59,109 nt of DNA from a virus: positions 1-59,109 of IMG/VR virus record IMGVR_UViG_3300030102_001767; one strand, given 5' to 3'. The first letter of the stretch is position 1, and the number at the start of each line of letters is the position of its first letter. Both the position numbers and the translations under genes were made by a program. The notes below the pieces were generated by a model. The model was given only the letters and a program-made list of their open reading frames with translations. It had not been told where the DNA came from and made no database searches. Shown here piece by piece: positions 1 to 59,109 of this stretch.

Positions 1-22
1 AAAACCCAATTTATATTCTTAA

Positions 23-202
23 TTAATCATCATGCACAAAACAATAAGACTTAGTGTAACCCCATGTGCAGTTTGACCAATCGTGTTTGCCTTCAATAAA
101 CTTAGGAAAGCCTGAATCAGTTAATGAATTATCAACCTTTTCTAATTCCGTATATATGAAAGTTTTATTTTTCTTCATATCAACTACAGTCAAAACAGTC
201 AT
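23..202 (-). CDS. Small hypothetical protein, 59 aa
   Basis: Short open frame read on the minus strand from an ATG at 202, with a good ribosome site (AAGGAG) about 10 bases upstream. Its start overlaps the stop of the preceding gene by one base (TAATG), so it looks translationally coupled and is the last gene of the operon that begins with the AAA+ ATPase at 5251. The protein begins MTVLTVVDMKKNKTF and has two cysteines in its C-terminal third (SNCTWGY, SYCFVHDD). No family is recognised. The coding claim rests on the ribosome site and tight packing. Confidence 0.6.
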   Translation of the reverse strand: MTVLTVVDMKKNKTFIYTELEKVDNSLTDSGFPKFIEGKHDWSNCTWGYTKSYCFVHDD

Positions 203-363
203 TAATTTTTCTCCTTGTTCATTGGTTCGTAATTAATTTTTTCTTTTCTATATTTTTCGTCTAACTTTTTGACCCAATCTTTTAAGCCATTTAATTCACC
301 GACATATAAATTTTCACCTACCCTTACAGTAGTTTTACTTTTAAATTTTTTAGTGTTGGACAT
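202..363 (-). CDS. Small hypothetical protein, 53 aa
   Basis: Minus-strand frame starting at an ATG at 363, which lies inside the end of the preceding gene (14-base overlap). A GGAGGGA ribosome site lies just upstream, inside that gene. The product is lysine-rich and starts MSNTKKFKSKTTVRVGENLY, with an amphipathic middle (LNGLKDWVKKLDEKYRKEK). It ends sharing one base with the next start. No family recognised; it looks like a genuine small operon member. Confidence 0.6.
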   Translation of the reverse strand: MSNTKKFKSKTTVRVGENLYVGELNGLKDWVKKLDEKYRKEKINYEPMNKEKN

Positions 364-745
364 TCATTCCCTCCTGATTTTCTCCTTTGTAAGTTTGTAA
401 AAGTGATTTTAGAATTGATAGTTTTTGTTCGCTATCTTTCATTTCTTTATTATTAATCCAAGAGTCAACATCATTCAGTATTGTATCAGCAAAAACATAA
501 TCCATAGTTAAATTTAAAAATCTTGTTGCCATTTCCAAGACCTCTTTCTCATCTTCGAAAGGGTACTTTGATAAATGTAATTTAAAATTATCCATAAAGA
601 ACTGAGCCATTTCTCTGTTATCATGTATTACAGGAAATATCTTTTCTTTTAAATCTTCTCTTATGTTTATAGTTTTACTTAATTGAATAGTTTCTTCTTC
701 TATGTTCCATTCTTCTCTCAACTTATCACCTCTTTTTTTACTCAT
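350..745 (-). CDS. Hypothetical helical protein, 131 aa
   Basis: Minus-strand gene with an AAGGAT ribosome site ahead of its ATG at 745. The product is charged, probably all helical, and has no membrane segment or signal peptide. I do not recognise a domain. It lies in the tail of the operon begun by the AAA+ ATPase; about 120 bases without a clear gene separate it from the 50-aa gene upstream, so a secondary promoter there is possible. It overlaps the next gene by 14 bases, consistent with coupled translation. Confidence 0.75.
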   Translation of the reverse strand: MSKKRGDKLREEWNIEEETIQLSKTINIREDLKEKIFPVIHDNREMAQFFMDNFKLHLSKYPFEDEKEVLEMATRFLNLTMDYVFADTILNDVDSWINNKEMKDSEQKLSILKSLLQTYKGENQEGMNVQH

Positions 746-868
746 TTTCTTATCCTTTTGTCTAAAATTGGGGGGTACTTACATATCAGGTGACCCCTAA
801 AACCCTCTGTAATCGCATTTATGAAGGTCGTTTTTTTCTAAAACTACCCAAAAAATGCAAATCTCTAG

Positions 869-1021
869 TTATTTCCAACATTTATAATGAATCCCTTCGT
901 CACTATGTCTGCCACAAAAATGACAATAGCCTTCTTCATCATAGTGATTCATTGACTCTTCGTACTCTTGTTGGTCTGCTAAATACTCTTGCTCGCTTAT
1001 CTCGTACTCTTTATCAATCAT
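869..1021 (-). CDS. 50-aa putative zinc-ribbon-like protein
   Basis: Minus-strand frame from ATG at 1021, with ribosome site AAGGAG about 10 bases upstream, overlapping the stop of the 176-aa gene. The N-terminal half is very acidic and Tyr/Glu-rich (MIDKEYEISEQEYLADQQEY). The C-terminal half carries GYCHFCGRHSDEG and KCW, that is Cys-x2-Cys plus His and a further Cys, the spacing of a tiny zinc knuckle. Function unknown. The metal-binding reading is inference; coding is supported by ribosome site, overlap and ordered cysteines. Confidence 0.65.
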   Translation of the reverse strand: MIDKEYEISEQEYLADQQEYEESMNHYDEEGYCHFCGRHSDEGIHYKCWK

Positions 1022-1544
1022 TTTGATTCTCCTTCTTATCTTTTATGTAATTTAAAAATTCTAAAAAACTTTCGAACTCATGAACTATTAGTTTGTCATC
1101 TGTTGAATAGTTTTTATTCCTGATATTACTTTTAATAGTTTGAGAAATATCATGTGGATTGGTGAGGTAAACAGTTTCATCAACTATCTTATCTTTTGAA
1201 TAACCGATTTTAGTTTTATATTCCAACACCATGATAGGCTCATCAACTAAAGTATCAAGACCTCTACTCGCTTTAATCAAAACTTTTTGGTCTTTAGTTA
1301 CATATTCGTAATCGTATTTATACCTTTTATCAATCTCCATTGTTGATTCAATATGACCAACAAAAGAACTTATTTTAAAATCTTTATTATAACCACTAAA
1401 ATCAAAACTAGTGTCTACTTGTTTGTCAAAATTTTTCATACTCTTATGTTTAATATCTGTAAACAACTGACTCTGAATTTCATACATCTGTTTTGTTTGG
1501 TTACTTTTGCAGAAATCATATAAATTAAAATCGTAGCTTTTCAT
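1014..1544 (-). CDS. Hypothetical protein, 176 aa
   Basis: Minus-strand gene in the AAA+/VWA operon. Its ATG at 1544 overlaps the stop of the 70-aa gene by four bases (ATGA). The product is mixed alpha/beta and hydrophilic with no signal peptide. The middle (residues about 50-130) is rich in alternating hydrophobic/Lys patterns that suggest a beta-sheet domain. No family recognised. One copy of the AT-rich dyad lies 19 bases upstream of the start, inside the preceding gene, so this gene and those after it may have their own promoter or operator. Confidence 0.8.
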   Translation of the reverse strand: MKSYDFNLYDFCKSNQTKQMYEIQSQLFTDIKHKSMKNFDKQVDTSFDFSGYNKDFKISSFVGHIESTMEIDKRYKYDYEYVTKDQKVLIKASRGLDTLVDEPIMVLEYKTKIGYSKDKIVDETVYLTNPHDISQTIKSNIRNKNYSTDDKLIVHEFESFLEFLNYIKDKKENQND

Positions 1545-1753
1545 TTTGTCACCTCATCAGAATTAAATATATCAGGTGATATATGTAAATTTACAAGATA
1601 CCTAATATATTTTTTGTACAGTTTGCTGTCGTATTTTTTTAGACAACGGATAATTTGTTCAGGTTTTAGATTGCCTGATTTAATTGCTTTCTCCGATAGC
1701 CGAACAACTAATTGCTCGGCTACATCTCCAATACTAATAAAATCATTTACCAT
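1541..1753 (-). CDS. Hypothetical protein, 70 aa
   Basis: Minus-strand gene whose ATG overlaps the stop of the VWA gene by one base (TAATG). The product starts MVNDFISIGDVAEQLVVRLS and is helical. The segment ISIGDVAEQL resembles the first helix of an excisionase/MerR-type winged helix, but the rest does not convince me. No function assigned. Tight coupling to the VWA gene suggests it is made together with that system. Confidence 0.75.
   Translation of the reverse strand: MVNDFISIGDVAEQLVVRLSEKAIKSGNLKPEQIIRCLKKYDSKLYKKYIRYLVNLHISPDIFNSDEVTK
1563..1588. promoter_or_regulatory. AT-rich dyad, copy 1
   Basis: TTAAATATAT-CAGGTG-ATATATGTAA: two AT-rich arms with one mismatch around a 6-base centre. 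It lies inside the 70-aa gene, 19 bases upstream of the start at 1544. Same architecture (ATATAT-N6-ATATAT) as copies at 5345, 13502, 50929, 53281 and 59047. Probably a binding site for a dimeric regulator or part of a phage promoter; not proven. Confidence 0.5.
1584..1595. repeat. Perfect palindrome TGTAAATTTACA
   Basis: Perfect 12-base palindrome abutting the AT-rich dyad at 1563-1588. The same 12-mer recurs twice downstream of the cytosine methyltransferase (52531 and 52581). Here it is inside coding sequence, so it may be chance, but three exact copies suggest an operator. Confidence 0.35.
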
Positions 1754-3096
1754 TAATAACTCTCCTCATAAATATTTACTGTTTCTCCCCAACTCACATT
1801 GTCAGGTCTATCATATCCTGTGGTAGCCCAAATGAAAGGATAGTCAGGCTCATCATCATCAGTTAAATCCCAAGACTCACAGTCGGTAAAGTACATTGCG
1901 AACCCAATCTCATTTTGAATATTAGTTTTCTCAATGAGGTTTAGGAAAGGTTTAAAACTTGTGCCACCATTCATCATGTCACGCATTTCAATCTCCTCAC
2001 CTCTTTCAAAAATATCCCAAAACCTCATCAGGTCTGTATCAGGTAAATCTTCGTGAAGGACTACAGGGTGGTCATTGATATAAGTGATATAAACTTTTTC
2101 AATCTCGAACTCCTCTTGAATTGTTTCAATCTCTTTGACCATTTGTTGTCTTGCTCTTAGACCAACACTTCCTGAAATGTCGATAGCGAAAGCCATAGAC
2201 ATCATTGGTGTTTCAACATTGCTCGGTAAATACATATCTTGAGCAACGAATCTTCGGTTAGGTCTTTTGTAGGATTGCTCAGAACTTTCAACTAATGAAC
2301 TAGCATAATCTCTAAGTGTATCTCTCCAATCTTGAGGAACACCTTGTCCGTTTCTAGCATTGCCAACTGAATTGTAATCTGAACCTTGACCAACTGCTTT
2401 TTGTATTTGGTCAGATTGAATTATTCTTTCAGTAATCTCTTGAGATAATTGAGCAGAGGTTTTGATACCTTTTCCGTCACCACCACTTTCAATATCTTTT
2501 TTCTTTTCTTCTTGTTCATCATATTGAATAACACCACCACCCATTTGATTGTGTCCATTCTCAGCTTGGTTAGTAGAAGGATTGATAATAATTCCTTGAG
2601 CAGTTTCTTGTGGTGGATTTTTGGTGATAAGAATTTGGTAAACTTTCTCAGCACTCAATGTTTTGAACTCTCTCATTCCAACATTGAAATAATCTTGATA
2701 ATCATAAAATTCAATTCCACCTAATTTACGAATATTAGCACCATGATTCATTTTACTGCTCATGTATTCCAACTCGGTATTGATTACCAAATCGGTAGCG
2801 ATATTCCAAATCTCAGGATTTCTTTTTCCCATTCGAGTCATATGTTGCCAACCAACATGAAGAACCTCATGCAAGAAAACTGTTTCAATTAATTGTCTTG
2901 CTAACTTGTCACCATGTTCTTCAAACCAACCATTTAATGCTACCTCGTTGTAGAATACTGCCACCCCATTTGTCGCCATTAAAGGAACATCAGAAGTTTC
3001 TTCTATTTTCAGGGGTAGCATGATTGAACCCCAACCTGAGTTATTAATGACTATATTCTGTCTAACTCTTTTTATTTCTAATTCAATATTTTTCAT
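1753..3096 (-). CDS. DUF2201-like metallopeptidase/VWA protein
   Basis: A 447-residue protein with two recognisable halves. Residues about 70-105 contain HEVLH (76-80) followed by the WNIATDLVIN stretch, the pattern of the DUF2201 putative metallopeptidase family, with H76, E77 and H80 as likely zinc ligands/catalyst. A polar linker (about 165-285, GHNQMGGG and charged) leads to a von Willebrand A-like domain. Its MIDAS residues are complete: D306-x-S308-x-S310, T379 in GGTSF, and D405 in YFTDCE. In bacteria such VWA proteins act with MoxR-type AAA+ ATPases, and the ATPase is two genes upstream here. Peptidase activity is unproven; the HExxH may be structural. It probably acts in the cytoplasm, as no signal peptide is seen. 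Confidence 0.85.
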   Translation of the reverse strand: MKNIELEIKRVRQNIVINNSGWGSIMLPLKIEETSDVPLMATNGVAVFYNEVALNGWFEEHGDKLARQLIETVFLHEVLHVGWQHMTRMGKRNPEIWNIATDLVINTELEYMSSKMNHGANIRKLGGIEFYDYQDYFNVGMREFKTLSAEKVYQILITKNPPQETAQGIIINPSTNQAENGHNQMGGGVIQYDEQEEKKKDIESGGDGKGIKTSAQLSQEITERIIQSDQIQKAVGQGSDYNSVGNARNGQGVPQDWRDTLRDYASSLVESSEQSYKRPNRRFVAQDMYLPSNVETPMMSMAFAIDISGSVGLRARQQMVKEIETIQEEFEIEKVYITYINDHPVVLHEDLPDTDLMRFWDIFERGEEIEMRDMMNGGTSFKPFLNLIEKTNIQNEIGFAMYFTDCESWDLTDDDEPDYPFIWATTGYDRPDNVSWGETVNIYEESY

Positions 3097-3122
3097 TTTA
3101 TTTTCCCTATAATTTTAAAATG

Positions 3123-4124
3123 TTAAACACCAAAAATATCTTTAGAATTTTCCAACTCTTTAGATAATTTTTCTGTTACTGTTTTTCTTTCTTTGGAATC
3201 TTCTCTAAGTGATTTACTTGTAGAGTTACCGATTGCCTTTTCAACAGCATTGATAATTTCCTCTACTCGCTCATCATTAAAGATTTCATTCCTACCTTTT
3301 AATCCTGTTAAGGTTTTTCTAAGGTTAGGAATTTTAGAATCTCTGAAAGGTTTTTTCTTTCCTGTTTCAGCATTAGGATTGAACTCACTCAAAGAAACCA
3401 CAACATCAGTAATTCCTGATATTAAATCTTCCTGATTTCTTTCTGCAACCTCAACCAATTTATTATCCCAATATGAAATAGAATAATTACTAACCTCACC
3501 AAGAAGATTTTTAATTCCTCCTTCACCATAGGTGGTAAAAGTTTCATCAGAAACATCACCAATGACTGTGGGTATTTCAATGTTTGAAAACTCGGTATGA
3601 ATTAAACCTTTCGTAGTTTTGGTTTTATAAATTGGGTTTGCCTTCGTACCACCAACTTGTTTGGTTACTTGCCCACCAATTATTTCTTCTTTGGTAGGGT
3701 ACAAGTTTTCGTCAAAGGCAGAACCTAATTCAACTTTTGCCTGTGCCTTTAGGTCAGGTAAATCTTTGATGAGGTTATCTCTAAGAGAATCAAAATCTCC
3801 TTTGAAATCATTCCAAATTTCATTGTATTTTTTTCTATTCTCATTAGGCAATAATCTCCACTCTGAATCCCACACGCAAGTATGATAAGACATTTCATTT
3901 TTTCTTTGTCTGTCTAACTTTCTCATCTCTTTAATGGGTGTTAGGTCTATAAGATTTTTTCTAACCTGAAACCAATCAGCATTTCCTTTTACATCACTCG
4001 CTACTGCTTGAGTTAATTCAGGGGAGTCTTTTGTTGCTCCCCAAATTTTTGCTCTAGCTTTTACAAGTGTAGCTTTGGTATGTAAATCTTCAGCTAAATT
4101 ATATTTTGTTTCTTCTTGTTTCAT
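3123..4124 (-). CDS. Conserved phage helper of the AAA+/VWA pair
   Basis: A 333-residue protein between the AAA+ ATPase and the VWA protein. The frame is open to a GTG at 4136, but GGAGG sits five bases before the ATG at 4124, so I start there. The N-terminal 150 residues show a pattern I associate with uncharacterised podophage proteins: KARAKIWGATKD, then YHTCVWDSEWRLLP, then a helical stretch ending in a Leu-Gly ... YPTKEEI motif. The C-terminal part is helical and charged. No enzyme motif is visible. By position it is likely an adaptor or third subunit joining ATPase and VWA protein; this is inference from the conserved three-gene order. Confidence 0.8.
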   Translation of the reverse strand: MKQEETKYNLAEDLHTKATLVKARAKIWGATKDSPELTQAVASDVKGNADWFQVRKNLIDLTPIKEMRKLDRQRKNEMSYHTCVWDSEWRLLPNENRKKYNEIWNDFKGDFDSLRDNLIKDLPDLKAQAKVELGSAFDENLYPTKEEIIGGQVTKQVGGTKANPIYKTKTTKGLIHTEFSNIEIPTVIGDVSDETFTTYGEGGIKNLLGEVSNYSISYWDNKLVEVAERNQEDLISGITDVVVSLSEFNPNAETGKKKPFRDSKIPNLRKTLTGLKGRNEIFNDERVEEIINAVEKAIGNSTSKSLREDSKERKTVTEKLSKELENSKDIFGV

Positions 4125-4135
4125 TAGAACCTCCA

Positions 4136-5251
4136 CTAAACAAAATCTATTTCAGTATTAGCTAGAGAAAAATCTGTGAATGATTTTGTATTCATCAAAT
4201 CTTTTTCTATCTTGATACCATGTTGAGTAAAAAATACTGTGAACTCTTTGCTCTCAAATCTATTGAGATATTCGATAGCAGAACTGAAAACTTTTTCTTT
4301 TCTTTTCTTGCTGTCGCCTTCTCTAACTTTTTGTAGCAATGCTCCTGTTACAGCAAATCTAATATTGGTATCTTCAGAACTAATAAAATCTGCGTCTTGA
4401 GGATTTTCAATAATTGATTCCATACTCGGTGCTTTGGATAAAGTTTTCTCGAAAGATAAAATATTTTGAGCAACCTCTGAGCCAACAGTAGATTGATAAG
4501 TAGCAAGTTTTAATTCATCAATAATTGCGTCAGCATTTAAAATTTCAGATAATGCAACAGCACTTCTTGGTGAGCAGAATTGTTCGCTCTTATTTTTTCT
4601 ATCGTAATTCCATAAATTCTGTGGCTCGAATCTGAAGTAGCTAGTGATAAGAGGGTGAACACCATTTTCACTCGCCCATAAATCCCAAGACTCATGAGAG
4701 AACTCAATATCAAGAACTGCTGTTCTATTAAGCATAGCCATGTTGAGATTTCCAACTCCAGCATTATCTTCTTTTCTATTTGTTGCTCCGATAATTTTCC
4801 AACCCTTCGGCAGTACATAAGAACCAATTTCTCTTTCAAGAATTAGAGATTGAAAAACTTTCTGCACATCAGCACTAGCAGAACCAACCTCATCAAGAAA
4901 TAATATTCCTTTTGAATTTGGATTCTTTGGTAGTGACGACATGAACTTGTGAACCATTTCGTCTTGGTCTTTGTCATATGTTGGCAAGTACAAATCCTGA
5001 ACTCCATAATGAGAACCCATAATTTGAACTAGACCAAATTCTTTGGCAGTAGGTGTTGGAGTCATTACAGGAGTCAGTCCTAGATTGATTTCTTCATCTC
5101 TCCATAACTGCTTTACTGATTCAGATTTTCCAATACCTGAACCACCTCGCAAAAGAGGAACAAGACTGTTGACCTTTTCGTTTTCTGAAATCCAAAGTTT
5201 CTTTGTGAAATCTTTGGCGTTTTTAATATTGATATTTGTAGTATCATTCAT
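4136..5251 (-). CDS. MoxR-like AAA+ ATPase
   Basis: A 371-residue AAA+ ATPase and the first gene of the minus-strand operon, with a GGGAG ribosome site. Walker A is GGSGIGKS (36-43), Walker B ILFLDEV (116-122), sensor 1 IIGATNR (153-159), and a candidate arginine finger lies in MLNRTA (about 173-178). The LYLPTYD segment before Walker B is typical of the MoxR/AAA_5 group. MoxR ATPases remodel or activate target proteins together with VWA partners; the VWA gene is two genes downstream. The frame is followed at once by the helper gene. No substrate can be read from sequence. Some marine phage annotations call similar genes cobS, but nothing here points to cobalamin synthesis. Confidence 0.88.
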   Translation of the reverse strand: MNDTTNINIKNAKDFTKKLWISENEKVNSLVPLLRGGSGIGKSESVKQLWRDEEINLGLTPVMTPTPTAKEFGLVQIMGSHYGVQDLYLPTYDKDQDEMVHKFMSSLPKNPNSKGILFLDEVGSASADVQKVFQSLILEREIGSYVLPKGWKIIGATNRKEDNAGVGNLNMAMLNRTAVLDIEFSHESWDLWASENGVHPLITSYFRFEPQNLWNYDRKNKSEQFCSPRSAVALSEILNADAIIDELKLATYQSTVGSEVAQNILSFEKTLSKAPSMESIIENPQDADFISSEDTNIRFAVTGALLQKVREGDSKKRKEKVFSSAIEYLNRFESKEFTVFFTQHGIKIEKDLMNTKSFTDFSLANTEIDFV

Positions 5252-5532
5252 GATTGATTATCTCCCTATAAAATTAATAAATGAATCATTACTCTTTGTA
5301 GCACTTAATCGAAACATTCACAAGCATTTAACGAAATATAAAGAATAAATATTACAGCTAATATATTTAAATAATTACCTGTAGGTCACGCAAATATATT
5401 TACTCGCTAGATACATCAAGCATGATTGAAAAAAAACAAACACAGGGGTCAGAGCTATCGGTGTAAATTTAAGATTGAATTAATCTGAGTTTCTGTGGTA
5501 CTTATTGAAAGTATTTTGAGGATTAAATAGTT
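5252..5532. promoter_or_regulatory. Divergent intergenic region
   Basis: About 280 bases between the minus-strand ATPase operon and the plus-strand TerS gene, without a credible gene. It must hold promoters for both directions. It contains an imperfect copy of the AT-rich dyad (5345-5370), a nearby half-site like AAATATATTTA (5392-5402), and TGTAAATTTAAG (5462), one arm of the 12-base palindrome seen elsewhere. No strong -35/-10 pair stood out. Confidence 0.6.
5345..5370. promoter_or_regulatory. AT-rich dyad, copy 2 (imperfect)
   Basis: Right arm ATATATTTAA is exact; the left arm (ATAAATATTA) is degenerate; the centre is CAGCTA. It is 94 bases upstream of the ATPase start on the minus strand, a sensible operator or promoter position for that operon. 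Confidence 0.4.
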
Positions 5533-6030
5533 ATGAAAGATAAAGACAAAGACAAACCAAAATTAGTTTTAGTAAGTGAATCGGCAAGTAAGAAAAAATC
5601 GCCAACCGATTTACCGATACTGACACCGAAACAGAAAAAGTTTTTGGAAGGTATAACCAAAGGAAAACTCTCGGCTACTGAAAGTTATCGGCTCGCATAT
5701 GATTGTGAAGGCATGAAAGATTCTTCGGTCTATGTTGAGAGTAGCAAATTAATTCGTCACCCAAAGATTACCCTACACTTAGAACGACATCAGGCAATGA
5801 TTGACCGAACTGCACAAGCCACCATGCTCTCTGTCAAAGAGTATGTGGAAAATGGATTGAAGGAAATAATTGAAGATGAGGATTCAAATGTTAATGCCAA
5901 AGTGTCTGCGTTATCTTGGCTCGGAAAATCTGTTGCAATGTTTACAGACAAAGTTGAGTCTACTGACGAAAATAAATCTGTCCAAGAACTAGAGGAAGAA
6001 CTCAGACGCAAGTTAGGTTTAACTGACTAA
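5533..6030 (+). CDS. terS: Terminase small subunit
   Basis: A 165-residue protein with a charged N-terminus, then LTPKQKKFLEGITKG (about 30-44), LSATESYRLAYDCEGM and an SSKLIRHPKI segment. This is the helix-turn-helix-like DNA-binding pattern of phage small terminase subunits (Terminase_2 type). The C-terminal half is helical and acidic and probably oligomerises and contacts TerL. TerS recognises the packaging site and stimulates the large subunit. It is unusual in being 3.3 kb and ten genes away from TerL. It ends in EELRRKLGLTD. Confidence 0.8.
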   Translation: MKDKDKDKPKLVLVSESASKKKSPTDLPILTPKQKKFLEGITKGKLSATESYRLAYDCEGMKDSSVYVESSKLIRHPKITLHLERHQAMIDRTAQATMLSVKEYVENGLKEIIEDEDSNVNAKVSALSWLGKSVAMFTDKVESTDENKSVQELEEELRRKLGLTD

Positions 6031-6194
6031 CACTAGCAAGAGAACACCAACCCCTGAAAATAAAACTCGGATTTCCTGAGATTAATTAAGGTTAATTATC
6101 ACACGATTTTACAGCACCCCAACCCCCTAGATACATAACGATTACAGGATTATCATATACACAGTGATTTGCTCAAATAATACTATTGATTTCA

Positions 6195-6476
6195 CTAATT
6201 AGCTGCTAAAAACATTAAACCTATTAAAACTAAAGCCAATAAAATACCTGGAAAACTAAAATTTCCTTTAGATTCAACACTTTGCAGTAATTCTTTGTCT
6301 TTTTTAGCTAATTCTTGCAATATTTGGTTGTTAGGTTTTTCATATGCTTCATTAATATCAGGAGTATTTGGATCATCCTTGATGTAATGGCCTTTTTTAT
6401 TACGAGCTCTCTTTAAATTTGTCTTTTTTGCTGTTTTTTTCTTAACATTTTTAGTTTTTTTTGTTTTTTCTACCAT
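6195..6476 (-). CDS. Small lysine-rich membrane protein, 93 aa
   Basis: Minus-strand gene flanked by plus-strand genes. The N-terminal third is almost only Lys, Thr, Arg and Asn (MVEKTKKTKNVKKKTAKKTN). A polar middle follows, and residues about 74-92 form one transmembrane helix (FPGILLALVLIGLMFLAAN) at the extreme C-terminus. This is the topology of a tail-anchored protein with a cationic cytoplasmic domain. TTTTCCTCC next to the start on the plus strand reads as a GGAGGAAAA ribosome site. Function unknown; it could anchor DNA or act in lysis timing, but nothing shows this. Confidence 0.7.
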   Translation of the reverse strand: MVEKTKKTKNVKKKTAKKTNLKRARNKKGHYIKDDPNTPDINEAYEKPNNQILQELAKKDKELLQSVESKGNFSFPGILLALVLIGLMFLAAN

Positions 6477-6597
6477 TTTTTCCTCCGCTGGTAATTTATT
6501 TTAAGGATTTCAACCCTTTTTTTTCAGGATTTTAGGTAAACAATCCCTTATCCTCAGAAATTTTACTTTTTTTTAGTGGTATTATCGAAACCCCCTC

Positions 6598-6606
6598 TGG
6601 TATAAT
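6598..6606 (+). promoter_or_regulatory. Extended -10 promoter candidate
   Basis: TGG followed by a perfect TATAAT (6601-6606), an extended -10 element. No good -35 is seen at 17 bases, which extended -10 promoters tolerate. Transcription would begin near 6613 and give a leader of about 260 bases before the first gene at 6876. Confidence 0.5.
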
Positions 6607-6694
6607 ACTAGATACTAGGTATTATCTAGTATAGATAAATAACAGTATAGAATCTACTAGGTAGATTCTAACTAGTATATATCTAAGTATATAC
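6605..6694. repeat. Cluster of perfect inverted repeats rich in CTAG
   Basis: Three dyads lie within 90 bases. First, ATACTAGATA (6605-6614) and TATCTAGTAT (6623-6632) around 8 bases. Second, TAGAATCTAC and GTAGATTCTA around TAG (6648-6670). Third, GTATATA and TATATAC around 6 bases (6675-6694). CTAG occurs five times. The third dyad has the ATATAT-N6-ATATA spacing of the AT-rich dyad family. The position just downstream of the -10 suits operators; a replication origin is another reading. Confidence 0.6.
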
Positions 6695-6699
6695 TCTTG

Positions 6700-6830
6700 T
6701 GAAAGTTTTTGCAAGTAAATGGTTTCGCTGGTATTTCGATACCCATGCTCCATACTTTATGGGTAAGACATGATGATTCGAAATAAGGCGAGGAAGTCCT
6801 AAACGCCCTCCCTAGTTTAGGGCTTCCAAA
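6700..6830 (+). ncRNA. Candidate structured leader RNA
   Basis: A non-coding stretch with several hairpins on the plus strand. GGTAT-TTCG-ATACC (6730-6743) is a UUCG tetraloop stem. CCATA-CTT-TATGG is at 6750-6762. TTTCG at 6723 could pair with CGAAA at 6779-6783 to close a multiloop. A 13-pair stem with one G-U (6792-6804 with 6815-6827, loop 10) ends it. The last stem lacks a following U-run, so it is not a normal terminator. It could be a riboswitch-like leader, an mRNA stabiliser or a small RNA; no known class recognised. Confidence 0.4.
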
Positions 6831-6875
6831 TAATTAAAAACAATGCTATGTTTTTTATTAACAAGGGAGAATTTA

Positions 6876-7091
6876 ATGAAAGATAAAAACTATAGAGGCA
6901 AGAGGTCACATACTGCCCAAAAAAGACCATGGTTAAGAGAAATGTTTCCAGAACTATATCCAGGTAGTGGTAAAAAATCAGCTAGAAAAAAAAGAAAACA
7001 AAAAGAGAGAGCTGAAAAACTAAAACACAACAATCAAGTTTTTGAAGTAAGAGGTAATTTCTTAGTTGGTGAGTTAGATGACAAAAAATAA
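6876..7091 (+). CDS. Small basic protein, 71 aa
   Basis: I start at the ATG at 6876 because AAGGGAG lies about 8 bases upstream; an ATG at 6843 is in frame but has no ribosome site. The product is strongly basic (KSARKKRKQKERAEKLK at about 33-49) with a short hydrophobic C-terminal strand (FEVRGNFLVGEL). It begins the run of small genes leading to TerL and overlaps the next gene by 14 bases. No family recognised; nucleic-acid binding is a fair guess from charge. Confidence 0.65.
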   Translation: MKDKNYRGKRSHTAQKRPWLREMFPELYPGSGKKSARKKRKQKERAEKLKHNNQVFEVRGNFLVGELDDKK

Positions 7092-7215
7092 TGATGAATA
7101 TAAAAAAAATGCACGCTGGAAATATGAGCTACACGCTTATAGAAAAGCTAAAAAGGCTAAAGTAACTATGCCAACTTACAAATTTATGAAGGATAAGGAT
7201 AATGAAGGAAACTAA
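7078..7215 (+). CDS. Small basic protein, 45 aa
   Basis: Short frame filling the gap between the 71-aa and 85-aa genes and overlapping both (14 bases each). Translation gives MTKNNDEYKKNARWKYELHA followed by a Lys/Ala helix and an MPTYKFMKDKD end. It is basic and aromatic, probably one or two helices. There is no strong ribosome site of its own, so translational coupling is likely. Coding is inferred from the exact fit between neighbours. Confidence 0.5.
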   Translation: MTKNNDEYKKNARWKYELHAYRKAKKAKVTMPTYKFMKDKDNEGN

Positions 7216-7459
7216 AGAACTAACAATAACTTTTAATCACGATCATAAAGCTACTTACATTTTAGTTAATGTTAATGGCGAATATCATAAAAAATACTTA
7301 ACAGAGCAACAACATGGAAATATATTACAGGGATGTGTTTCATCTTATTTTCAAAAAAGGTCTATCGCTTTGTTAAATGATGCTGTAAAGTTAGAAAAAG
7401 ATTCTGAAGAACTATTGGAGAAATCAGAAAAACTATTGGAAGTAGCAAAAAGTTTATAA
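7202..7459 (+). CDS. Hypothetical protein, 85 aa
   Basis: An 85-residue protein with a beta-rich N-terminal half (KELTITFNHDHKATYILVNV, then EYHKKYLT) and a C-terminal helix or coiled coil (residues about 55-85, with a KDSEELLEKSEKLLEVAKSL heptad-like pattern). It differs from its neighbours in not being Lys/Arg-rich. Its stop overlaps the next start (TAATG). No function recognised. Confidence 0.7.
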   Translation: MKETKELTITFNHDHKATYILVNVNGEYHKKYLTEQQHGNILQGCVSSYFQKRSIALLNDAVKLEKDSEELLEKSEKLLEVAKSL

Positions 7460-7761
7460 TGGCAGAAAGAAAAAAAGAAAAACCAATAAGAAGAACCACT
7501 AAAGGCAAAGGTGCTAATTATAGACCTACTAAATCTGGTGCTGGAATGACAGCAAAAGGAGTAAGGGAATATCGTAAAAAAAATCCTGGCTCTAAATTAA
7601 AAACTGCTGTTACTGGTAAAGTTAAAAAAGGTAGTAAAGCTGCAAAAAGAAGAAAAAGTTATTGTGCTAGGTCATTAGGTCAATTAAAAAGAAGTAGTGC
7701 TAAAACTAGAAATGATCCTAATTCTCGAATCAGACAAGCGAGAAGAAGGTGGAAATGTTAA
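7459..7761 (+). CDS. Basic DUF6321-like protein, 100 aa
   Basis: A very basic protein with motifs GAGMTAKGVREYRKKNPGSK (about 28-47), LKTAVTGKVKKGSKAAKRRK and YCARSLGQLK, ending in DPNSRIRQARRRWKC. I recognise this as the DUF6321-like pattern found in many marine viruses and phages. The conserved Cys residues are YC and the terminal KC. No biochemical role is established; the composition suggests DNA or RNA binding, for instance packaging-linked condensation. It is coupled to the upstream gene by a one-base overlap. Confidence 0.75.
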   Translation: MAERKKEKPIRRTTKGKGANYRPTKSGAGMTAKGVREYRKKNPGSKLKTAVTGKVKKGSKAAKRRKSYCARSLGQLKRSSAKTRNDPNSRIRQARRRWKC

Positions 7762-7776
7762 CAAAAGGAGATAATT

Positions 7777-7947
7777 ATGAAAAAATCTAAAGGTAAAGCT
7801 CGCAGAATGATGGGTGGCAAATCCGTAAAAGGAAAGGCTCGTAGAATGATGGGTGGTAAATCTGTTAAAGGAAAAATGAGAGGTGGAGTTACTCGCATGA
7901 AAGCTGGCAAAAAAGTTAAAGGTAAAACAAGAGGCGGCAAAAGATAA
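7777..7947 (+). CDS. Protamine-like tandem-repeat peptide, 56 aa
   Basis: Small frame with a strong AAGGAG ribosome site. The protein is almost only Lys, Arg, Gly, Met, Ser and Val. A 13-residue unit, KGKARRMMGGKSV, occurs twice in a row, then a third partial unit (KGKMRGG) and KGKTRGG near the end. This is the composition of a protamine or histone-tail-like DNA-condensing peptide. There is no secondary structure to speak of. I infer nucleic-acid binding from charge only. The DNA repeats are diverged at third positions, as expected for selection on protein. Confidence 0.7.
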   Translation: MKKSKGKARRMMGGKSVKGKARRMMGGKSVKGKMRGGVTRMKAGKKVKGKTRGGKR

Positions 7948-7966
7948 ATAAAATTAGGGAGGTTTT

Positions 7967-8620
7967 ATGTCTTATTTAATATCTAATATTCCATACTTTA
8001 AGGTATGGGTAAGAAAAGAGTTTACGGCTAATCACGAGAAATATCATGGAGAGTTTATTCATGGATTAGCTGTAGCAGTTAATTGCATTCCAGATAGGTC
8101 GTTATCATTTCAAGTAATTTTTACAGGTTGTGAAGACATGGACAATAATGTTCATGGTGGTGCTATGTGGGCTAGAATGCCAATACAAGGAATGGTAGCA
8201 GATATTCCTGTAGAAGAATGGCCTGACAGAATGGAGAATCATTTATGTCAACCTTGGGATTGTATGTCACATCATCACTCAGTCTTATCAATAGACAGAG
8301 CATCATCATCACCTTGGTATGCAAAAATAGATGGTGAGTTTTATATGGCTAAATATATTTTTACTGTTGATTACACCGAGCATGAAATAGCTGATAGCCC
8401 AGATCAACACAAACAAAGTCATGTATTATATTTAACTGAAGGTCAATGGAAAGGAAATATTGTTGCTTTGCCAAATAACAGGGTAAGGGTTACTAATCCT
8501 GCGTTATGGGTTACAGGAGAAGGTGCTCCTGACTTTATGCCTAGTCAAGAAATACATAGTAGTGAAGAACATGAAAGTTACACTGATCCTAATATAACCT
8601 TTAACAATTTATATAAATAA
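7967..8620 (+). CDS. Hypothetical globular protein, 217 aa
   Basis: A 217-residue protein, the only ordinary globular member of this cluster, with a GGGAGG ribosome site. It is rich in Trp, His and aromatics: HGGAMWARMPIQGM, EEWPDRMENHLCQPWDCMSH, and SSPWYAKIDGEFYMAKYIFT. The C-W-D-C-x2-HHH stretch (about 95-106) could bind a metal. I have an impression of similar proteins in marine phages but know no assigned function. Beta-rich and not membrane bound. Its place among packaging genes suggests a structural or packaging role; this is a guess. Confidence 0.75.
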   Translation: MSYLISNIPYFKVWVRKEFTANHEKYHGEFIHGLAVAVNCIPDRSLSFQVIFTGCEDMDNNVHGGAMWARMPIQGMVADIPVEEWPDRMENHLCQPWDCMSHHHSVLSIDRASSSPWYAKIDGEFYMAKYIFTVDYTEHEIADSPDQHKQSHVLYLTEGQWKGNIVALPNNRVRVTNPALWVTGEGAPDFMPSQEIHSSEEHESYTDPNITFNNLYK

Positions 8621-8634
8621 GGTAATGTAAAAAA

Positions 8635-8835
8635 ATGGCTACAAAGAAAAAAACAAAAAAGAAAACTAAATCTCGTGTAAATGAAGCAGGTAATTATACT
8701 AAACCTTCTATGAGAAAAAGTTTATTTAATAAAATAAAAGCAGGAAGCAAAGGTGGTAGACCAGGACAATGGTCTGCTAGAAAAGCACAAATGCTTGCTA
8801 AACAATATAAAGCAAAAGGTGGTGGCTATAAATAA
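8635..8835 (+). CDS. Small basic protein, 66 aa (KGGRPGQWSARKAQ motif)
   Basis: Lys-rich N-terminus (MATKKKTKKKTKSRVNEAG) followed by a conserved-looking block, KAGSKGGRPGQWSARKAQML and GGGYK. The second block recurs in small proteins and domain fusions of marine phages and large eukaryotic viruses (DUF5872-like, as I recall). Its stop overlaps the next start by one base. Likely nucleic-acid associated; no activity known. Confidence 0.7.
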   Translation: MATKKKTKKKTKSRVNEAGNYTKPSMRKSLFNKIKAGSKGGRPGQWSARKAQMLAKQYKAKGGGYK

Positions 8836-9077
8836 TGGCACTTAAAAAAACACAAAAATCTTTAAAAAGATGGGGTAAACAAAAATGGAGAACCCCTAGT
8901 GGAAAAAAATCATCTGAGACTGGAGAAGTATATGCACCTTCTTCTACTATTAAAAAATTAAAATCTACTGCAAAAGGAAGAGCCAAACTTTCAAGAGCAA
9001 ACAAAAAGAAAAGAGAAGCCACATCTAAAGGTAAGCAACATGCTAGACATGGTTTACATAAAGGTAAAAAAAGATAA
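8835..9077 (+). CDS. Small basic protein, 80 aa (WRTPSGK motif)
   Basis: A basic protein beginning MALKKTQKSLKRWGKQKWRT, then PSGKKSSETGEVYAPSSTIK, and a Lys/Arg-rich C-terminus (KANKKKREATSKGK region). The W-x3-QKWRT-x-SGK block is a recurring module in viral basic proteins, often near the GGRPGQWSARKAQ module that the preceding gene encodes. The two may act together. Coupled by one-base overlaps on both sides. Confidence 0.7.
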   Translation: MALKKTQKSLKRWGKQKWRTPSGKKSSETGEVYAPSSTIKKLKSTAKGRAKLSRANKKKREATSKGKQHARHGLHKGKKR

Positions 9078-9322
9078 TGGCTAGAAATTACAAAAAAGAA
9101 TATAAAAATTATCAAGGAACAGATAAACAAAAGAAAAGAAGAGCAGCAAGAAACACAGCTAGGAATAGAGCATTAAAGAGTGGTAAAGTTCGTAAAGGTG
9201 ATGGTAAAGATATTCATCATAGAGACGGAAACCCTAAAAACAATTCAAAAAAGAATCTAGCTGTTACATCTAAAAGAAATAATAGGTCTTTTCCAAGAAA
9301 CAAAAAAGCAGGAAAAAAATGA
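9077..9322 (+). CDS. Basic HNH-like protein, 81 aa
   Basis: An 81-residue, very basic protein. Residues about 45-60 read DIHHRDGNPKNNSKKNL, the core of HNH endonuclease folds (HH-x-DGN-x2-NN-x4-L). There are no zinc-knuckle cysteines and the protein ends soon after, so it is a minimal or incomplete HNH unit. HNH proteins next to terminases often help packaging by DNA nicking or cleavage. Here the gene overlaps terL by four bases, which fits. Alternatively it only binds DNA. Confidence 0.65.
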   Translation: MARNYKKEYKNYQGTDKQKKRRAARNTARNRALKSGKVRKGDGKDIHHRDGNPKNNSKKNLAVTSKRNNRSFPRNKKAGKK

Positions 9323-10833
9323 CTCTGGATATATCTTCTTCTGATGTTTTAGACAATCTGTCTACTTACGCACCTGCAAAACAAAAAGAAATACTTGAAA
9401 TTCTTCATAACTTAGAAGACGCTAAAAATAGAGAAAAATGTCAGGAAAAGTATCTTCCTTTTGTAAAACATATGTGGCCAGCTTTTATTAATGGTAATCA
9501 CCATAAAATTATGGCAGATGCTTTTCAAGATGTTGTTGATGGCAAATTAAAAAGATTAATTATTAATATGCCTCCTCGACATACTAAGTCTGAGTTTGCT
9601 AGTTATCTTTTACCTGCTTGGTTTTTAGGTAAATTTCCCGGAAAGAAAGTAATTCAAACAGCACATACAGCAGAACTAGCTGTAGGTTTTGGTCGTAAAG
9701 TCAGAAATTTAGTTGGAGATAAAGATTTTCAAGGTGTATTTGGAGATGTAAAATTACAATCAGACAGTAAAGCAGCTGGTAGGTGGAACACAAATAAAGG
9801 TGGAGAATATTTTGCTATTGGTGTTGGTGGTGCTGTTACTGGTAAAGGTGCTGATTTATTAATTATTGATGACCCTCATTCAGAGCAAGAAGGTGCTTCT
9901 GCTGATGTTAATGTTTTTAATAAAACCTATGAATGGTATACTTCTGGTCCAAGACAAAGATTGCAGCCAGGTGGTGCTATCGTTATAGTTATGACTAGAT
10001 GGCATGACAGAGATTTAACTGGTCAAATTATAGATGCTAGTATCAAAAGAGGTGGTGCAGATGAATGGAAGGTAATTGAGCTTCCTGCAATTATGCCTTC
10101 AGGAAATCCTTTATGGCCAGAATTTTGGAAAATAGAAGAGCTTGAAGCATTAAAAGCAGAACTTCCTGTTTCTAAATGGTCTGCACAATATCAACAAAAC
10201 CCTAGCTCGGAAGAAGGTGCTTTGGTTAAAAGAGAATGGTGGCAAATTTGGGAACATGAAACCCCACCTAAATGTCAGTTTATTATTCAATCTTGGGATA
10301 CAGCATTTTTAAAAACACAAAGAGCCGACTACTCGGCTTGTACTACATGGGGTGTATTTTATGCCGAAGATGAATTTGATGGCGTGATGACACCACAATT
10401 AATTCTTCTTGACGCATACAAAGAAAGATTAGAGTTTCCTGAACTAAAAGCAAAAGCAATGGAAATGTATAAAAATTATCAACCTGATGCTTTTATTGTT
10501 GAGGCTAAAGCAGCAGGTACTCCATTAATATTTGAGTTGCGTTCTATGGGTATTCCAGTTTCAGAGTATACACCAAGCAGAGGAAATGATAAGATAGCTC
10601 GTGTGAATGCAGTTGCAGACTTATTCGCTTCTGGTATAGTATGGTGTCCAGAAACAAGATGGGCAGAAGAAGTTGTTGAAGAATTTGCAGCTTTTCCAAA
10701 TGCAGAACATGATGACCTTGTTGATAGCAGTACGCAAGCGTTAATAAGGTTTAGACAAGGTGGTTTTGTTAGTCTATTTAGTGATGAAGTAGAAGAACCA
10801 TTTAACGAAAGAAAAAGAGCTGATTATTATTAA
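9319..10833 (+). CDS. terL: Terminase large subunit
   Basis: A 504-residue packaging motor. The ATPase half has the Walker A-like PPRHTKSE (about 85-92) and Walker B LLIIDDPHSE (about 179-188). The nuclease half has SWDTAF (about 325-330, first catalytic Asp), IVEAKAAGT, and EHDDLVDSS near residue 463 for metal binding. It cleaves concatemers and pumps DNA through the portal with the small subunit (at 5533). Length is normal. The gene overlaps the HNH-like gene and is followed directly by portal. The family pattern is that of headful or cos packagers of podophages; the packaging mode cannot be read. Confidence 0.95.
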   Translation: MTLDISSSDVLDNLSTYAPAKQKEILEILHNLEDAKNREKCQEKYLPFVKHMWPAFINGNHHKIMADAFQDVVDGKLKRLIINMPPRHTKSEFASYLLPAWFLGKFPGKKVIQTAHTAELAVGFGRKVRNLVGDKDFQGVFGDVKLQSDSKAAGRWNTNKGGEYFAIGVGGAVTGKGADLLIIDDPHSEQEGASADVNVFNKTYEWYTSGPRQRLQPGGAIVIVMTRWHDRDLTGQIIDASIKRGGADEWKVIELPAIMPSGNPLWPEFWKIEELEALKAELPVSKWSAQYQQNPSSEEGALVKREWWQIWEHETPPKCQFIIQSWDTAFLKTQRADYSACTTWGVFYAEDEFDGVMTPQLILLDAYKERLEFPELKAKAMEMYKNYQPDAFIVEAKAAGTPLIFELRSMGIPVSEYTPSRGNDKIARVNAVADLFASGIVWCPETRWAEEVVEEFAAFPNAEHDDLVDSSTQALIRFRQGGFVSLFSDEVEEPFNERKRADYY

Positions 10834-10842
10834 GGATAAAAA

Positions 10843-13317
10843 ATGGCTATAGAAAAAGGAATCGTTGTAGAAGAATCAAAACCACAAAGTGTAAATGGTG
10901 AGGCTATAGAGATAGAAATAGTAAACCCTGAATCAGTTGGAATAGAAACTGAAGATGGGGGAATGGAAATTAGTTTTGAAGAAACAAGTGGTTTAGAATC
11001 TGGTTTTGGAGAAAATTTAGCAGAATTATTAGATGATACTGAATTAGATATAATAGGTAACGATGTTGTAGATAGTTTTAATTCAGACAAAGAATCAAGA
11101 GCAGATTGGGAAGAAACATATGTAAAAGGTTTAGACCAGTTAGGTCTTACTGTTGATGAAAGAACAGAACCATGGCCCGGAGCTTGTGGTGTATTTCATC
11201 CACTTTTATCTGAAGCAGTTATAAGGTTTCAATCACAAGCTATATCAGAAATATTTCCAGCAGAAGGTCCAGTAAAAACTAAAATTGTTGGAACTGTTAA
11301 CATAGAAAAAGAAAAACAAGCTAATAGAATACAAGAGTATATGAATTATCTATTAACTGAAAACATGGTTGAATATAGAACCGAAACTGAAAAGCTCCTA
11401 TTCTCTCTCCCCCTTGCAGGATCAGCTTTTCGTAAAGTTTACTATGATTCAAACATGGGGAGACCTTGCTCTATATTTGTTCCAGCAGAAGATTTTGTTG
11501 TAAGTTATGGAGCAAGCGATCTTCTAACATGTGAAAGAGCTACTCATGTTATGAAAAAATCTGAAAATGAAATTAAAAAATTAATGCATTCTGGTTTTTT
11601 TAGAGATATTGAACTACCCTCACCTGCTCCAGATATTGATGAAATAACAGACAAATACAACCAATTAACTGGGGAAAGTAGTGTTAATTATGATGATGAT
11701 GGTAGACACACTATTCTTGAAATGCAAATTGATTTAGATTTACCTGGTTTTGAGGATATGGAAAACGGAGTACCAACAGGTATTGCACTTCCATATATTG
11801 TAACAGTTAATAAAGCTGATGGTAAAGTTTTAGCAATTAGAAGAAACTATAAACAAAACGATCCTAAAAAAACTAAAATACAACATTTTGTTCACTATCA
11901 ATATTTACCAGGTTTAGGTTTTTATGGTTTTGGTTTAATACATATGATTGGAGGACTAAGTAAATCAGCAACATCTTTATTAAGACAACTTGTTGATGCA
12001 GGTACTCTTTCAAATTTACCAGGTGGTCTTAAAACTAGAGGTCTTAGAATTAAAGGTGATGATACACCTATTATGCCTGGAGAGTTTAGAGATGTAGATG
12101 TTCCCGGAGGCACTATAGCAGAAAATATTTCTTTTTTACCTTACAAAGAACCAAGTCAAACACTGTATGCATTACTTACAACTATTGTTGATGAAGGTAG
12201 AAGATTTGCAAGTTTAGGAGATTTAAAAATTGCTGACATGAACAATGAAGCACCTGTTGGAACTACTCTTGCTCTTATGGAAAGACAAATGAAAGTTATG
12301 AGTGCAATTCAATCTAGGCTTCATGCAGCTATGCACAAAGAGTTTGTTATATTAACAACAATAATAAAAGATTTTACACCACCAGAATATCCTTATTATG
12401 AAGACCCAGATGAGTTTTTAAAGTCTGAAGATTTTGATGGTCGTGTAGATGTCATACCAGTAAGCAATCCAAATGCTGCTACAATGTCTCAAAGAATTAT
12501 GCAGTATCAAGCAGCTTTACAGTTAGCACAGCAATCACCTGAAATGTATGATATGCCTGAATTACATAGACAAATGCTAGAAGTATTAGGCATTGAAAAT
12601 GTTGATAAGGTTATTCCTAGTAAAGATGATATTAAACCTACTGATCCTGTAACAGAAAACATGAATTTCTTAAATGGTATACCTTGTAAAGCATTTGAAT
12701 ATCAAGATCATGAAGCACACATTGCTGTACATACAGCAGGAATGCAAGACCCTGAGTTTCAAGAATTATTAAGTCAAAGTGCAAAAGCAAATGAAATAAT
12801 TATGGCAGTAGAAGCACACATTAGAGAACACTTGGCATTCTTATATAGAAAACAAATTGAAGAAGAATTAGGAACTCCGTTACCACCTATTGGAGAACCT
12901 TTACCAGGAGATGTAGAAAAAAGACTTTCAGAACTTGTTGCACAAGCTGCTGATAAATTATCAGTTCGTAAACAACAAGAAGCTCAACAAAAACAAATAC
13001 AAGAACAAATGGAAGACCCAATTATACAACAAAGAAACAGAGAGCTTGATATTCAAGAAGGCGAGTTAATAAGAAAAGCTCAAGCTGATATGGCTAAAGC
13101 CGAAAATAATAAAGCTAAACTTAAAGCTGAAATGATGACAGAAATGAAAAGAATACAATCAGAAGAAAAGATTGAAGGTGCTAAACTAGGTCAAAGAATT
13201 GGAGATGCTTTACTTGAAGCTGCAATGAAGGGTGAAGGAGACTCAGCTAAAGAATTTGCAGAAGGAGTAAGGCTCGCAATAGAAATACAAAGAGAAATTA
13301 ACAATCAAAATAAATAG
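10843..13317 (+). CDS. Portal protein
   Basis: An 824-residue portal, the dodecameric ring at the head vertex through which DNA enters and leaves. After an acidic N-terminus (residues 1-85) comes DWEETYVKGLDQLGL and TEPWPGACGVFHPLLSEAVI, a pattern of long podophage portals. The middle has SLPLAGSAFRKVYYD and GLGFYGFGLIHMIGG. The C-terminal 150 residues are Gln/Glu-rich coiled coil (AQQKQIQEQMED), matching the barrel extension seen in P22-type portals. It follows terL by ten bases. The length suits a P22-like short-tail phage with a long barrel. Confidence 0.9.
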   Translation: MAIEKGIVVEESKPQSVNGEAIEIEIVNPESVGIETEDGGMEISFEETSGLESGFGENLAELLDDTELDIIGNDVVDSFNSDKESRADWEETYVKGLDQLGLTVDERTEPWPGACGVFHPLLSEAVIRFQSQAISEIFPAEGPVKTKIVGTVNIEKEKQANRIQEYMNYLLTENMVEYRTETEKLLFSLPLAGSAFRKVYYDSNMGRPCSIFVPAEDFVVSYGASDLLTCERATHVMKKSENEIKKLMHSGFFRDIELPSPAPDIDEITDKYNQLTGESSVNYDDDGRHTILEMQIDLDLPGFEDMENGVPTGIALPYIVTVNKADGKVLAIRRNYKQNDPKKTKIQHFVHYQYLPGLGFYGFGLIHMIGGLSKSATSLLRQLVDAGTLSNLPGGLKTRGLRIKGDDTPIMPGEFRDVDVPGGTIAENISFLPYKEPSQTLYALLTTIVDEGRRFASLGDLKIADMNNEAPVGTTLALMERQMKVMSAIQSRLHAAMHKEFVILTTIIKDFTPPEYPYYEDPDEFLKSEDFDGRVDVIPVSNPNAATMSQRIMQYQAALQLAQQSPEMYDMPELHRQMLEVLGIENVDKVIPSKDDIKPTDPVTENMNFLNGIPCKAFEYQDHEAHIAVHTAGMQDPEFQELLSQSAKANEIIMAVEAHIREHLAFLYRKQIEEELGTPLPPIGEPLPGDVEKRLSELVAQAADKLSVRKQQEAQQKQIQEQMEDPIIQQRNRELDIQEGELIRKAQADMAKAENNKAKLKAEMMTEMKRIQSEEKIEGAKLGQRIGDALLEAAMKGEGDSAKEFAEGVRLAIEIQREINNQNK

Positions 13318-13325
13318 GAGGCATT

Positions 13326-13466
13326 ATGAAAAATTTAGTTTTTATTTTTATAGTCACTGTTTTTCTTGTAGGTTGTGGTAGTTCAAGAATAATGTTGAAC
13401 GCTGACATTCCAGAATCACAAGAAATAGACATAAGAATTACTACTCAAGACAACGAAACAGAATAA
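13326..13466 (+). CDS. Small phage lipoprotein, 46 aa
   Basis: Frame with a strong AGGAGG ribosome site. The N-terminus is a classic lipoprotein signal, MKNLVFIFIVTVFLVGCGSS, with lipobox LVGC and the lipidated Cys at position 17. The mature part is only 30 residues (ending TQDNETE), polar and acidic. It would sit in the host inner or outer membrane facing the periplasm. Phage lipoproteins of this size act in superinfection exclusion or as Rz1-type spanins; neither can be chosen from sequence. It is oddly placed between portal and head assembly genes. Confidence 0.75.
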   Translation: MKNLVFIFIVTVFLVGCGSSRIMLNADIPESQEIDIRITTQDNETE

Positions 13467-13501
13467 TTTTTTTTAAAATAATTGTGTAATCATTGTTTTT
13501 G

Positions 13502-13527
13502 TGTAATATATACTTAAATATATTTAG
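13502..13527. promoter_or_regulatory. AT-rich dyad, copy 3 (variant)
   Basis: Keeps ATATAT-N6-ATATAT with centre ACTTAA, but the outer flanks are TGTA and TTAG. It ends next to the GGGAG ribosome site of the 62-aa gene, about 10 bases before its ATG, the same layout as at 50929 and 53281. Confidence 0.4.
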
Positions 13528-13536
13528 GGAGTTTCG

Positions 13537-13725
13537 ATGGCGGAATCAGCTTTTAGTCTATTAAGACAAAATTTACAAAAAAGAAGAAAAGATTTTGAAG
13601 AAAATCTTGGACAAGGTTCTGCCAAAGAATACTCAGAATATAAAAAAGTTGTAGGTATCATCGAAGGATTATCTATAGCTGATAGAGAGATTGCTGATTT
13701 AGAAAGCAGAATGATGGAGGACTAA
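13537..13725 (+). CDS. Small helical protein, 62 aa
   Basis: A 62-residue, fully helical, charged protein (MAESAFSLLRQNLQKRRKDF to ADLESRMMED), probably a short coiled-coil hairpin. It is preceded by the AT-rich dyad and a GGGAG site and followed without gap by the GroES-like gene. Small helical proteins between portal and scaffold are common in marine podophages; the role is not known. It may act in head assembly. Confidence 0.7.
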   Translation: MAESAFSLLRQNLQKRRKDFEENLGQGSAKEYSEYKKVVGIIEGLSIADREIADLESRMMED

Positions 13726-14142
13726 ATGGGAGTTATTGAACCGACTAAAAAAAAAATAAAAGTAGTTGATAAAAGAAAAGATGAAAAACCAGAGGCTAAA
13801 GAAGATACAGCAAGCCAACTTCCAGAACCTCAAGGATATAGAATTTTAATTGCTTTACCAGAACCAGAAGATAGAACTAAAGGAGGCATTTATAAAACTG
13901 AAACTGAAATACACACGGAAGAGATTGCGACAGTAGTTGGTTTTGTTTTAAAAATGGGTGAAGATTGCTATGATGACAAGAAGAAATTCCCATCAGGAGC
14001 ATGGTGCAAAGAAGGAGACTGGATTGTTTTCCGTGCTTTTACAGGCACACGCTTAAAAATACACGGCAAAGAATTTAGAATTATTAATGACGACAATGTA
14101 GAAGCTGTCGTTCAAGACCCAAGAGGCATAGAAAGAGTATGA
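13726..14142 (+). CDS. GroES-like co-chaperonin
   Basis: A 138-residue protein. After a Lys-rich N-terminus, residues about 43-130 match the GroES fold: GYRILIALPEPEDRTKGGIY, a mobile-loop-like stretch, TEEIATVVGFVLKMGEDCYD (beta strand plus Gly), then CKEGDWIVFRAFTGTRLKIH and FRIINDDNVEAVV. GroES caps GroEL and defines the folding chamber. Phage versions such as T4 gp31 help fold the capsid protein, whose gene lies 2.2 kb downstream. No groEL gene is present, so it would act with the host's GroEL. The loop and roof differ from bacterial GroES, as in other phage versions. Confidence 0.8.
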   Translation: MGVIEPTKKKIKVVDKRKDEKPEAKEDTASQLPEPQGYRILIALPEPEDRTKGGIYKTETEIHTEEIATVVGFVLKMGEDCYDDKKKFPSGAWCKEGDWIVFRAFTGTRLKIHGKEFRIINDDNVEAVVQDPRGIERV

Positions 14143-15158
14143 CCGAAACACAATCAGCCGAAGAAGTAACAGATAGTCAATCATTACCTGAAACTTCACA
14201 AAGTGCAGAAGAAAAATTTTTAGGAGTAAAATCTACTGTAGGCACAAATAAAGACTCCGATAACATAGAAATAGAGGTAGTAGACGATAGACCTGAAGAA
14301 GATAGAAAACCTCCTCGAAATGTTAAAGCAGATGATAATAAAGAAGAAATATCTGACTTATCAGAAAATGCTAACAAAAGAATAAAAAAATTAAAATATG
14401 ACTACCATGAAGAAAGAAGAGAAAAAGAAGCAGCATTACGACTCAGGGATGAGGCGATTAATCATGCTAAAAGAGCTGTTAATGAAAATCAAAGGCTCTC
14501 TCGACTTGTTGGTACTGGTCAGGAAGAACTTGTTAAACAAGCAACAGAAAAAGCAGAATTTGCAAAAAAAGCAGCAACAAAAGCGTATAAGGAGGCCTAT
14601 GAGTCTGGTGACGCAGAAGCGATTGCACAAGCTCAAGCAAACCTCACGGATGCGACATTTGCACATTCACAAGCTGTAAATCTTCCACAACAAATAGCAA
14701 ATCAAGTTCTTGCAAATGAAGAACAAGAAAGAGCTCAACAACCAAGACAAACACAACAACAGTCAAATCCAACTCCTCCACCACCAGATAAAAAAGCTCA
14801 AGAATGGGCTGTAGAAAATGAGTGGTTTGGTAAAGATGAAGAAATGACAAGTTTTGCATATGGCTTACATAATAAACTAGTGGTGAAAGAAGGTATTGAC
14901 CCAACATCAGATGAGTATTATGATCGCATTAATTCACGCATGAGGGAAGTATTCCCAAATGAGTTCGAGGATACAGCACAGGCGTCAGTAGCAGAGCCTG
15001 AAGAACCTCGCAGGTCGTCAGAAGTAGTTGCTCCAGCGACTAGAAATAATGGAGCAAAACCTAAAAAGGTTAAATTAACAGCTACCCAGGTTACCCTCGC
15101 TAGGAAACTTGGTATAACACCAGAGCAATATGCAGCTCAACTAGTAAAGGACAGATAA
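14139..15158 (+). CDS. Scaffold-like head assembly protein
   Basis: A 339-residue protein, overlapping the GroES-like gene by four bases. The N-terminus (1-75) is acidic and disordered, residues about 80-190 are a long charged coiled coil (Ala/Glu/Lys-rich), then comes a Gln/Pro linker (QPRQTQQQSNPTPPPPDKKA) and a small helical C-terminus ending KLGITPEQYAAQLVKDR. This organisation, and its position just before decoration and capsid genes, is that of phage scaffolding proteins that template the procapsid and then leave. No protease motif is seen. The assignment is by architecture and position. Confidence 0.7.
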   Translation: MTETQSAEEVTDSQSLPETSQSAEEKFLGVKSTVGTNKDSDNIEIEVVDDRPEEDRKPPRNVKADDNKEEISDLSENANKRIKKLKYDYHEERREKEAALRLRDEAINHAKRAVNENQRLSRLVGTGQEELVKQATEKAEFAKKAATKAYKEAYESGDAEAIAQAQANLTDATFAHSQAVNLPQQIANQVLANEEQERAQQPRQTQQQSNPTPPPPDKKAQEWAVENEWFGKDEEMTSFAYGLHNKLVVKEGIDPTSDEYYDRINSRMREVFPNEFEDTAQASVAEPEEPRRSSEVVAPATRNNGAKPKKVKLTATQVTLARKLGITPEQYAAQLVKDR

Positions 15159-15160
15159 TT

Positions 15161-15721
15161 ATGACTAAAAATAAAAAATTTGAAAATGTAGAAGTTGGTA
15201 AAAGTAATAACCAACAAGAAAACATTGAATCCGATGTACTTGAAGCAGCAGAAGCTACAGGTGACAGCCGCACACCACGAGAAACTCGTGGGAACAATGA
15301 TAGAGCCGACACGCAGCGAACAAAAGCGTGGCAACCACCATCAGTTTTACCTGATCCAAAACCACAAGATGGTTATGTTTTTAGATGGATAAGAACTTCT
15401 ATTATAGGTCAAGCAGACAATCCAAATGTTTCTTATAGATTCAGAGAAGGTTGGGATGCTTGTAAATCAGAAGACCATCCTGAACTTAAAGTTTTGTGTG
15501 ACCAAAATTCAAGATGGGCAGATCAAGGAAATATTGAAATAGGTGGTCTTTTACTATGTAAAGCTCCTGTTGAAATTGTGGAAGCAAGAAGAGAATATTA
15601 TGATAAATTAGCTCAACAACAGGTAGATTCCATAGACAGTAATTATTTGAAAGAAAGTGATCCAAGAATGCCAATGCTTGAACCGCAAAGGTCTTCTAGG
15701 ACTACATTCGGCAAACATTAA
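15161..15721 (+). CDS. Conserved head-module protein, 186 aa
   Basis: A 186-residue protein. A disordered charged N-terminus (to about 60) is followed by a domain with YVFRWIRTSIIGQADNPNVS, FREGWDACKSEDHPEL and WADQGNIEIGGLLLCKAPVE, then a helix and KESDPRMPMLEPQRSSRTTF. I have seen similar proteins just before capsid genes in marine phages without a defined function. It probably acts in head assembly, possibly as a structural partner of the scaffold. It follows the scaffold-like gene by two bases. Confidence 0.65.
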   Translation: MTKNKKFENVEVGKSNNQQENIESDVLEAAEATGDSRTPRETRGNNDRADTQRTKAWQPPSVLPDPKPQDGYVFRWIRTSIIGQADNPNVSYRFREGWDACKSEDHPELKVLCDQNSRWADQGNIEIGGLLLCKAPVEIVEARREYYDKLAQQQVDSIDSNYLKESDPRMPMLEPQRSSRTTFGKH

Positions 15722-15741
15722 ACATAAATACGGAGTAAATT

Positions 15742-16332
15742 ATGGCTACAAAAGCAACCCCAATGGGTGCAGAGCCAGTAGGTACTACTTCAGCAAGTGG
15801 CTCATTTAGTGGAAAAACAAGACATATTCCAATTAAATCAGCAGAAGGCACAAGCATCTTTTATGGTGATTTTGTGAAACTTGTTGCAGCAGGAGGAGTT
15901 GTAACAGTGGCAAAAGACACTGGTACTACAACACTTACACCTGTAGGCATCTTTTTAGGATGTAGATATACTGATCCTAATACTAAACAACTTACTTTTG
16001 CTCAATCCTACAACACATCTATTGCAGCTGATGACATTGAAGCTATCGTTTTAGACGATCCAAATGTTGAGTTCAGAATGCAAGCAGATGGAGCTGTAGC
16101 AAAAGGCAAAATCGGCAGTAACATAGCTGTGGTGCAAACCGCAGGTTCAACAGACATCGGAAGAAGTAAAAACGCTCTCGATGCCTCTACTGCTGCAACC
16201 ACTAACACTTTACCAATTCGTATACTTGGATTCGTAGAAAGCGGAGAAAGCACACCAGGAGATGCATTTACTGATCTTATTGTGAAATTCAACGCAGGAA
16301 TGCACGCATACGATAAGGCATTAGGCACATAG
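15742..16332 (+). CDS. Head decoration-like protein, 196 aa
   Basis: A 196-residue beta-rich protein, Ala/Gly/Thr-rich, directly before the major capsid gene. Motifs: GDFVKLVAAGGVVTVAK, TPVGIFLGCRYTDPNTKQLT, EAIVLDDPNVEFRMQADG, and TNTLPIRILGFVESGE. Size and beta content match capsid decoration or cement proteins that stabilise the expanded head. The usual neighbour order (decoration then capsid) supports this. It has a Met-Ala start with a GGAG-like site. No enzyme motif. Confidence 0.7.
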   Translation: MATKATPMGAEPVGTTSASGSFSGKTRHIPIKSAEGTSIFYGDFVKLVAAGGVVTVAKDTGTTTLTPVGIFLGCRYTDPNTKQLTFAQSYNTSIAADDIEAIVLDDPNVEFRMQADGAVAKGKIGSNIAVVQTAGSTDIGRSKNALDASTAATTNTLPIRILGFVESGESTPGDAFTDLIVKFNAGMHAYDKALGT

Positions 16333-16343
16333 GAGAATAAGAT

Positions 16344-17282
16344 ATGGCAATTTCAAGAGCCCAGATGCTCAAAGAGCTACTTCCAGGTCTAAACGCTTTG
16401 TTTGGTTTGGAATATGAAGGATACGATTCAGAACACGCAGAAATTTATGAAACTGAAAATTCTGATCGTTCATTTGAAGAAGAAGTGAAACTTTCTGGTT
16501 TTGGTCAAGCACCTGTAAAAAATGAAGGAGCAGCAATGACTTATGATTCTGCTCAAGAATCTTTTACTGCTAGATATAACCACGAAACTATTGCTTTAGG
16601 TTTTGCGATTACTGAAGAAGCAATGGAAGATAATCTTTACGATAGTCTTTCAAGCAGATACACGAAAGCATTAGCTAGAGCTATGGCTTATACTAAACAA
16701 GTAAAAGCTGCATTTCCTCTAAATAATGGTTTTACTAACACTTTTCAGTCAGGAGATGGCGTAAATTTATTTACTGCTGTTGGTGATGGCGTAGCAGGAG
16801 GGGGTGGTCACCCTCTAGTAGATGGTGGATTCAATAGTAATCGACCAGTTACAGCAGCAGACCTTAATGAAACTTCATTAGAAGCTGCTATCATAGATAT
16901 TTCTGGTTATACTGATGAGCGTGGATTATTAGTTGCAGGTCGTGCAAGAAAACTTATTGTACCATCTAATCTAATGTTCGTTGCTCAAAGAATACTAGCA
17001 ACTGATCTAAGACCTAACACTGCTGACAATGATATTAATGCTATTAAGTCATTAGGAGTAGTACCTCAAGGTTACTCAGTTAATCACTATTTAACTGATA
17101 CAAACGCTTGGTTCTTACTTACTGATATACCTAATGGTATGAAACATTTTGTTAGAACACCGTTAGAAACTGGTATGGATGGAGATTTCGACACAGGTAA
17201 TGTTCGTTATCGTGCTAGAGAAAGATACAGCTTTGGTGTATCAGACCCTCTAGGAATCTACGGAAGCCCAGGTTCTTCATAG
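16344..17282 (+). CDS. Major capsid protein
   Basis: A 312-residue HK97-fold type capsid protein by position, length and pattern: MLKELLPGLNALFGLEYEGY, SFEEEVKLSGFGQAPVKNEG, ITEEAMEDNLYDSLSSRYTK (the long spine-like helix region), the LLVAGRARKLIVPSNLMFVA P-domain strand, and a C-terminal RERYSFGVSDPLGIYGSPGS. It has no long prohead-cleavage N-terminus. It is followed after 21 bases by a strong intrinsic terminator, as expected for the most expressed gene. Its codons look no different from its neighbours. Confidence 0.88.
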   Translation: MAISRAQMLKELLPGLNALFGLEYEGYDSEHAEIYETENSDRSFEEEVKLSGFGQAPVKNEGAAMTYDSAQESFTARYNHETIALGFAITEEAMEDNLYDSLSSRYTKALARAMAYTKQVKAAFPLNNGFTNTFQSGDGVNLFTAVGDGVAGGGGHPLVDGGFNSNRPVTAADLNETSLEAAIIDISGYTDERGLLVAGRARKLIVPSNLMFVAQRILATDLRPNTADNDINAIKSLGVVPQGYSVNHYLTDTNAWFLLTDIPNGMKHFVRTPLETGMDGDFDTGNVRYRARERYSFGVSDPLGIYGSPGSS

Positions 17283-17303
17283 GTTTTTAAAGCAGAAAAC
17301 TTT

Positions 17304-17336
17304 AAGGAGGATGCTCTTGCATCCTCCTTTTTTTTT
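17304..17336 (+). terminator. Intrinsic terminator after capsid gene
   Basis: A perfect 11-pair stem (AAGGAGGATGC with GCATCCTCCTT) with loop TCTT, running straight into nine Ts. This is the clearest Rho-independent terminator in the window. It would end or attenuate head-module transcription so that capsid mRNA exceeds tail mRNA. Confidence 0.95.
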
Positions 17337-17370
17337 GTGTACTATTAAATTATAAAAACGAATCACTTGA

Positions 17371-17384
17371 CTAACTTCGGTTAG
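17371..17384 (+). other. UUCG tetraloop hairpin
   Basis: CTAAC-TTCG-GTTAG, a stable five-pair UUCG hairpin between the capsid terminator and the next gene (17411), lying in the 5' leader of the tail-side genes. It could protect or start-mark that mRNA. No U-run follows, so it is not a terminator. Confidence 0.5.
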
Positions 17385-17410
17385 ACAACCCAACGACAAG
17401 GAGATTACAA

Positions 17411-17866
17411 ATGGGTAAAACAACATTTTCAGGTCCTATTAAAGCAGGAACTATTAACGATACAACAGGTACTACAGTAGGAACAGATGTTACTAATGTA
17501 GGTTTTGTCACAATGGCACAATCAAAAGTAGTAAATATTACAGGTGCAAGTCAACTTAATCAAAGAGTTGCAGTTGTTCCTGCAAATTCACAAATTGTAG
17601 ATGTCATCTTAAATGTAACAACTGCTGGCAATGATGGTGGAGCTGCTATTATTTCTGTAGGAACATCAGCAGATGCAGATGCTTTTTTAAATGATGTGAA
17701 TACTAAAGCAGTAGGAACAACACACGGAACTTTAGACACAGAAGCTACTAATGTAGGAACAACTGATTTAGAAGTTCTTGCTGATTTTACAGGTGCTAAT
17801 GGTGACGGAACAACAGGTGTTGCTACAGTTACTGTTCTTTATGTTCAAAACAATAACCTTTCTTAA
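17411..17866 (+). CDS. Putative virion structural protein, 151 aa
   Basis: A 151-residue protein, Thr/Ala/Val/Gly-rich with alternating hydrophobics: ATVGTDVTNVGFVTMAQSK-like strands, RVAVVPANSQIVDVILNVTT, and VATVTVLYVQNNNLS at the end. It is an all-beta sandwich by look, a common build for small head-decoration or head-fibre proteins. Its position right after capsid and terminator, with AAGGAG ribosome site, supports a virion role. Family not identified. Confidence 0.65.
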   Translation: MGKTTFSGPIKAGTINDTTGTTVGTDVTNVGFVTMAQSKVVNITGASQLNQRVAVVPANSQIVDVILNVTTAGNDGGAAIISVGTSADADAFLNDVNTKAVGTTHGTLDTEATNVGTTDLEVLADFTGANGDGTTGVATVTVLYVQNNNLS

Positions 17867-17883
17867 TAATTAAGGAGGTCTAA

Positions 17884-17994
17884 ATGACAGAAGAAAAAAA
17901 AGATAAAGCTAAGGCTAAACCTAAAAAAGTAAAAGATAAATACGCTAGAGCTGGTTTTGTTCAAGCTGTAAGGTCTGCCAAAAAGGAGAAGTAA
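17884..17994 (+). CDS. Small basic peptide, 36 aa
   Basis: Short frame between two structural genes, with AAGGAGG about 7 bases before its ATG and its stop adjoining the next start (TAAATG). The product is Lys/Ala-rich (MTEEKKDKAKAKPKKVKDKY, then ARAGFVQAVRSAKKEK). The strong ribosome site argues that it is real. Function unknown. Confidence 0.6.
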   Translation: MTEEKKDKAKAKPKKVKDKYARAGFVQAVRSAKKEK

Positions 17995-18408
17995 ATGGCT
18001 GCAACATTAAGAAAAATTCAAGATGGAAGTAGCAGAGCAGTATGCGTTTTTACTAATCCTGACAATACATCAGAAACTAATGCTGTAAAAATTGATTTAA
18101 ATAGTGGTGGAACAGGTTTAACTTTAGAAGATAATCAACTAGGTCAAAAGTGCACAAGAGTAGGTATTGAAAAAATATGGTATTCTAATGTAGGCATGGG
18201 AGTTAAAATTCTTTTTAAAGCAAATGCTAATGAACTAGCTATTGAACTTAAAGAAGACTGGTCTGATACAATATGTTTTAAAGAGTTTACTGCGTTAAGA
18301 GATTCAGGAACAGCAGGTACTAATGGTGATATTCTATTTACTACTGTTGGTGCAGGTTCAGGCGACACTTATACTATTATTATTTCTTTTAAAAAATACT
18401 ACGGATAA
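17995..18408 (+). CDS. Putative structural protein, 137 aa
   Basis: A 137-residue beta-rich protein beginning MAATLRKIQDGSSRAVCVFT, with LGQKCTRVGIEKIWYSNVGM and GDTYTIIISFKKYYG at the end. It has a GAGAAG ribosome site and no membrane segment. It looks like a small head or neck structural protein and sits between capsid and adaptor genes. I do not recognise a named family. Confidence 0.65.
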   Translation: MAATLRKIQDGSSRAVCVFTNPDNTSETNAVKIDLNSGGTGLTLEDNQLGQKCTRVGIEKIWYSNVGMGVKILFKANANELAIELKEDWSDTICFKEFTALRDSGTAGTNGDILFTTVGAGSGDTYTIIISFKKYYG

Positions 18409-18443
18409 TAAAGGCACGTAACCCTCTGGGGAGGATGCTATTT

Positions 18444-19541
18444 ATGGCAAATCATTCAGTTAAAGACCATATTTTAATTGCTGCGTTAGATCAATTTTTA
18501 AAGTCAGGATCACAAAAACAAGCAGCTAAAGATATAGGAACACCTTTAACAACTTTTCGTGCTCATTGCAGAATGGCACAATCAAGATGGAATATAACGG
18601 AAGATGAATTTTGGAATAGAGATTTTAAACATAAAATACCTAATTCAGAACAAGTTTTTTCACCAAGATATGAAAGTATTAATCCTGATGCTGAAGATAA
18701 TATAGAAGAATATATAGATCATCTTGAAAAAAGATTTATTAGAGCTAAAAACAAAAAAGAAAAATTAAAGTGGCATAAAGTTAAAATTCAAAAAAATGAG
18801 CCTATAGGATTAGTTTGGTTAGGTGATCCTCATATTGATGATAATGGATGTGATTGGGTAACCCTTAGAAGAGATTTAGCTATAATAAACTCTCATCCTA
18901 ATATAAAAGGTTGCAGTTTGGGTGATTTACAAAATAATTGGGTAGGCCGCCTAGGTAGGCTTTACGCCAATCAGGACACTTCTGCTGAAACCAGTTGGAA
19001 GCTCGTGGAATGGCTTGTAAAAGAAGGAGATTTTCTTTTGCTCGTAGGAGGTAATCACGATCTTTGGTCCGGGGCAGGTGATCCTATTACATACATGAAA
19101 TCAGAACATACGATATATGAGCCTTGGGATGCAAGAATATGTCTTGAGTTTCCTAATGGAAAACAATGTAAAATTTATACGGCTCATGATATGCCAGGTC
19201 ATTCACAATGGAATCCTCTTCATGCTCAGATGAAAAAAGCTAAATGGCAAAGTGATGCTGATTTATATATATCAGGGCACAAACATAATTGGGCATTAGC
19301 ACAACATGAATTATATGATGGAAAAATTCATTGGTTAGCTCGTGCTCGTGGTTATAAATTTTTTGATGATTATGCAAGAAACCTTGGATTAGATGAACAA
19401 AAAAATGGTCAAGCCATTATGCAAGTAATTGATCCGTTTGCAGAAGGAACTAGCTTTACACATTGTTTTTCTGATATAGAATATGGAAAAGAATTTCTTA
19501 TGTTTCTTTTAGACAAATATTCTGATAAAAAGAAAGAATAA
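18444..19541 (+). CDS. HTH plus metallophosphoesterase
   Basis: A 365-residue protein. I choose the ATG at 18444; the ATG at 18435 directly abuts the GGGGAGG ribosome site, which leaves no spacing. Residues about 1-50 resemble a helix-turn-helix (FLKSGSQKQAAKDIGTPLTT). Residues about 125-310 are a calcineurin-like phosphoesterase: GDPHIDDNG (first metal ligands), SLGDLQNN, GGNHDLW (about 203-209), YTAHDMPGHS and SGHKHNW (about 278-283). All main metal ligands appear present. It would hydrolyse a phosphodiester or monoester; the substrate is unknown. The position in the head-tail module is unusual for an enzyme, although such genes occur there in other marine phages. Confidence 0.85.
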   Translation: MANHSVKDHILIAALDQFLKSGSQKQAAKDIGTPLTTFRAHCRMAQSRWNITEDEFWNRDFKHKIPNSEQVFSPRYESINPDAEDNIEEYIDHLEKRFIRAKNKKEKLKWHKVKIQKNEPIGLVWLGDPHIDDNGCDWVTLRRDLAIINSHPNIKGCSLGDLQNNWVGRLGRLYANQDTSAETSWKLVEWLVKEGDFLLLVGGNHDLWSGAGDPITYMKSEHTIYEPWDARICLEFPNGKQCKIYTAHDMPGHSQWNPLHAQMKKAKWQSDADLYISGHKHNWALAQHELYDGKIHWLARARGYKFFDDYARNLGLDEQKNGQAIMQVIDPFAEGTSFTHCFSDIEYGKEFLMFLLDKYSDKKKE

Positions 19542-19559
19542 CAATTTTGTGAGTTTTAA

Positions 19560-20258
19560 ATGGCAGTAACAGGTACATCAACTTTTAATTTAGATATTGG
19601 AGAAATTTGCGAAGAAGCATTTGAAAGAGCTGGTTTAGAGCTTAGAACTGGATATGACCTTAGAACAGCTAGAAGGTCTTTAGATTTATTGTGTATTGAA
19701 TGGCAAAATAGAGGTATAAATCTTTGGACTATAGAAAAAAAAGAATTAACTTTAGTTCCAGGTCAGACTACATATACTTTAGATAATGATGTTGTAGACC
19801 TTATAGAGCATTCAATAAGAACAAATTCTGGAGATTCTGACAGACAAAATGATATACCAATAACAAGAATTAGTGTTTCTACATATTCAACAATTCCTAG
19901 TAAATTAACACAGGGCAGACCAATCCAGGTATGGATTGATAGGCAAAGAGAAGCTCCTCAAGTTAATTTTTGGCCTGTTCCTGATTCAGCAGAAACTTAT
20001 ACTTTTTGTTATTATTATCTTAGAAGAGTATATGATGTAGGAGATACAGCTAGTTTTAATGCAGATGTTCCTTTTCGTTTTCTTCCAGCTCTTGTAGCTG
20101 GTCTTGCTTTTCAAGTAGCAATGAAAAGACCAGAACTTGCTGAAAGAGCTGTCTTATTAAGAGATTATTATATGGAACAATTTGATTTAGCAGCTCAAGA
20201 AGATAGAGTAAAAGCATCTATTCAATTTATTCCTTATAGCTATAGTTATGGTGAATAA
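19560..20258 (+). CDS. Head-tail adaptor, P22 gp4-like
   Basis: A 232-residue protein with a helical N-terminus (IGEICEEAFERAGLELRTGY, then DLRTARRSLDLLCIEWQNRG), a beta middle (TLVPGQTTYTLDNDVVDLIE) and a FRFLPALVAGLAFQVAMKRP helix. This matches the phage adaptor family exemplified by P22 gp4, which binds under the portal ring to seal and extend it. A related-looking adaptor follows at 20598. This supports a short-tailed (podovirus) particle. Confidence 0.75.
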   Translation: MAVTGTSTFNLDIGEICEEAFERAGLELRTGYDLRTARRSLDLLCIEWQNRGINLWTIEKKELTLVPGQTTYTLDNDVVDLIEHSIRTNSGDSDRQNDIPITRISVSTYSTIPSKLTQGRPIQVWIDRQREAPQVNFWPVPDSAETYTFCYYYLRRVYDVGDTASFNADVPFRFLPALVAGLAFQVAMKRPELAERAVLLRDYYMEQFDLAAQEDRVKASIQFIPYSYSYGE

Positions 20259-20594
20259 ATGGTAAAGTATGCTGCAGGTAAATATGCTTTCGGTTTTTGC
20301 GATAGAACTGGTTTTAGATATAAATTAAAAGATTTAAAACAAGAATTTGTTGGAGGAAATCGTACTGGATTTTTAGTTGGCAAAGATGTTTGGGATAAAG
20401 ATCAAGGACAAAATTTTCAAGGAAGATATGCATTTCAAGACGCACAAGCATTGCCTTTTGCAAGACCAGATTCTAATTTAGCAGAAAGTAGAAGAATGTT
20501 TTCTTTTAATCCTGTTGGAAATGGAAATGCAGGAGGATCAGGAAATTTAATAATAAATGGATCAGTTGGTTCTGTAACAATAAAAACGAGTTAA
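20259..20594 (+). CDS. Hypothetical structural protein, 111 aa
   Basis: A 111-residue protein rich in Phe, Gly, Lys and Asp: MVKYAAGKYAFGFCDRTGFR, GNRTGFLVGKDVWDKDQGQN, ARPDSNLAESRRMFSFNPVG, ending in a Gly/Ser/Val tail. It has no gap to the adaptors on either side. It looks like a small neck or HNH-less structural protein that binds along a partner. Marine phages have similar proteins here, without a known role. Confidence 0.6.
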   Translation: MVKYAAGKYAFGFCDRTGFRYKLKDLKQEFVGGNRTGFLVGKDVWDKDQGQNFQGRYAFQDAQALPFARPDSNLAESRRMFSFNPVGNGNAGGSGNLIINGSVGSVTIKTS

Positions 20595-20597
20595 ATT

Positions 20598-21242
20598 ATG
20601 TCATATACTTATACTACCTTAGTACAAGCAATTAAAGATTATGCTAATACAGATGAAACTACATTTAATAATAATATAAATAATTTTATAACAAGTGCAG
20701 AAGATAGAATACTTAGAACTTGTCAATTACCTAATTTTAGAAAAAATGTAGAAGGTCAAATGTCAGCAGGAACTCAGTATCTTTCAACACCTTCAGATTT
20801 TTTAGCACCTTTTTCTTTATCTGTTACAGATTCAAGCAAACAATCTTTTTTATTATTAAAAGAGGTAGCTTTTTTAAGAGAAGCATATCCTAATGCATCT
20901 GTACAAGGAGAACCAAAATACTATGCATTGTTTGATGATGATACCTTTATGTTAGCTCCTACACCAACTAATGGATATATAACAGAATTACATTATTTTT
21001 ATAGTCCTGCGTCTATTACAGAAGTTTCAAGTGGAGAAACATGGTTAGGAACAAATGCACCAGAATGTCTTTTATATGGAAGCATGGTTCAAGCAAATCT
21101 TTTTATAAAAGGTGAGGCTGATATGCAACAACAATATGAATCACAATATCAAGAGGCCATATTAAGATTAAGAAACGAATCAGCAGGTAAAAGCATGCAA
21201 GATAGCTATAGATATGGACAACCTAGACAAGCAGTAGAATAA
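20598..21242 (+). CDS. Second head-tail adaptor-like protein
   Basis: A 214-residue protein: YTYTTLVQAIKDYANTDETT, NNFITSAEDRILRTCQLPNF, SAGTQYLSTPSDFLAPFSLS, PKYYALFDDDTFMLAPTPTN, ELHYFYSPASI, and a helical C-terminus. This is the pattern of a phage tail adaptor or tubular-like protein (helical pack plus beta domain), similar in build to the one at 19560. The pair probably forms successive rings below the portal. Confidence 0.7.
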   Translation: MSYTYTTLVQAIKDYANTDETTFNNNINNFITSAEDRILRTCQLPNFRKNVEGQMSAGTQYLSTPSDFLAPFSLSVTDSSKQSFLLLKEVAFLREAYPNASVQGEPKYYALFDDDTFMLAPTPTNGYITELHYFYSPASITEVSSGETWLGTNAPECLLYGSMVQANLFIKGEADMQQQYESQYQEAILRLRNESAGKSMQDSYRYGQPRQAVE

Positions 21243-21255
21243 AGGAGAAAAATTA

Positions 21256-21549
21256 ATGTCAATAACAGAAGGTATAGGATTATCTATAGGAAATGTAATT
21301 GTTACAACAACAAAAAATTCAGGACATCCAATAGAGTATTGGGCAGAACAAGCAACAAACAAAATTATACAATATTCAGATAATATTGATCCTGTATTGC
21401 AACAACAAGCAAAAGAGTTTAGAAATAATATTTACACTGTTGTATTAGATTACATGAAAAAAGCTGTTCAATCAGATAGAAGTACATTAATATATACATT
21501 AGAAAAAGAAGGCCACAAATGTGGCTCAGATATAATTAGGAGATTATAA
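21256..21549 (+). CDS. Hypothetical protein, 97 aa
   Basis: A 97-residue protein: a short Gly/Ile N-terminus (MSITEGIGLSIGNVIVTTTK), then HPIEYWAEQATNKIIQY, and helices to the end (EGHKCGSDIIRRL). It has an AAGGAG ribosome site, and its stop overlaps the next start. Probably a small virion or tail assembly protein; the EYWAEQATNKII stretch recurs in small marine phage proteins in this position as I recall. No function known. Confidence 0.6.
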   Translation: MSITEGIGLSIGNVIVTTTKNSGHPIEYWAEQATNKIIQYSDNIDPVLQQQAKEFRNNIYTVVLDYMKKAVQSDRSTLIYTLEKEGHKCGSDIIRRL

Positions 21550-21983
21550 TGGCGATAACTCAAGCAATGACTACTTCTTTCAAGCGTCAACTTTTAGAAG
21601 CAGGTCATAATTTTAAAACATCAGGATCAGGTGGTAATACATTTAAAATTGCTTTGTATACAAATGCAGCAAGTTTAGATGCAGGAACAACTGCATTTAC
21701 TACAACTAACGAAGCTACTGGAACTAATTATGTATCAGGTGGAAAAGTATTAACTAATGCAACACCTGCTACTTCAGGCACTACAGCTTTTTGTGATTTT
21801 AGTGATGTTACTTGGTCAGCTAGTTCTATTACTGCAAGAGGAGCACTTATTTATAATACAAATCTTTCAAATGCGGCTGTTGCTGTTTTAGATTTTGGTG
21901 CTGATAAAACATCTACAAGTGGTGATTTTACAGTTCAGTTCCCAACTGCTGACGCAACAAATGCTATAATAAGGCTTGCATAA
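21549..21983 (+). CDS. Putative tail structural protein, 144 aa
   Basis: A 144-residue beta-rich protein: SFKRQLLEAGHNFKTSG, TFKIALYTNAASLDAGTTAF, GTNYVSGGKVLTNATPATSG, and ITARGALIYNTNLSNAAVAV. I know this pattern from structural genes of marine phages, placed between adaptors and tail fibres. It probably forms a tail-associated layer or fibre base. It is coupled to its neighbours by a one-base overlap upstream and direct abutment downstream. Confidence 0.65.
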   Translation: MAITQAMTTSFKRQLLEAGHNFKTSGSGGNTFKIALYTNAASLDAGTTAFTTTNEATGTNYVSGGKVLTNATPATSGTTAFCDFSDVTWSASSITARGALIYNTNLSNAAVAVLDFGADKTSTSGDFTVQFPTADATNAIIRLA

Positions 21984-22664
21984 ATGCCTCATTTTAGTCT
22001 GAAAATATCAGATAGAGTAAAAGAAACTACTACTACAACAGGTACAGGTACTCTTACTCTTGCAGGTGCTGTTGATGGATTTCAGGCTTTTAGTATTTTA
22101 GGTGACGGAGCAAGAACGCAATACGCTATCGTAGACACAGCAAACAATACATTTGAAACAGGAATAGGAACTTATACATCTAGTGGTACTACATTAAGTA
22201 GAGATTTTGTTTTTGAATCATCTAATTCAAATGGATTAGTTAATTTTGGTGCAGGTGAAAAACAAGCATTTGTAACATTACCAGCAGAAAGAGCAGGTGT
22301 TTTATCTGCTGTTGATATATCTTCTGCTTCAGGAACTATTAATGGAGCACAAAATGTTATACCTGAAACAACAGGTGGATTTACACTAGGTGCAGTATTT
22401 ACAGCAAAAGATGGAACAACAATAGGTGCAAATGGTTCAGTGACTGTTTTTGATGATGCAGTATATTATATTGCAGATACAGCATACGCTAACGAAGTTT
22501 CTCCTTTTTGGTCTGATGGTACAATCACAGAAATTACAGTTGCTTTAGGACAATTTAATGTGGTAGGCTCGGTAGCAATTACTGGTTCAGGAAGCGTTGA
22601 AGTTATTGACGCAACTTCTCATGCCACACTAAACTTAGGTGACACAGTTACATTAAACGCATAG
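21984..22664 (+). CDS. Putative tail structural protein, 226 aa
   Basis: A 226-residue, all-beta protein: HFSLKISDRVKETTTTTGTG, DGFQAFSILGDGARTQYAIV, SSGTTLSRDFVFESSNSNGL, EKQAFVTLPAERAG. The pattern (D-R-V-K-E-T-T-T-TGTGT ... GF-x-F) is common in marine phage tail proteins ahead of fibres. The C-terminus (residues about 170-226) is Val/Thr/Gly-rich. It likely forms part of the tail tip or fibre attachment. Confidence 0.65.
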   Translation: MPHFSLKISDRVKETTTTTGTGTLTLAGAVDGFQAFSILGDGARTQYAIVDTANNTFETGIGTYTSSGTTLSRDFVFESSNSNGLVNFGAGEKQAFVTLPAERAGVLSAVDISSASGTINGAQNVIPETTGGFTLGAVFTAKDGTTIGANGSVTVFDDAVYYIADTAYANEVSPFWSDGTITEITVALGQFNVVGSVAITGSGSVEVIDATSHATLNLGDTVTLNA

Positions 22665-22673
22665 GATAATAAA

Positions 22674-23621
22674 ATGTCATTATTAACAGTAGATCAAATA
22701 CAATATAACGGAGGAACAGCTCTTACCTTACCAACAGCAACACCTGGTGCTGGTGATATGTTGCAAACAAATGGTTCAGGCGTTCTTTCATGGAGAGATA
22801 GACTTCAAAAAGTAACAAATGCAGCAGGAACAGTTACTTATACAACTCCTGCTAACATTCAAGCAGGAAAAGCATTAGGAACAGGTGGAAGTGGAACATT
22901 AGGTTGGTATTCTGGTGGTGGTGATCCAATGCAAATTAACTCTCACATTGGATGGAGACTTGCTGATAAAGCAGATTTTAATGCTATTATTTCTGGTTAT
23001 AGTGGCAGTGAGTCAAATGGTGCTAACACAGGAGTTGGTTCAATAGATTTAACATTACCTAGTGGTGTAAATGCTTCAGATGTTATTAGTTATTATATGG
23101 AGGGTTATAATCTTTCGGCACAAAACGGAAGTTGGTATTTAAATATTGAAGCTATAAAATCAAATGGTTCTAATGCTGCAAACAATCAGATTGGTCATCT
23201 TAATCAAACTCTAAGTAATAATTGGGGTGCTAATTATAACACACAAAATACTAATAAAATTAGAGCAAACGATGGTCCGACAGGTACATTAATTCAAAAT
23301 GGTTCAGTTAACACTACTTATGGTGATTGGAATAGATTACAATCTCAAAACAGTAGTATGGCATTTAGAGACTTGAATTTTCAATTACAACATTACAATG
23401 CAAAGCACGATTTTGATGGTGTTTTAGAAGTAAATGGAAATTACACTGGTAATAGTAATTATAATTTTGCATCTTCAATCGTTTATCAAGGAAGAGGCAA
23501 CCAAGGTGCTTTTACAATGAGTACAGATTATGCAAATGGTTTTAAAATAGAATTAGGGGGTGGTGGTAATTGGAAAAAAGGAACTATTTGTTTATATTAC
23601 TGTCTTAAAGATGGTGCATAG
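22674..23621 (+). CDS. Tail-fibre-like protein, paralogue 1
   Basis: A 315-residue protein, first of four tandem paralogues (22674, 23631, 24584, 25562). The N-terminal module reads LLTVDQIQYNGGTALTLPTA, then GDMLQTNGSGVLSWRD, a short beta repeat that recurs in all four and probably attaches the fibre. The C-terminal domain (about 85-315) is Asn/Ser/Gly-rich and ends in LYYCLKDGA, matching the endings of the others (LYGVFKDGVVS, LFARFKDGVVS). The distal domain has diverged most, as expected for receptor-binding parts. Confidence 0.7.
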   Translation: MSLLTVDQIQYNGGTALTLPTATPGAGDMLQTNGSGVLSWRDRLQKVTNAAGTVTYTTPANIQAGKALGTGGSGTLGWYSGGGDPMQINSHIGWRLADKADFNAIISGYSGSESNGANTGVGSIDLTLPSGVNASDVISYYMEGYNLSAQNGSWYLNIEAIKSNGSNAANNQIGHLNQTLSNNWGANYNTQNTNKIRANDGPTGTLIQNGSVNTTYGDWNRLQSQNSSMAFRDLNFQLQHYNAKHDFDGVLEVNGNYTGNSNYNFASSIVYQGRGNQGAFTMSTDYANGFKIELGGGGNWKKGTICLYYCLKDGA

Positions 23622-23630
23622 GAGAAAAAC

Positions 23631-24584
23631 ATGAGTATTTTAGTAGTAAACAGTTTAAAAAATTCAGCAGGTAGTTCTCCAACTTTAACCATACCAACTG
23701 CTGATGGCACTGACGGACAAATCTTACAATCATCAAATAATTCAGGTAATCTTGTTTTTGGAGGAGCTCAGATAGAAGCACAGAATGGAACTAACATAAC
23801 TTTTCCTGCGAGTGCAGCTGATGATCGTACTTTTGTTACTGATGCAAATGGTAATTTAACAGCAACTGAGGCAGGAGGTAATCCAATGAATACTCCTGAC
23901 AATACACATCAAGGAGAAAGACTTCTTGATAGGTATGTATTTTCAGGAGGAACAGCTACTTCTAGTGTTAGTTTAACTGTACCAACAGGTTACACAAATA
24001 CTGATTTAAATACTATAAGAACTATGAAATTTGTTATGAAAGGCATACAACTTGGAGCTGGTAGTTCTTTTAGACCTACTTTAAGACTTTTAGAACAAGA
24101 CGGAACAGATTTTTTTAGTGGTAGTGGAAGCAACCCTAGTGCTACTTATGCTAGGTTTGGAGTAGAAGGTAAAACTTATAGTTCTGCTGTTACTAACTTT
24201 AACAATGGCTCTCAAGAAAAGTATCTGACTAGAGAGAATGTAAACAGAAGCTCTAGTGGACTTAGTAATCAAGATTATTTTAGTTCAACTAATATAAGTC
24301 AATATGAAGCTCTTAATGGTTCATCTTGTTTTAATGGTATAGTTTATATTAATCCAACTAGTTCTCCTACTATGATTTCAAAAATTGATTATATTGATAA
24401 TTCAAATCAAGCAAATTTTTATAATGAACAATGCTATCTTGGTAATTTAGCTGGTCAATTAGCTTCTGGTAATAATACAGGAAGACATCCAATGGGTGTT
24501 CGATTTAGCACTAACACAGGTAATAATATTTCTACAGGTGTTGTTGAATTATACGGAGTATTTAAAGATGGAGTAGTAAGCTAA
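23631..24584 (+). CDS. Tail-fibre-like protein, paralogue 2
   Basis: A 317-residue paralogue. The N-terminal module is ILVVNSLKNSAGSSPTLTIP, TADGTDGQILQSSNNSGNLV, then DRTFVTDANGNLTATEAGGN. The domain beginning at NPMNTPDNTHQGERLLDRYV (about residue 84) is shared with paralogue 3 (NPLSTPDGNHQGIRLCDKYF), so these two are the closest pair. It ends in VELYGVFKDGVVS. It shares one base with the next start. Likely a trimeric fibre or a minor receptor-binding protein. Confidence 0.7.
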   Translation: MSILVVNSLKNSAGSSPTLTIPTADGTDGQILQSSNNSGNLVFGGAQIEAQNGTNITFPASAADDRTFVTDANGNLTATEAGGNPMNTPDNTHQGERLLDRYVFSGGTATSSVSLTVPTGYTNTDLNTIRTMKFVMKGIQLGAGSSFRPTLRLLEQDGTDFFSGSGSNPSATYARFGVEGKTYSSAVTNFNNGSQEKYLTRENVNRSSSGLSNQDYFSSTNISQYEALNGSSCFNGIVYINPTSSPTMISKIDYIDNSNQANFYNEQCYLGNLAGQLASGNNTGRHPMGVRFSTNTGNNISTGVVELYGVFKDGVVS

Positions 24585-25552
24585 TGGGTAAAATAGTCGT
24601 AAAAAAAATACAATCACAAGCAAGTAATACTGCTTTTACTATACCTTCTGCCGATGGTACTACAGGACAAGTTTTAAAGACAGATGGTTCTGCTAATCTA
24701 GGTTGGACAGATAAATCATCAAAAATAGGAAGTGCTGGTATAGATTACACAATGCCTGCTTCTGATGGAACTGCTGGTCAACTATTACAAACAAACGGAA
24801 CTGGTGGAGTTTTAGAATTTGTAAGCCCTGCAACTAATCCATTGTCAACTCCTGATGGAAATCATCAAGGTATAAGACTTTGCGATAAATATTTTTGTGG
24901 TTTAAATGATGCAGCTAATGTTAGTTCTGTTACCTTAACTGTTCCTTCTTCTTACACAACTGAGCCTTCAGATGTTTTAACTTTAGAACTTTATTTAAGT
25001 GGAATGACACAATCACAAACAGTCTCTTATGATGATCATTTTAAAATAACTATGCTAGGTCAAGACGGCTCTACTACTTCTAGAGCAACAGGTAGTCTAA
25101 TTACTATGTATAGTGGATATGGTAATCAATACAAAGACTGGAATGTAGAAAGAAATTGGGGAACTGATCCAACAACAGGTAATGATGTTTATTTCAATGT
25201 TGGACATAATTATAATTCTTATAGCGATAGAACTAGATGGAGCACTACACAGGACACTTTTTCAAAGCATCCTGTTGGTCAATTAATGGCCACTTGGTTT
25301 AACTCTGCTACTTATCCTGTTTGGATGGCACAAGGATCAATGGGAAGAACTAATTTTGCAAGTAATGAATTACCAGGTCAAAGAATTTATCAAAAAGCTG
25401 CTAACTATTCTTCAACAAATGGATTTCATAAAACAACTCCAAGCAATTTAAAACATTCTTTAGGAATGAAAATAGAATGGAAATCTGGTTATACAATGCG
25501 AGATGGTGTTTTTATGTTGTTCGCTAGATTTAAAGATGGCGTAGTATCTTAG
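24584..25552 (+). CDS. Tail-fibre-like protein, paralogue 3
   Basis: A 322-residue paralogue with two copies of the N-terminal beta module (FTIPSADGTTGQVLKTDGSA and YTMPASDGTAGQLLQTNGTG), so the module has been duplicated within the protein. The distal domain shares the PDGNHQGIRLCDKYF start with paralogue 2 and ends in LFARFKDGVVS. It is the longest of the first three. It probably binds the host surface or supports the receptor-binding tip. Confidence 0.7.
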   Translation: MGKIVVKKIQSQASNTAFTIPSADGTTGQVLKTDGSANLGWTDKSSKIGSAGIDYTMPASDGTAGQLLQTNGTGGVLEFVSPATNPLSTPDGNHQGIRLCDKYFCGLNDAANVSSVTLTVPSSYTTEPSDVLTLELYLSGMTQSQTVSYDDHFKITMLGQDGSTTSRATGSLITMYSGYGNQYKDWNVERNWGTDPTTGNDVYFNVGHNYNSYSDRTRWSTTQDTFSKHPVGQLMATWFNSATYPVWMAQGSMGRTNFASNELPGQRIYQKAANYSSTNGFHKTTPSNLKHSLGMKIEWKSGYTMRDGVFMLFARFKDGVVS

Positions 25553-25561
25553 GAGATTTAA

Positions 25562-26647
25562 ATGACATCTAAGATAGTTGTAAATAACATTGAATCATCT
25601 TCAGCGACAAATGATGTTAAAATTAAATCAAGAAATGTAACTTATACAATGCCAACTGCTGACGGCACTAATGGTCAGTTTATGAAAACAGATGGCAGTG
25701 GTAATTTAGGTTTTGCTACAGTTGATACATCCGTAGATCAAACTTCTTTAACAAATACAGTAACAACACCAGGAACAACTTATCAAAGTGAAAAGTTAGT
25801 AAAGGTTCTTGATTATAATAATAATGTACCACCACTTGCTGCACAAAAATTTGATTTTGTAGTTCCCACATCAATGTTTACGGATGATGGTGATACAACA
25901 AAAATGTTTTACATTACTAGATTTAAATTTAAATTTAAAAATCTTTGTTGGTCTTATACTAGTGATAATAACACAACTAACACCACTAGATTATCTGCTT
26001 ATGCTGTACCTTTAAACGCTAGTGGTAGTCCTATTTTATCTAGTAATAATAATTATGAAACTGAACTAAATTGGTATTACTTAGATAATGGTACTTCATG
26101 GAATTCATCTAATGCAACTATGGGTTCTGGTAATTCTTTTACTTATCCTAGAAGTGGTGGAAATCCTTCAAATTATCCACGATCAACAGTTGGGCATCAA
26201 TTTATAAGAAGCAACATGAATCTTTATGCTTCTAATGGTGGATTAGGTGTTAATTATAGATTAAGACAAGGTGTTGATAAATTAACAAGAACTGATAATG
26301 CTAGAATGAATGGATTTAGGGCTAATTTAAATGGAGAGCTTACAATATTAAATGCAAAAAATCAGTGGGATATGGATTTTCATTGTACACATCAAGAAAA
26401 TAATAATCGTAATACTGGAAGAAAAAATGAATCTAGTAGTAATTATCAATCAAGTATGAATTCTAGCACTTGGTATGAGCAAAATACAGCACCTGCACAA
26501 GGCGTAAGGTTGTATTTTTTACCTCACGATTTTAACGATGCTAATGGTGGTAGTTCAGGTAGTTCAGGACAAATAGAAGCACTCAAATGGGGTTTAGCTG
26601 GTGGAATTATAGAATTTTATGCAGATATTAGTAACAATTTCACTTGA
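25562..26647 (+). CDS. Tail-fibre-like protein, paralogue 4
   Basis: A 361-residue paralogue with the module KIVVNNIESSSATNDVKIKS, then YTMPTADGTNGQFMKTDGSG, which aligns to the other three. Its distal domain (about 75-361) is clearly different from paralogues 2-3: Asn/Tyr/Arg-rich, with PRSGGNPSNYPRSTVGHQFI, and no KDGVVS ending. It is the last member, next to the chaperone-like gene, and may be the main receptor-binding fibre. Confidence 0.65.
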   Translation: MTSKIVVNNIESSSATNDVKIKSRNVTYTMPTADGTNGQFMKTDGSGNLGFATVDTSVDQTSLTNTVTTPGTTYQSEKLVKVLDYNNNVPPLAAQKFDFVVPTSMFTDDGDTTKMFYITRFKFKFKNLCWSYTSDNNTTNTTRLSAYAVPLNASGSPILSSNNNYETELNWYYLDNGTSWNSSNATMGSGNSFTYPRSGGNPSNYPRSTVGHQFIRSNMNLYASNGGLGVNYRLRQGVDKLTRTDNARMNGFRANLNGELTILNAKNQWDMDFHCTHQENNNRNTGRKNESSSNYQSSMNSSTWYEQNTAPAQGVRLYFLPHDFNDANGGSSGSSGQIEALKWGLAGGIIEFYADISNNFT

Positions 26648-26690
26648 TTAGTTATTATAAGTAATATAAAAATTTAATAGGAGTATTAAT

Positions 26691-27074
26691 ATGGCAAGAC
26701 CAACACAAGATGATTTTGAAGTCTTTACAACAAGACCTAAAAAAGCAGTTCGTAATTCTGAAGGCGTAAGAGTTGTTGAAGACTATACAGATGCAGAATG
26801 GGATGAAGCTAAAGCTAGTGCACAAGAAATGATAGATAATTATGATGTTGATGCATTTGCAAAAATTAGAGAATACAGAAATAAATTATTAAATGATTCG
26901 GATTGGGGATTAGTCGCTGATACTACATTAACTGAATCTGAGATAGTAGATTTAAAAGCATGGAGAACCAGTCTTAGAGATTTACCTGCATCTCAAGAAG
27001 ACCCTGATGATATTGTTTTTCCTGAGTGTCCTATTGATTATTTAGGTATTGAAGTATTTCAACCATTAGCATAA
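26691..27074 (+). CDS. Tail (fibre) assembly chaperone-like protein
   Basis: A 127-residue protein. The part from about residue 62 reads REYRNKLLNDSDWGLVADTT, LTESEIVDLKAWRTSLRDLP, the R-x2-LL-x2-SDW ... W-x3-LRDLP signature of the phage tail assembly chaperone family that follows fibre genes (Tfa-like, Phage_tail_APC-type). Such proteins help fibre folding. Its place directly after the four fibre-like genes agrees. The start has a TAGGAG ribosome site. Low residual doubt: it could be a small structural protein. Confidence 0.8.
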   Translation: MARPTQDDFEVFTTRPKKAVRNSEGVRVVEDYTDAEWDEAKASAQEMIDNYDVDAFAKIREYRNKLLNDSDWGLVADTTLTESEIVDLKAWRTSLRDLPASQEDPDDIVFPECPIDYLGIEVFQPLA

Positions 27075-27077
27075 AAA

Positions 27078-27293
27078 ATGACTGAGGGAAAAAAAGAGGA
27101 ATGGATTCCTCAACAAAAAGAATTAGAAGCACTTCATACTATGAGAATAGAACATAACTATGATGTAAACTTTTCTGTTATTAGTGATAAAAAAGATTTT
27201 TTAGATGCTTTAATGGAAATAGATTCTTTAGAGCTAGGCAATCAAATTAAACAATTAATAGAATCTCAGGATAGACAATTCACAGTAGAATAG
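27078..27293 (+). CDS. Hypothetical acidic protein, 71 aa
   Basis: A 71-residue, mostly helical, acidic protein (MTEGKKEEWIPQQKELEALH ... DALMEIDSLELGNQIKQLIE). It begins three bases after the chaperone-like gene and has no clear ribosome site, so translation is probably coupled. No family recognised. It may be a partner of the chaperone. Confidence 0.6.
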   Translation: MTEGKKEEWIPQQKELEALHTMRIEHNYDVNFSVISDKKDFLDALMEIDSLELGNQIKQLIESQDRQFTVE

Positions 27294-27327
27294 TGTAAGT
27301 TGTTTATATTAGGAGTAATATAGATTA

Positions 27328-28101
27328 ATGGCACTTGGTTTTACAACATATTCTGAAGCAGCATACGCACAATCTAGCGTAATTAATAATGTTATTGTTA
27401 TACCATCAGGAGTTCAAGCTACAGGTGCTATTGGCAATGTAGGTGTTACATCTCCTGAATTAGTTATACCTACAGGTGTTGAAGCTACAGGCGTTATAGG
27501 ACAAGCTCTTGGTAAAGCAGGATTTGTTTTTGCTAAACCTCGTGGCAATGAAACATTTACTATAACAGTACAAAATGTTGGTGGCTCAAATAAATATTTT
27601 GTAAATGATTTCCAACAACAAATGCCTACTGCATTACATAAAGGCTTTACTTATATATTCGATCAATCAGATTCAAGCAACGCAGGTCATCCATTAAGAT
27701 TTAGCACTACACAAGATGGTTCAAACTATACTGATGGAGTTACAGTAGTAGGAACACCAGGTCAAGCAGGTTCTTACACACAAATTGTAGTAGCTAGTAA
27801 CGCACCATCAACTTTGTATGTAAAATGTAATATTCACAGTGGTATGGGTTTTGCTGTTAGTGTAGAAGCAAATGTTGAAATTAAATCTACAGGTGCAGTT
27901 GGAAATGCAACAGCAATACCTCAAATGATTGTAGTACCTACAGGAGTTCAAGCAACAGGTGCTATTGGTAATGTAAGTATAAAATTAAGTGCAGTTGCAT
28001 CTGTTACAGGTGTTTCTGCTTCAGTAACTACAACAAATGTGTTAGTTTGGAGTGAAGTTGATACAAATCAAAATCCAAATTGGACTGAGATTGCGGCATA
28101 A
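27328..28101 (+). CDS. Tail protein with cupredoxin-like domain
   Basis: A 257-residue protein. Short repeats flank the centre: PSGVQATGAIGNVGV (about 28-42), PTGVEATGVIGQ, and again PTGVQATGAIGNV near residue 210. The middle (about 65-185) has FTITVQNVGGSNKYFVNDFQ, YIFDQSDSSNAGHPLRFSTT, and TLYVKCNIHSGMGFAVSVEA. A His in GHPLRF followed later by C-x2-H-x2-M is the ligand order of cupredoxins, so a copper-type or copper-derived beta sandwich is plausible. Similar domains occur in marine phage tail proteins. Whether it binds metal is unknown. Confidence 0.65.
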   Translation: MALGFTTYSEAAYAQSSVINNVIVIPSGVQATGAIGNVGVTSPELVIPTGVEATGVIGQALGKAGFVFAKPRGNETFTITVQNVGGSNKYFVNDFQQQMPTALHKGFTYIFDQSDSSNAGHPLRFSTTQDGSNYTDGVTVVGTPGQAGSYTQIVVASNAPSTLYVKCNIHSGMGFAVSVEANVEIKSTGAVGNATAIPQMIVVPTGVQATGAIGNVSIKLSAVASVTGVSASVTTTNVLVWSEVDTNQNPNWTEIAA

Positions 28102-28113
28102 AAGGATTAAATA

Positions 28114-29178
28114 ATGGCTACATTTAGTAATTTAGGGTTAAAATTAATATCACAAGGTGATGAAGCAGGTACATGGGGTACAAGCACAAATACAAATTTA
28201 GATATTGTTGATGAATCTCTTCAATATAATTCTAAAAATTTTACATCTGATGCAAATTTAACAATAACAGTAGCTAATGGAACAACAGGTACTTCAGGTT
28301 CTCCAAGTGGTCGTGAGCAAGTTTTAGAATTTACTGATACAGGAAATGTTCTTACAGCTGCTAGAAGTGTTATAATTCAACCATCTACACTTAAAAAAAT
28401 GTGGTTAGTAAAAAATTCAACTGCACGAAGCCTTTTAATTAAAATGAGTAATGGAGATAGTGGTGTAACTATATTAGCAGGAAACGATGCTTTATTATAT
28501 TCTAAAGGAACAGGTAATATGCAATCAAGTGTTGCAGGTTCTCCTGGTGTAAGTTCTTTAGCAGGAACTACTAATCAAGTAGCAGTATCTCAATCATCAG
28601 GTGCAGTTACCTTATCTTTAGATGATTCTCAGGTAAGACTAGTAAATCAATCTGCTTTAACTACAGGAACAACAGTAAATAATATTTATAATTCAACTAA
28701 TTATAATAGATATAAATTTACAGGCTCTGCACAAATAACTGTTGCGAATGGTGGAAGTGGTAATATTCAAATACAACCTATATCTACAACAGGCCAAACA
28801 GGTGTAGGAAATTATTATAGTTCTGGTTTTTATACTGATGTTTCAGCAGGAACACCATCAACAGCTCTTATTAATAATCAACTGGGTGCTAGTTGGACAA
28901 TACCTTTAGCTACAGCAGGTAGTAGTAATCAAATAGACATTTGGTGGGAAATTAATTTAGCAAGAGATACAACATATCAATCAACTTATGGATTTCCATA
29001 TTATGGAACTGGTAAAGTTACATCTAGATCAGGATTAAATGTTGATTCTGCAAGAATAGTAGATTTTAATATGGGTGCTGCGGCAAATGGTAGTTGGAAT
29101 ACATTTGGAGGTTTAAAGTTTACTACTCCTACAAATGTTAATTCAGGTCATTCTATATTCGAAGTTAGTAATTATTAG
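28114..29178 (+). CDS. Tail fibre or tip protein, 354 aa
   Basis: A 354-residue, beta-rich protein starting MATFSNLGLKLISQGDEAGT, a pattern well known at the start of marine phage tail proteins (F-x-N-x-x-L-K-L-x-x-x-G-x-x-AG-x-WG). Residues about 60-135 form a tight beta repeat region, followed by a Gly/Ser/Thr-rich distal domain. It ends NSGHSIFEVSNY. It is likely part of the tail tip or a short fibre. It stands between the cupredoxin-like gene and the lysis-type membrane genes. Confidence 0.7.
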   Translation: MATFSNLGLKLISQGDEAGTWGTSTNTNLDIVDESLQYNSKNFTSDANLTITVANGTTGTSGSPSGREQVLEFTDTGNVLTAARSVIIQPSTLKKMWLVKNSTARSLLIKMSNGDSGVTILAGNDALLYSKGTGNMQSSVAGSPGVSSLAGTTNQVAVSQSSGAVTLSLDDSQVRLVNQSALTTGTTVNNIYNSTNYNRYKFTGSAQITVANGGSGNIQIQPISTTGQTGVGNYYSSGFYTDVSAGTPSTALINNQLGASWTIPLATAGSSNQIDIWWEINLARDTTYQSTYGFPYYGTGKVTSRSGLNVDSARIVDFNMGAAANGSWNTFGGLKFTTPTNVNSGHSIFEVSNY

Positions 29179-29188
29179 GAGTTAAATT

Positions 29189-29398
29189 ATGGCAAAAACG
29201 ACTGTTGCAGATATAGATAAAAAAGTTGCGGTAATAGAACAACAGTTAGTAGACCATGTTAAGTCTTGTGAGCAATTAGCAGTAGAAACTTTAGCTAGAG
29301 TAAAAAGATTAGAATATTTTATAATAGCAACTTTATTTTCTGTTCTTAGTGGAACAGTTTTAGTAGTAGTTCAGCTTATTTCAAGAACAATAAATTAG
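29189..29398 (+). CDS. XhlA-like coiled-coil membrane protein, 69 aa
   Basis: A 69-residue protein: an N-terminal coiled coil (VADIDKKVAVIEQQLVDHVK ... LARVKRLEY) followed by one transmembrane helix (FIIATLFSVLSGTVLVVVQL, about 44-63). This is the build of XhlA/hemolysin-type holin partners. It sits with two further small membrane genes, giving a lysis-type cassette. Activity is inferred. Confidence 0.6.
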   Translation: MAKTTVADIDKKVAVIEQQLVDHVKSCEQLAVETLARVKRLEYFIIATLFSVLSGTVLVVVQLISRTIN

Positions 29399-29406
29399 GA
29401 GAAATT

Positions 29407-29607
29407 ATGTTAAATAATATTATAGAAAAAATTAAATCAAATTTAAAAACATTAAATGAATGGACAAAAGAACCTCAAATAGCTCTAGGTATTTCATGGG
29501 TATTATTAGCTGTAGGATACTTTTTTTCTTCAGTTATATTATTTATTTTAGCTTTAGGTTTAGCTGGATATGGTGTTTATTTAGTTACAAGACCAGAATC
29601 GGAGTAA
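29407..29607 (+). CDS. Small two-helix membrane protein, 66 aa
   Basis: A 66-residue protein with a basic N-terminus and one long or two closely spaced transmembrane helices (ISWVLLAVGYFFSSVILFIL and ALGLAGYGVYLVTR, about 29-62). It lies between the XhlA-like and the three-helix holin genes with a GGAGAAAT ribosome site. It is probably part of the lysis cassette as holin or antiholin; no family signature. Confidence 0.6.
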   Translation: MLNNIIEKIKSNLKTLNEWTKEPQIALGISWVLLAVGYFFSSVILFILALGLAGYGVYLVTRPESE

Positions 29608-29610
29608 ATT

Positions 29611-30072
29611 ATGATAAGTTTACTTGGAAGTTTGGTAGGCTTCAGCACTTCTTTTCTCCCATCTATTCTCGGATTTTTTGAAAAAAAAGCCAAATTTAAG
29701 CAAGACTTGCTTATGCTTGAGGCCAAGGCAAAGTATGCCGAACAAATGTCTAAGTATAAAATACAAGAGCTAGATGCAGAAGCTGACATAGCCGAAGCAA
29801 AAGCTATCTATGCTCATGCTGAACAACTTTCTAAAAATAATTCATCTAAATTTATAGGTGCTTTACAGGCATCAGTACGCCCAGTTATTACTTATTTATT
29901 GTTCTCTGTGTTTGCTTTTGTTAAAGTTACACAAGTTTATATATCAGTACAACAAGGTGAAGACCCATTAGAGGGTGTAGTAGCTGCATGGGATATTGAA
30001 ACGCAAAGCATGTTTTCTGCAATAATTGCATTCTGGTTTGGGAATCGTATGATGAATCAATCGAAAAAATAA
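29611..30072 (+). CDS. Three-helix holin-like protein
   Basis: A 153-residue protein. A hydrophobic N-terminus (LLGSLVGFSTSFLPSILGFF), a charged coiled coil with KYKIQELDAEADIAEAKAIY, then ASVRPVITYLLFSVFAFVKV and MFSAIIAFWFGNRMMNQSKK. The SVRP ... W-FGNR pattern is that of the GTA-type 3TM holin family, which releases particles by opening the inner membrane. With the two small membrane genes upstream it makes a lysis-type cassette. No endolysin gene is recognisable nearby. Confidence 0.75.
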   Translation: MISLLGSLVGFSTSFLPSILGFFEKKAKFKQDLLMLEAKAKYAEQMSKYKIQELDAEADIAEAKAIYAHAEQLSKNNSSKFIGALQASVRPVITYLLFSVFAFVKVTQVYISVQQGEDPLEGVVAAWDIETQSMFSAIIAFWFGNRMMNQSKK

Positions 30073-30073
30073 A

Positions 30074-32266
30074 ATGGCTTATACAGATATTACACCACCA
30101 CCCGGATTAAATAAAATAGGTTCTCGCTATACAGCAAGAAATCAATGGTTTAATGGCAATCTTGTAAGATTTTTTAATGGTATTCCTGAAAAATTAGGAG
30201 GTTGGACTTCTTGGGTTAGTCTTAATCAAACAGCTTCTCCTAATAATAATATTAGATCAATATACCTTTACAAATCTAGTGATAATACAAGGTATACAGG
30301 TGTAGGAACGACATCTAATTATACAATTATAGAAGGAACATCTCCTACAGATATAACTCCTGTTACATCTCTTGTTTTAGGAAATAATCCTGTCGCATGC
30401 GTATCAGGAAATTCTTTTATAACATTTACTTGCACTGATCCACATGGATTGCAGTCAGGAGATTTAGTAAGAATATCAGGTTTAACAGGAACTATAGGAA
30501 GTATAGATTTAACAACATACAATGCTGTAGCTAGTAATTCATATGACACAAGAGTTGTATTAGCAACACCTACTACAACAACTTTTACATTATCAAGCTC
30601 TACAGCTAACGCTACTGCAAGTGGAGGAGGAAACAGTGTTTCTGTTGAAGCATATTTATCTGTTGGTTCAAACGGTTATATTTCAGGTACAGGATGGGGA
30701 GCAAGTGATTGGGGTGGTTTAATTGATAATACAGCTTGGGGTAGTACAGCTTCTTTAGATTATAAAAATCAATTAAGACTCTGGTCAGAAGATAATTTTG
30801 GTGATGATCTTCTTATAAATCCTAGAGGTGGTCCTATATATTATTGGAAAAAATCAAATGGTACAGGTCAACGAGCTAAACTAATTTCTACACAATCTCA
30901 AAGTTTATTTCCAATTAGTCAATCAGAAATAGGATCAACAGCTTTAAATGGTGGTTTAAGTAGAACAGCTACAACAATTAATGTTGTATCTACAGATGGA
31001 TTTTATACACAAAATGGATACTTAATAGTAGGAGATGAGGTTGTTTCTTATACTAATACAACTGCAACATCTTTTACAGGATGTGTAAGAGGTAAAAATA
31101 ATACTATTTCAAAAGCACATTCTACAGGTGCTTCCGTTCAACAATATCAATCAAATGCTCCTTTCTTTTCTTTACAAGTTTTAACAAGTGATCAAGATGG
31201 ACATTGTATATCTTTTGGTTGTAATCCTTATTATCAAGACGATATTAACCCTATGCATATAAGATGGTCAGATTCAGAAAACGCAATGGACTGGACACCT
31301 CGTGCTACAAATTCAGCAGGTGGTGTTGATTTAAGTAGTGGCTCAGAAATTGTTGGTGCTTTATCAGGAAGATCAGAAATACTTATATGGACAGATAAAG
31401 CAATGTATTCTATGCGATTTATAGGAGGAGATTTAGTTTTTCAATTTGATGAAATACAAGATGGAATAACAATGATTTCTCCTAGAGCGGCATCTAATGC
31501 TGGAGCTAGTACATATTTTATGGGTGAAAGAGGATTTTACAAATACTCAGGTGCTGTTGAACCAATACCTTGCCCTGTTCAAAACTATATATTTGATGAT
31601 TTAGATGTTAGTGAACAAAAAAAAGTATTTTCTGTTGCTAATCCTAGATATAATGAAGTTTGGTGGTTTTACCCAAGTAATGAAATGAACTCTACTTACT
31701 CTGGCAATCAAACAGCTAATTCTGATTTAATTCAGGCAGCTCAATCAGCAGACCCAACTAGATGTGTTATTTACAACTATGTAGAAAATACTTGGACAGT
31801 AAGCGATATGTGGCGTTCAGCAGGAGCAACTGCTTATGAAGAAGATTATATGTTATTAGGTCAGCAATTTAATACAACAAATAGTTTTTTAGTTAGACAA
31901 GATGATGGTGATAGAGCTAACAGTTTATCTGCTGATGCTATAGGAGATAATTTTAGTTCATTCATTGAAAGTGGTTCTATTCCTATAGCAGATGGTGACC
32001 AATTTATAGCTATAAAATCATTAATACATGATATGGAAATAGGAGGACAAAATCAATCAGATGTTATAGCAAAATTATCTGTAAGTAATTATCCATCCGA
32101 ATCACCAACATCATCTTCTACAAATACTGTAACAAGTACAACAACAAAAACAGATGTTCGTGCAAGAGGCAGATCAGCAGTTCTTAGATACGAACATAAA
32201 AATCAAGATTCATTTTTTAAAATATATGGCATTAGAGCAGATATTCATCCAGATGGGAGAAGATAA
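30074..32266 (+). CDS. Tail stabilisation protein, P22 gp10-like
   Basis: A 730-residue protein starting MAYTDITPPPGLNKIGSRYT, then WFNGNLVRFFNGIPEKLGGW. The N-terminal pattern, and a beta-rich body with several WWFYPSN-type strands (EVWWFYPSNEMNSTYSG), is that of the packaged-DNA stabilisation or tail-nozzle family (P22 gp10) in marine podophages. It plugs and extends the portal-adaptor tube. Residues about 100-200 contain TFTCTDPHGLQSGDLVRISG, a small inserted beta domain known from such proteins. It is very large compared with P22 gp10. Confidence 0.75.
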   Translation: MAYTDITPPPGLNKIGSRYTARNQWFNGNLVRFFNGIPEKLGGWTSWVSLNQTASPNNNIRSIYLYKSSDNTRYTGVGTTSNYTIIEGTSPTDITPVTSLVLGNNPVACVSGNSFITFTCTDPHGLQSGDLVRISGLTGTIGSIDLTTYNAVASNSYDTRVVLATPTTTTFTLSSSTANATASGGGNSVSVEAYLSVGSNGYISGTGWGASDWGGLIDNTAWGSTASLDYKNQLRLWSEDNFGDDLLINPRGGPIYYWKKSNGTGQRAKLISTQSQSLFPISQSEIGSTALNGGLSRTATTINVVSTDGFYTQNGYLIVGDEVVSYTNTTATSFTGCVRGKNNTISKAHSTGASVQQYQSNAPFFSLQVLTSDQDGHCISFGCNPYYQDDINPMHIRWSDSENAMDWTPRATNSAGGVDLSSGSEIVGALSGRSEILIWTDKAMYSMRFIGGDLVFQFDEIQDGITMISPRAASNAGASTYFMGERGFYKYSGAVEPIPCPVQNYIFDDLDVSEQKKVFSVANPRYNEVWWFYPSNEMNSTYSGNQTANSDLIQAAQSADPTRCVIYNYVENTWTVSDMWRSAGATAYEEDYMLLGQQFNTTNSFLVRQDDGDRANSLSADAIGDNFSSFIESGSIPIADGDQFIAIKSLIHDMEIGGQNQSDVIAKLSVSNYPSESPTSSSTNTVTSTTTKTDVRARGRSAVLRYEHKNQDSFFKIYGIRADIHPDGRR

Positions 32267-32466
32267 TGGCAAGACAACCACTAAGACCAGCACAACAAGA
32301 ATATAATTCTGTAGATGAAGATTTGTTTAGACAACAAGTAACTAATTTTATGAACGAAATAACTAATAAAGTTGATTTAATAGAACAAGTAAAAACAACA
32401 AATAGTGCCAAAAGCGTTAGAAGGCTTCAGTTAATGATGCTTGGTGCACCAAATTGGACAGGATAA
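32266..32466 (+). CDS. Hypothetical protein, 66 aa
   Basis: A 66-residue helical protein (MARQPLRPAQQEYNSVDEDL ... LMMLGAPNWTG), coupled by a one-base overlap to the stabilisation gene and abutting the next. Heptad-like spacing (LFRQQVTNFMNEITNKVDLI) suggests a coiled coil. It is likely a small tail component; unknown. Confidence 0.65.
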   Translation: MARQPLRPAQQEYNSVDEDLFRQQVTNFMNEITNKVDLIEQVKTTNSAKSVRRLQLMMLGAPNWTG

Positions 32467-32829
32467 ATGGCAGATAATTATAAAGTATTAGCTCAATTAA
32501 ATCCTAATGCTGCAACTCAAACAGTTCTTTATACTGTTCCTTTTAGAGAAGGAACAGGAGTTGATGCTTCTTTCCCAGCTCAAACAACTGTTAGTTCTTT
32601 AGTTGTATGTAATAGAGATACATCAACTGCTGATACATTTAGAGTCAGGGTAAAAGTTCGTAATGAAAGTGATGACAACAAACAATTCTTATATTATGAT
32701 AAAACTGTTAATGCTAAAGACACTCTTGCGGCAGTAATTGGTATTACATTAAACGAATCAGATGTCATAGAGGTATATTCTACGAATGGCACTTTAAGTT
32801 TTAACTTATTTGGAGTAGAAACAACATAA
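32467..32829 (+). CDS. Putative tail protein, 120 aa
   Basis: A 120-residue beta sandwich by look: YKVLAQLNPNAATQTVLYTV, VSSLVVCNRDTSTADTFRVR, and YDKTVNAKDTLAAVIGITLN. I know this pattern from marine phage genes near stabilisation proteins. Its stop overlaps the next start. Probably a tail-associated decoration or fibre-base protein. Confidence 0.65.
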   Translation: MADNYKVLAQLNPNAATQTVLYTVPFREGTGVDASFPAQTTVSSLVVCNRDTSTADTFRVRVKVRNESDDNKQFLYYDKTVNAKDTLAAVIGITLNESDVIEVYSTNGTLSFNLFGVETT

Positions 32830-35800
32830 TGAATTATAATAGACCTTATAAGAATATGGCAGACCAAGTTGCAGGAAGAGGAAGGTATGGCGACACAACT
32901 TTAATGCATGTTAATCCTGCTGAAGTTCAAGCTCTTTCTAATGTAGCACCATTAACTGTAAATCCAGATACAGGTTATCCAGAAGCATTTTTACCTTTTT
33001 TAGCACCTATACTAGGTAGTTTAGGTGGTACAGCTTTAGCAACAAGTGGAGCTTTAGGAGCTTTATCTCCTTTAGCAACTTCAGGTATCGCTGCTCTAGG
33101 TTCTGGACTTGCAACAACAGCTGCAACAGGAAGTCTTGAAGAAGGCATGCTTGCTGGTCTTACTGGTTTTGGTCTTGGTCAAGTAGCTCAAGCAGGAAAT
33201 ATTTCAGGAAATTTAGCTGAAGCAGGTGCTTCAAGTGGGGTTACACCTGATCAACTTGCTAATATAAGTGCTGAGTATGTTCCAGCAGTAACTAATCCTG
33301 TTGGTGCTATGGGTCCTGTTCAATTATCTGACGCATCAATGAAACTTGCAGGTACAGGTGTTGCAGGTTTAAATCCAGTGCAAGCTGCAACTTTAACAGA
33401 CGCTGTAAATAAACCAGGAATTGGAGGTATGTTTAGTAATGCAGGGATAAAAGGAGCTGGAAGTGCTTTAATGAATCCAGCAAACTTAGCTCCTGTAGCG
33501 ATTGGTATGGGTGGAATTGCTGTAGAAGAAGATTATAAAGACTATGTAGAAAGCCTAGAAAATGCAGAACAAGCAAGAAAAGATAAAAGAGAAGCTGATA
33601 GAGCATCTTATGTAGAACAAATACCAGGCAAAGTAAATTTACAATATGCTAGTAGAAACGATAATCCTACTAGTTTGAGTGGTTCTGGTTTAGGTGGTCC
33701 TTATGCTAACAGATACGCTGCATCTGGTGGTTCTGTTCAAAGATTTGCAAATGGTGGCCCAACTCTTAATTATTTAGCAGGAGTTGGTTATACATACGAT
33801 CCAAATACTGGAATTTGGACTGGACCAAACGGAGTAACTATTCCAGACCCAGGATTTATTCCAGGTAATCCACCAAGTGAAGATGGAACTCCAGAAGAAC
33901 AAGGTTATCAATACGAAGGAACTCCGGGTCAATTTAGACCTCCTTCAGATATAGGAGCTACACCACCTCGTGGTTACAACGCTTTACCAGCAGGATATAT
34001 GCCAGGATTTGATCCTGAATTTCAATATTTAACAAACCTTACTCCAAGTGCTACAGATATAAGAGGAAATCCAGCTTATAGTGGTGTATCAGGTGGTGTT
34101 TACAATACACCTTTTGGTGACATACCAGCAAATATACCAAACCCAAATGCTACTGAGGTTGATCCAAACGCAAGAGATTTATCAGTAAACCCTTATGCTT
34201 ACGGTTCAGATTGGAATGAATTTTTAATGGGTAATGAATCTATAGGAAGAGAGTCTTATTTAGATGAATATAGGGCTTCTAATCCTTATTATCAATATGC
34301 TGATATGTCTTTTGACAATATATTTGGTGGAGGTGGTTATGGAACTCCTGATTTCCAAGGATATTATGGAAGTCCTAATTTTATTCCAGTAAATACAACA
34401 AATCCAGCACAACCCAATCCTTATGAATCTCAAATATCTGCTCTTAATGCAAGAATAGATGAGCTTATGGCAAGACTTAATCAAGGTTCTTCTGAAGAAG
34501 TACAAGAAGATAATTCAGAAGTTAAGCCAGAAGATAAGCCAGAAGATAAGCCAGAAGATGAGAAAAAAAATGAAGAACCAAATTGGGAGTTTTTTAACAG
34601 CTCTATAAATGCTGATGGATTTACTGTAACTAAATATATAGACACAAATCCTGATTCACCTACATATAATACTACTAAAGAAGAAGTAGGAACAGAAAAG
34701 ACAGAAGAAAAAAATAAAGAACCTACATGGGGAAATCCAAAAACAATAACATTAAATAATGGTCAAACTCAAACTACACTTACTGATACAAATCCTGATT
34801 CACCTACTTATGGTCAGACTAAAGTAGAAATTTCAGGTGAAGTAACAATGGAACAAGATGAAAATGGAAATTGGGTCCCGGTAGGTACTTCAAGTAGTTC
34901 TGATGATAAAGGAGGCACAGAAGATACCCCACCTGGAGGAAGTGGTGCTGACTCTATTGATGGTGGTGCTGGTAACGACATTATAACTGATGGTGCTGGT
35001 AATGATACTGTAATTGATACAGTAAATGGTGGTGCTGGTACTGATACTCTTACTGGAGGAAATGCAAACGATACTCTTACTACTCTTGAAGATTATGGTT
35101 TAACACCAGGAACAACTATTGGAGCAGGAACTCCATTTTCATTTACTATTCCAGAAGACTTTACTCTTCCAGCAAATACTACTCTTCCAGCAAATACTGG
35201 TGCAACAAACAATACTGTAACAAGCAATACAAACAACAACACAACTTCTGTAAATACTGGTCAATACATTCCTCCTATAAGCACTGGTTTTGATTATAGT
35301 AATGTGTATAATCCTTACAACATGAACTATTTAGCAGGTTTTAATATGCCAGGAGGAGGTTTTGCAGAGGGTGGCCCTGTTCCTCAATATCAGGATGGAG
35401 GACCATCATTAGCTGTATTAGAAGATTATGCTCAAGATTTACCTATGCAACCACCAGTACAACAACCAATGTCTAATCCTAAAGTAGAACAATTAGTATC
35501 TTCTTTTGAGGATGTTGCAGAACAAAGAGGGCAACCTTTATCAGAAGGCGATAGAGATTTATTAAGAAAAACTTCTCTTGTTATTCTTGGTGAAATACAA
35601 GATGACGGAAGTATAGTTTCTGAATTTGTTTCTTTATTTGGTGCTGAACAATTAGACAATTTAAAAAAATATTTAAGTCCTCCTGAAGCACAAACAAAAG
35701 GAATTATAGAGGGAGAAGGAGGAGGAATGGATGATAAAGTAAAGGGAACTCTAGGAGATGAACAAGTTGCTTTAAGTCCAGGAGAATATATCGTTACTGC

Positions 35801-35945
35801 TGATGTTGTAAGTGATTTAGGTGATGGTAATAACGCTAAAGGTGCTGAAATAATGGATCAGTTTATGGAAAGAGTTCGTGTAGCTAAACATGGAACTCCA
35901 AAACAACCAGACCCTGTAAATTTAGATGAGGTAATGCCAGTATGA
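32829..35945 (+). CDS. Large virion protein with RTX-like repeats
   Basis: A 1038-residue protein. The N-terminal third is Ala/Gly/Leu-rich with hydrophobic helices (LAPILGSLGGTALATSGALG), as in ejection or tape-like proteins that cross a membrane. The centre is Pro/Asn/Gly/Tyr-rich. Then follow KPED repeats, two TNPDSPTY units (about 605 and 655), and GGAGNDIITDGAGND, GGAGTDTLTGGNANDTL (about 710-755), an RTX calcium-binding type nonapeptide repeat. The C-terminus has FAEGGPVPQYQDGG and a DEQVALSPGEYIVTADVVSD block shared by many marine phage virion proteins. It probably travels with the tail or is ejected. It overlaps the next gene by four bases. Confidence 0.65.
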   Translation: MNYNRPYKNMADQVAGRGRYGDTTLMHVNPAEVQALSNVAPLTVNPDTGYPEAFLPFLAPILGSLGGTALATSGALGALSPLATSGIAALGSGLATTAATGSLEEGMLAGLTGFGLGQVAQAGNISGNLAEAGASSGVTPDQLANISAEYVPAVTNPVGAMGPVQLSDASMKLAGTGVAGLNPVQAATLTDAVNKPGIGGMFSNAGIKGAGSALMNPANLAPVAIGMGGIAVEEDYKDYVESLENAEQARKDKREADRASYVEQIPGKVNLQYASRNDNPTSLSGSGLGGPYANRYAASGGSVQRFANGGPTLNYLAGVGYTYDPNTGIWTGPNGVTIPDPGFIPGNPPSEDGTPEEQGYQYEGTPGQFRPPSDIGATPPRGYNALPAGYMPGFDPEFQYLTNLTPSATDIRGNPAYSGVSGGVYNTPFGDIPANIPNPNATEVDPNARDLSVNPYAYGSDWNEFLMGNESIGRESYLDEYRASNPYYQYADMSFDNIFGGGGYGTPDFQGYYGSPNFIPVNTTNPAQPNPYESQISALNARIDELMARLNQGSSEEVQEDNSEVKPEDKPEDKPEDEKKNEEPNWEFFNSSINADGFTVTKYIDTNPDSPTYNTTKEEVGTEKTEEKNKEPTWGNPKTITLNNGQTQTTLTDTNPDSPTYGQTKVEISGEVTMEQDENGNWVPVGTSSSSDDKGGTEDTPPGGSGADSIDGGAGNDIITDGAGNDTVIDTVNGGAGTDTLTGGNANDTLTTLEDYGLTPGTTIGAGTPFSFTIPEDFTLPANTTLPANTGATNNTVTSNTNNNTTSVNTGQYIPPISTGFDYSNVYNPYNMNYLAGFNMPGGGFAEGGPVPQYQDGGPSLAVLEDYAQDLPMQPPVQQPMSNPKVEQLVSSFEDVAEQRGQPLSEGDRDLLRKTSLVILGEIQDDGSIVSEFVSLFGAEQLDNLKKYLSPPEAQTKGIIEGEGGGMDDKVKGTLGDEQVALSPGEYIVTADVVSDLGDGNNAKGAEIMDQFMERVRVAKHGTPKQPDPVNLDEVMPV
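34524..34559 (+). repeat. Three tandem 12-base repeats
   Basis: AAGCCAGAAGAT three times in a row, encoding KPED three times inside the 1038-residue protein. The copies are identical, so they are a recent slippage expansion in a flexible linker. Confidence 0.9.
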
Positions 35946-36379
35946 AAAATATAAAAAAAACATTAGTAAAACCAAAAGACTTAGGATTTATATGGCCTTT
36001 TGTTGAAAAACTACTAAATAAAAGTATAAAAAGAAGTTATGGGAGAACTAGTACAAATGATTTACTACAAGAATGTCTTTATGGAGAAAGTCATTTGTGG
36101 ATTTTTTTCGAAGAAGACAAGTATCCTGAAATATTAGGATGTGGTATAACTCAAATAAATGATTATCCGTCAGGATTAAGAATGCTTAATATTGATCATT
36201 TAGCTGGTAATCATCAAGATAAATGGACACAAGAAGGATTAAAATTTGTAGAAGAATTTGCTAAAGATTCTAATTGTGATGGAATAGAAGCATTAGGTAG
36301 ACCAGGTTTTTGGAATTGGTTAAAAGATGATAACTGGGATCAAATAGCAGTAGCCTATCAGAAGAGGTTTTTAAATTAA
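35942..36379 (+). CDS. GNAT-like protein, T7 gp13-type
   Basis: A 145-residue protein with a GNAT-type beta-alpha pattern: HLWIFFEEDKYPEILGCGIT, LRMLNIDHLAGNHQDKW, EEFAKDSNCDGIEALGRPGF, and WDQIAVAYQKRFLN. It resembles the small GNAT-fold virion or assembly proteins of T7-like phages (gp13) and marine phages, placed before ejection proteins. Catalytic acetyl transfer is doubtful, because the classical CoA-binding Gln/Arg-x2-Gly-x-Gly/Ala loop is not obvious. Confidence 0.65.
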   Translation: MKNIKKTLVKPKDLGFIWPFVEKLLNKSIKRSYGRTSTNDLLQECLYGESHLWIFFEEDKYPEILGCGITQINDYPSGLRMLNIDHLAGNHQDKWTQEGLKFVEEFAKDSNCDGIEALGRPGFWNWLKDDNWDQIAVAYQKRFLN

Positions 36380-37269
36380 TGTTTAGAAGAAGAGCAAGAA
36401 GATTTAAAGGTGGTGGCGGCCCAAGTCATACAACATCAACTGTAACTCAGTCTAATTTACCTGAATATGTACAAGACGAATTTGAGGCTTTACTTAGGCG
36501 TTCAGAGTTTGAAAGTCTTCAACCCTATCAACCTTATGGTCAAGCTAGATTAGCTGGTTATTCTCCAGCAGAACAATTTGCAATGCAAGGAATAACTAAT
36601 ATTGCAAGAGTAGGAGACCCAAGACAAGTAAGGCAGGGTACTCGAATGATGGAAAATATTCCAGCTGCTATGAACAATTCAATATCTAGGACATATATGT
36701 CACCTTATTTTGCTCAAGCATTAGACCCAGCTAAAAGAGAAATAAGAAGAGAATCTGCTATGATGGGCAGAGATATAAGAGATGAAGCTGCTAGAAGAGG
36801 TGGTTTAGGTGGTTACAGAGAAGCTATTATGCAAACTGAAAGAATGCGTAACAGAAACAGACAATTAGAAGATTTAGAATATAGAGGCAGACAAGACGCA
36901 TTTATGGATGCTTCAAACAGATTTAATCAAGACAGAACATCAAGAATGGAACAAGCTCGTATGCTAAATGAAATGGGTCAAGCAAGACAAGCTGCTGCAT
37001 TTGAAAGGTTAAATGCTCTTAGAGGTATAGGTGCAGATCAAAGAGGAATGCAACAAGCAAGTCTTGATATAGGTTATGAAGACTTCTTGAGACAACAAGG
37101 TTATCCTAGTCAGCAATTAGGTATTTATGGTAATATGCTTCATGGTTCTTTCACACAACCAGATAAAAATGTAAGTCAGTTTCAACAAAGACCAGGGTTA
37201 TTTTCTCAAGCACTTGGATTAGGTTTAGGTGGATTAGGAATGTTTAACGCAATGGGTGGAGGAAGATAA
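36379..37269 (+). CDS. Internal virion/ejection protein, 296 aa
   Basis: A 296-residue, Arg/Gln/Ala/Met-rich helical protein: N-terminal basic Gly segment (MFRRRARRFKGGGGPSHTTS), a Tyr-Gln-Pro stretch, coiled coils (IRDEAARRGGLGGYREAIMQ ... AFMDASNRFNQDRTSRMEQA) and a Gly/Leu-rich C-terminus (GLGLGGLGMFNAMGGGR). This is typical of ejection proteins that line the virion or cross the inner membrane in podophages. It sits with the large proteins on both sides and is coupled by overlaps. Confidence 0.7.
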   Translation: MFRRRARRFKGGGGPSHTTSTVTQSNLPEYVQDEFEALLRRSEFESLQPYQPYGQARLAGYSPAEQFAMQGITNIARVGDPRQVRQGTRMMENIPAAMNNSISRTYMSPYFAQALDPAKREIRRESAMMGRDIRDEAARRGGLGGYREAIMQTERMRNRNRQLEDLEYRGRQDAFMDASNRFNQDRTSRMEQARMLNEMGQARQAAAFERLNALRGIGADQRGMQQASLDIGYEDFLRQQGYPSQQLGIYGNMLHGSFTQPDKNVSQFQQRPGLFSQALGLGLGGLGMFNAMGGGR

Positions 37270-38996
37270 TGCCTATAGGACAAAATATAGTAGAGCAGCA
37301 ATACGAACTTGAAAATGTTCCAATGGATAGATTAATGTCAATGGCAGAAAGACCTGATGGTATATTTCCTCAATATCTTGTTCTAACTGAACTTGAAAGA
37401 AGAAATAAAATGAAAAGTGCATATGATATGCAAAAAGCATCTATGGAAGGTAATACAACTGTAGCTGAAGACTTAATTATGTCTTCTAGTGAAACTCCTG
37501 CTGGTATTAATGCACTTGGGACCTCCTCATCTCTCTCAAACCAGTCTGTTGATCCAGCAGGAGGAATTACTCAAATGATGGCAGGTGGAGGAGAAGTTGA
37601 AAAAGAACTTCCAAGTGCTTTTAGAAATATATTTACGCCAGTTACTGATACAGGAAATAAAGCAGTTGATAATACTATAGGAATGTTAATGAATATTCCT
37701 GATCTTTTTGTAAATACTTTTGATGGTGTAAAAGGAACTTCTTTAAAAGATAAGATAAATTTAGAAAGAGGTTATCCTGAATTAGTGCATGAAGATAGCT
37801 ATCAGTTTGAACTTGAGAATTATCTTGGTAGATATGATAAATATAAAGATAGATTAAAAAAAGACGGAGTTCCATCTAAACTGTATCAAGAAGGTGGTTC
37901 AGTTTATAGTAATCCTTACTTTGGTGATGCAGACCCTGAAGAAGTAAAAAAACTACAAGAAAAAATGCCTGGATTATCAACAGAAGATGCTGTTGCTATA
38001 ATACTAGGAATAGATACTTCTGATATAACCAAAGGTTTTGCTGGAGGAGGTAGTGCTGATGAAAATTTACCTAATAAAGGTTTAGAAGCATTAAATAAAG
38101 TAGCTCCTGAAGTTGTAGATAGAATGGGTTTTTATGGTGGAGGTCTTGCTGATATTATTGGTGGTGCAAAAGTAAAATACGCAAAAGGTCCTGATGGTTT
38201 ACCGGGAATGGATAAAACTATACAAAGACAAAACGCTCAAGAAGCTAGAGCTAGAGCTAATAAAATTATAGCTGATTTAGAAGCTCGGTATGGAGTTGGT
38301 AATATTCCTCGTTCAGAATATGAAAAAGTTAAAGATATTTTACAAGAAGCTAATTTGTATGAACAAGTAATAGAAGAAAGAGATGTAGAGCAATATAAAA
38401 AAGATTTAAAAGCAAAAGAAGAAGCTGAAGCATTAGGAGTACAAACAGAAAAATTAATTGTGCCAGATTCTGAAAGAAAGCGTATAGAGCAAGAAAAAAA
38501 AGATAGAGAAGATCAAGCACAAGCTATTATGGAAATGAGTAGTCCTGATTTTCTTGCAGAAGAAATGAAAAGATATGCTGGAATACTTGGTTTACCAAGT
38601 GAAGAAGAAAGAAGAAGAGACAAGACAACGGCTATGTTACTTGGTCTTGGTTCAAGTATAGCTAACGCAACAAATTTAGGTGATATTGGTAAATCATTCC
38701 CAGGAATATTTAATGCAATGCAAGGAATAGATAAACAAGAAACCAAAGATAAGATGGGTATTTTAAATCTTCTTGCTACACAACAAAAAACAAATACTTT
38801 AAGCAGAAAAGACCAAATAAAAGCTCTTAATGATTATTTAACAAGTAGACAAAAAGCATTAGAAATGCCTGGTACTGATGCTAAAGCTAGAGAACAAATT
38901 GAAGCAGAAATAAAACAAATAGAAGCAGCTCTGTCTTCAATGTTAGGAACACAAAGAAACACAACACAAAGTTTAACAGAATATTTAAAGGGGTAG
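37269..38996 (+). CDS. Virion-associated protein, 575 aa
   Basis: A 575-residue protein: N-terminus MPIGQNIVEQQYELENVPMD, FPQYLVLTELERRNKMKSAY (a pattern shared by many marine phage ejection-type proteins), a Met/Gly stretch (MMAGGGEVEKEL), a GGGSADENLP section, and a long C-terminal coiled coil with hydrophobic turns (about 350-575). It is disordered in places and probably ejected or tail-internal. No enzyme motif. It overlaps both neighbours or nearly so. Confidence 0.65.
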   Translation: MPIGQNIVEQQYELENVPMDRLMSMAERPDGIFPQYLVLTELERRNKMKSAYDMQKASMEGNTTVAEDLIMSSSETPAGINALGTSSSLSNQSVDPAGGITQMMAGGGEVEKELPSAFRNIFTPVTDTGNKAVDNTIGMLMNIPDLFVNTFDGVKGTSLKDKINLERGYPELVHEDSYQFELENYLGRYDKYKDRLKKDGVPSKLYQEGGSVYSNPYFGDADPEEVKKLQEKMPGLSTEDAVAIILGIDTSDITKGFAGGGSADENLPNKGLEALNKVAPEVVDRMGFYGGGLADIIGGAKVKYAKGPDGLPGMDKTIQRQNAQEARARANKIIADLEARYGVGNIPRSEYEKVKDILQEANLYEQVIEERDVEQYKKDLKAKEEAEALGVQTEKLIVPDSERKRIEQEKKDREDQAQAIMEMSSPDFLAEEMKRYAGILGLPSEEERRRDKTTAMLLGLGSSIANATNLGDIGKSFPGIFNAMQGIDKQETKDKMGILNLLATQQKTNTLSRKDQIKALNDYLTSRQKALEMPGTDAKAREQIEAEIKQIEAALSSMLGTQRNTTQSLTEYLKG

Positions 38997-38999
38997 CCT

Positions 39000-41900
39000 A
39001 TGCCTCAGTTTACCCTACCAAATGGTAAAATCTTAGATTTACCTGAAAATATTTCTGAAGAACAAAAATCTGATTTAAGAACAAAGTTAGCAGAAGATTT
39101 TCCTGATGAATACGGAGAATCATTTACTGCTGATGGAGATGACACCACGATATTAGGAACAGTAGCTGAAACAGTAAAAGCTGTTCCTAGAGGTTTTATG
39201 CAAGGACTTGGAATGACAGCAGAAGGTCTTCTAAGTTTAGGTGGTATGGATGATGACAATCCAATATTAGACGCAGTTCAAGATTACACAGAAAGTTGGA
39301 ATACAGAAGGCCCTTTTGCAGTTGGAGAAGGTTACGAAGATGCATGGCTAGTAAAAGCTGGTGCTGGTTTAGGTAATGTAGGTTCTTTTTTTGCTCCAGC
39401 ATTATTATCTGGAGGAACAAGTCTTGCAGCCTCTGCTTTAGGAACAGCAGGAAGAACAGGAAAAGCACTAGACCTTGTATCAAAAGGATTACAAGCACAA
39501 AAGTTTGGTATTCCTGTTTCTGCTGTACCTTTAGCTGTTGGTATGGGTGCTTCTGAACAGTTAGATTATAGAGAAATGGCTAGACAAAAAGGTATGGACA
39601 TAAGTGGTTCAGAACAATTTTTGTCAAAATTAGCTGGTGGAACAATAGGCTTAACAGAATTAGCTCCTTTATGGAGAATATTTAGAAAAATACCTAAATC
39701 AGCAGAAGGTAAAGCATTAGTTAACGATACACTAACAAAGTTATTAGGTACTGAACAAAGAGGTTATTTAGCTGGTAGTGTAGGTGGTCAAGCATTTGCA
39801 GAAGGTATGCAAGAAGCTGGTGCTGGTTTGTTACAAAGAGCTGTAGCTAAAGGTCTTTATGATCCTACATTAGATGTTGGAGAAAGTATTTTTGATGAGT
39901 TTACTATAGGAGGTGCTGTAGGTGGAACTGTTGACTTACTTTCAGAAGTAATGTTTCCAAGAAGCAAATATAGAAAAGGTTTTGGTCCAGATGGCAAAGC
40001 TATAGAGGTAACTTATAATGAAAAAGAATCAACCGAAGAGCAAAACATATTAGCTTCTGAACAAGAAAGAATAGGAAAAAAGAAACAAAAGAAACAACAT
40101 AAAATACATAGAGAAGATATTTTAAATTTAACTCCTATTGTTGAGCCAGGAAGAAATGGATTTAATATTATAGATAAAAATACAAATAGAATAATAGAAT
40201 CAACTAATCAAGAAGCAGATGCTATAAATAAAACTAATAAACTTAGAAGAGAAATAAAAGACGCAAGAAGAATGGCTCAGGTATCTAAAGATGCCAACGA
40301 ATTAGGTGTTGTTGGAAACTCTACAGATCAATCAATATTAATACAAACATCTGCTCCTGAATATTCATCTATAAGTAAAACAGAACTAGCTCAAAATTTA
40401 GACGAAAATCCAAAAGGAAAAAATGGTAAACAAATTAGAGATGATTTAAGTAAAAAATTACAAAAAAGAGCAGGAAAATTAAAAGATTCAAACAGAAAAC
40501 TTTTATTAACAAAAGAAACTATAGATTTTGAAGATGCTTTAAAATATAAATTATTTCCAAATAAAAAAAGTATTGATTTATTTTTTGGTAGAAGAGCTGA
40601 AGCTGCTGATAAAATTCAAGGAAAAAGAGCTTTAAAAAACGCAAGAAATAAAAACGGAAATATAACAATAGAATCTATAAATAAAATTCTTAAAGCAAAA
40701 AATTTAACATCTACAACTAACTCTCCAGAGTTTAAAGAATATGCTAAAAAAATTGTTGGTACTAAAGACTTTTCTAAAATGACATTAGGTCAAAAACAAT
40801 TACTTGTTGTTAGATTACAAGATATACCAAGAAGATTATCACCAGCACCTATGACAGATGTTTCTAATGTAATTCAAGGTAAAGAAAGACTTAACAAAGA
40901 ACCTTTAAGAAAACTATTAGCAGATGATGCAGATACTAGAGTTGATTTAAATACTCCAAAAGAATATTCAAGAAAAGAAATAAAAGATATTTCTGGAACT
41001 TCTGGAGCAGAAACAACTCAACTAATAGATAGATTATTAAAAAGTAAAAGATTAACAAAAAAGAACAATAATAAATATGTATTTTTTGATGGCAGTTTAA
41101 AATTAAAAAATGGACAACCAGTTCAAACAGAAGATTTTTTCCAAAAATATATGTATGAAAATGGAAGTTCTTTTATGGAATCTCCACAAGATTACGCCAG
41201 CAGATTAGCTAAATTAAAACTTAGCAATGGATCACCTATGTTCAATGATATTAATGAAATGAACAGTATGGTTGAAAGCGAGTTTAAGAGAAGAAGAGTA
41301 AATCAAGTAAGTCTTGAAGAAATGCAATCTAACGATTTAAGACAAAGATTAATTGCTGCTAATATGGCAGGAGAAGCACCTCAGTCTGTTCAAAGAACTC
41401 CAGAAGAAATCATAATAAGAGAAAGACAAGCTATTAGGATTCAAAAAGAAATAGATAAAAAATTAAAAAAACTTGTTAGTGGAAAACAAGAATTACAAGT
41501 TGCTATTTCACCTATAATGAGAAGTGAAAATAAATTTAAAAAATTTGGAGAGCTTTCTCCAGAAGTTGAAGGTTCTTATATTAAAAGTTTAAATACTATA
41601 TTTTTAAATGTAGAATCTGTTGATCCTGATTTAAATAAAAGCCAAGAAGATATAGAAGCGTCTTTATCAAGTGTTTTAGATCACGAAATTATTCATGCTT
41701 TAGTTGATTTAAATTTATTTACAGATAAAGAATTATCTAATCTTAATAGGTATGCAAGTAACACACTTGTTCCTAAATCTTATGATGAATTATCAGCAGA
41801 AAAAAAAGAAACATTTGTTCAAAGAGCTGCAAGAATTAATCCAAATTTAAGAACAAATCCAGAAGCAATACAAGAAGAAGCTGTAGCAGAAATGTATAGG

Positions 41901-44900
41901 GCTTGGTCTCAAGATAATAAATCAGTTACTGGTCAGCCAAGAAGTTTATTACAAAGGATATTAGATTTCTTTACAGGTATTATAGATGGACTAAAAGGAG
42001 CTGGGTTTAATTCAGCAGAAACATATGATGCTATTGCTTTATCTATTAGTGAAGGAGAAATAGGTAAAAGAAAAAATAATGAAGATGTTGTAGAAACAAT
42101 AGTTGGAGCAATAGAAGAAGGAGAAAAAGAAGTTCCAGATGATGAAGAAGACAGAAGAATAGAAACAACAACAGAAAGATTATTTACAGAAAGAGAAACA
42201 CCTGGATTACTTCCTTCAGATGAAATTGTTTATTCAATTTCTCCAGTTAAAGCTCCAGGGCCAAACGCTGAAACATATGAATATTTAAATCAAACAAGCA
42301 TAGGTTATCCTATTGTTTCTAATGATAAAGTTACAAGAGAGCTTGTAAGAATTTACGAACAAATGAGAAAGAATGGAACTGAAGGTCAGTTTGGTCAAAG
42401 ACAAGTAGAATCTGTTTTTAAAGAAATGAAAGTTGATTTACCAGATGGTATTAATATTCCAAACATAGACACCCTTCGTGAAAGAATTGTAAAAAGTTAT
42501 AATGAAGACAATGACTCTCATTGGTATAAAAGATTTGGTAGATTAATTGAATCAGAGATAGGTTCAGCAAATATGGTAGAATTTTCTACTGTTTTAGCTA
42601 TTACATCAGGACAAAATGCTGTTGATTCTAATCTTATTCAAACATTAGACACAATGATGGAAATAAGAAAAATTAAAAAAGAATTAGGTAAATTACCATC
42701 AGAAGCTGCACTAACAAAAAGATTAAAAGAAAATGCTATATACAATGGGCAACAAGCTAAATCAGTTGCTAAAATGTATTTAGAAGGTAACTGGAATACA
42801 TCAGATATAGGTTATGCAAAAACTCCTACTTTTGCTAGAAGTATGTTTGCTGGCACTCAAGGAGAATTTTTTCCTTTTGGTACTATGGATATTCATATGA
42901 TGAGAGCTTACGGATTTGAACCTGTATATCCTCAGACAATTAAATCTGGAAAAAATAAAGGAAGACCTCACAAACAAGCTGGTCAATTAAGAGATATACC
43001 TACAGCTAACGAACAATCTGTAATGCAGTTTTTAAATACTGTTTTATCAACTCAGGCTTACGAAACAAAAGATGGGAAAAGTTCTTTTGCTCCAGATGAA
43101 ATACAGGCTTTAGGTTGGTTTGAACAAAGAAGAAGAACGACTGACGCAGATCAATTTGGTGATGCTACTATAGATGGTTTGTTTGCAACACCAAAGGTAG
43201 CTAGGTCTGTAAGAGATTTAAAAGAAATGAAAGAAAATGAAGATTTTAATATCAACATTCCTTTGGATGAAGGTTTAAGTAGTATTAATGATATTTTATT
43301 TAAAGGAAGAGATAATTTTTTAGGTTGGAATGGTAATTTAGACCCATTGTATTATATACATCAGGCAGTAGCACCGACTATTGTTGTTTCACCTAATGTT
43401 GGTGTTGATACATTAGGTATGACAGAAGGATTAACTTTAGAACAATCAGAAGATTTAAGTGATAGAATATTTAATTCAATTACAAATGATCATCTTGGAA
43501 GACCTCAAATAACATTTTTAAATGATTTATCTATTCCACATGAAATAAGAAAAACTTATGGTGGATGGAATGGTGTAATAGAACCTAGCTATATTATAAC
43601 ATTTCCATCATTAAGATATGATACAGATGAGATTACTTCTATTGCTCAAATTCTTGGTTCTGCTTTAAGACAAGACGCTACAGTAATTGCACAACCAAAT
43701 TATAGTGGTGATTATAAAGGTATTATAGTAAGAAAACAAAATGGAGAGCCAATAACTAGAGAAGACTCTATAGCTTTAGCTGAAAATTTAAGTTTTGAAG
43801 GTAATCCTTTAGGGTTTACATTAGAAATGATACCAGAAGACAATAGTGTATTTTTTATGGATGATGCTAGTTTTGGTCTTAAAACTAAAACAGAAAGAGA
43901 TCAAAGAGCCTCTGAGTTTGCTGCTTTCTTAAAAGAAAATGTTGGCAATATATTAGGAACAGATGTAGAATTAAATTCATTCAATACAGAAGGAGATTAT
44001 CTTGACAGAGAAGCAGGAGATTACAGAGGAAGAGACAATAGACCAACGCCTTTTGAGGGAATCAGGCGTTACGCCAGTGTCACAAAATCATCCAATTTAC
44101 AAACGGCCGCCTTCAATACGCTTTTTGAACCGATTGAACGACAAATCAGAGACTTCTTCGAGTTAGAACAAATTCCTATACCTTCTAAAGGTATATCAGC
44201 ATTAAAAGACCCATTATCAGCTTTAGAATCAAAACAAGATGCTGATAATTTTGAGATAGAAAAAGCTAAATTAGAACTAGAACAAGCCAATATATCTATA
44301 AGTCCGGGTGGTATTCCTCCATACAGTCTTAGAAATGCTTCCAATACAGCTATAGAAACTGCTAACAGAATGTTAAATTCTGATACATTTATATACGATA
44401 AAAAAATAGATGACGATTACAAAGAAAGTAGAAAAGCAGAAAAATTAGATTTTAACAATTATGGAACTCCATTTAAATCACCACCTTTTAAAGAAGATCA
44501 AGAAATACATTGGGCTAGAAAGATGTTAGATACCCTTACAGTTCCGTTTTTTAGTTTAATTGGTAAAGGAAGTTACGCAGAAAATAAAGAAAACACATAT
44601 CTTGGAGCAGAGATATTTAATAATATGAGAGGAAAAATTGTAGACAGACATGATGGCCAAAGAAAAGCTGCTCAGAAAATTTATACATGGTTAAAAGAAG
44701 AAGGAAAAGATGAAGAAGCAGAAAAGTTAATAAGAGCTGATACAAGTGCCGAAGCTGCATCAACTTTTGCTGATAGATCAAGAGCTTTTCTAGGAGATTC
44801 AATAAAAAAAGGTGGTATTTATCAATTTGTAGATGGTAAAGGAAACATAACAAATGATTGGAGAAACGGAAGTACAGCAGTAGTACCAGTAACACTAGAA

Positions 44901-47330
44901 GATGGTTCTAGTGCTAGTTTTTTAGATTTAATGGCTCTTCTTCATCAAGAAGTTACAAACGAAGATGGTTCTAAAAAAACTATTTCATTAGAACAAGACT
45001 TTGCTAATTACATGATACATAGAAGAATAAAATCATTACAAGAAAATGATTTGTTTGATGAATCAGAGCTAAAAGAACAATTAGAAAATAATAATATGTT
45101 GAAAAACTTTTTAGATAATGATGATTATTTTAAAATGTTAACAAACGATAAACCTACAATAGAAAAAGCAGCTGATATTTATGACGCTTTAAACGATCAA
45201 GTTATTGATTATGCTATAACAACAAATCTTTTAAATAAAGAACAGGGAGCTTTATTTAAGCAACTAGCATCCTTCTATCCATTCTACAGAGAATACGAAA
45301 GTGTAGATAATCCAGGGTATGGTATTTTTAATACAGATGAAATTAATGGTCAGAGAGATGTATTTGATACACCAGTAGACGCAACTAATTTACAAGGTGA
45401 GTTTCAAAATCCAATAGAGGCTATGTTAAAAAATTGGTTATCTATTGTATCTGCTGGTCAAAAAAATGTAGCAAGATTAAGAACTATTGAAATGTTAGAG
45501 CTTGGTAGAAAAGCTGGAGAAGGAAAAGAAGATAACGTAGAAAATATGGTAATACCTTTAGGAACTAGAAAAGGTATGAAAGAAAAAATAGAAAAAGGTA
45601 TTGAGGTAAATGGTCAGCGTGTACCTATGGATGTTACAAAAATAATGACGGCTAAAGTAAATGGTGAAGAAAATTTATTTTATGTTGATGACCCATCTAT
45701 AATTTATTCTTTTGAAAATTTAGGAGAACCAGCTTTAAACGGCTTCCTTCAATTTGTCGGTATGCCTTCAGGTCTTTTAAGAGAAATGGTAACAAGAGAC
45801 CCTGCTTTTATTATGGTTAACATGATGAGAGATACTTTATCAGCTTATGCTACCTCTGGAAGCGATATAACGCCCTTTTTAGACACAATTAAAGGTTTTA
45901 CATCAGATATATCAGATTTAGAAAGATTTGGCGTGGTGGGCGGTTATGACCTTGCTGGAGACCCTAAAGATATTATGAGGTTTATGAATAAACAATTAAG
46001 AAATATGGGTAGAGATAAGAATGGAGGTCTTACTCCAGATAATTTATTTATAAAAGCATGGGATGGTTTAGGTAATCTTACAACTCGTTCTGATGCAGCT
46101 ACAAGACAAGCAGTTTATCAAGATGTATTGAAAAAAACAGGCAGTCACATAGAGGCTGCATTTCAAGCATTAGAAATAATTAACTTTAATAGAAGAGGTG
46201 GCAATCCTTTATTTAAAGTTGTAACAACAGCGATACCATTTCTTAATGCAAGAATACAGGGTTTAGATGTTTTATACAGAGCTGGTGCAGGTCAATACTC
46301 TGCTAATATAGAAGACAGACTATCTCCTGAAACTAAAAAATTACTACAAAAAGCATCTGCAAGAAGGTTTTACACAAGAATAGTAACTTTAATGGGAATT
46401 ACAGCTCTTTATTGGCTTATGGTTAGTGATTCTGAAGAATATGAAGAATTAAATGCTAAAAAAGAAGTAAGAGATGATAACTGGATTATACCTATGGGAG
46501 ATAGATATAGCTTTAAAATACCTATTCCTTTTGAAGTAGGTGTTATAACAAAAGTTTTACCAGAAAGACTTCTTAATCTAATGCTTGGTGATGATAATTT
46601 TAGAGAATTTAGAGACGCTATGTTTAGACAAGCTGAAACAACATTTAAAGTTAATCCTTTTAATTGGCAAATTGTAGCTCCTTTACAAGAAGCATTTAAT
46701 AACAAAAGTAAATTTACTGGTAGAGAAATTGTTCCTTACTGGATGTTATCAAGTAGAATACCAGAAGAAAGATTTAGTGAAAATACATCTTTATGGGCTA
46801 GGTCTCTTGGAGCTGCTTTAAATATTTCTCCTTTAAAAATAGATCATGTTGCTAGAGGATACTTAGGAACTCTTGGAAGTTATGGTCTTCAAGCTACTGA
46901 TATAGTTTCAAGAAGTGCTTTAGGAGAACCTCAAATTCCATTAGGATTTCACAATAGTCCTTTTGTAAAAAGATTTGTAACTGACAGTGTTTATGGTGGT
47001 GGTTTAGTGCAAGACTTTTACACAATGAGAGGTGAATTAGATAGATTAATTGGAACAATGAATAAGTTAAGAAAAGAAGGAAGACTTGAAGAAGTTGAAG
47101 CACTTATGCAAAGCTATGGTGACCTTTATAGAAACAAAGGTAGACTAAGATGGATAGAAAGATATTTAAGTAAATGGAGAAATAGAAGAAACTTTGTTAT
47201 GAGAGATAAAACTATTGACTCTTCTACTAGGAAAGATTTAATAGAACAAATGAACCTTGAGAGGGATCGTGTTTTAATGGAAGTTCCAAAAATTAAAGCT
47301 ATGGTAGGATCACCTTTTGGGGAATTATGA
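39000..47330 (+). CDS. Giant polyvalent virion protein with HExxH
   Basis: A 2776-residue protein, by far the largest gene. N-terminus: FTLPNGKILDLPENISEEQK and an Ala/Gly hydrophobic stretch (about 120-185). Residues 895-899 are HEIIH, and EEAVAEMYRAW follows about 65 residues later, the H-E-x2-H ... E order of gluzincin metalloproteases. The C-terminal quarter has VTRDPAFIMVNMMRDTLSAY and TTAIPFLNARIQGLDVLYRA, as in large polyvalent proteins (LPD38-like). Such proteins are injected with the DNA and carry enzymatic domains into the cell. No RNA polymerase or lysozyme motif was seen. One reading frame, no breaks. Confidence 0.8.
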   Translation: MPQFTLPNGKILDLPENISEEQKSDLRTKLAEDFPDEYGESFTADGDDTTILGTVAETVKAVPRGFMQGLGMTAEGLLSLGGMDDDNPILDAVQDYTESWNTEGPFAVGEGYEDAWLVKAGAGLGNVGSFFAPALLSGGTSLAASALGTAGRTGKALDLVSKGLQAQKFGIPVSAVPLAVGMGASEQLDYREMARQKGMDISGSEQFLSKLAGGTIGLTELAPLWRIFRKIPKSAEGKALVNDTLTKLLGTEQRGYLAGSVGGQAFAEGMQEAGAGLLQRAVAKGLYDPTLDVGESIFDEFTIGGAVGGTVDLLSEVMFPRSKYRKGFGPDGKAIEVTYNEKESTEEQNILASEQERIGKKKQKKQHKIHREDILNLTPIVEPGRNGFNIIDKNTNRIIESTNQEADAINKTNKLRREIKDARRMAQVSKDANELGVVGNSTDQSILIQTSAPEYSSISKTELAQNLDENPKGKNGKQIRDDLSKKLQKRAGKLKDSNRKLLLTKETIDFEDALKYKLFPNKKSIDLFFGRRAEAADKIQGKRALKNARNKNGNITIESINKILKAKNLTSTTNSPEFKEYAKKIVGTKDFSKMTLGQKQLLVVRLQDIPRRLSPAPMTDVSNVIQGKERLNKEPLRKLLADDADTRVDLNTPKEYSRKEIKDISGTSGAETTQLIDRLLKSKRLTKKNNNKYVFFDGSLKLKNGQPVQTEDFFQKYMYENGSSFMESPQDYASRLAKLKLSNGSPMFNDINEMNSMVESEFKRRRVNQVSLEEMQSNDLRQRLIAANMAGEAPQSVQRTPEEIIIRERQAIRIQKEIDKKLKKLVSGKQELQVAISPIMRSENKFKKFGELSPEVEGSYIKSLNTIFLNVESVDPDLNKSQEDIEASLSSVLDHEIIHALVDLNLFTDKELSNLNRYASNTLVPKSYDELSAEKKETFVQRAARINPNLRTNPEAIQEEAVAEMYRAWSQDNKSVTGQPRSLLQRILDFFTGIIDGLKGAGFNSAETYDAIALSISEGEIGKRKNNEDVVETIVGAIEEGEKEVPDDEEDRRIETTTERLFTERETPGLLPSDEIVYSISPVKAPGPNAETYEYLNQTSIGYPIVSNDKVTRELVRIYEQMRKNGTEGQFGQRQVESVFKEMKVDLPDGINIPNIDTLRERIVKSYNEDNDSHWYKRFGRLIESEIGSANMVEFSTVLAITSGQNAVDSNLIQTLDTMMEIRKIKKELGKLPSEAALTKRLKENAIYNGQQAKSVAKMYLEGNWNTSDIGYAKTPTFARSMFAGTQGEFFPFGTMDIHMMRAYGFEPVYPQTIKSGKNKGRPHKQAGQLRDIPTANEQSVMQFLNTVLSTQAYETKDGKSSFAPDEIQALGWFEQRRRTTDADQFGDATIDGLFATPKVARSVRDLKEMKENEDFNINIPLDEGLSSINDILFKGRDNFLGWNGNLDPLYYIHQAVAPTIVVSPNVGVDTLGMTEGLTLEQSEDLSDRIFNSITNDHLGRPQITFLNDLSIPHEIRKTYGGWNGVIEPSYIITFPSLRYDTDEITSIAQILGSALRQDATVIAQPNYSGDYKGIIVRKQNGEPITREDSIALAENLSFEGNPLGFTLEMIPEDNSVFFMDDASFGLKTKTERDQRASEFAAFLKENVGNILGTDVELNSFNTEGDYLDREAGDYRGRDNRPTPFEGIRRYASVTKSSNLQTAAFNTLFEPIERQIRDFFELEQIPIPSKGISALKDPLSALESKQDADNFEIEKAKLELEQANISISPGGIPPYSLRNASNTAIETANRMLNSDTFIYDKKIDDDYKESRKAEKLDFNNYGTPFKSPPFKEDQEIHWARKMLDTLTVPFFSLIGKGSYAENKENTYLGAEIFNNMRGKIVDRHDGQRKAAQKIYTWLKEEGKDEEAEKLIRADTSAEAASTFADRSRAFLGDSIKKGGIYQFVDGKGNITNDWRNGSTAVVPVTLEDGSSASFLDLMALLHQEVTNEDGSKKTISLEQDFANYMIHRRIKSLQENDLFDESELKEQLENNNMLKNFLDNDDYFKMLTNDKPTIEKAADIYDALNDQVIDYAITTNLLNKEQGALFKQLASFYPFYREYESVDNPGYGIFNTDEINGQRDVFDTPVDATNLQGEFQNPIEAMLKNWLSIVSAGQKNVARLRTIEMLELGRKAGEGKEDNVENMVIPLGTRKGMKEKIEKGIEVNGQRVPMDVTKIMTAKVNGEENLFYVDDPSIIYSFENLGEPALNGFLQFVGMPSGLLREMVTRDPAFIMVNMMRDTLSAYATSGSDITPFLDTIKGFTSDISDLERFGVVGGYDLAGDPKDIMRFMNKQLRNMGRDKNGGLTPDNLFIKAWDGLGNLTTRSDAATRQAVYQDVLKKTGSHIEAAFQALEIINFNRRGGNPLFKVVTTAIPFLNARIQGLDVLYRAGAGQYSANIEDRLSPETKKLLQKASARRFYTRIVTLMGITALYWLMVSDSEEYEELNAKKEVRDDNWIIPMGDRYSFKIPIPFEVGVITKVLPERLLNLMLGDDNFREFRDAMFRQAETTFKVNPFNWQIVAPLQEAFNNKSKFTGREIVPYWMLSSRIPEERFSENTSLWARSLGAALNISPLKIDHVARGYLGTLGSYGLQATDIVSRSALGEPQIPLGFHNSPFVKRFVTDSVYGGGLVQDFYTMRGELDRLIGTMNKLRKEGRLEEVEALMQSYGDLYRNKGRLRWIERYLSKWRNRRNFVMRDKTIDSSTRKDLIEQMNLERDRVLMEVPKIKAMVGSPFGEL

Positions 47331-48289
47331 TAAAAGAATTAGTAAAAGAATCATTAATAATAGTTGTTAGTTTATCTTTAGTTACTACATTGTTAGTAAT
47401 AAATCCATTAAGTGCTGAGGATTCAAACATAACAAATACAACTACGACTACATCGACTGTTACTAGTAATAATACCAATACCAATAACAATACCAATGTA
47501 AATCAAAGCACTAGCACCTCAACAAATACAAATCTTAATACTAATAATACGACAATTAATTCAACGACTAATTCTACTGCAACAAATACTAACAACAATA
47601 CTTCTGTTGTAACAAGCACTGTTAATCAAACACAAAATGTTAACAACACCTCTTTAATAACTAACAACTCTACATCAGAAAATACCAACTTTAATACCAC
47701 TAATTCAACAAGTTCTAACACAAATACTAACAACAATGTTTCAACATCAAGTTCCGATGTTACAACAAATAACCAAAATTTTAACACCAACAACAACACT
47801 TCACAAAATGTGAACACAAATAACTCAACAAGCAATAGTTCACAAAAAGTAACACAAAGAGTTAAATCTCCTCCCCCAAGTGCCGTGGCCCCTTCCATAA
47901 TGTCATATAGTCAAGACTTGTGCACCACAGGAGCTAGTTCAGCAGTTCAAACTCAGTTCTTTGGTATATCATCTGGTAGAAGTGTACGAGACGATAACTG
48001 CGAAAGACTAAAATTATCAAAAGGTTTATATGACATGGGAATGAAGGTAGCTGCAGTTGCTTTACTTTGTGAAGATTCTCGTGTGTGGCGTTCAATGATG
48101 CAAGCTGGCAGCCCCTGTCCGTATAAAGGTAAGATAGGTGAAGAAGCTCGTATAGCATGGGAACAAAACCCACACGAAAGACCAGACTGGGAAGAGGTAA
48201 AGAAAGAACTTACCGGGTATGAAATAAAAGCGTATCGTAAAGGCGACTTCTGTAAAAAATATCCTAAGCACAAGATATGTTCAGGCTAA
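47327..48289 (+). CDS. Secreted Thr/Asn-rich protein, 320 aa
   Basis: A 320-residue protein starting four bases before the end of the giant gene. It has an N-terminal hydrophobic signal (about residues 8-27, LIIVVSLSLVTTLLVINPLS), then a low-complexity stretch of Asn, Thr and Ser with NTNTNNNT and TSTSTNTN-type units (about 35-180), then a conserved block with SYSQDLCTTGASSAVQTQFF, NCERLKLSKGLYDMGMKVAA, and a C-terminal Cys-rich tail (KYPKHKICSG). Even cysteines suggest periplasmic disulphides. It may be a host-envelope or virion-surface protein. Similar blocks occur in marine phages; role unknown. Confidence 0.65.
   Translation: MIKELVKESLIIVVSLSLVTTLLVINPLSAEDSNITNTTTTTSTVTSNNTNTNNNTNVNQSTSTSTNTNLNTNNTTINSTTNSTATNTNNNTSVVTSTVNQTQNVNNTSLITNNSTSENTNFNTTNSTSSNTNTNNNVSTSSSDVTTNNQNFNTNNNTSQNVNTNNSTSNSSQKVTQRVKSPPPSAVAPSIMSYSQDLCTTGASSAVQTQFFGISSGRSVRDDNCERLKLSKGLYDMGMKVAAVALLCEDSRVWRSMMQAGSPCPYKGKIGEEARIAWEQNPHERPDWEEVKKELTGYEIKAYRKGDFCKKYPKHKICSG
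47420..47850 (+). repeat. Low-complexity AAC/AAT/ACT-rich repeat region
   Basis: About 430 bases of imperfect short repeats encoding the Asn/Thr/Ser-rich stretch of the secreted protein. It is AT-rich and easily slipped, so its length may vary between relatives. Confidence 0.75.
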
Positions 48290-50160
48290 TAACACTATTA
48301 TTTTTAACCACATCTGCATGGGCAACAGACCCTACCTTTACTGTTGGTACAGAAAGCATAATAAATATACAAAACTCAGGCACAGCTCTCAATCTTGGAG
48401 ACGATTCGATGAGTGGAATGAAAGATATTGGTTTTGATTTTACTTTTTATGACCAAACTTTTGACCAAGTAAATATATCTATGAACGGATTCTTTACCTT
48501 TCAGTCAAACTTTAATGTATCAAGACAAAGAAATTACTTATCAGAAACGCTACCAGCAAGTTCGTTCAATTACAGTGTTTTTCCAATGTGGACTGATTTA
48601 ATTAATAGGAACGGCACTCGAAATCCTTATATTCAGACATTTGGTAATACATCTGATACAGACCAGTATTTTGTTATAGGATGGTACAACGCAAAAGAAT
48701 ACAGCAATCAATTACAAAATACTTTTGAAGCTATTCTATACGAAGGCACAAACGCAATAGAATTTCGTTACGATAAAATACAAGTTCGCTCACATAATAT
48801 AACCATAGGAGTTCAAGGCAATAACGAAGCAACAACTTATTTACGTTATTTAGATAATAATAACACGACATATATTGAAACAGATGACTTTAGTCTTACT
48901 ACAGCAGATGTTGTAGATGAATCGTTTAGTAATCTTTCCTCTGAATGTTTAGTAGACTCTTCTTACTCAGAACTTTGTGATGTGTATGACTTAACAAATA
49001 ATTTTGAGGATGATGACTTTCTTTATGGTGTGGATGAAGATATAATATTTGGCTATGACCAAGATGAAACAATATATGGATATAGCATGGGTGAAGATGA
49101 ATTTACTTTCACCTCTACATCTATTTCTGATGATGATAACTTTTGGGGTGACGATGATTATAATAATGATAGCACTATTATCATTTACGATATTGAACCT
49201 GATGAAGAGTATCAACTAGAAGATGACACATTATTTATACATATTGATAGTGAGTATGATATTGAGTTTGTGGATGCTCTCCCGGACTTGGAAGAAATTG
49301 AAATAATAGAATTAATAGAAGATATTGTTGTAGAAGAGTTTGATATTTTTGAAGAAAGAATAGAAGAAGATTTTCTTGTTTTTGTAGAAGAAGAAATAAT
49401 TGAAGAACTGTTTGATGAAGAAGAAGCAATAGAACAAGAAGAAGAAGAATTAGAAGAAGCCATTGATGAGATAAGCCCAGAAGAAGTAAAAGAAGAAAGA
49501 TCAGAGCAAAGAAGAAGTATGATAGTAACAAGAAATGTAGTATCAAATCTTGTTACAAGTGTAATAAGAAATAGTTATTCTAGTTCAAACAGCAATCAAA
49601 ATTCAGTATCTGGAAATTCTATTAATGTTTCTAATACATCAAATACAAATATAAACTCACCAACTGTTTCTAATCAGATAGCAAGTCAACAAGTGGAAAC
49701 AAACAATGTTTTACAATCTATTGAAATTATACCCATGCCTTCCATGGACAACACACCATCAACTTTAATGGCAGAAGTTCAGGTAACTACCATGGAAAAT
49801 CAAATAGAAAGTGTTACCTCTTCTGTAATGACATCATCTGAAGCTGATCAAGTAGCAGAACAAATTATTTCTCAAAACATAGAAAATCAACAAGAACAAA
49901 ATCAAATATCAGAAAGTGAAACAGGACAATACAATGAACAAGGACAAGCTAATCTAATAGGGTTTATGGGTTACTCTGCTGGATTTAATAAATATCAAAA
50001 AATGGATATACCTGATAACGATACTTGGTACGAACCAAAAATTATATATGCAAATATAGTTTTAAATGATAATGTAGATGTATATTATGATTTAGTAGGA
50101 ACTAATTTAGACCAACAATCAAATATAATAGGTACACAGAACATGGAGTTTTTTAGATGA
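48277..50160 (+). CDS. Secreted NIDO-like protein, 627 aa
   Basis: A 627-residue protein with a signal peptide cut near AWA-TDP (residue 16). Residues about 40-200 contain DIGFDFTFYDQTFDQVNISM, FPMWTDLINRNGTRNPYIQT, FVIGWYNAKEYSNQLQNTFE, AILYEGTNAIEFRYDKIQVR and IGVQGNNE, the nidogen-like (NIDO) extracellular pattern. An Asp/Glu-rich stretch follows (about 240-410, for instance EEEEELEEAIDEISPEE), then a Ser/Asn/Gln tail. It overlaps the upstream secreted gene by 13 bases. Possibly a surface adhesin or envelope-acting protein made by the infected cell. Unknown. Confidence 0.7.
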   Translation: MFRLITLLFLTTSAWATDPTFTVGTESIINIQNSGTALNLGDDSMSGMKDIGFDFTFYDQTFDQVNISMNGFFTFQSNFNVSRQRNYLSETLPASSFNYSVFPMWTDLINRNGTRNPYIQTFGNTSDTDQYFVIGWYNAKEYSNQLQNTFEAILYEGTNAIEFRYDKIQVRSHNITIGVQGNNEATTYLRYLDNNNTTYIETDDFSLTTADVVDESFSNLSSECLVDSSYSELCDVYDLTNNFEDDDFLYGVDEDIIFGYDQDETIYGYSMGEDEFTFTSTSISDDDNFWGDDDYNNDSTIIIYDIEPDEEYQLEDDTLFIHIDSEYDIEFVDALPDLEEIEIIELIEDIVVEEFDIFEERIEEDFLVFVEEEIIEELFDEEEAIEQEEEELEEAIDEISPEEVKEERSEQRRSMIVTRNVVSNLVTSVIRNSYSSSNSNQNSVSGNSINVSNTSNTNINSPTVSNQIASQQVETNNVLQSIEIIPMPSMDNTPSTLMAEVQVTTMENQIESVTSSVMTSSEADQVAEQIISQNIENQQEQNQISESETGQYNEQGQANLIGFMGYSAGFNKYQKMDIPDNDTWYEPKIIYANIVLNDNVDVYYDLVGTNLDQQSNIIGTQNMEFFR

Positions 50161-50390
50161 TTAATAAATTACAAAGCATTGGAACTCTTTTAGCCTTAGT
50201 AAGTGCTATAGGAGGAGGATTCTACACTTGGGGTGTGTTTAACAATAGATTAGAGGTATTAGAAAGTGCTTCCTCTGTTGATGTTGGCCCTATTAATGAA
50301 AAAATTGTAACACTTGAAACTAAAGTAGATAATTTAGAAAAAACTGTAGATAAATTAGAGGACAATAATACAAATCCACTAGCAAAATAA
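50157..50390 (+). CDS. Membrane coiled-coil protein, 77 aa
   Basis: A 77-residue protein: N-terminal membrane helix (LQSIGTLLALVSAIGGGFYT, about 5-24) and a C-terminal coiled coil (INEKIVTLETKVDNLEKTVD). The topology fits a Rz-like i-spanin or a small envelope partner of the two secreted proteins, and it overlaps the NIDO-like gene by four bases (ATGA). Similar small proteins recur in marine phages. Confidence 0.65.
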   Translation: MINKLQSIGTLLALVSAIGGGFYTWGVFNNRLEVLESASSVDVGPINEKIVTLETKVDNLEKTVDKLEDNNTNPLAK

Positions 50391-50414
50391 TAATTAACTT
50401 AGGGAGAATTAATT

Positions 50415-50927
50415 ATGGCAAGACAGGAAAACGACTTTTATCCAACGCCTCCAGAGGCAACTCAATTACTATTAGATAATGAAACATTTGAAGGAATGGT
50501 ATGGGAATGTGCTTGTGGTGATGGTGCAATGGCTAATGTTCTTGAAGATAATGGTTACACAGTTGTAGCAACAGACCTTAATTATTATAATTATGGTATT
50601 CCAGGTAAAAACTTTTTAAATGCAGATATGAAGTTAGCACCAAATGTTTGTACAAATCCACCATTTAAAGTAGCACAGGAGTTTATACAAAAATGTATAG
50701 ACTTAAAGGTTGATAAGTTTGCTATGTTTCTTAGACTTTCTTTTTTAGAAAGTGTTAAAAGAAGGTCTTTTTTTCAAGAAAATCCACCAGTTAGAATTTG
50801 GGTTATGAGTAAAAGATTTACCTTGTGGAGAGGAGACCAAAAAAGAAACGGCAATGGTATTACTCCATACGCTTGGTTTGTGTGGGAAAAAGATAACGAA
50901 GAAAGACCAGTTTTATGGTGGTTGTAA
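50415..50927 (+). CDS. DNA adenine methyltransferase-like
   Basis: A 170-residue protein with the SAM-binding WECACGDGAMANVLEDNGYT (about 30-49) and TNPPFKVAQEFIQKCIDLKV (about 79-98, the N-P-P-F version of the DPPY-like catalytic motif). This is the phage DNA N-6-adenine methyltransferase family that lacks a separate target-recognition domain. It methylates adenine in DNA, probably against host restriction, next to the cytosine methyltransferase. GGGAGAAT ribosome site. Confidence 0.8.
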   Translation: MARQENDFYPTPPEATQLLLDNETFEGMVWECACGDGAMANVLEDNGYTVVATDLNYYNYGIPGKNFLNADMKLAPNVCTNPPFKVAQEFIQKCIDLKVDKFAMFLRLSFLESVKRRSFFQENPPVRIWVMSKRFTLWRGDQKRNGNGITPYAWFVWEKDNEERPVLWWL

Positions 50928-50928
50928 T

Positions 50929-50954
50929 TTAAATATATTAGGTAATATATTTAA
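50929..50954. promoter_or_regulatory. AT-rich dyad, copy 4
   Basis: TTAAATATAT-TAGGTA-ATATATTTAA, arms perfect. It lies right after the adenine methyltransferase stop and 16 bases before the cytosine methyltransferase ATG, just ahead of its ribosome site. Likely an operator or phage promoter element. Confidence 0.6.
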
Positions 50955-50970
50955 TTTAAGGGAGAGAATT

Positions 50971-52494
50971 ATGAATGTTTTAAGTTTATTTGATGGTATG
51001 TCTTGCACTCAGATTGCACTAAAAAATCTTGGCATAAAAGTTGATAAATATTATGCAAGTGAGATAGATAAGTATGCAATAGATATAACAAGAAAAAATT
51101 TTCCAAATACGATACATCTTGGAGATGTAAAAAATATAAAAGGATCAGACTTTTTATATGACATAGACTTAATAGTTGCAGGCAGCCCTTGTCAGGGATT
51201 TAGTTTTGCAGGAAAGCAGTTGGCATTTAACGATCCTCGTTCTGCACTGTTTTTTGAGTTTATTAGATTGTTAAAAGAGCTACAACCTAAATACTTTTTG
51301 CTTGAGAATGTTCGTATGAAGAAGGAATATTTAGATGTTATATCGCAACAGGTGTCAGCAATATATCCAGAATGTAATAATGGGAGTTTATTTGGTATTG
51401 AGCCTATACTTATTAATTCAGCAAAACTCTCAGCTCAAAATAGAAATAGATTTTATTGGACTAATATACCTAATGTAGAGCAACCAGAAGACTTAGGTAT
51501 TGTTTTAAAAGATATAATAGAAGATAACTTTGTAACGGATAGAGATAAAAGCTACTGTATTGATGCTAATTATTATAAAGGAGGAAATCCAAAGACTTAC
51601 TTTAAAAAATCAAGAAGGCAATTAGTTTTTAATAAACCTAAAAAAGTAGGAATGAATGTTGAGGAAGTAAAAGTTAGAAAACATGAGGTAGATATTCCTA
51701 ATTTACAACAATTATTAAGAGTTTATAAATCTTCATCTAAAAAAACTCATAAACAAATAGCAAAAGAAATAAATATGCCTGTTACTAAGGTTGAGCATTG
51801 GTTCAGAACAGATACTAGCTTTGCTATTCCTAGCGATGACATTTGGTTCAAACTTAAAGATATATTAGGTATTGAAACTGATGTTTTTGATAAACAAATT
51901 ATGGAGTTTGAGTATAGAGATGGGGTGTATGAAACTAAACAAAGAGTTTATTCAGAGAATGGTAAATCACCTACCCTAACAGCTAGTAATAAAGAACAGT
52001 ATATTGAAACATACAGTACACCCAAACAAGTTGGAGTTGCCTCAGATATAAAAGGTTTTGATATAATAAAGAGAATATATTCTGAAAATGGTAAATCACC
52101 GACACTTACCACTATGCAAGGTGGACACAGAGAGCCTAAAATTGCTGTTAATTCTTACAGAGAAGTAAGAACAGAACAAGCCAAGAAAGAAAGAAAAAGA
52201 ATTAGAAAAGAAACAGGCAAAGACCATACACCTTTTAGAAGTAAAAAGTTGGTAGTAAGGGATGATAATAAAGTAGGAACAGTAACTCCTGCTTTAAATA
52301 ACGATCATAAAATATCTTTTAGCAGAGATGACTCAGAAGAACTAACATGGAGAAAGCTATCTGTTTTAGAATGTGAAAGACTCCAAACAGTTCCAGATAA
52401 TTATACAGAAGGTGTGTCTAACAGTCAGCGTTACAAAATGTTAGGCAATGGATTTACTGTAAAGGTTATCGAACATATATTAAAAAATATGTAG
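50971..52494 (+). CDS. DNA cytosine-5 methyltransferase
   Basis: A 507-residue enzyme. I start at ATG 50971 because AAGGGAG is just upstream; an earlier in-frame ATG would overlap the adenine methyltransferase. The catalytic motifs are LFDGMSC (about 5-11), GSPCQGFSFAG (about 71-81, nucleophile Cys), FLLENV (about 109-114), SAQNRNRFYWTNI and the C-terminal YKMLGNGFTV. An insert of about 230 residues carries a helix-turn-helix-like segment (KTHKQIAKEINMPVTKVEHW) and two copies of a SENGKSPTLT block. It makes 5-methylcytosine at an unknown site. No restriction enzyme is nearby, so it is a solitary phage defence enzyme. Confidence 0.9.
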   Translation: MNVLSLFDGMSCTQIALKNLGIKVDKYYASEIDKYAIDITRKNFPNTIHLGDVKNIKGSDFLYDIDLIVAGSPCQGFSFAGKQLAFNDPRSALFFEFIRLLKELQPKYFLLENVRMKKEYLDVISQQVSAIYPECNNGSLFGIEPILINSAKLSAQNRNRFYWTNIPNVEQPEDLGIVLKDIIEDNFVTDRDKSYCIDANYYKGGNPKTYFKKSRRQLVFNKPKKVGMNVEEVKVRKHEVDIPNLQQLLRVYKSSSKKTHKQIAKEINMPVTKVEHWFRTDTSFAIPSDDIWFKLKDILGIETDVFDKQIMEFEYRDGVYETKQRVYSENGKSPTLTASNKEQYIETYSTPKQVGVASDIKGFDIIKRIYSENGKSPTLTTMQGGHREPKIAVNSYREVRTEQAKKERKRIRKETGKDHTPFRSKKLVVRDDNKVGTVTPALNNDHKISFSRDDSEELTWRKLSVLECERLQTVPDNYTEGVSNSQRYKMLGNGFTVKVIEHILKNM

Positions 52495-52530
52495 CGTGCA
52501 GAAGATTCTACCAGGCGTGACCCGGTTAAA

Positions 52531-52592
52531 TGTAAATTTACAGAAAAATTGTAGATCTCAAAAAAAAATTAAATCTTAAATGTAAATTTACA
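52531..52592. repeat. Two TGTAAATTTACA palindromes, 50 bases apart
   Basis: Perfect 12-base palindromes at 52531-52542 and 52581-52592, each preceded by TTAAA. They share the 12-mer with the site at 1584. Spacing of 50 bases (near five helix turns) suits cooperative protein binding. Confidence 0.5.
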
Positions 52593-52611
52593 TAGAGTCC
52601 AAGGGTCGTGA

Positions 52612-52692
52612 TTAGCCAACAATTATGGTAAACAAAGTCAGACCAATAAGTTGAATAACCATTGTCATTGATAAGAATTTAGTAAAAGTCAT
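52612..52692 (-). CDS. Tiny membrane peptide, 26 aa
   Basis: Minus-strand frame with a strong AAGGAG ribosome site about 9 bases upstream. The product (MTFTKFLSMTMVIQLIGLTL plus FTIIVG) is one transmembrane helix. It overlaps the end of the frame at 52679. The ribosome site is the main support. Function unknown; possible membrane-active or holin-like peptide. Confidence 0.5.
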   Translation of the reverse strand: MTFTKFLSMTMVIQLIGLTLFTIIVG

Positions 52693-52880
52693 ATTTTTCT
52701 CCTTCTAATTCGTTATTTAATTTTCTTCTAGTTCCACAAGCGATTGCACAATCAACATCAGTAAAATTACGATAATTTAATTCTACAGATGTTTCGTACA
52801 AGCACATCACAAGCAAACTTATTATGTTCACTAATAAGTGTTTTATTTCTTTATTGTTAATGAAGAACTTTCACTCCCAT
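52679..52880 (-). pseudogene. Small membrane protein split by a frame change
   Basis: AAGGAGGAAACT leads into ATG at 52880, but that frame stops after seven residues (MGVKVLH). The +1 frame then runs on without a stop to 52679, giving INNKEIKHLLVNIISLLVMC, then LYETSVELNYRNFTDVDCAI and ACGTRRKLNNELEGEKYDFY: a membrane helix and a C-x3-C tail. Either a sequencing/assembly slip, a decayed gene, or a programmed +1 shift. I favour an assembly error or decay. Confidence 0.4.
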
Positions 52881-52990
52881 AGTTTCCTCCTTTAAAAAAA
52901 AGAAACTACCCAGTAGTTAAGTAGTAAATAAAAATAATAATTAGAAGATTGACTTTACACTTTTTTTCAGCATAAAAATTTAGCTAAATA

Positions 52991-53052
52991 TGGCATAAAA
53001 AAGGCAGTAGATCGAAATGAAGTTCATAGGCATTGATGCCCTTTTTATGCCA
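52991..53052. repeat. Long inverted repeat, 16-base arms
   Basis: TGGCATAAAAAAGGCA (52991-53006) against TGCCCTTTTTATGCCA (53037-53052), one mismatch, spacer about 30 bases. The spacer holds a smaller hairpin (GGCAT-TG-ATGCC at 53029-53040). It lies in the non-coding gap between the methyltransferase and the IS110-like gene. It could be a structured RNA, a small origin-like element or a terminator for minus-strand transcripts. Confidence 0.55.
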
Positions 53053-53119
53053 AACAAGTTAACTTATTGGGGAAAAAATTAACTTGCGTTCTCTAGTTCT
53101 GATGTTCATGTGGATTGAC

Positions 53120-53266
53120 TTATAACTCGTTGTCTAGTAGCTGCACGCACTCTTGTATTTTTTCTTTTTTATCTCTTTGTTTGTTTGTTTCACTTGAAAT
53201 AAAAATAAAACCTAAAAGAATCAATCCTGCTACATATAATTGTAATTTTTCTTGCCAATTTAACAT
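53120..53266 (-). CDS. Small single-span membrane protein, 48 aa
   Basis: Minus-strand frame from ATG at 53266, with AAGGGAG ribosome site and the AT-rich dyad (53281-53306) just upstream. The product MLNWQEKLQLYVAGLILLGF plus IFISS forms one membrane helix, followed by a charged helix (SETNKQRDKKEKIQECVQLL). The layout of dyad, ribosome site and start is the same as for the cytosine methyltransferase gene, which supports it being real. Function unknown. Confidence 0.6.
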   Translation of the reverse strand: MLNWQEKLQLYVAGLILLGFIFISSETNKQRDKKEKIQECVQLLDNEL

Positions 53267-53280
53267 TTTTTTCTCCCTTT

Positions 53281-53306
53281 TTAAATATATCACTTAATAT
53301 ATTTAA
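53281..53306. promoter_or_regulatory. AT-rich dyad, copy 5
   Basis: TTAAATATAT-CACTTA-ATATATTTAA with perfect arms. It lies 15 bases upstream of the minus-strand 48-aa gene. Confidence 0.6.
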
Positions 53307-53309
53307 TTC

Positions 53310-53343
53310 GGTGGTTACTTAAAAGGCACTAAAAGTAACCACC
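53310..53343. repeat. Perfect 11-base inverted repeat
   Basis: GGTGGTTACTT and AAGTAACCACC around 12 bases. It is four bases from the AT-rich dyad and 15 bases beyond the end of the IS110-like gene. It could be a terminator for that minus-strand gene, though no clear U-run follows, or an operator. Confidence 0.55.
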
Positions 53344-53357
53344 TACCACTAATTAAC

Positions 53358-54176
53358 TTACTCAATGTCCTCCAAGTTAATAGGTGGTTTAATTAAATTA
53401 GTATTATTAAGTTTAGTTAAAGCATATGGTTCAGGTGGTGTTTTATTAAATTCATATTTAAACCAAACATAATGCAGATGACTTAAAAATAATTTTACTG
53501 TCCAACGCTTTGATATTGCATGAATATGAGCTGGAGGTAGCTCTCCTTTTTTATAATGACTATAAGCTATAGTATTTTTTTGATAATTTTTTTCTTCTAA
53601 TTGTTTTTTTGCATGGTCTTTATAACTTCCAGCATTATTTTTCTTTGTTTCAATTTGTTTTCTTTTAGAGTACAGCTTTCCATAAAAAGCATCTTCATGA
53701 TTACAAACCTTTACAAAACTTTCCCCTATTTTCCAAGCAAGAGTTCTTAATTGACCATTCCAAGGTCTTTTTTCTCCCTTGTTCCATTTTTGATTAGGGT
53801 TAAGACCAGCAAAATTCCATATATGACCAGCAGTAGGTGCTTTGTGTATATCTATATGTGACAACAGACCAGCAGTTATAACGCCACCAACCCCATAATT
53901 TGACATACACCATCTTCCAACTTTGTGAGATTGAGAATATTTAGTTAAGAACTTTTTTATTTCATATTCTAAAGTTTTATCTTGTTCTAATAAATAATTT
54001 AAAGCACTGCACTGTTCTTTAGAGCTAATGGCCTCCCTTAGTTGGTTGGCACTTCTTTTTCTATTTTCTTGTATTTGATAATATCTATCAACCAAAACTC
54101 TTATTTCTGTTTGGTTTAATTCTTTTGCTGTTTGAAGAATATCTCTTTCCATTCTTCTGACTGGTGTCATTTCCAT
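53358..54176 (-). CDS. IS110-like protein lacking DEDD nuclease half
   Basis: A 272-residue protein. The centre (about 88-160) matches the C-terminal Transposase_20 domain of IS110 transposases: YGVGGVITAGLLSHIDIHKA, IWNFAGLNPNQKWNKGEKRP, then GQLRTLAWKIGESFVKVCNH. The C-terminus, LPPAHIHAISKRWTVKLFLS, is also known from IS110-like proteins. The N-terminal DEDD (RuvC-like) domain of true IS110 enzymes is missing, and the position where IS110 has its catalytic Ser (QSG) reads KWNKG, with no Ser. So it is probably not an active transposase but a domesticated phage protein that binds DNA via its helix-hairpin-helix. Its ribosome site is AAGGGAG. Confidence 0.75.
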   Translation of the reverse strand: MEMTPVRRMERDILQTAKELNQTEIRVLVDRYYQIQENRKRSANQLREAISSKEQCSALNYLLEQDKTLEYEIKKFLTKYSQSHKVGRWCMSNYGVGGVITAGLLSHIDIHKAPTAGHIWNFAGLNPNQKWNKGEKRPWNGQLRTLAWKIGESFVKVCNHEDAFYGKLYSKRKQIETKKNNAGSYKDHAKKQLEEKNYQKNTIAYSHYKKGELPPAHIHAISKRWTVKLFLSHLHYVWFKYEFNKTPPEPYALTKLNNTNLIKPPINLEDIE

Positions 54177-54204
54177 TTCTCTCTCCCTTTAGAAACGCTC
54201 ATTA

Positions 54205-54372
54205 TTATTGATGTTTATAACTCTTTGGCTTTAAATAATTTTTGATAGACAAATAAGAATTGTAAATAGTGACACTATATCTAATAATTTTTCCATTTTT
54301 TCTCTTCGTGAAGCTACTGTACGAAGATTTATATAAACTTAATAAATTATTTTTCAAATCAATAATCATCAT
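54205..54372 (-). CDS. Doubtful small frames, 55 aa or 21 aa
   Basis: Two frames overlap here. The 55-residue frame (MMIIDLKNNLLSLYKSSYSS ...) lacks a ribosome site. A 21-residue frame at 54231-54296 (MEKLLDIVSLFTILICLSKI, then I) is a membrane peptide with GAAGAG ahead of it and matches the style of its neighbours. At most one is real; I prefer the 21-residue peptide. The rest of 54177-54490 shows only a 7-base inverted repeat (54303-54327). Confidence 0.25.
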   Translation of the reverse strand: MMIIDLKNNLLSLYKSSYSSFTKRKNGKIIRYSVTIYNSYLSIKNYLKPKSYKHQ

Positions 54373-54382
54373 AATCACTATT

Positions 54383-54463
54383 TTAATTTAAAATACTAGC
54401 CGTTGCCTCTAATGATATGTAGGTTACATAAAAACCTAATAACAAAAGAACAAAGACTAGCAT
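54383..54463 (-). CDS. Tiny membrane peptide, 26 aa
   Basis: Minus-strand frame from ATG at 54463 with AGGGAG about 8 bases upstream. The product is MLVFVLLLLGFYVTYISLEA plus TASILN: one membrane helix and a short polar tail. It sits between the SSB and IS110-like genes. Ribosome site and composition support coding, but it is very short. Function unknown. Confidence 0.45.
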   Translation of the reverse strand: MLVFVLLLLGFYVTYISLEATASILN

Positions 54464-54489
54464 TAATGTCTCCCTAAAATTAAACATGA

Positions 54490-54834
54490 CTAAAACGGAA
54501 TCTCATCGTCAATGAGAGCTTCTTCTTTCTTTGGTGGAGATTGCTCTGGATAATCTGTAGCTGGACTCGATATTCCTGGTGGTGCTACCTCAACACTAAT
54601 ATAAAAATATTTTATTCCTTCTTGACCATCTTTAGGTTTAGATTTTCTATCCCACATTGCAATTTTAATTTCAGCTTGTTCTAAATTATTAGACTTAGCT
54701 AAATCAATCATTGCCTTGATTTGTTTTTTATTTATTTCTACTTGACCAACAAAATCTGGTTTTTTTGGTGTATCTTTGTATTTGTTTGGGAAAGCCGCAC
54801 CTTCGGACTTTAGTTCTATATCATAATTAGCCAT
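54490..54834 (-). CDS. Single-stranded DNA-binding protein-like
   Basis: A 114-residue protein with a beta-rich body (DFVGQVEINKKQIKAMIDLA, AEIKIAMWDRKSKPKDGQEG, KYFYISVEVAPPG) and a Pro-rich, acidic C-terminus ending DDEIPF, the typical tail by which SSB proteins recruit partners. It overlaps the annealase gene by eight bases. It would coat single-stranded DNA during replication and recombination. The OB fold cannot be proven from sequence, but tail and neighbours agree. Confidence 0.75.
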   Translation of the reverse strand: MANYDIELKSEGAAFPNKYKDTPKKPDFVGQVEINKKQIKAMIDLAKSNNLEQAEIKIAMWDRKSKPKDGQEGIKYFYISVEVAPPGISSPATDYPEQSPPKKEEALIDDEIPF

Positions 54835-55738
54835 TGTTTATTTCTCCTTTTCTAGCTTTTAAATTTGATAACATTTTTTTATAAGTTTCTATGTCTACAT
54901 CTTGCATTCGTTGAAATTGTTCTTTGTTGTTTTTAAATATGTCATTTAACTCTTCAACAGTTTTACAAGTTTCTGCCCAGACCTTTACTAAATCAGAAAA
55001 TGCTTCAGCTTGTTCTTTAGTCGTAATGTCTGTATCTTTTACAGAAACTTCTGGATTATGAATAGCACCTTCAGAATTACTATTTAAAAGTTCTGTAACC
55101 TCCTCAACCTCTTTAACCTCTGCATCATTACTAAAATGTGTATCGGTTTGTTTACTTTCTGTAATTACTTCTACTTCTACAGTATTTTTTGATTCTTCTT
55201 CTGGAAAATCTTCGGCTTCTTCTTTCGTAATTAAACCTTTTAAAGAATCAGGAAAGGCATCTCTAAGAGCAAAACCTCTGGCTCTCATTTGCAACATTCT
55301 ATCTGGGTAACTTTTCCAAGGCCCTCTGTTAGTAAGACCAGCTCTTGTAGCATCTGACCAAGCAAATTCTCTTATAGTTTTTTCTATTTCATTAGTAGCC
55401 TTAACTAATCTTTTTACTGTGCAAACAGCTTTTCTTTCATTTCCAGACCCAACAATTTGCTCCTCAATACCAGCAAAATCTGGGTTTACTCTGCATAAAG
55501 CAATAGCACTATCTCCGTATAAAGATGGTTTTCCATTTATCACGGCAATATTTTGTAAAGCCTGGATTGGTTTTAAACCAACCTCATGACCCATTTGTAT
55601 ACATATTAATATGTCTGCTGGCTTTCCTTTGTAATTTACTGGAACAAAATCACTTTTAGATACTAATTCTGAAAATTCTTTTGCCTCGTTAAAGTTTGAT
55701 GGTGTCATACCATCCATTTTTTGTAATTCATTAGTCAT
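54827..55738 (-). CDS. RecT-like single-strand annealing protein
   Basis: A 303-residue protein. The N-terminal 190 residues match the RecT family pattern: FVPVNYKGKPADILICIQMG, HEVGLKPIQALQNIAVINGK, SLYGDSAIALCRVNP, WKSYPDRMLQMRARGFALRD and AFPDSLKGLITKEEAED. An acidic linker and helical C-terminus follow. It anneals single strands made by the exonuclease encoded just upstream (eight-base overlap) and works with the SSB downstream. The trio is a complete recombination module. Confidence 0.88.
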   Translation of the reverse strand: MTNELQKMDGMTPSNFNEAKEFSELVSKSDFVPVNYKGKPADILICIQMGHEVGLKPIQALQNIAVINGKPSLYGDSAIALCRVNPDFAGIEEQIVGSGNERKAVCTVKRLVKATNEIEKTIREFAWSDATRAGLTNRGPWKSYPDRMLQMRARGFALRDAFPDSLKGLITKEEAEDFPEEESKNTVEVEVITESKQTDTHFSNDAEVKEVEEVTELLNSNSEGAIHNPEVSVKDTDITTKEQAEAFSDLVKVWAETCKTVEELNDIFKNNKEQFQRMQDVDIETYKKMLSNLKARKGEINNG

Positions 55739-56489
55739 TTACTCTCTCCTTATATTGTTCACAAAAACTATTTACATTACACCATTGCTCACACCTCGTA
55801 GCTATTCCTTTTGGAGATAGCCATACTTCCTCATCTGAACAAACAAATTTTTGAGGGTCTTTTACAGCTTCTTCGTGTAATTTAATTCTTTCTACTATAA
55901 AATTTTGTATTTCATCTTCACTCCAGTTTTCAATAGGTTTAATCATAACTGGTGAAGGTGGATAAGTATTACTGTTAGTTGCTCTCCCTTTGCTCCAGTC
56001 TTTTAATATAGCAATAATTCTAGCATCTGGTATAGGGGTATCTTTATATAATTTTGAATACATCCATCTATATATATTAAGTTGATGTGTCCAATCTGGT
56101 TTATCGTAATTTACTGCATAAGCATTAGTTGTTTTGTAGTCGCTTAAAATATTATCAGTAATACTATAATGATCGACTGTTCCAGAGATTAAAAAAGATT
56201 TTCCGTCAATTTTTAAAGAAACTTCCATTCTTTCTTCTGTTTTACAATCATCATGTATTTTATTTGCATTTTCTATTACTTGATGAACAGCAGTACCAAT
56301 AAAAGTAGCAATAGAATCAGAATAATCTTCAGTTATTTCATTTTTATGAAGCATTTTTAATGCTCTAACTTTCGGTGGTTGTAACAATTCTGTTACAGAA
56401 TAATCTGCGTCACCTTTTGTATGATTCCATGTGCCTTTGATACCTCTAATTACATCTAAAGGTATCATTTTATTGTTAGTGTGTTCCAC
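55731..56489 (-). CDS. PD-(D/E)XK exonuclease, RecB/Cas4-like
   Basis: A 252-residue nuclease. Motifs: GTAVHQVIE (H69), ISGTVDHYSI (D106), ILSDYKTT (D117 and K119) and HQLNIYRWM (Q136, Y140), the ordered PD-(D/E)XK signature of RecB/Cas4-type exonucleases. Four cysteines lie at the C-terminus (217, 233, 237, 243), the number and region for an iron-sulphur cluster as in Cas4/AddB, though the usual N-terminal Cys is not obvious. It resects double-strand ends for the RecT-like annealase. It overlaps its neighbours at both ends. Confidence 0.85.
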   Translation of the reverse strand: MEHTNNKMIPLDVIRGIKGTWNHTKGDADYSVTELLQPPKVRALKMLHKNEITEDYSDSIATFIGTAVHQVIENANKIHDDCKTEERMEVSLKIDGKSFLISGTVDHYSITDNILSDYKTTNAYAVNYDKPDWTHQLNIYRWMYSKLYKDTPIPDARIIAILKDWSKGRATNSNTYPPSPVMIKPIENWSEDEIQNFIVERIKLHEEAVKDPQKFVCSDEEVWLSPKGIATRCEQWCNVNSFCEQYKERVND

Positions 56490-56785
56490 TATTTAGTTCT
56501 CCATATAACTATGCCATTCGAATCAGTAGTAACAGAAAAACTAATGTTTTTATGACCTTGTTTTTGTCTCCATCTCCATATGTGACTTCTTATAGCTTGT
56601 ATCATTGCATTTGCATCTTCACGACTCATTTCTAACTTCATGCAGTCGTAAACAAACTCACCAGAACTGTCTTTTATAGGATAGTGTAGCTCTTCCAATG
56701 GTAAAGACCATCTTTGTTTTTTTCCTCTACCTAAAGATTCTTTTGGTTTTTGCTGCCTATCAATTTTTATGTTAATATCACTCAT
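56489..56785 (-). CDS. Hypothetical protein, 98 aa
   Basis: A 98-residue protein, first gene of the recombination operon. It has a Lys-rich N-terminus, a middle with YPIKDSSGEFVYDCMKLEMS, and a C-terminal helix plus strand (AIRSHIWRWRQKQGHKNISF and SVTTDSNGIVIWRTK). Its stop overlaps the exonuclease start. No family recognised. It may be a small DNA-binding or regulatory partner. Ribosome site GAGGAG. Confidence 0.7.
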   Translation of the reverse strand: MSDINIKIDRQQKPKESLGRGKKQRWSLPLEELHYPIKDSSGEFVYDCMKLEMSREDANAMIQAIRSHIWRWRQKQGHKNISFSVTTDSNGIVIWRTK

Positions 56786-56803
56786 ATCATCTCCTCATTT
56801 ATG

Positions 56804-56832
56804 TTGACACTTTATACAAAAAAAAGCATACT
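56804..56832 (+). promoter_or_regulatory. Sigma70-like promoter for RusA/primase genes
   Basis: TTGACA (56804-56809) with CATACT (56827-56832) at 17-base spacing: perfect -35 and a 4/6 match at -10. It would start transcription near 56840, 50 bases before the RusA-like gene. It lies in the 105-base divergent gap to the recombination operon. Confidence 0.55.
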
Positions 56833-56890
56833 AAAAATCGAACTTATAAAGTATTTAATGTAACAATTAATCAAATCTTAGGTGAAACTT

Positions 56891-57265
56891 ATGCGAATGT
56901 CAAGAGTATTTAGAACGATTATTTCCAATCAACCAACATTAAAAAATGATAAAAAAAAACTCTCAAATAAAAAGATATTCTATGACCAGATGTCAGAATT
57001 AAACGAAAATGAGCTTCTTACAGGAGATGTTGGAGTTGTTTTTGATGTTTATAGTGCAACAAAAAAACCTGATTTAGATGAGCTTGTAATTTTAGATTTA
57101 TTAGAAGAAAAAGCATTTAAATCTACAAGACAAGTAAAGGTAAAATTAGTCAGACATCACATTGATAAAAAAAATCCTAGAACTTGTATCCAGGTTTTTA
57201 AATTAAACGAATCATTAAAGAACTGGTGGGATGAAATAGAAATAATGTCTGAAGAAACAAATTAA
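56891..57265 (+). CDS. RusA-like Holliday junction resolvase, altered
   Basis: A 124-residue protein. I start at ATG 56891 because AGGTGA lies about 6 bases upstream; a GTG at 56882 is possible. The pattern KKPDLDELVILDLLEEKAFK (about 58-77) is that of RusA resolvases: D61 and D63 match two of the three catalytic Asp, and the helix after them agrees. The third (D91 in E. coli RusA, in a DD-S-Q motif) reads KSTRQ here, so an Asp seems lost. It may be inactive, cut with a changed site, or only bind junctions. It lies with the recombination and primase genes. Confidence 0.6.
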   Translation: MRMSRVFRTIISNQPTLKNDKKKLSNKKIFYDQMSELNENELLTGDVGVVFDVYSATKKPDLDELVILDLLEEKAFKSTRQVKVKLVRHHIDKKNPRTCIQVFKLNESLKNWWDEIEIMSEETN

Positions 57266-57276
57266 AGGAGAAAAAA

Positions 57277-59046
57277 ATGGGAGAGAGAGAAATAATAAGG
57301 CCAACAATCACAAGATTAGGAGAAGGTAAACATAGAATACATTGTCCTTCTTGTCACAAAAGTAGAAAAAAACACAACCAACACATGAAAGAAATGTCTG
57401 TTGAGGTCGATTTTAAAGGTGCAAAATATTATTGTCATCATTGTGGTTTAAGTGGTTTTGAAGGTAATAATGTAAATTCACAACAATCTAACAAAGCGGT
57501 TGTTGCTAAAAAAACAATTAGCACAAAAAAAGTAAGGGAAGTCAGAAGAGAGATTGAAATGGAAAACTTTGAACATAATGATAAAACTATTAATTTTCTA
57601 AAAGAAAGAGGTATTTCAGAAAAAGTAATAAAAAAATACTCAGTTGGTAAACTTTATAATTTTAGAGAAAAGAAGGCTAACGCTGTTGGTTTTCCTTACC
57701 ACGATAAAGAAAATAAAGTAACAGCAGTAAAGTGGAGAAGTGCAGATAAAGAAAAGTTGTTTTCTCAGACTGGTGTATGCGATGAATTTTTTAATATAAA
57801 TAGTATAATCGAACAACAGTCTTTAATTATTTCTGAAGGAGAGATAGACACTCTTACTTGGCTTACAGTTTTAGAAGATAATAAACATTATGGTGCAGTA
57901 AGTGTTCCTAATGGTGCTCCTTTAAAAGTTTCCGAAGAAGTTGTTGAACCTTCTGAAGATAAAAAATACAAATACATTTGGTCATCAAGAGAAAAATTAC
58001 AATCAATACCAGAGGTTATTTTTAGTGGAGATAATGATGAACAAGGTCTTGCTCTTTTAGAAGAAATGGCCAGAAGAATTGGAAGAGGAAAATGCTCTAT
58101 TGTTTCTTTAGAACCTTACAAAGACGCAAATGAGGCTTTGCAAAAAGAAGGTAAACAATTTTTACTTGACCGACTGGCACAAGCAAAACCATACCCAGTA
58201 AAAGGTTTGTACAGAGCTGAAGATGTTAGAGGTAAAATAGAGGAATTATATACAGAGGGAAAACCCAGTGGTTATCAAATTCACCCAGCAGTTCCTTTAG
58301 AAATTGCAAGACAACAAATGACTGTTGTTACCGGGCTACCTGGGTCAGGTAAATCTAACTTCGTAGACGATTGTTGTATTCATTTAGCAAAAACATACGG
58401 ATTGAAGATATGTTATTCTAGCTTTGAAAAACCAATCGCTGAACACATTACTCAACTAGTAACGCACATAGCTAAAAAACCTTTTTTCAACACTGGAAAA
58501 AATAAAGAACGCATTACAGATTTAGAGCTAGACGCAGCTTATAATTTTGTGAATGAACACTTTGTTTTTCAGGACTTTACTTCTGGAAGAAGTACAAAAA
58601 TAGAAGAAGTGCTTGATGTTGCGAATGTCGCAACTATGTGGGGAAGTTCTGTTCTTGTCATTGACCCATATAACTGGATAGAACCAGAAAAAAACGCAAA
58701 TATGTCAGAGGGAATAAGCAATATGTTAACCAAAGTGCAGAACTGGAGCGTAGCTTCTAACTCTCATGTATTTTTTGTGGCACATCCAGCCAAATTTCAC
58801 GACACGGAAATACCAGAAGGTATGCAAATTGGTGGCTCTATTTCTTGGTTTAGTAAAGCAGATACTGGACTAACAATCCATAGAGATAAACAATCTAAGC
58901 AGCCAATATGTAAAATATGGAAAGTAAGATGGTCGTGGCTTGGCACACCTCAAACAGTTGAACTTGACCACAACCCAGACACAGGTGCTTTCACCAAACG
59001 AGTTGGCTACAATCCTAATGATTGGGATTTCGCTGACGATTTTTAA
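57277..59046 (+). CDS. DNA primase-helicase (T7 gp4-like)
   Basis: A 589-residue bifunctional protein. A zinc finger at the N-terminus (C23, C26, C53, C56: HCPSCH and YYCHHCG) recognises priming sites. A Toprim-like core has IISEGEIDTLTW (about 185-196) and VIFSGDNDEQG (about 247-257). The helicase half has TGLPGSGKSN (Walker A, about 352-361), CYSSFEKP, VLVIDPYNW (Walker B) and HVFFVAHPAK. It unwinds DNA and makes primers at the fork. Complete; the C-terminus ends acidic (NDWDFADDF), as in gp4, to bind the polymerase. The polymerase gene is not in the window. Confidence 0.93.
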   Translation: MGEREIIRPTITRLGEGKHRIHCPSCHKSRKKHNQHMKEMSVEVDFKGAKYYCHHCGLSGFEGNNVNSQQSNKAVVAKKTISTKKVREVRREIEMENFEHNDKTINFLKERGISEKVIKKYSVGKLYNFREKKANAVGFPYHDKENKVTAVKWRSADKEKLFSQTGVCDEFFNINSIIEQQSLIISEGEIDTLTWLTVLEDNKHYGAVSVPNGAPLKVSEEVVEPSEDKKYKYIWSSREKLQSIPEVIFSGDNDEQGLALLEEMARRIGRGKCSIVSLEPYKDANEALQKEGKQFLLDRLAQAKPYPVKGLYRAEDVRGKIEELYTEGKPSGYQIHPAVPLEIARQQMTVVTGLPGSGKSNFVDDCCIHLAKTYGLKICYSSFEKPIAEHITQLVTHIAKKPFFNTGKNKERITDLELDAAYNFVNEHFVFQDFTSGRSTKIEEVLDVANVATMWGSSVLVIDPYNWIEPEKNANMSEGISNMLTKVQNWSVASNSHVFFVAHPAKFHDTEIPEGMQIGGSISWFSKADTGLTIHRDKQSKQPICKIWKVRWSWLGTPQTVELDHNPDTGAFTKRVGYNPNDWDFADDF

Positions 59047-59072
59047 TTAAATATATCATCTAATATATTTAA
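59047..59072. promoter_or_regulatory. AT-rich dyad, copy 6
   Basis: TTAAATATAT-CATCTA-ATATATTTAA with perfect arms. It starts directly after the primase-helicase stop and is the last feature in the window. By analogy with copies 4 and 5 it precedes the next gene, which lies beyond the end. Confidence 0.55.
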
Positions 59073-59109
59073 ATAATATCATCATACCTGGTATCTGTTT
59101 TTTTTAAAT

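Follow-up and report, generated by a model that had tools for sequence, protein, structure and literature searches.

A co-inherited phage triad of AAA+ ATPase, DUF3150-related helper and metallopeptidase-VWA protein as a putative remodelling machine

The window, that is, the whole stretch of DNA analysed here, is a 59,109-base virus record of a tailed phage, and its minus strand carries a three-gene core, running from position 5251 to 1753, that encodes in order an AAA+ ATPase, a helper distantly related to DUF3150 and a metallopeptidase-VWA protein. The active-site residues of the core are intact, its genes are inherited together and diverge together in related phages, and the late genes are on the other strand; as judged from sequence comparison, these observations support a co-inherited, co-diverging unit of the MoxR/VWA remodelling type. 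We put at about even the chances of a more specific reading, in which the triad is an ATP-driven, MIDAS-guided remodelling metallopeptidase that acts on an intracellular target and is made outside the late operon.

Gene organisation

The features of the region are collected in Table 1. The plus strand of the window carries genes for the small and large terminase subunits, portal and capsid. A sister contig (L001), which extends beyond the window end, has the same arrangement, with a helper and VWA protein 100% identical to those of the window. The helper starts with GTG at 4136, an internal ATG at 4124 being the alternative.

Table 1. Features of the core region and its flanks
Feature	Position	Strand	Remarks
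AAA+ ATPase, 371 aa	4136..5251	-	midasin/MoxR/AAA_5 type; phrog_1297
Walker A GGSGIGKS, residues 36-43	5123..5146	-	K42 in 61/61
Walker B ILFLDE, residues 116-121	4889..4906	-	D120 in 61/61; residue 121: 50 E, 11 D
Sensor 1 N158	4778..4780	-	61/61
Helper, 337 aa	3123..4136	-	DUF3150-related
Metallopeptidase-VWA protein, 447 aa	1753..3096	-	DUF2201-type zincin-VWA; phrog_1314
Zincin motif HEVLH, residues 76-80	2857..2871	-	H76, E77, H80 in 77/77
WNIATDLVIN, residues 97-106	2779..2808	-	conserved motif
VWA domain, residues 302-442	1771..2193	-	PF09967; VIA-align Z 12-13
MIDAS DxSxS, residues 306-310	2167..2181	-	D306, S308, S310 in 77/77
MIDAS T379	1960-1962	-	77/77
MIDAS D405	1882-1884	-	77/77
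Small ORF, 70 aa	1541..1753	-	start overlaps VWA stop
Small ORF, 176 aa	1014..1544	-	no Pfam/PHROG relatives, none in related loci
Small ORF, 50 aa	869..1021	-	CxxC-x8-HxxC, possible zinc knuckle
Non-coding spacer, 123 b	746..868	-	related second copy in sister contig
Small ORF, 131 aa	350..745	-	beyond spacer, outside core
Small ORF, 53 aa	202..363	-	
Small ORF, 59 aa	23..202	-	
Terminase small subunit	5533..6030	+	phrog_51 2e-14, PF03592 2e-7; divergent from core

A sequence-only reading of this DNA had described one operon in which seven small genes, most of them joined by overlaps, are attached to the core as adaptors or substrates. The gene junctions do overlap or abut as it claimed, and six small ORFs are found in place of seven. 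Its Cys-x2-Cys knuckle is present in the 50-aa ORF, not as a bare CxxC but as part of a longer CxxC-x8-HxxC pattern formed by C33, C36, H45 and C48. The spacer parts the small ORFs into two groups of three, and the sister contig has a similar stretch past the window end (aligning with L001:11425-11560). This spacer is probably a separate regulatory region, and together with its second copy it makes a single operon through all the small genes doubtful and the last three ORFs probably a separate unit. Furthermore, none of the six matches any gene in about 80 related loci. The small genes are thus not conserved with the core and, as a set, not contiguous with it, and a role of them as adaptors or substrates is not borne out.

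The ATPase and the metallopeptidase-VWA protein

The ATPase matches phrog_1297 in PHROGs (E 4e-62) and Pfam AAA_5 at E 0.0013 (19.2 bits, below the gathering threshold of 22 bits), while a search with its family profile gives midasin as the best solved relative (3e-32) and reaches CobS at E 1e-6. It has the Walker A, Walker B, sensor 1 and sensor-2-like arginine of AAA+ proteins, and K42, D120, N158, P228 and R229 are unchanged in all 61 aligned ATPases. Among sequenced phages, 724 records match the ATPase and 293 the VWA protein, the latter often mislabelled 'HNH endonuclease'.

The VWA protein matches the Pfam families PF13203 (DUF2201_N; 2e-24, 87.1 bits, cut-off 23.2) and PF09967 (DUF2201; 2e-7, 31.4 bits, cut-off 26.4), as well as phrog_1314 (2e-59). 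All five MIDAS residues and the zincin residues H76, E77 and H80 are invariant in the 77 aligned proteins, and an HEVLH-type zinc motif is also present in 6/6 plasmid copies. The intact motifs of the ATPase and the HEVLH and complete MIDAS of the VWA protein, all recognised earlier from the sequence, are thus corroborated by the relatives. In the AF2 model of the VWA protein (pLDDT 81), residues ~297-447 resemble VWA/I domains at VIA-align Z 12-13; all 50 matches listed for this model are VWA chains, so that the N-terminal domain was barely probed by fold. The zincin domain is assigned from the Pfam match, the invariant HExxH and a weak match of this end of the protein to an M48 peptidase (E 0.007).

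Within the conserved WNIATDLVIN motif, D102 is a candidate third zinc ligand. Loci L011-L090 were selected by the pattern WNxA[CAT]DxxIN, which makes conservation of WNxAxD circular there and leaves HExxH and MIDAS unaffected; the motif is, in addition, conserved in phages not selected by the pattern and in 6/6 plasmids, and the Synechococcus phage MinM2 carries the variant HNIACDIRIN. The invariant HExxH could also hold a metal without cutting.

The helper

The helper, which the sequence-only reading passed over, is a conserved third part of the core. On its own it has no convincing match, with none in Pfam up to E 1, DUF3150 included, and no PHROG convincingly covers its family. A profile built from the window helper and one distant relative, however, finds the gene in most related loci, giving a family of 49+ members. 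Of the 49 aligned members, 24 match DUF3150 (PF11348; best 6e-9), and the AF2 model of the helper, a single confident fold at pLDDT 87, resembles a viral DUF3150 protein in Foldseek (E 5e-14, TM 0.70/0.79). By sequence and predicted fold, the helper is thus a real conserved family with a distant relation to DUF3150; since the link runs through relatives and fold, it is named DUF3150-related and not a DUF3150 member. Against the PDB, Foldseek found no match for the model at E 0.001, and VIA-align gave only helical-bundle similarities with Z up to 9.5, within the stated noise, which does not imply a new fold. For DUF3150, no functional paper was found in the literature searched.

Many phages carry the ATPase-VWA pair without the helper, among them complete N4-like genomes, PA5oct and phage G, which indicates that the helper is not obligatory. 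For 30 records without a helper close to the core, a search over the available sequence found none elsewhere, the only two matches in that search being the helper-bearing phages included in it, MinM2 and Tunturi_3; the latter has a helper and no such VWA gene. A scan of genome contigs with the plasmid helper returned no relatives.

Co-inheritance in phages and plasmids

Among 82 distinct phage loci, namely the window, L002 and 80 retrieved ones, 48 hold all three genes together. This proportion is not a frequency for all phages, since the 80 head a ranking of at least 501 by similarity to the window. Within the 48, the order is ATPase-helper-VWA in 45, helper-ATPase-VWA in two and ATPase-VWA-helper in one, so that the link survives reshuffling. 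Seven further loci have helper and VWA genes; in these, the ATPase side is truncated or lies beyond the sequence covered. The check on co-occurrence that the sequence-only reading had proposed thus upholds the core, and the small genes are absent from the related loci. The three proteins also diverge in step, with pairwise distances that correlate at r 0.95-0.97 (43 loci), and at 0.73-0.83 given terS (19 loci).

The complete triad, in the order ATPase-helper-VWA, is also present in 6/6 plasmids examined, which were chosen among the best 25 of 47 matches; three have it immediately 5' of genes for type IV secretion. An Nmad5 gene replaces the helper in the slot between ATPase and VWA genes in ~11 loci, and stands directly 3' of the VWA gene in ~11 helper-bearing ones. 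A relation of the helper to Nmad5 was rejected, as a comparison of their profiles by hhalign gave a probability of 0.5%. In the Vequintavirus MaxBurger, the ATPase and VWA genes lie within a few kb on opposite strands.

Strand and timing

Wherever they occur in the related loci, the terminase and portal-like genes are encoded on the other strand from the core: terS in 33/33 loci, terL in 11/11 and portal-like genes in every locus that has them. DNA polymerase (21/21) and exonucleases (29/29) share the strand of the core. Primase/helicase is opposite in 29/31 loci, which makes strand an imperfect clock. Plasmids make no virions. Together with the middle timing of the N4 homologues gp24/gp25 (PMC4193335), the opposite strand and the plasmid triads weaken a purely virion role.

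Comparison with known systems

The AAA+/VWA kind of system and the metallopeptidase-VWA fusion in phages are already known (PMC7824862, PMC8651126). In group 2.2 jumbo phages, a MoxR protein is paired with a metallopeptidase-VWA protein (ASV44729/ASV44728), for which virion assembly with proteolysis has been proposed (PMC7824862). The likeness lies in an AAA+ protein whose VWA partner carries a metallopeptidase at its N terminus; the jumbo-phage report, however, describes a pair, whereas the system of the window adds a DUF3150-type subunit between the two and occurs in smaller phages and plasmids. N4 (gp24/gp25) and Schitoviridae have homologous adjacent ATPase and VWA proteins, but their neighbours differ, and Zuri and PhAPEC5, the two complete Schitoviridae genomes that were searched, lack the helper. 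In MinM2, the MoxR, DUF3150-annotated and VWA genes lie close together.

Among cellular systems, RavA-ViaA, NorQ-NorD and midasin likewise combine an AAA+ protein from the same broad clade with a VWA/MIDAS partner or domain; to our knowledge, none of them has a zincin domain or a DUF3150 helper. By analogy, they offer a plausible mechanical model: in NorQD, the ATPase acts on the VWA protein by remodelling a linker within it (PMC13036017). The viral 'CobST' pairs of haloarchaeal and other tailed viruses also unite an AAA+ with a VWA/MIDAS protein and have been assigned to cobalt chelation (PMC8651126), whereas the VWA protein of the window is of the DUF2201_N/DUF2201 type without a CobT model match, and NCBIfam gave no CobS/CobT match for the proteins of the window or of locus L088. 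Searches of Pfam, NCBIfam and PADLOC found no VMAP, iSTAND, FtsH or beta-propeller of the kind that would point to VMAP/ternary MoxR-vWA conflict systems (PMC7159879), and the third gene of the triad is DUF3150-like, unlike the third components of those systems. Membership in a defence system was rejected, as PADLOC returned no match.

In the literature searched, with most subscription journals outside its scope, no description of the DUF3150-type third subunit, the Nmad5 swap or the plasmid triad was found, which is not proof of novelty.

Proposed mechanism and alternatives

In the reading to which we give even chances, the ATPase, helper and metallopeptidase-VWA protein would be three subunits of one ATP-driven machine, that is, a physical complex. 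The ATPase would form a ring of the midasin/MoxR type on which the VWA protein docks, with the MIDAS metal holding a partner protein by an acidic residue. The helper, of the DUF3150 type, would bridge the complex to this partner, or present it, which may involve contact between MIDAS and helper; a candidate acidic residue on the helper side is the conserved D in the DxR motif of its family. ATP turnover would then pull on the VWA protein and bring the zincin domain onto the target, most simply cutting it. The triad would be made outside the late operon in this phage as well, and the target would be intracellular and common to phages and some plasmids, for example a replication, transcription, DNA-transfer or defence complex. 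A triad shared by many phages and several plasmids probably acts on something within the cell rather than on the virus particle alone. The earlier proposal of a MoxR/VWA remodelling machine accordingly stands in kind, given the three-gene co-inheritance and the intact ATPase, zinc-site and MIDAS residues; of its host or virion target, the virion part is weakened by strand, timing and plasmids. A bolder version, which we regard as doubtful, would make the triad a new kind of AAA+ protease, with the peptidase on the VWA co-chaperone and not in a separate chamber, the DUF3150-type protein as dedicated substrate receptor, and a host target common to unrelated phages and conjugative plasmids and met soon after DNA entry.

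A chaperone-protease for virion assembly and maturation, which would fold, assemble and trim structural proteins, is unlikely in our estimate. It would be in keeping with the role proposed for the group 2.2 jumbo phages and the MoxR-VWA precedent of an archaeal two-tailed virus (PMC7824862), with the presence of a terS gene nearby in 33 loci, with the mid-phase structural module of roseophage RPP1 near its N4 gp24/25 homologues (PMC4193335), and with the PA5oct ATPase, which its record flags as seen by ESI-MS/MS, perhaps a sign of a link to the virion. Every locus with terS, terL or portal-like genes, however, has them on the other strand from the core, the N4 homologues of the core are middle genes, and plasmids carry the complete triad. 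A counter-defence or host-takeover protease, in which the helper or MIDAS would single out a defence or regulatory protein of the host to be destroyed, is a special case of the intracellular remodelling reading and, taken as such, quite unlikely. Phages and plasmids that share the triad face the same defences, the core lies outside the late operon, variable accessory genes surround a constant core and Nmad5 can replace the middle slot; conservation over unrelated hosts, however, suggests a general target, and the null PADLOC result, coming from a library of defence genes, is weakly informative.

Decidedly improbable is a cobaltochelatase-like or other metal-insertion machine that supplies a metalloenzyme of host or phage with a metal, the zincin site carrying it instead of cutting. 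The 'CobST' reading published for tailed viruses (PMC8651126), metal insertion by MoxR/VWA pairs such as NorQD (PMC13036017) and the reach of the ATPase profile to CobS speak for it. Midasin nevertheless matches the ATPase far better than CobS does, neither the VWA protein nor the helper has an NCBIfam match and the ATPase matches no CobS model, the VWA protein is of DUF2201_N and DUF2201 type, and its N-terminal HExxH domain is absent from CobT as PMC8651126 describes it.

Significance

The ATPase and the VWA protein occur in hundreds of sequenced phages. The N4 homologues make this pair testable in E. coli, and the triad would offer a defined three-protein complex to purify. Furthermore, the third subunit and the plasmid triads narrow the function to something common to phages and plasmids.

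Other features of the window and of related loci

Nmad5 genes, of the nucleotide-modification-associated class, lie within or immediately after the ATPase/VWA core in loci L062, L088, L057, L058 and about 18 more, with several of these loci carrying two apiece. On three conjugative plasmids of Burkholderia and Paraburkholderia (L093, L106 and L107), VirB-type secretion genes are located just downstream of the triad.

Elsewhere in the window, the C5-cytosine DNA methylase apparently contains a large insert, its 546 aa spanning a 324-position model. Lys and Arg are very abundant in two small proteins, one of which carries 13-residue repeats (KARRMMGGKSVKG); these proteins are perhaps DNA-binding or packaged.

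The window and the sister contig L001 each hold one of two clearly similar copies of a non-coding stretch, roughly 120 bases long, and the two align on the strand that carries the small genes; a repeated promoter or operator is possible.

Features of the window and the sister contig
Feature	Position	Context
Non-coding stretch, copy 1	746-868	
Non-coding stretch, copy 2	L001:11425-11560	
Zincin-VWA protein	1753-3096	phrog_1314
Lys/Arg-rich protein	7459-7947	between terminase subunit genes
Lys/Arg-rich protein	8635-9077	between terminase subunit genes
C5-cytosine DNA methylase	50854-52494	

The complete Tunturiibacter phage Tunturi_3 (L095) has a helper-family gene, annotated there as 'HNH endonuclease', and no zincin-VWA gene was detected in this phage. 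The same label is attached to phrog_1314, whose members here, from the window and many phage records, are zincin-VWA proteins; for this family the name is wrong, and it now stands in many annotated phage genomes.
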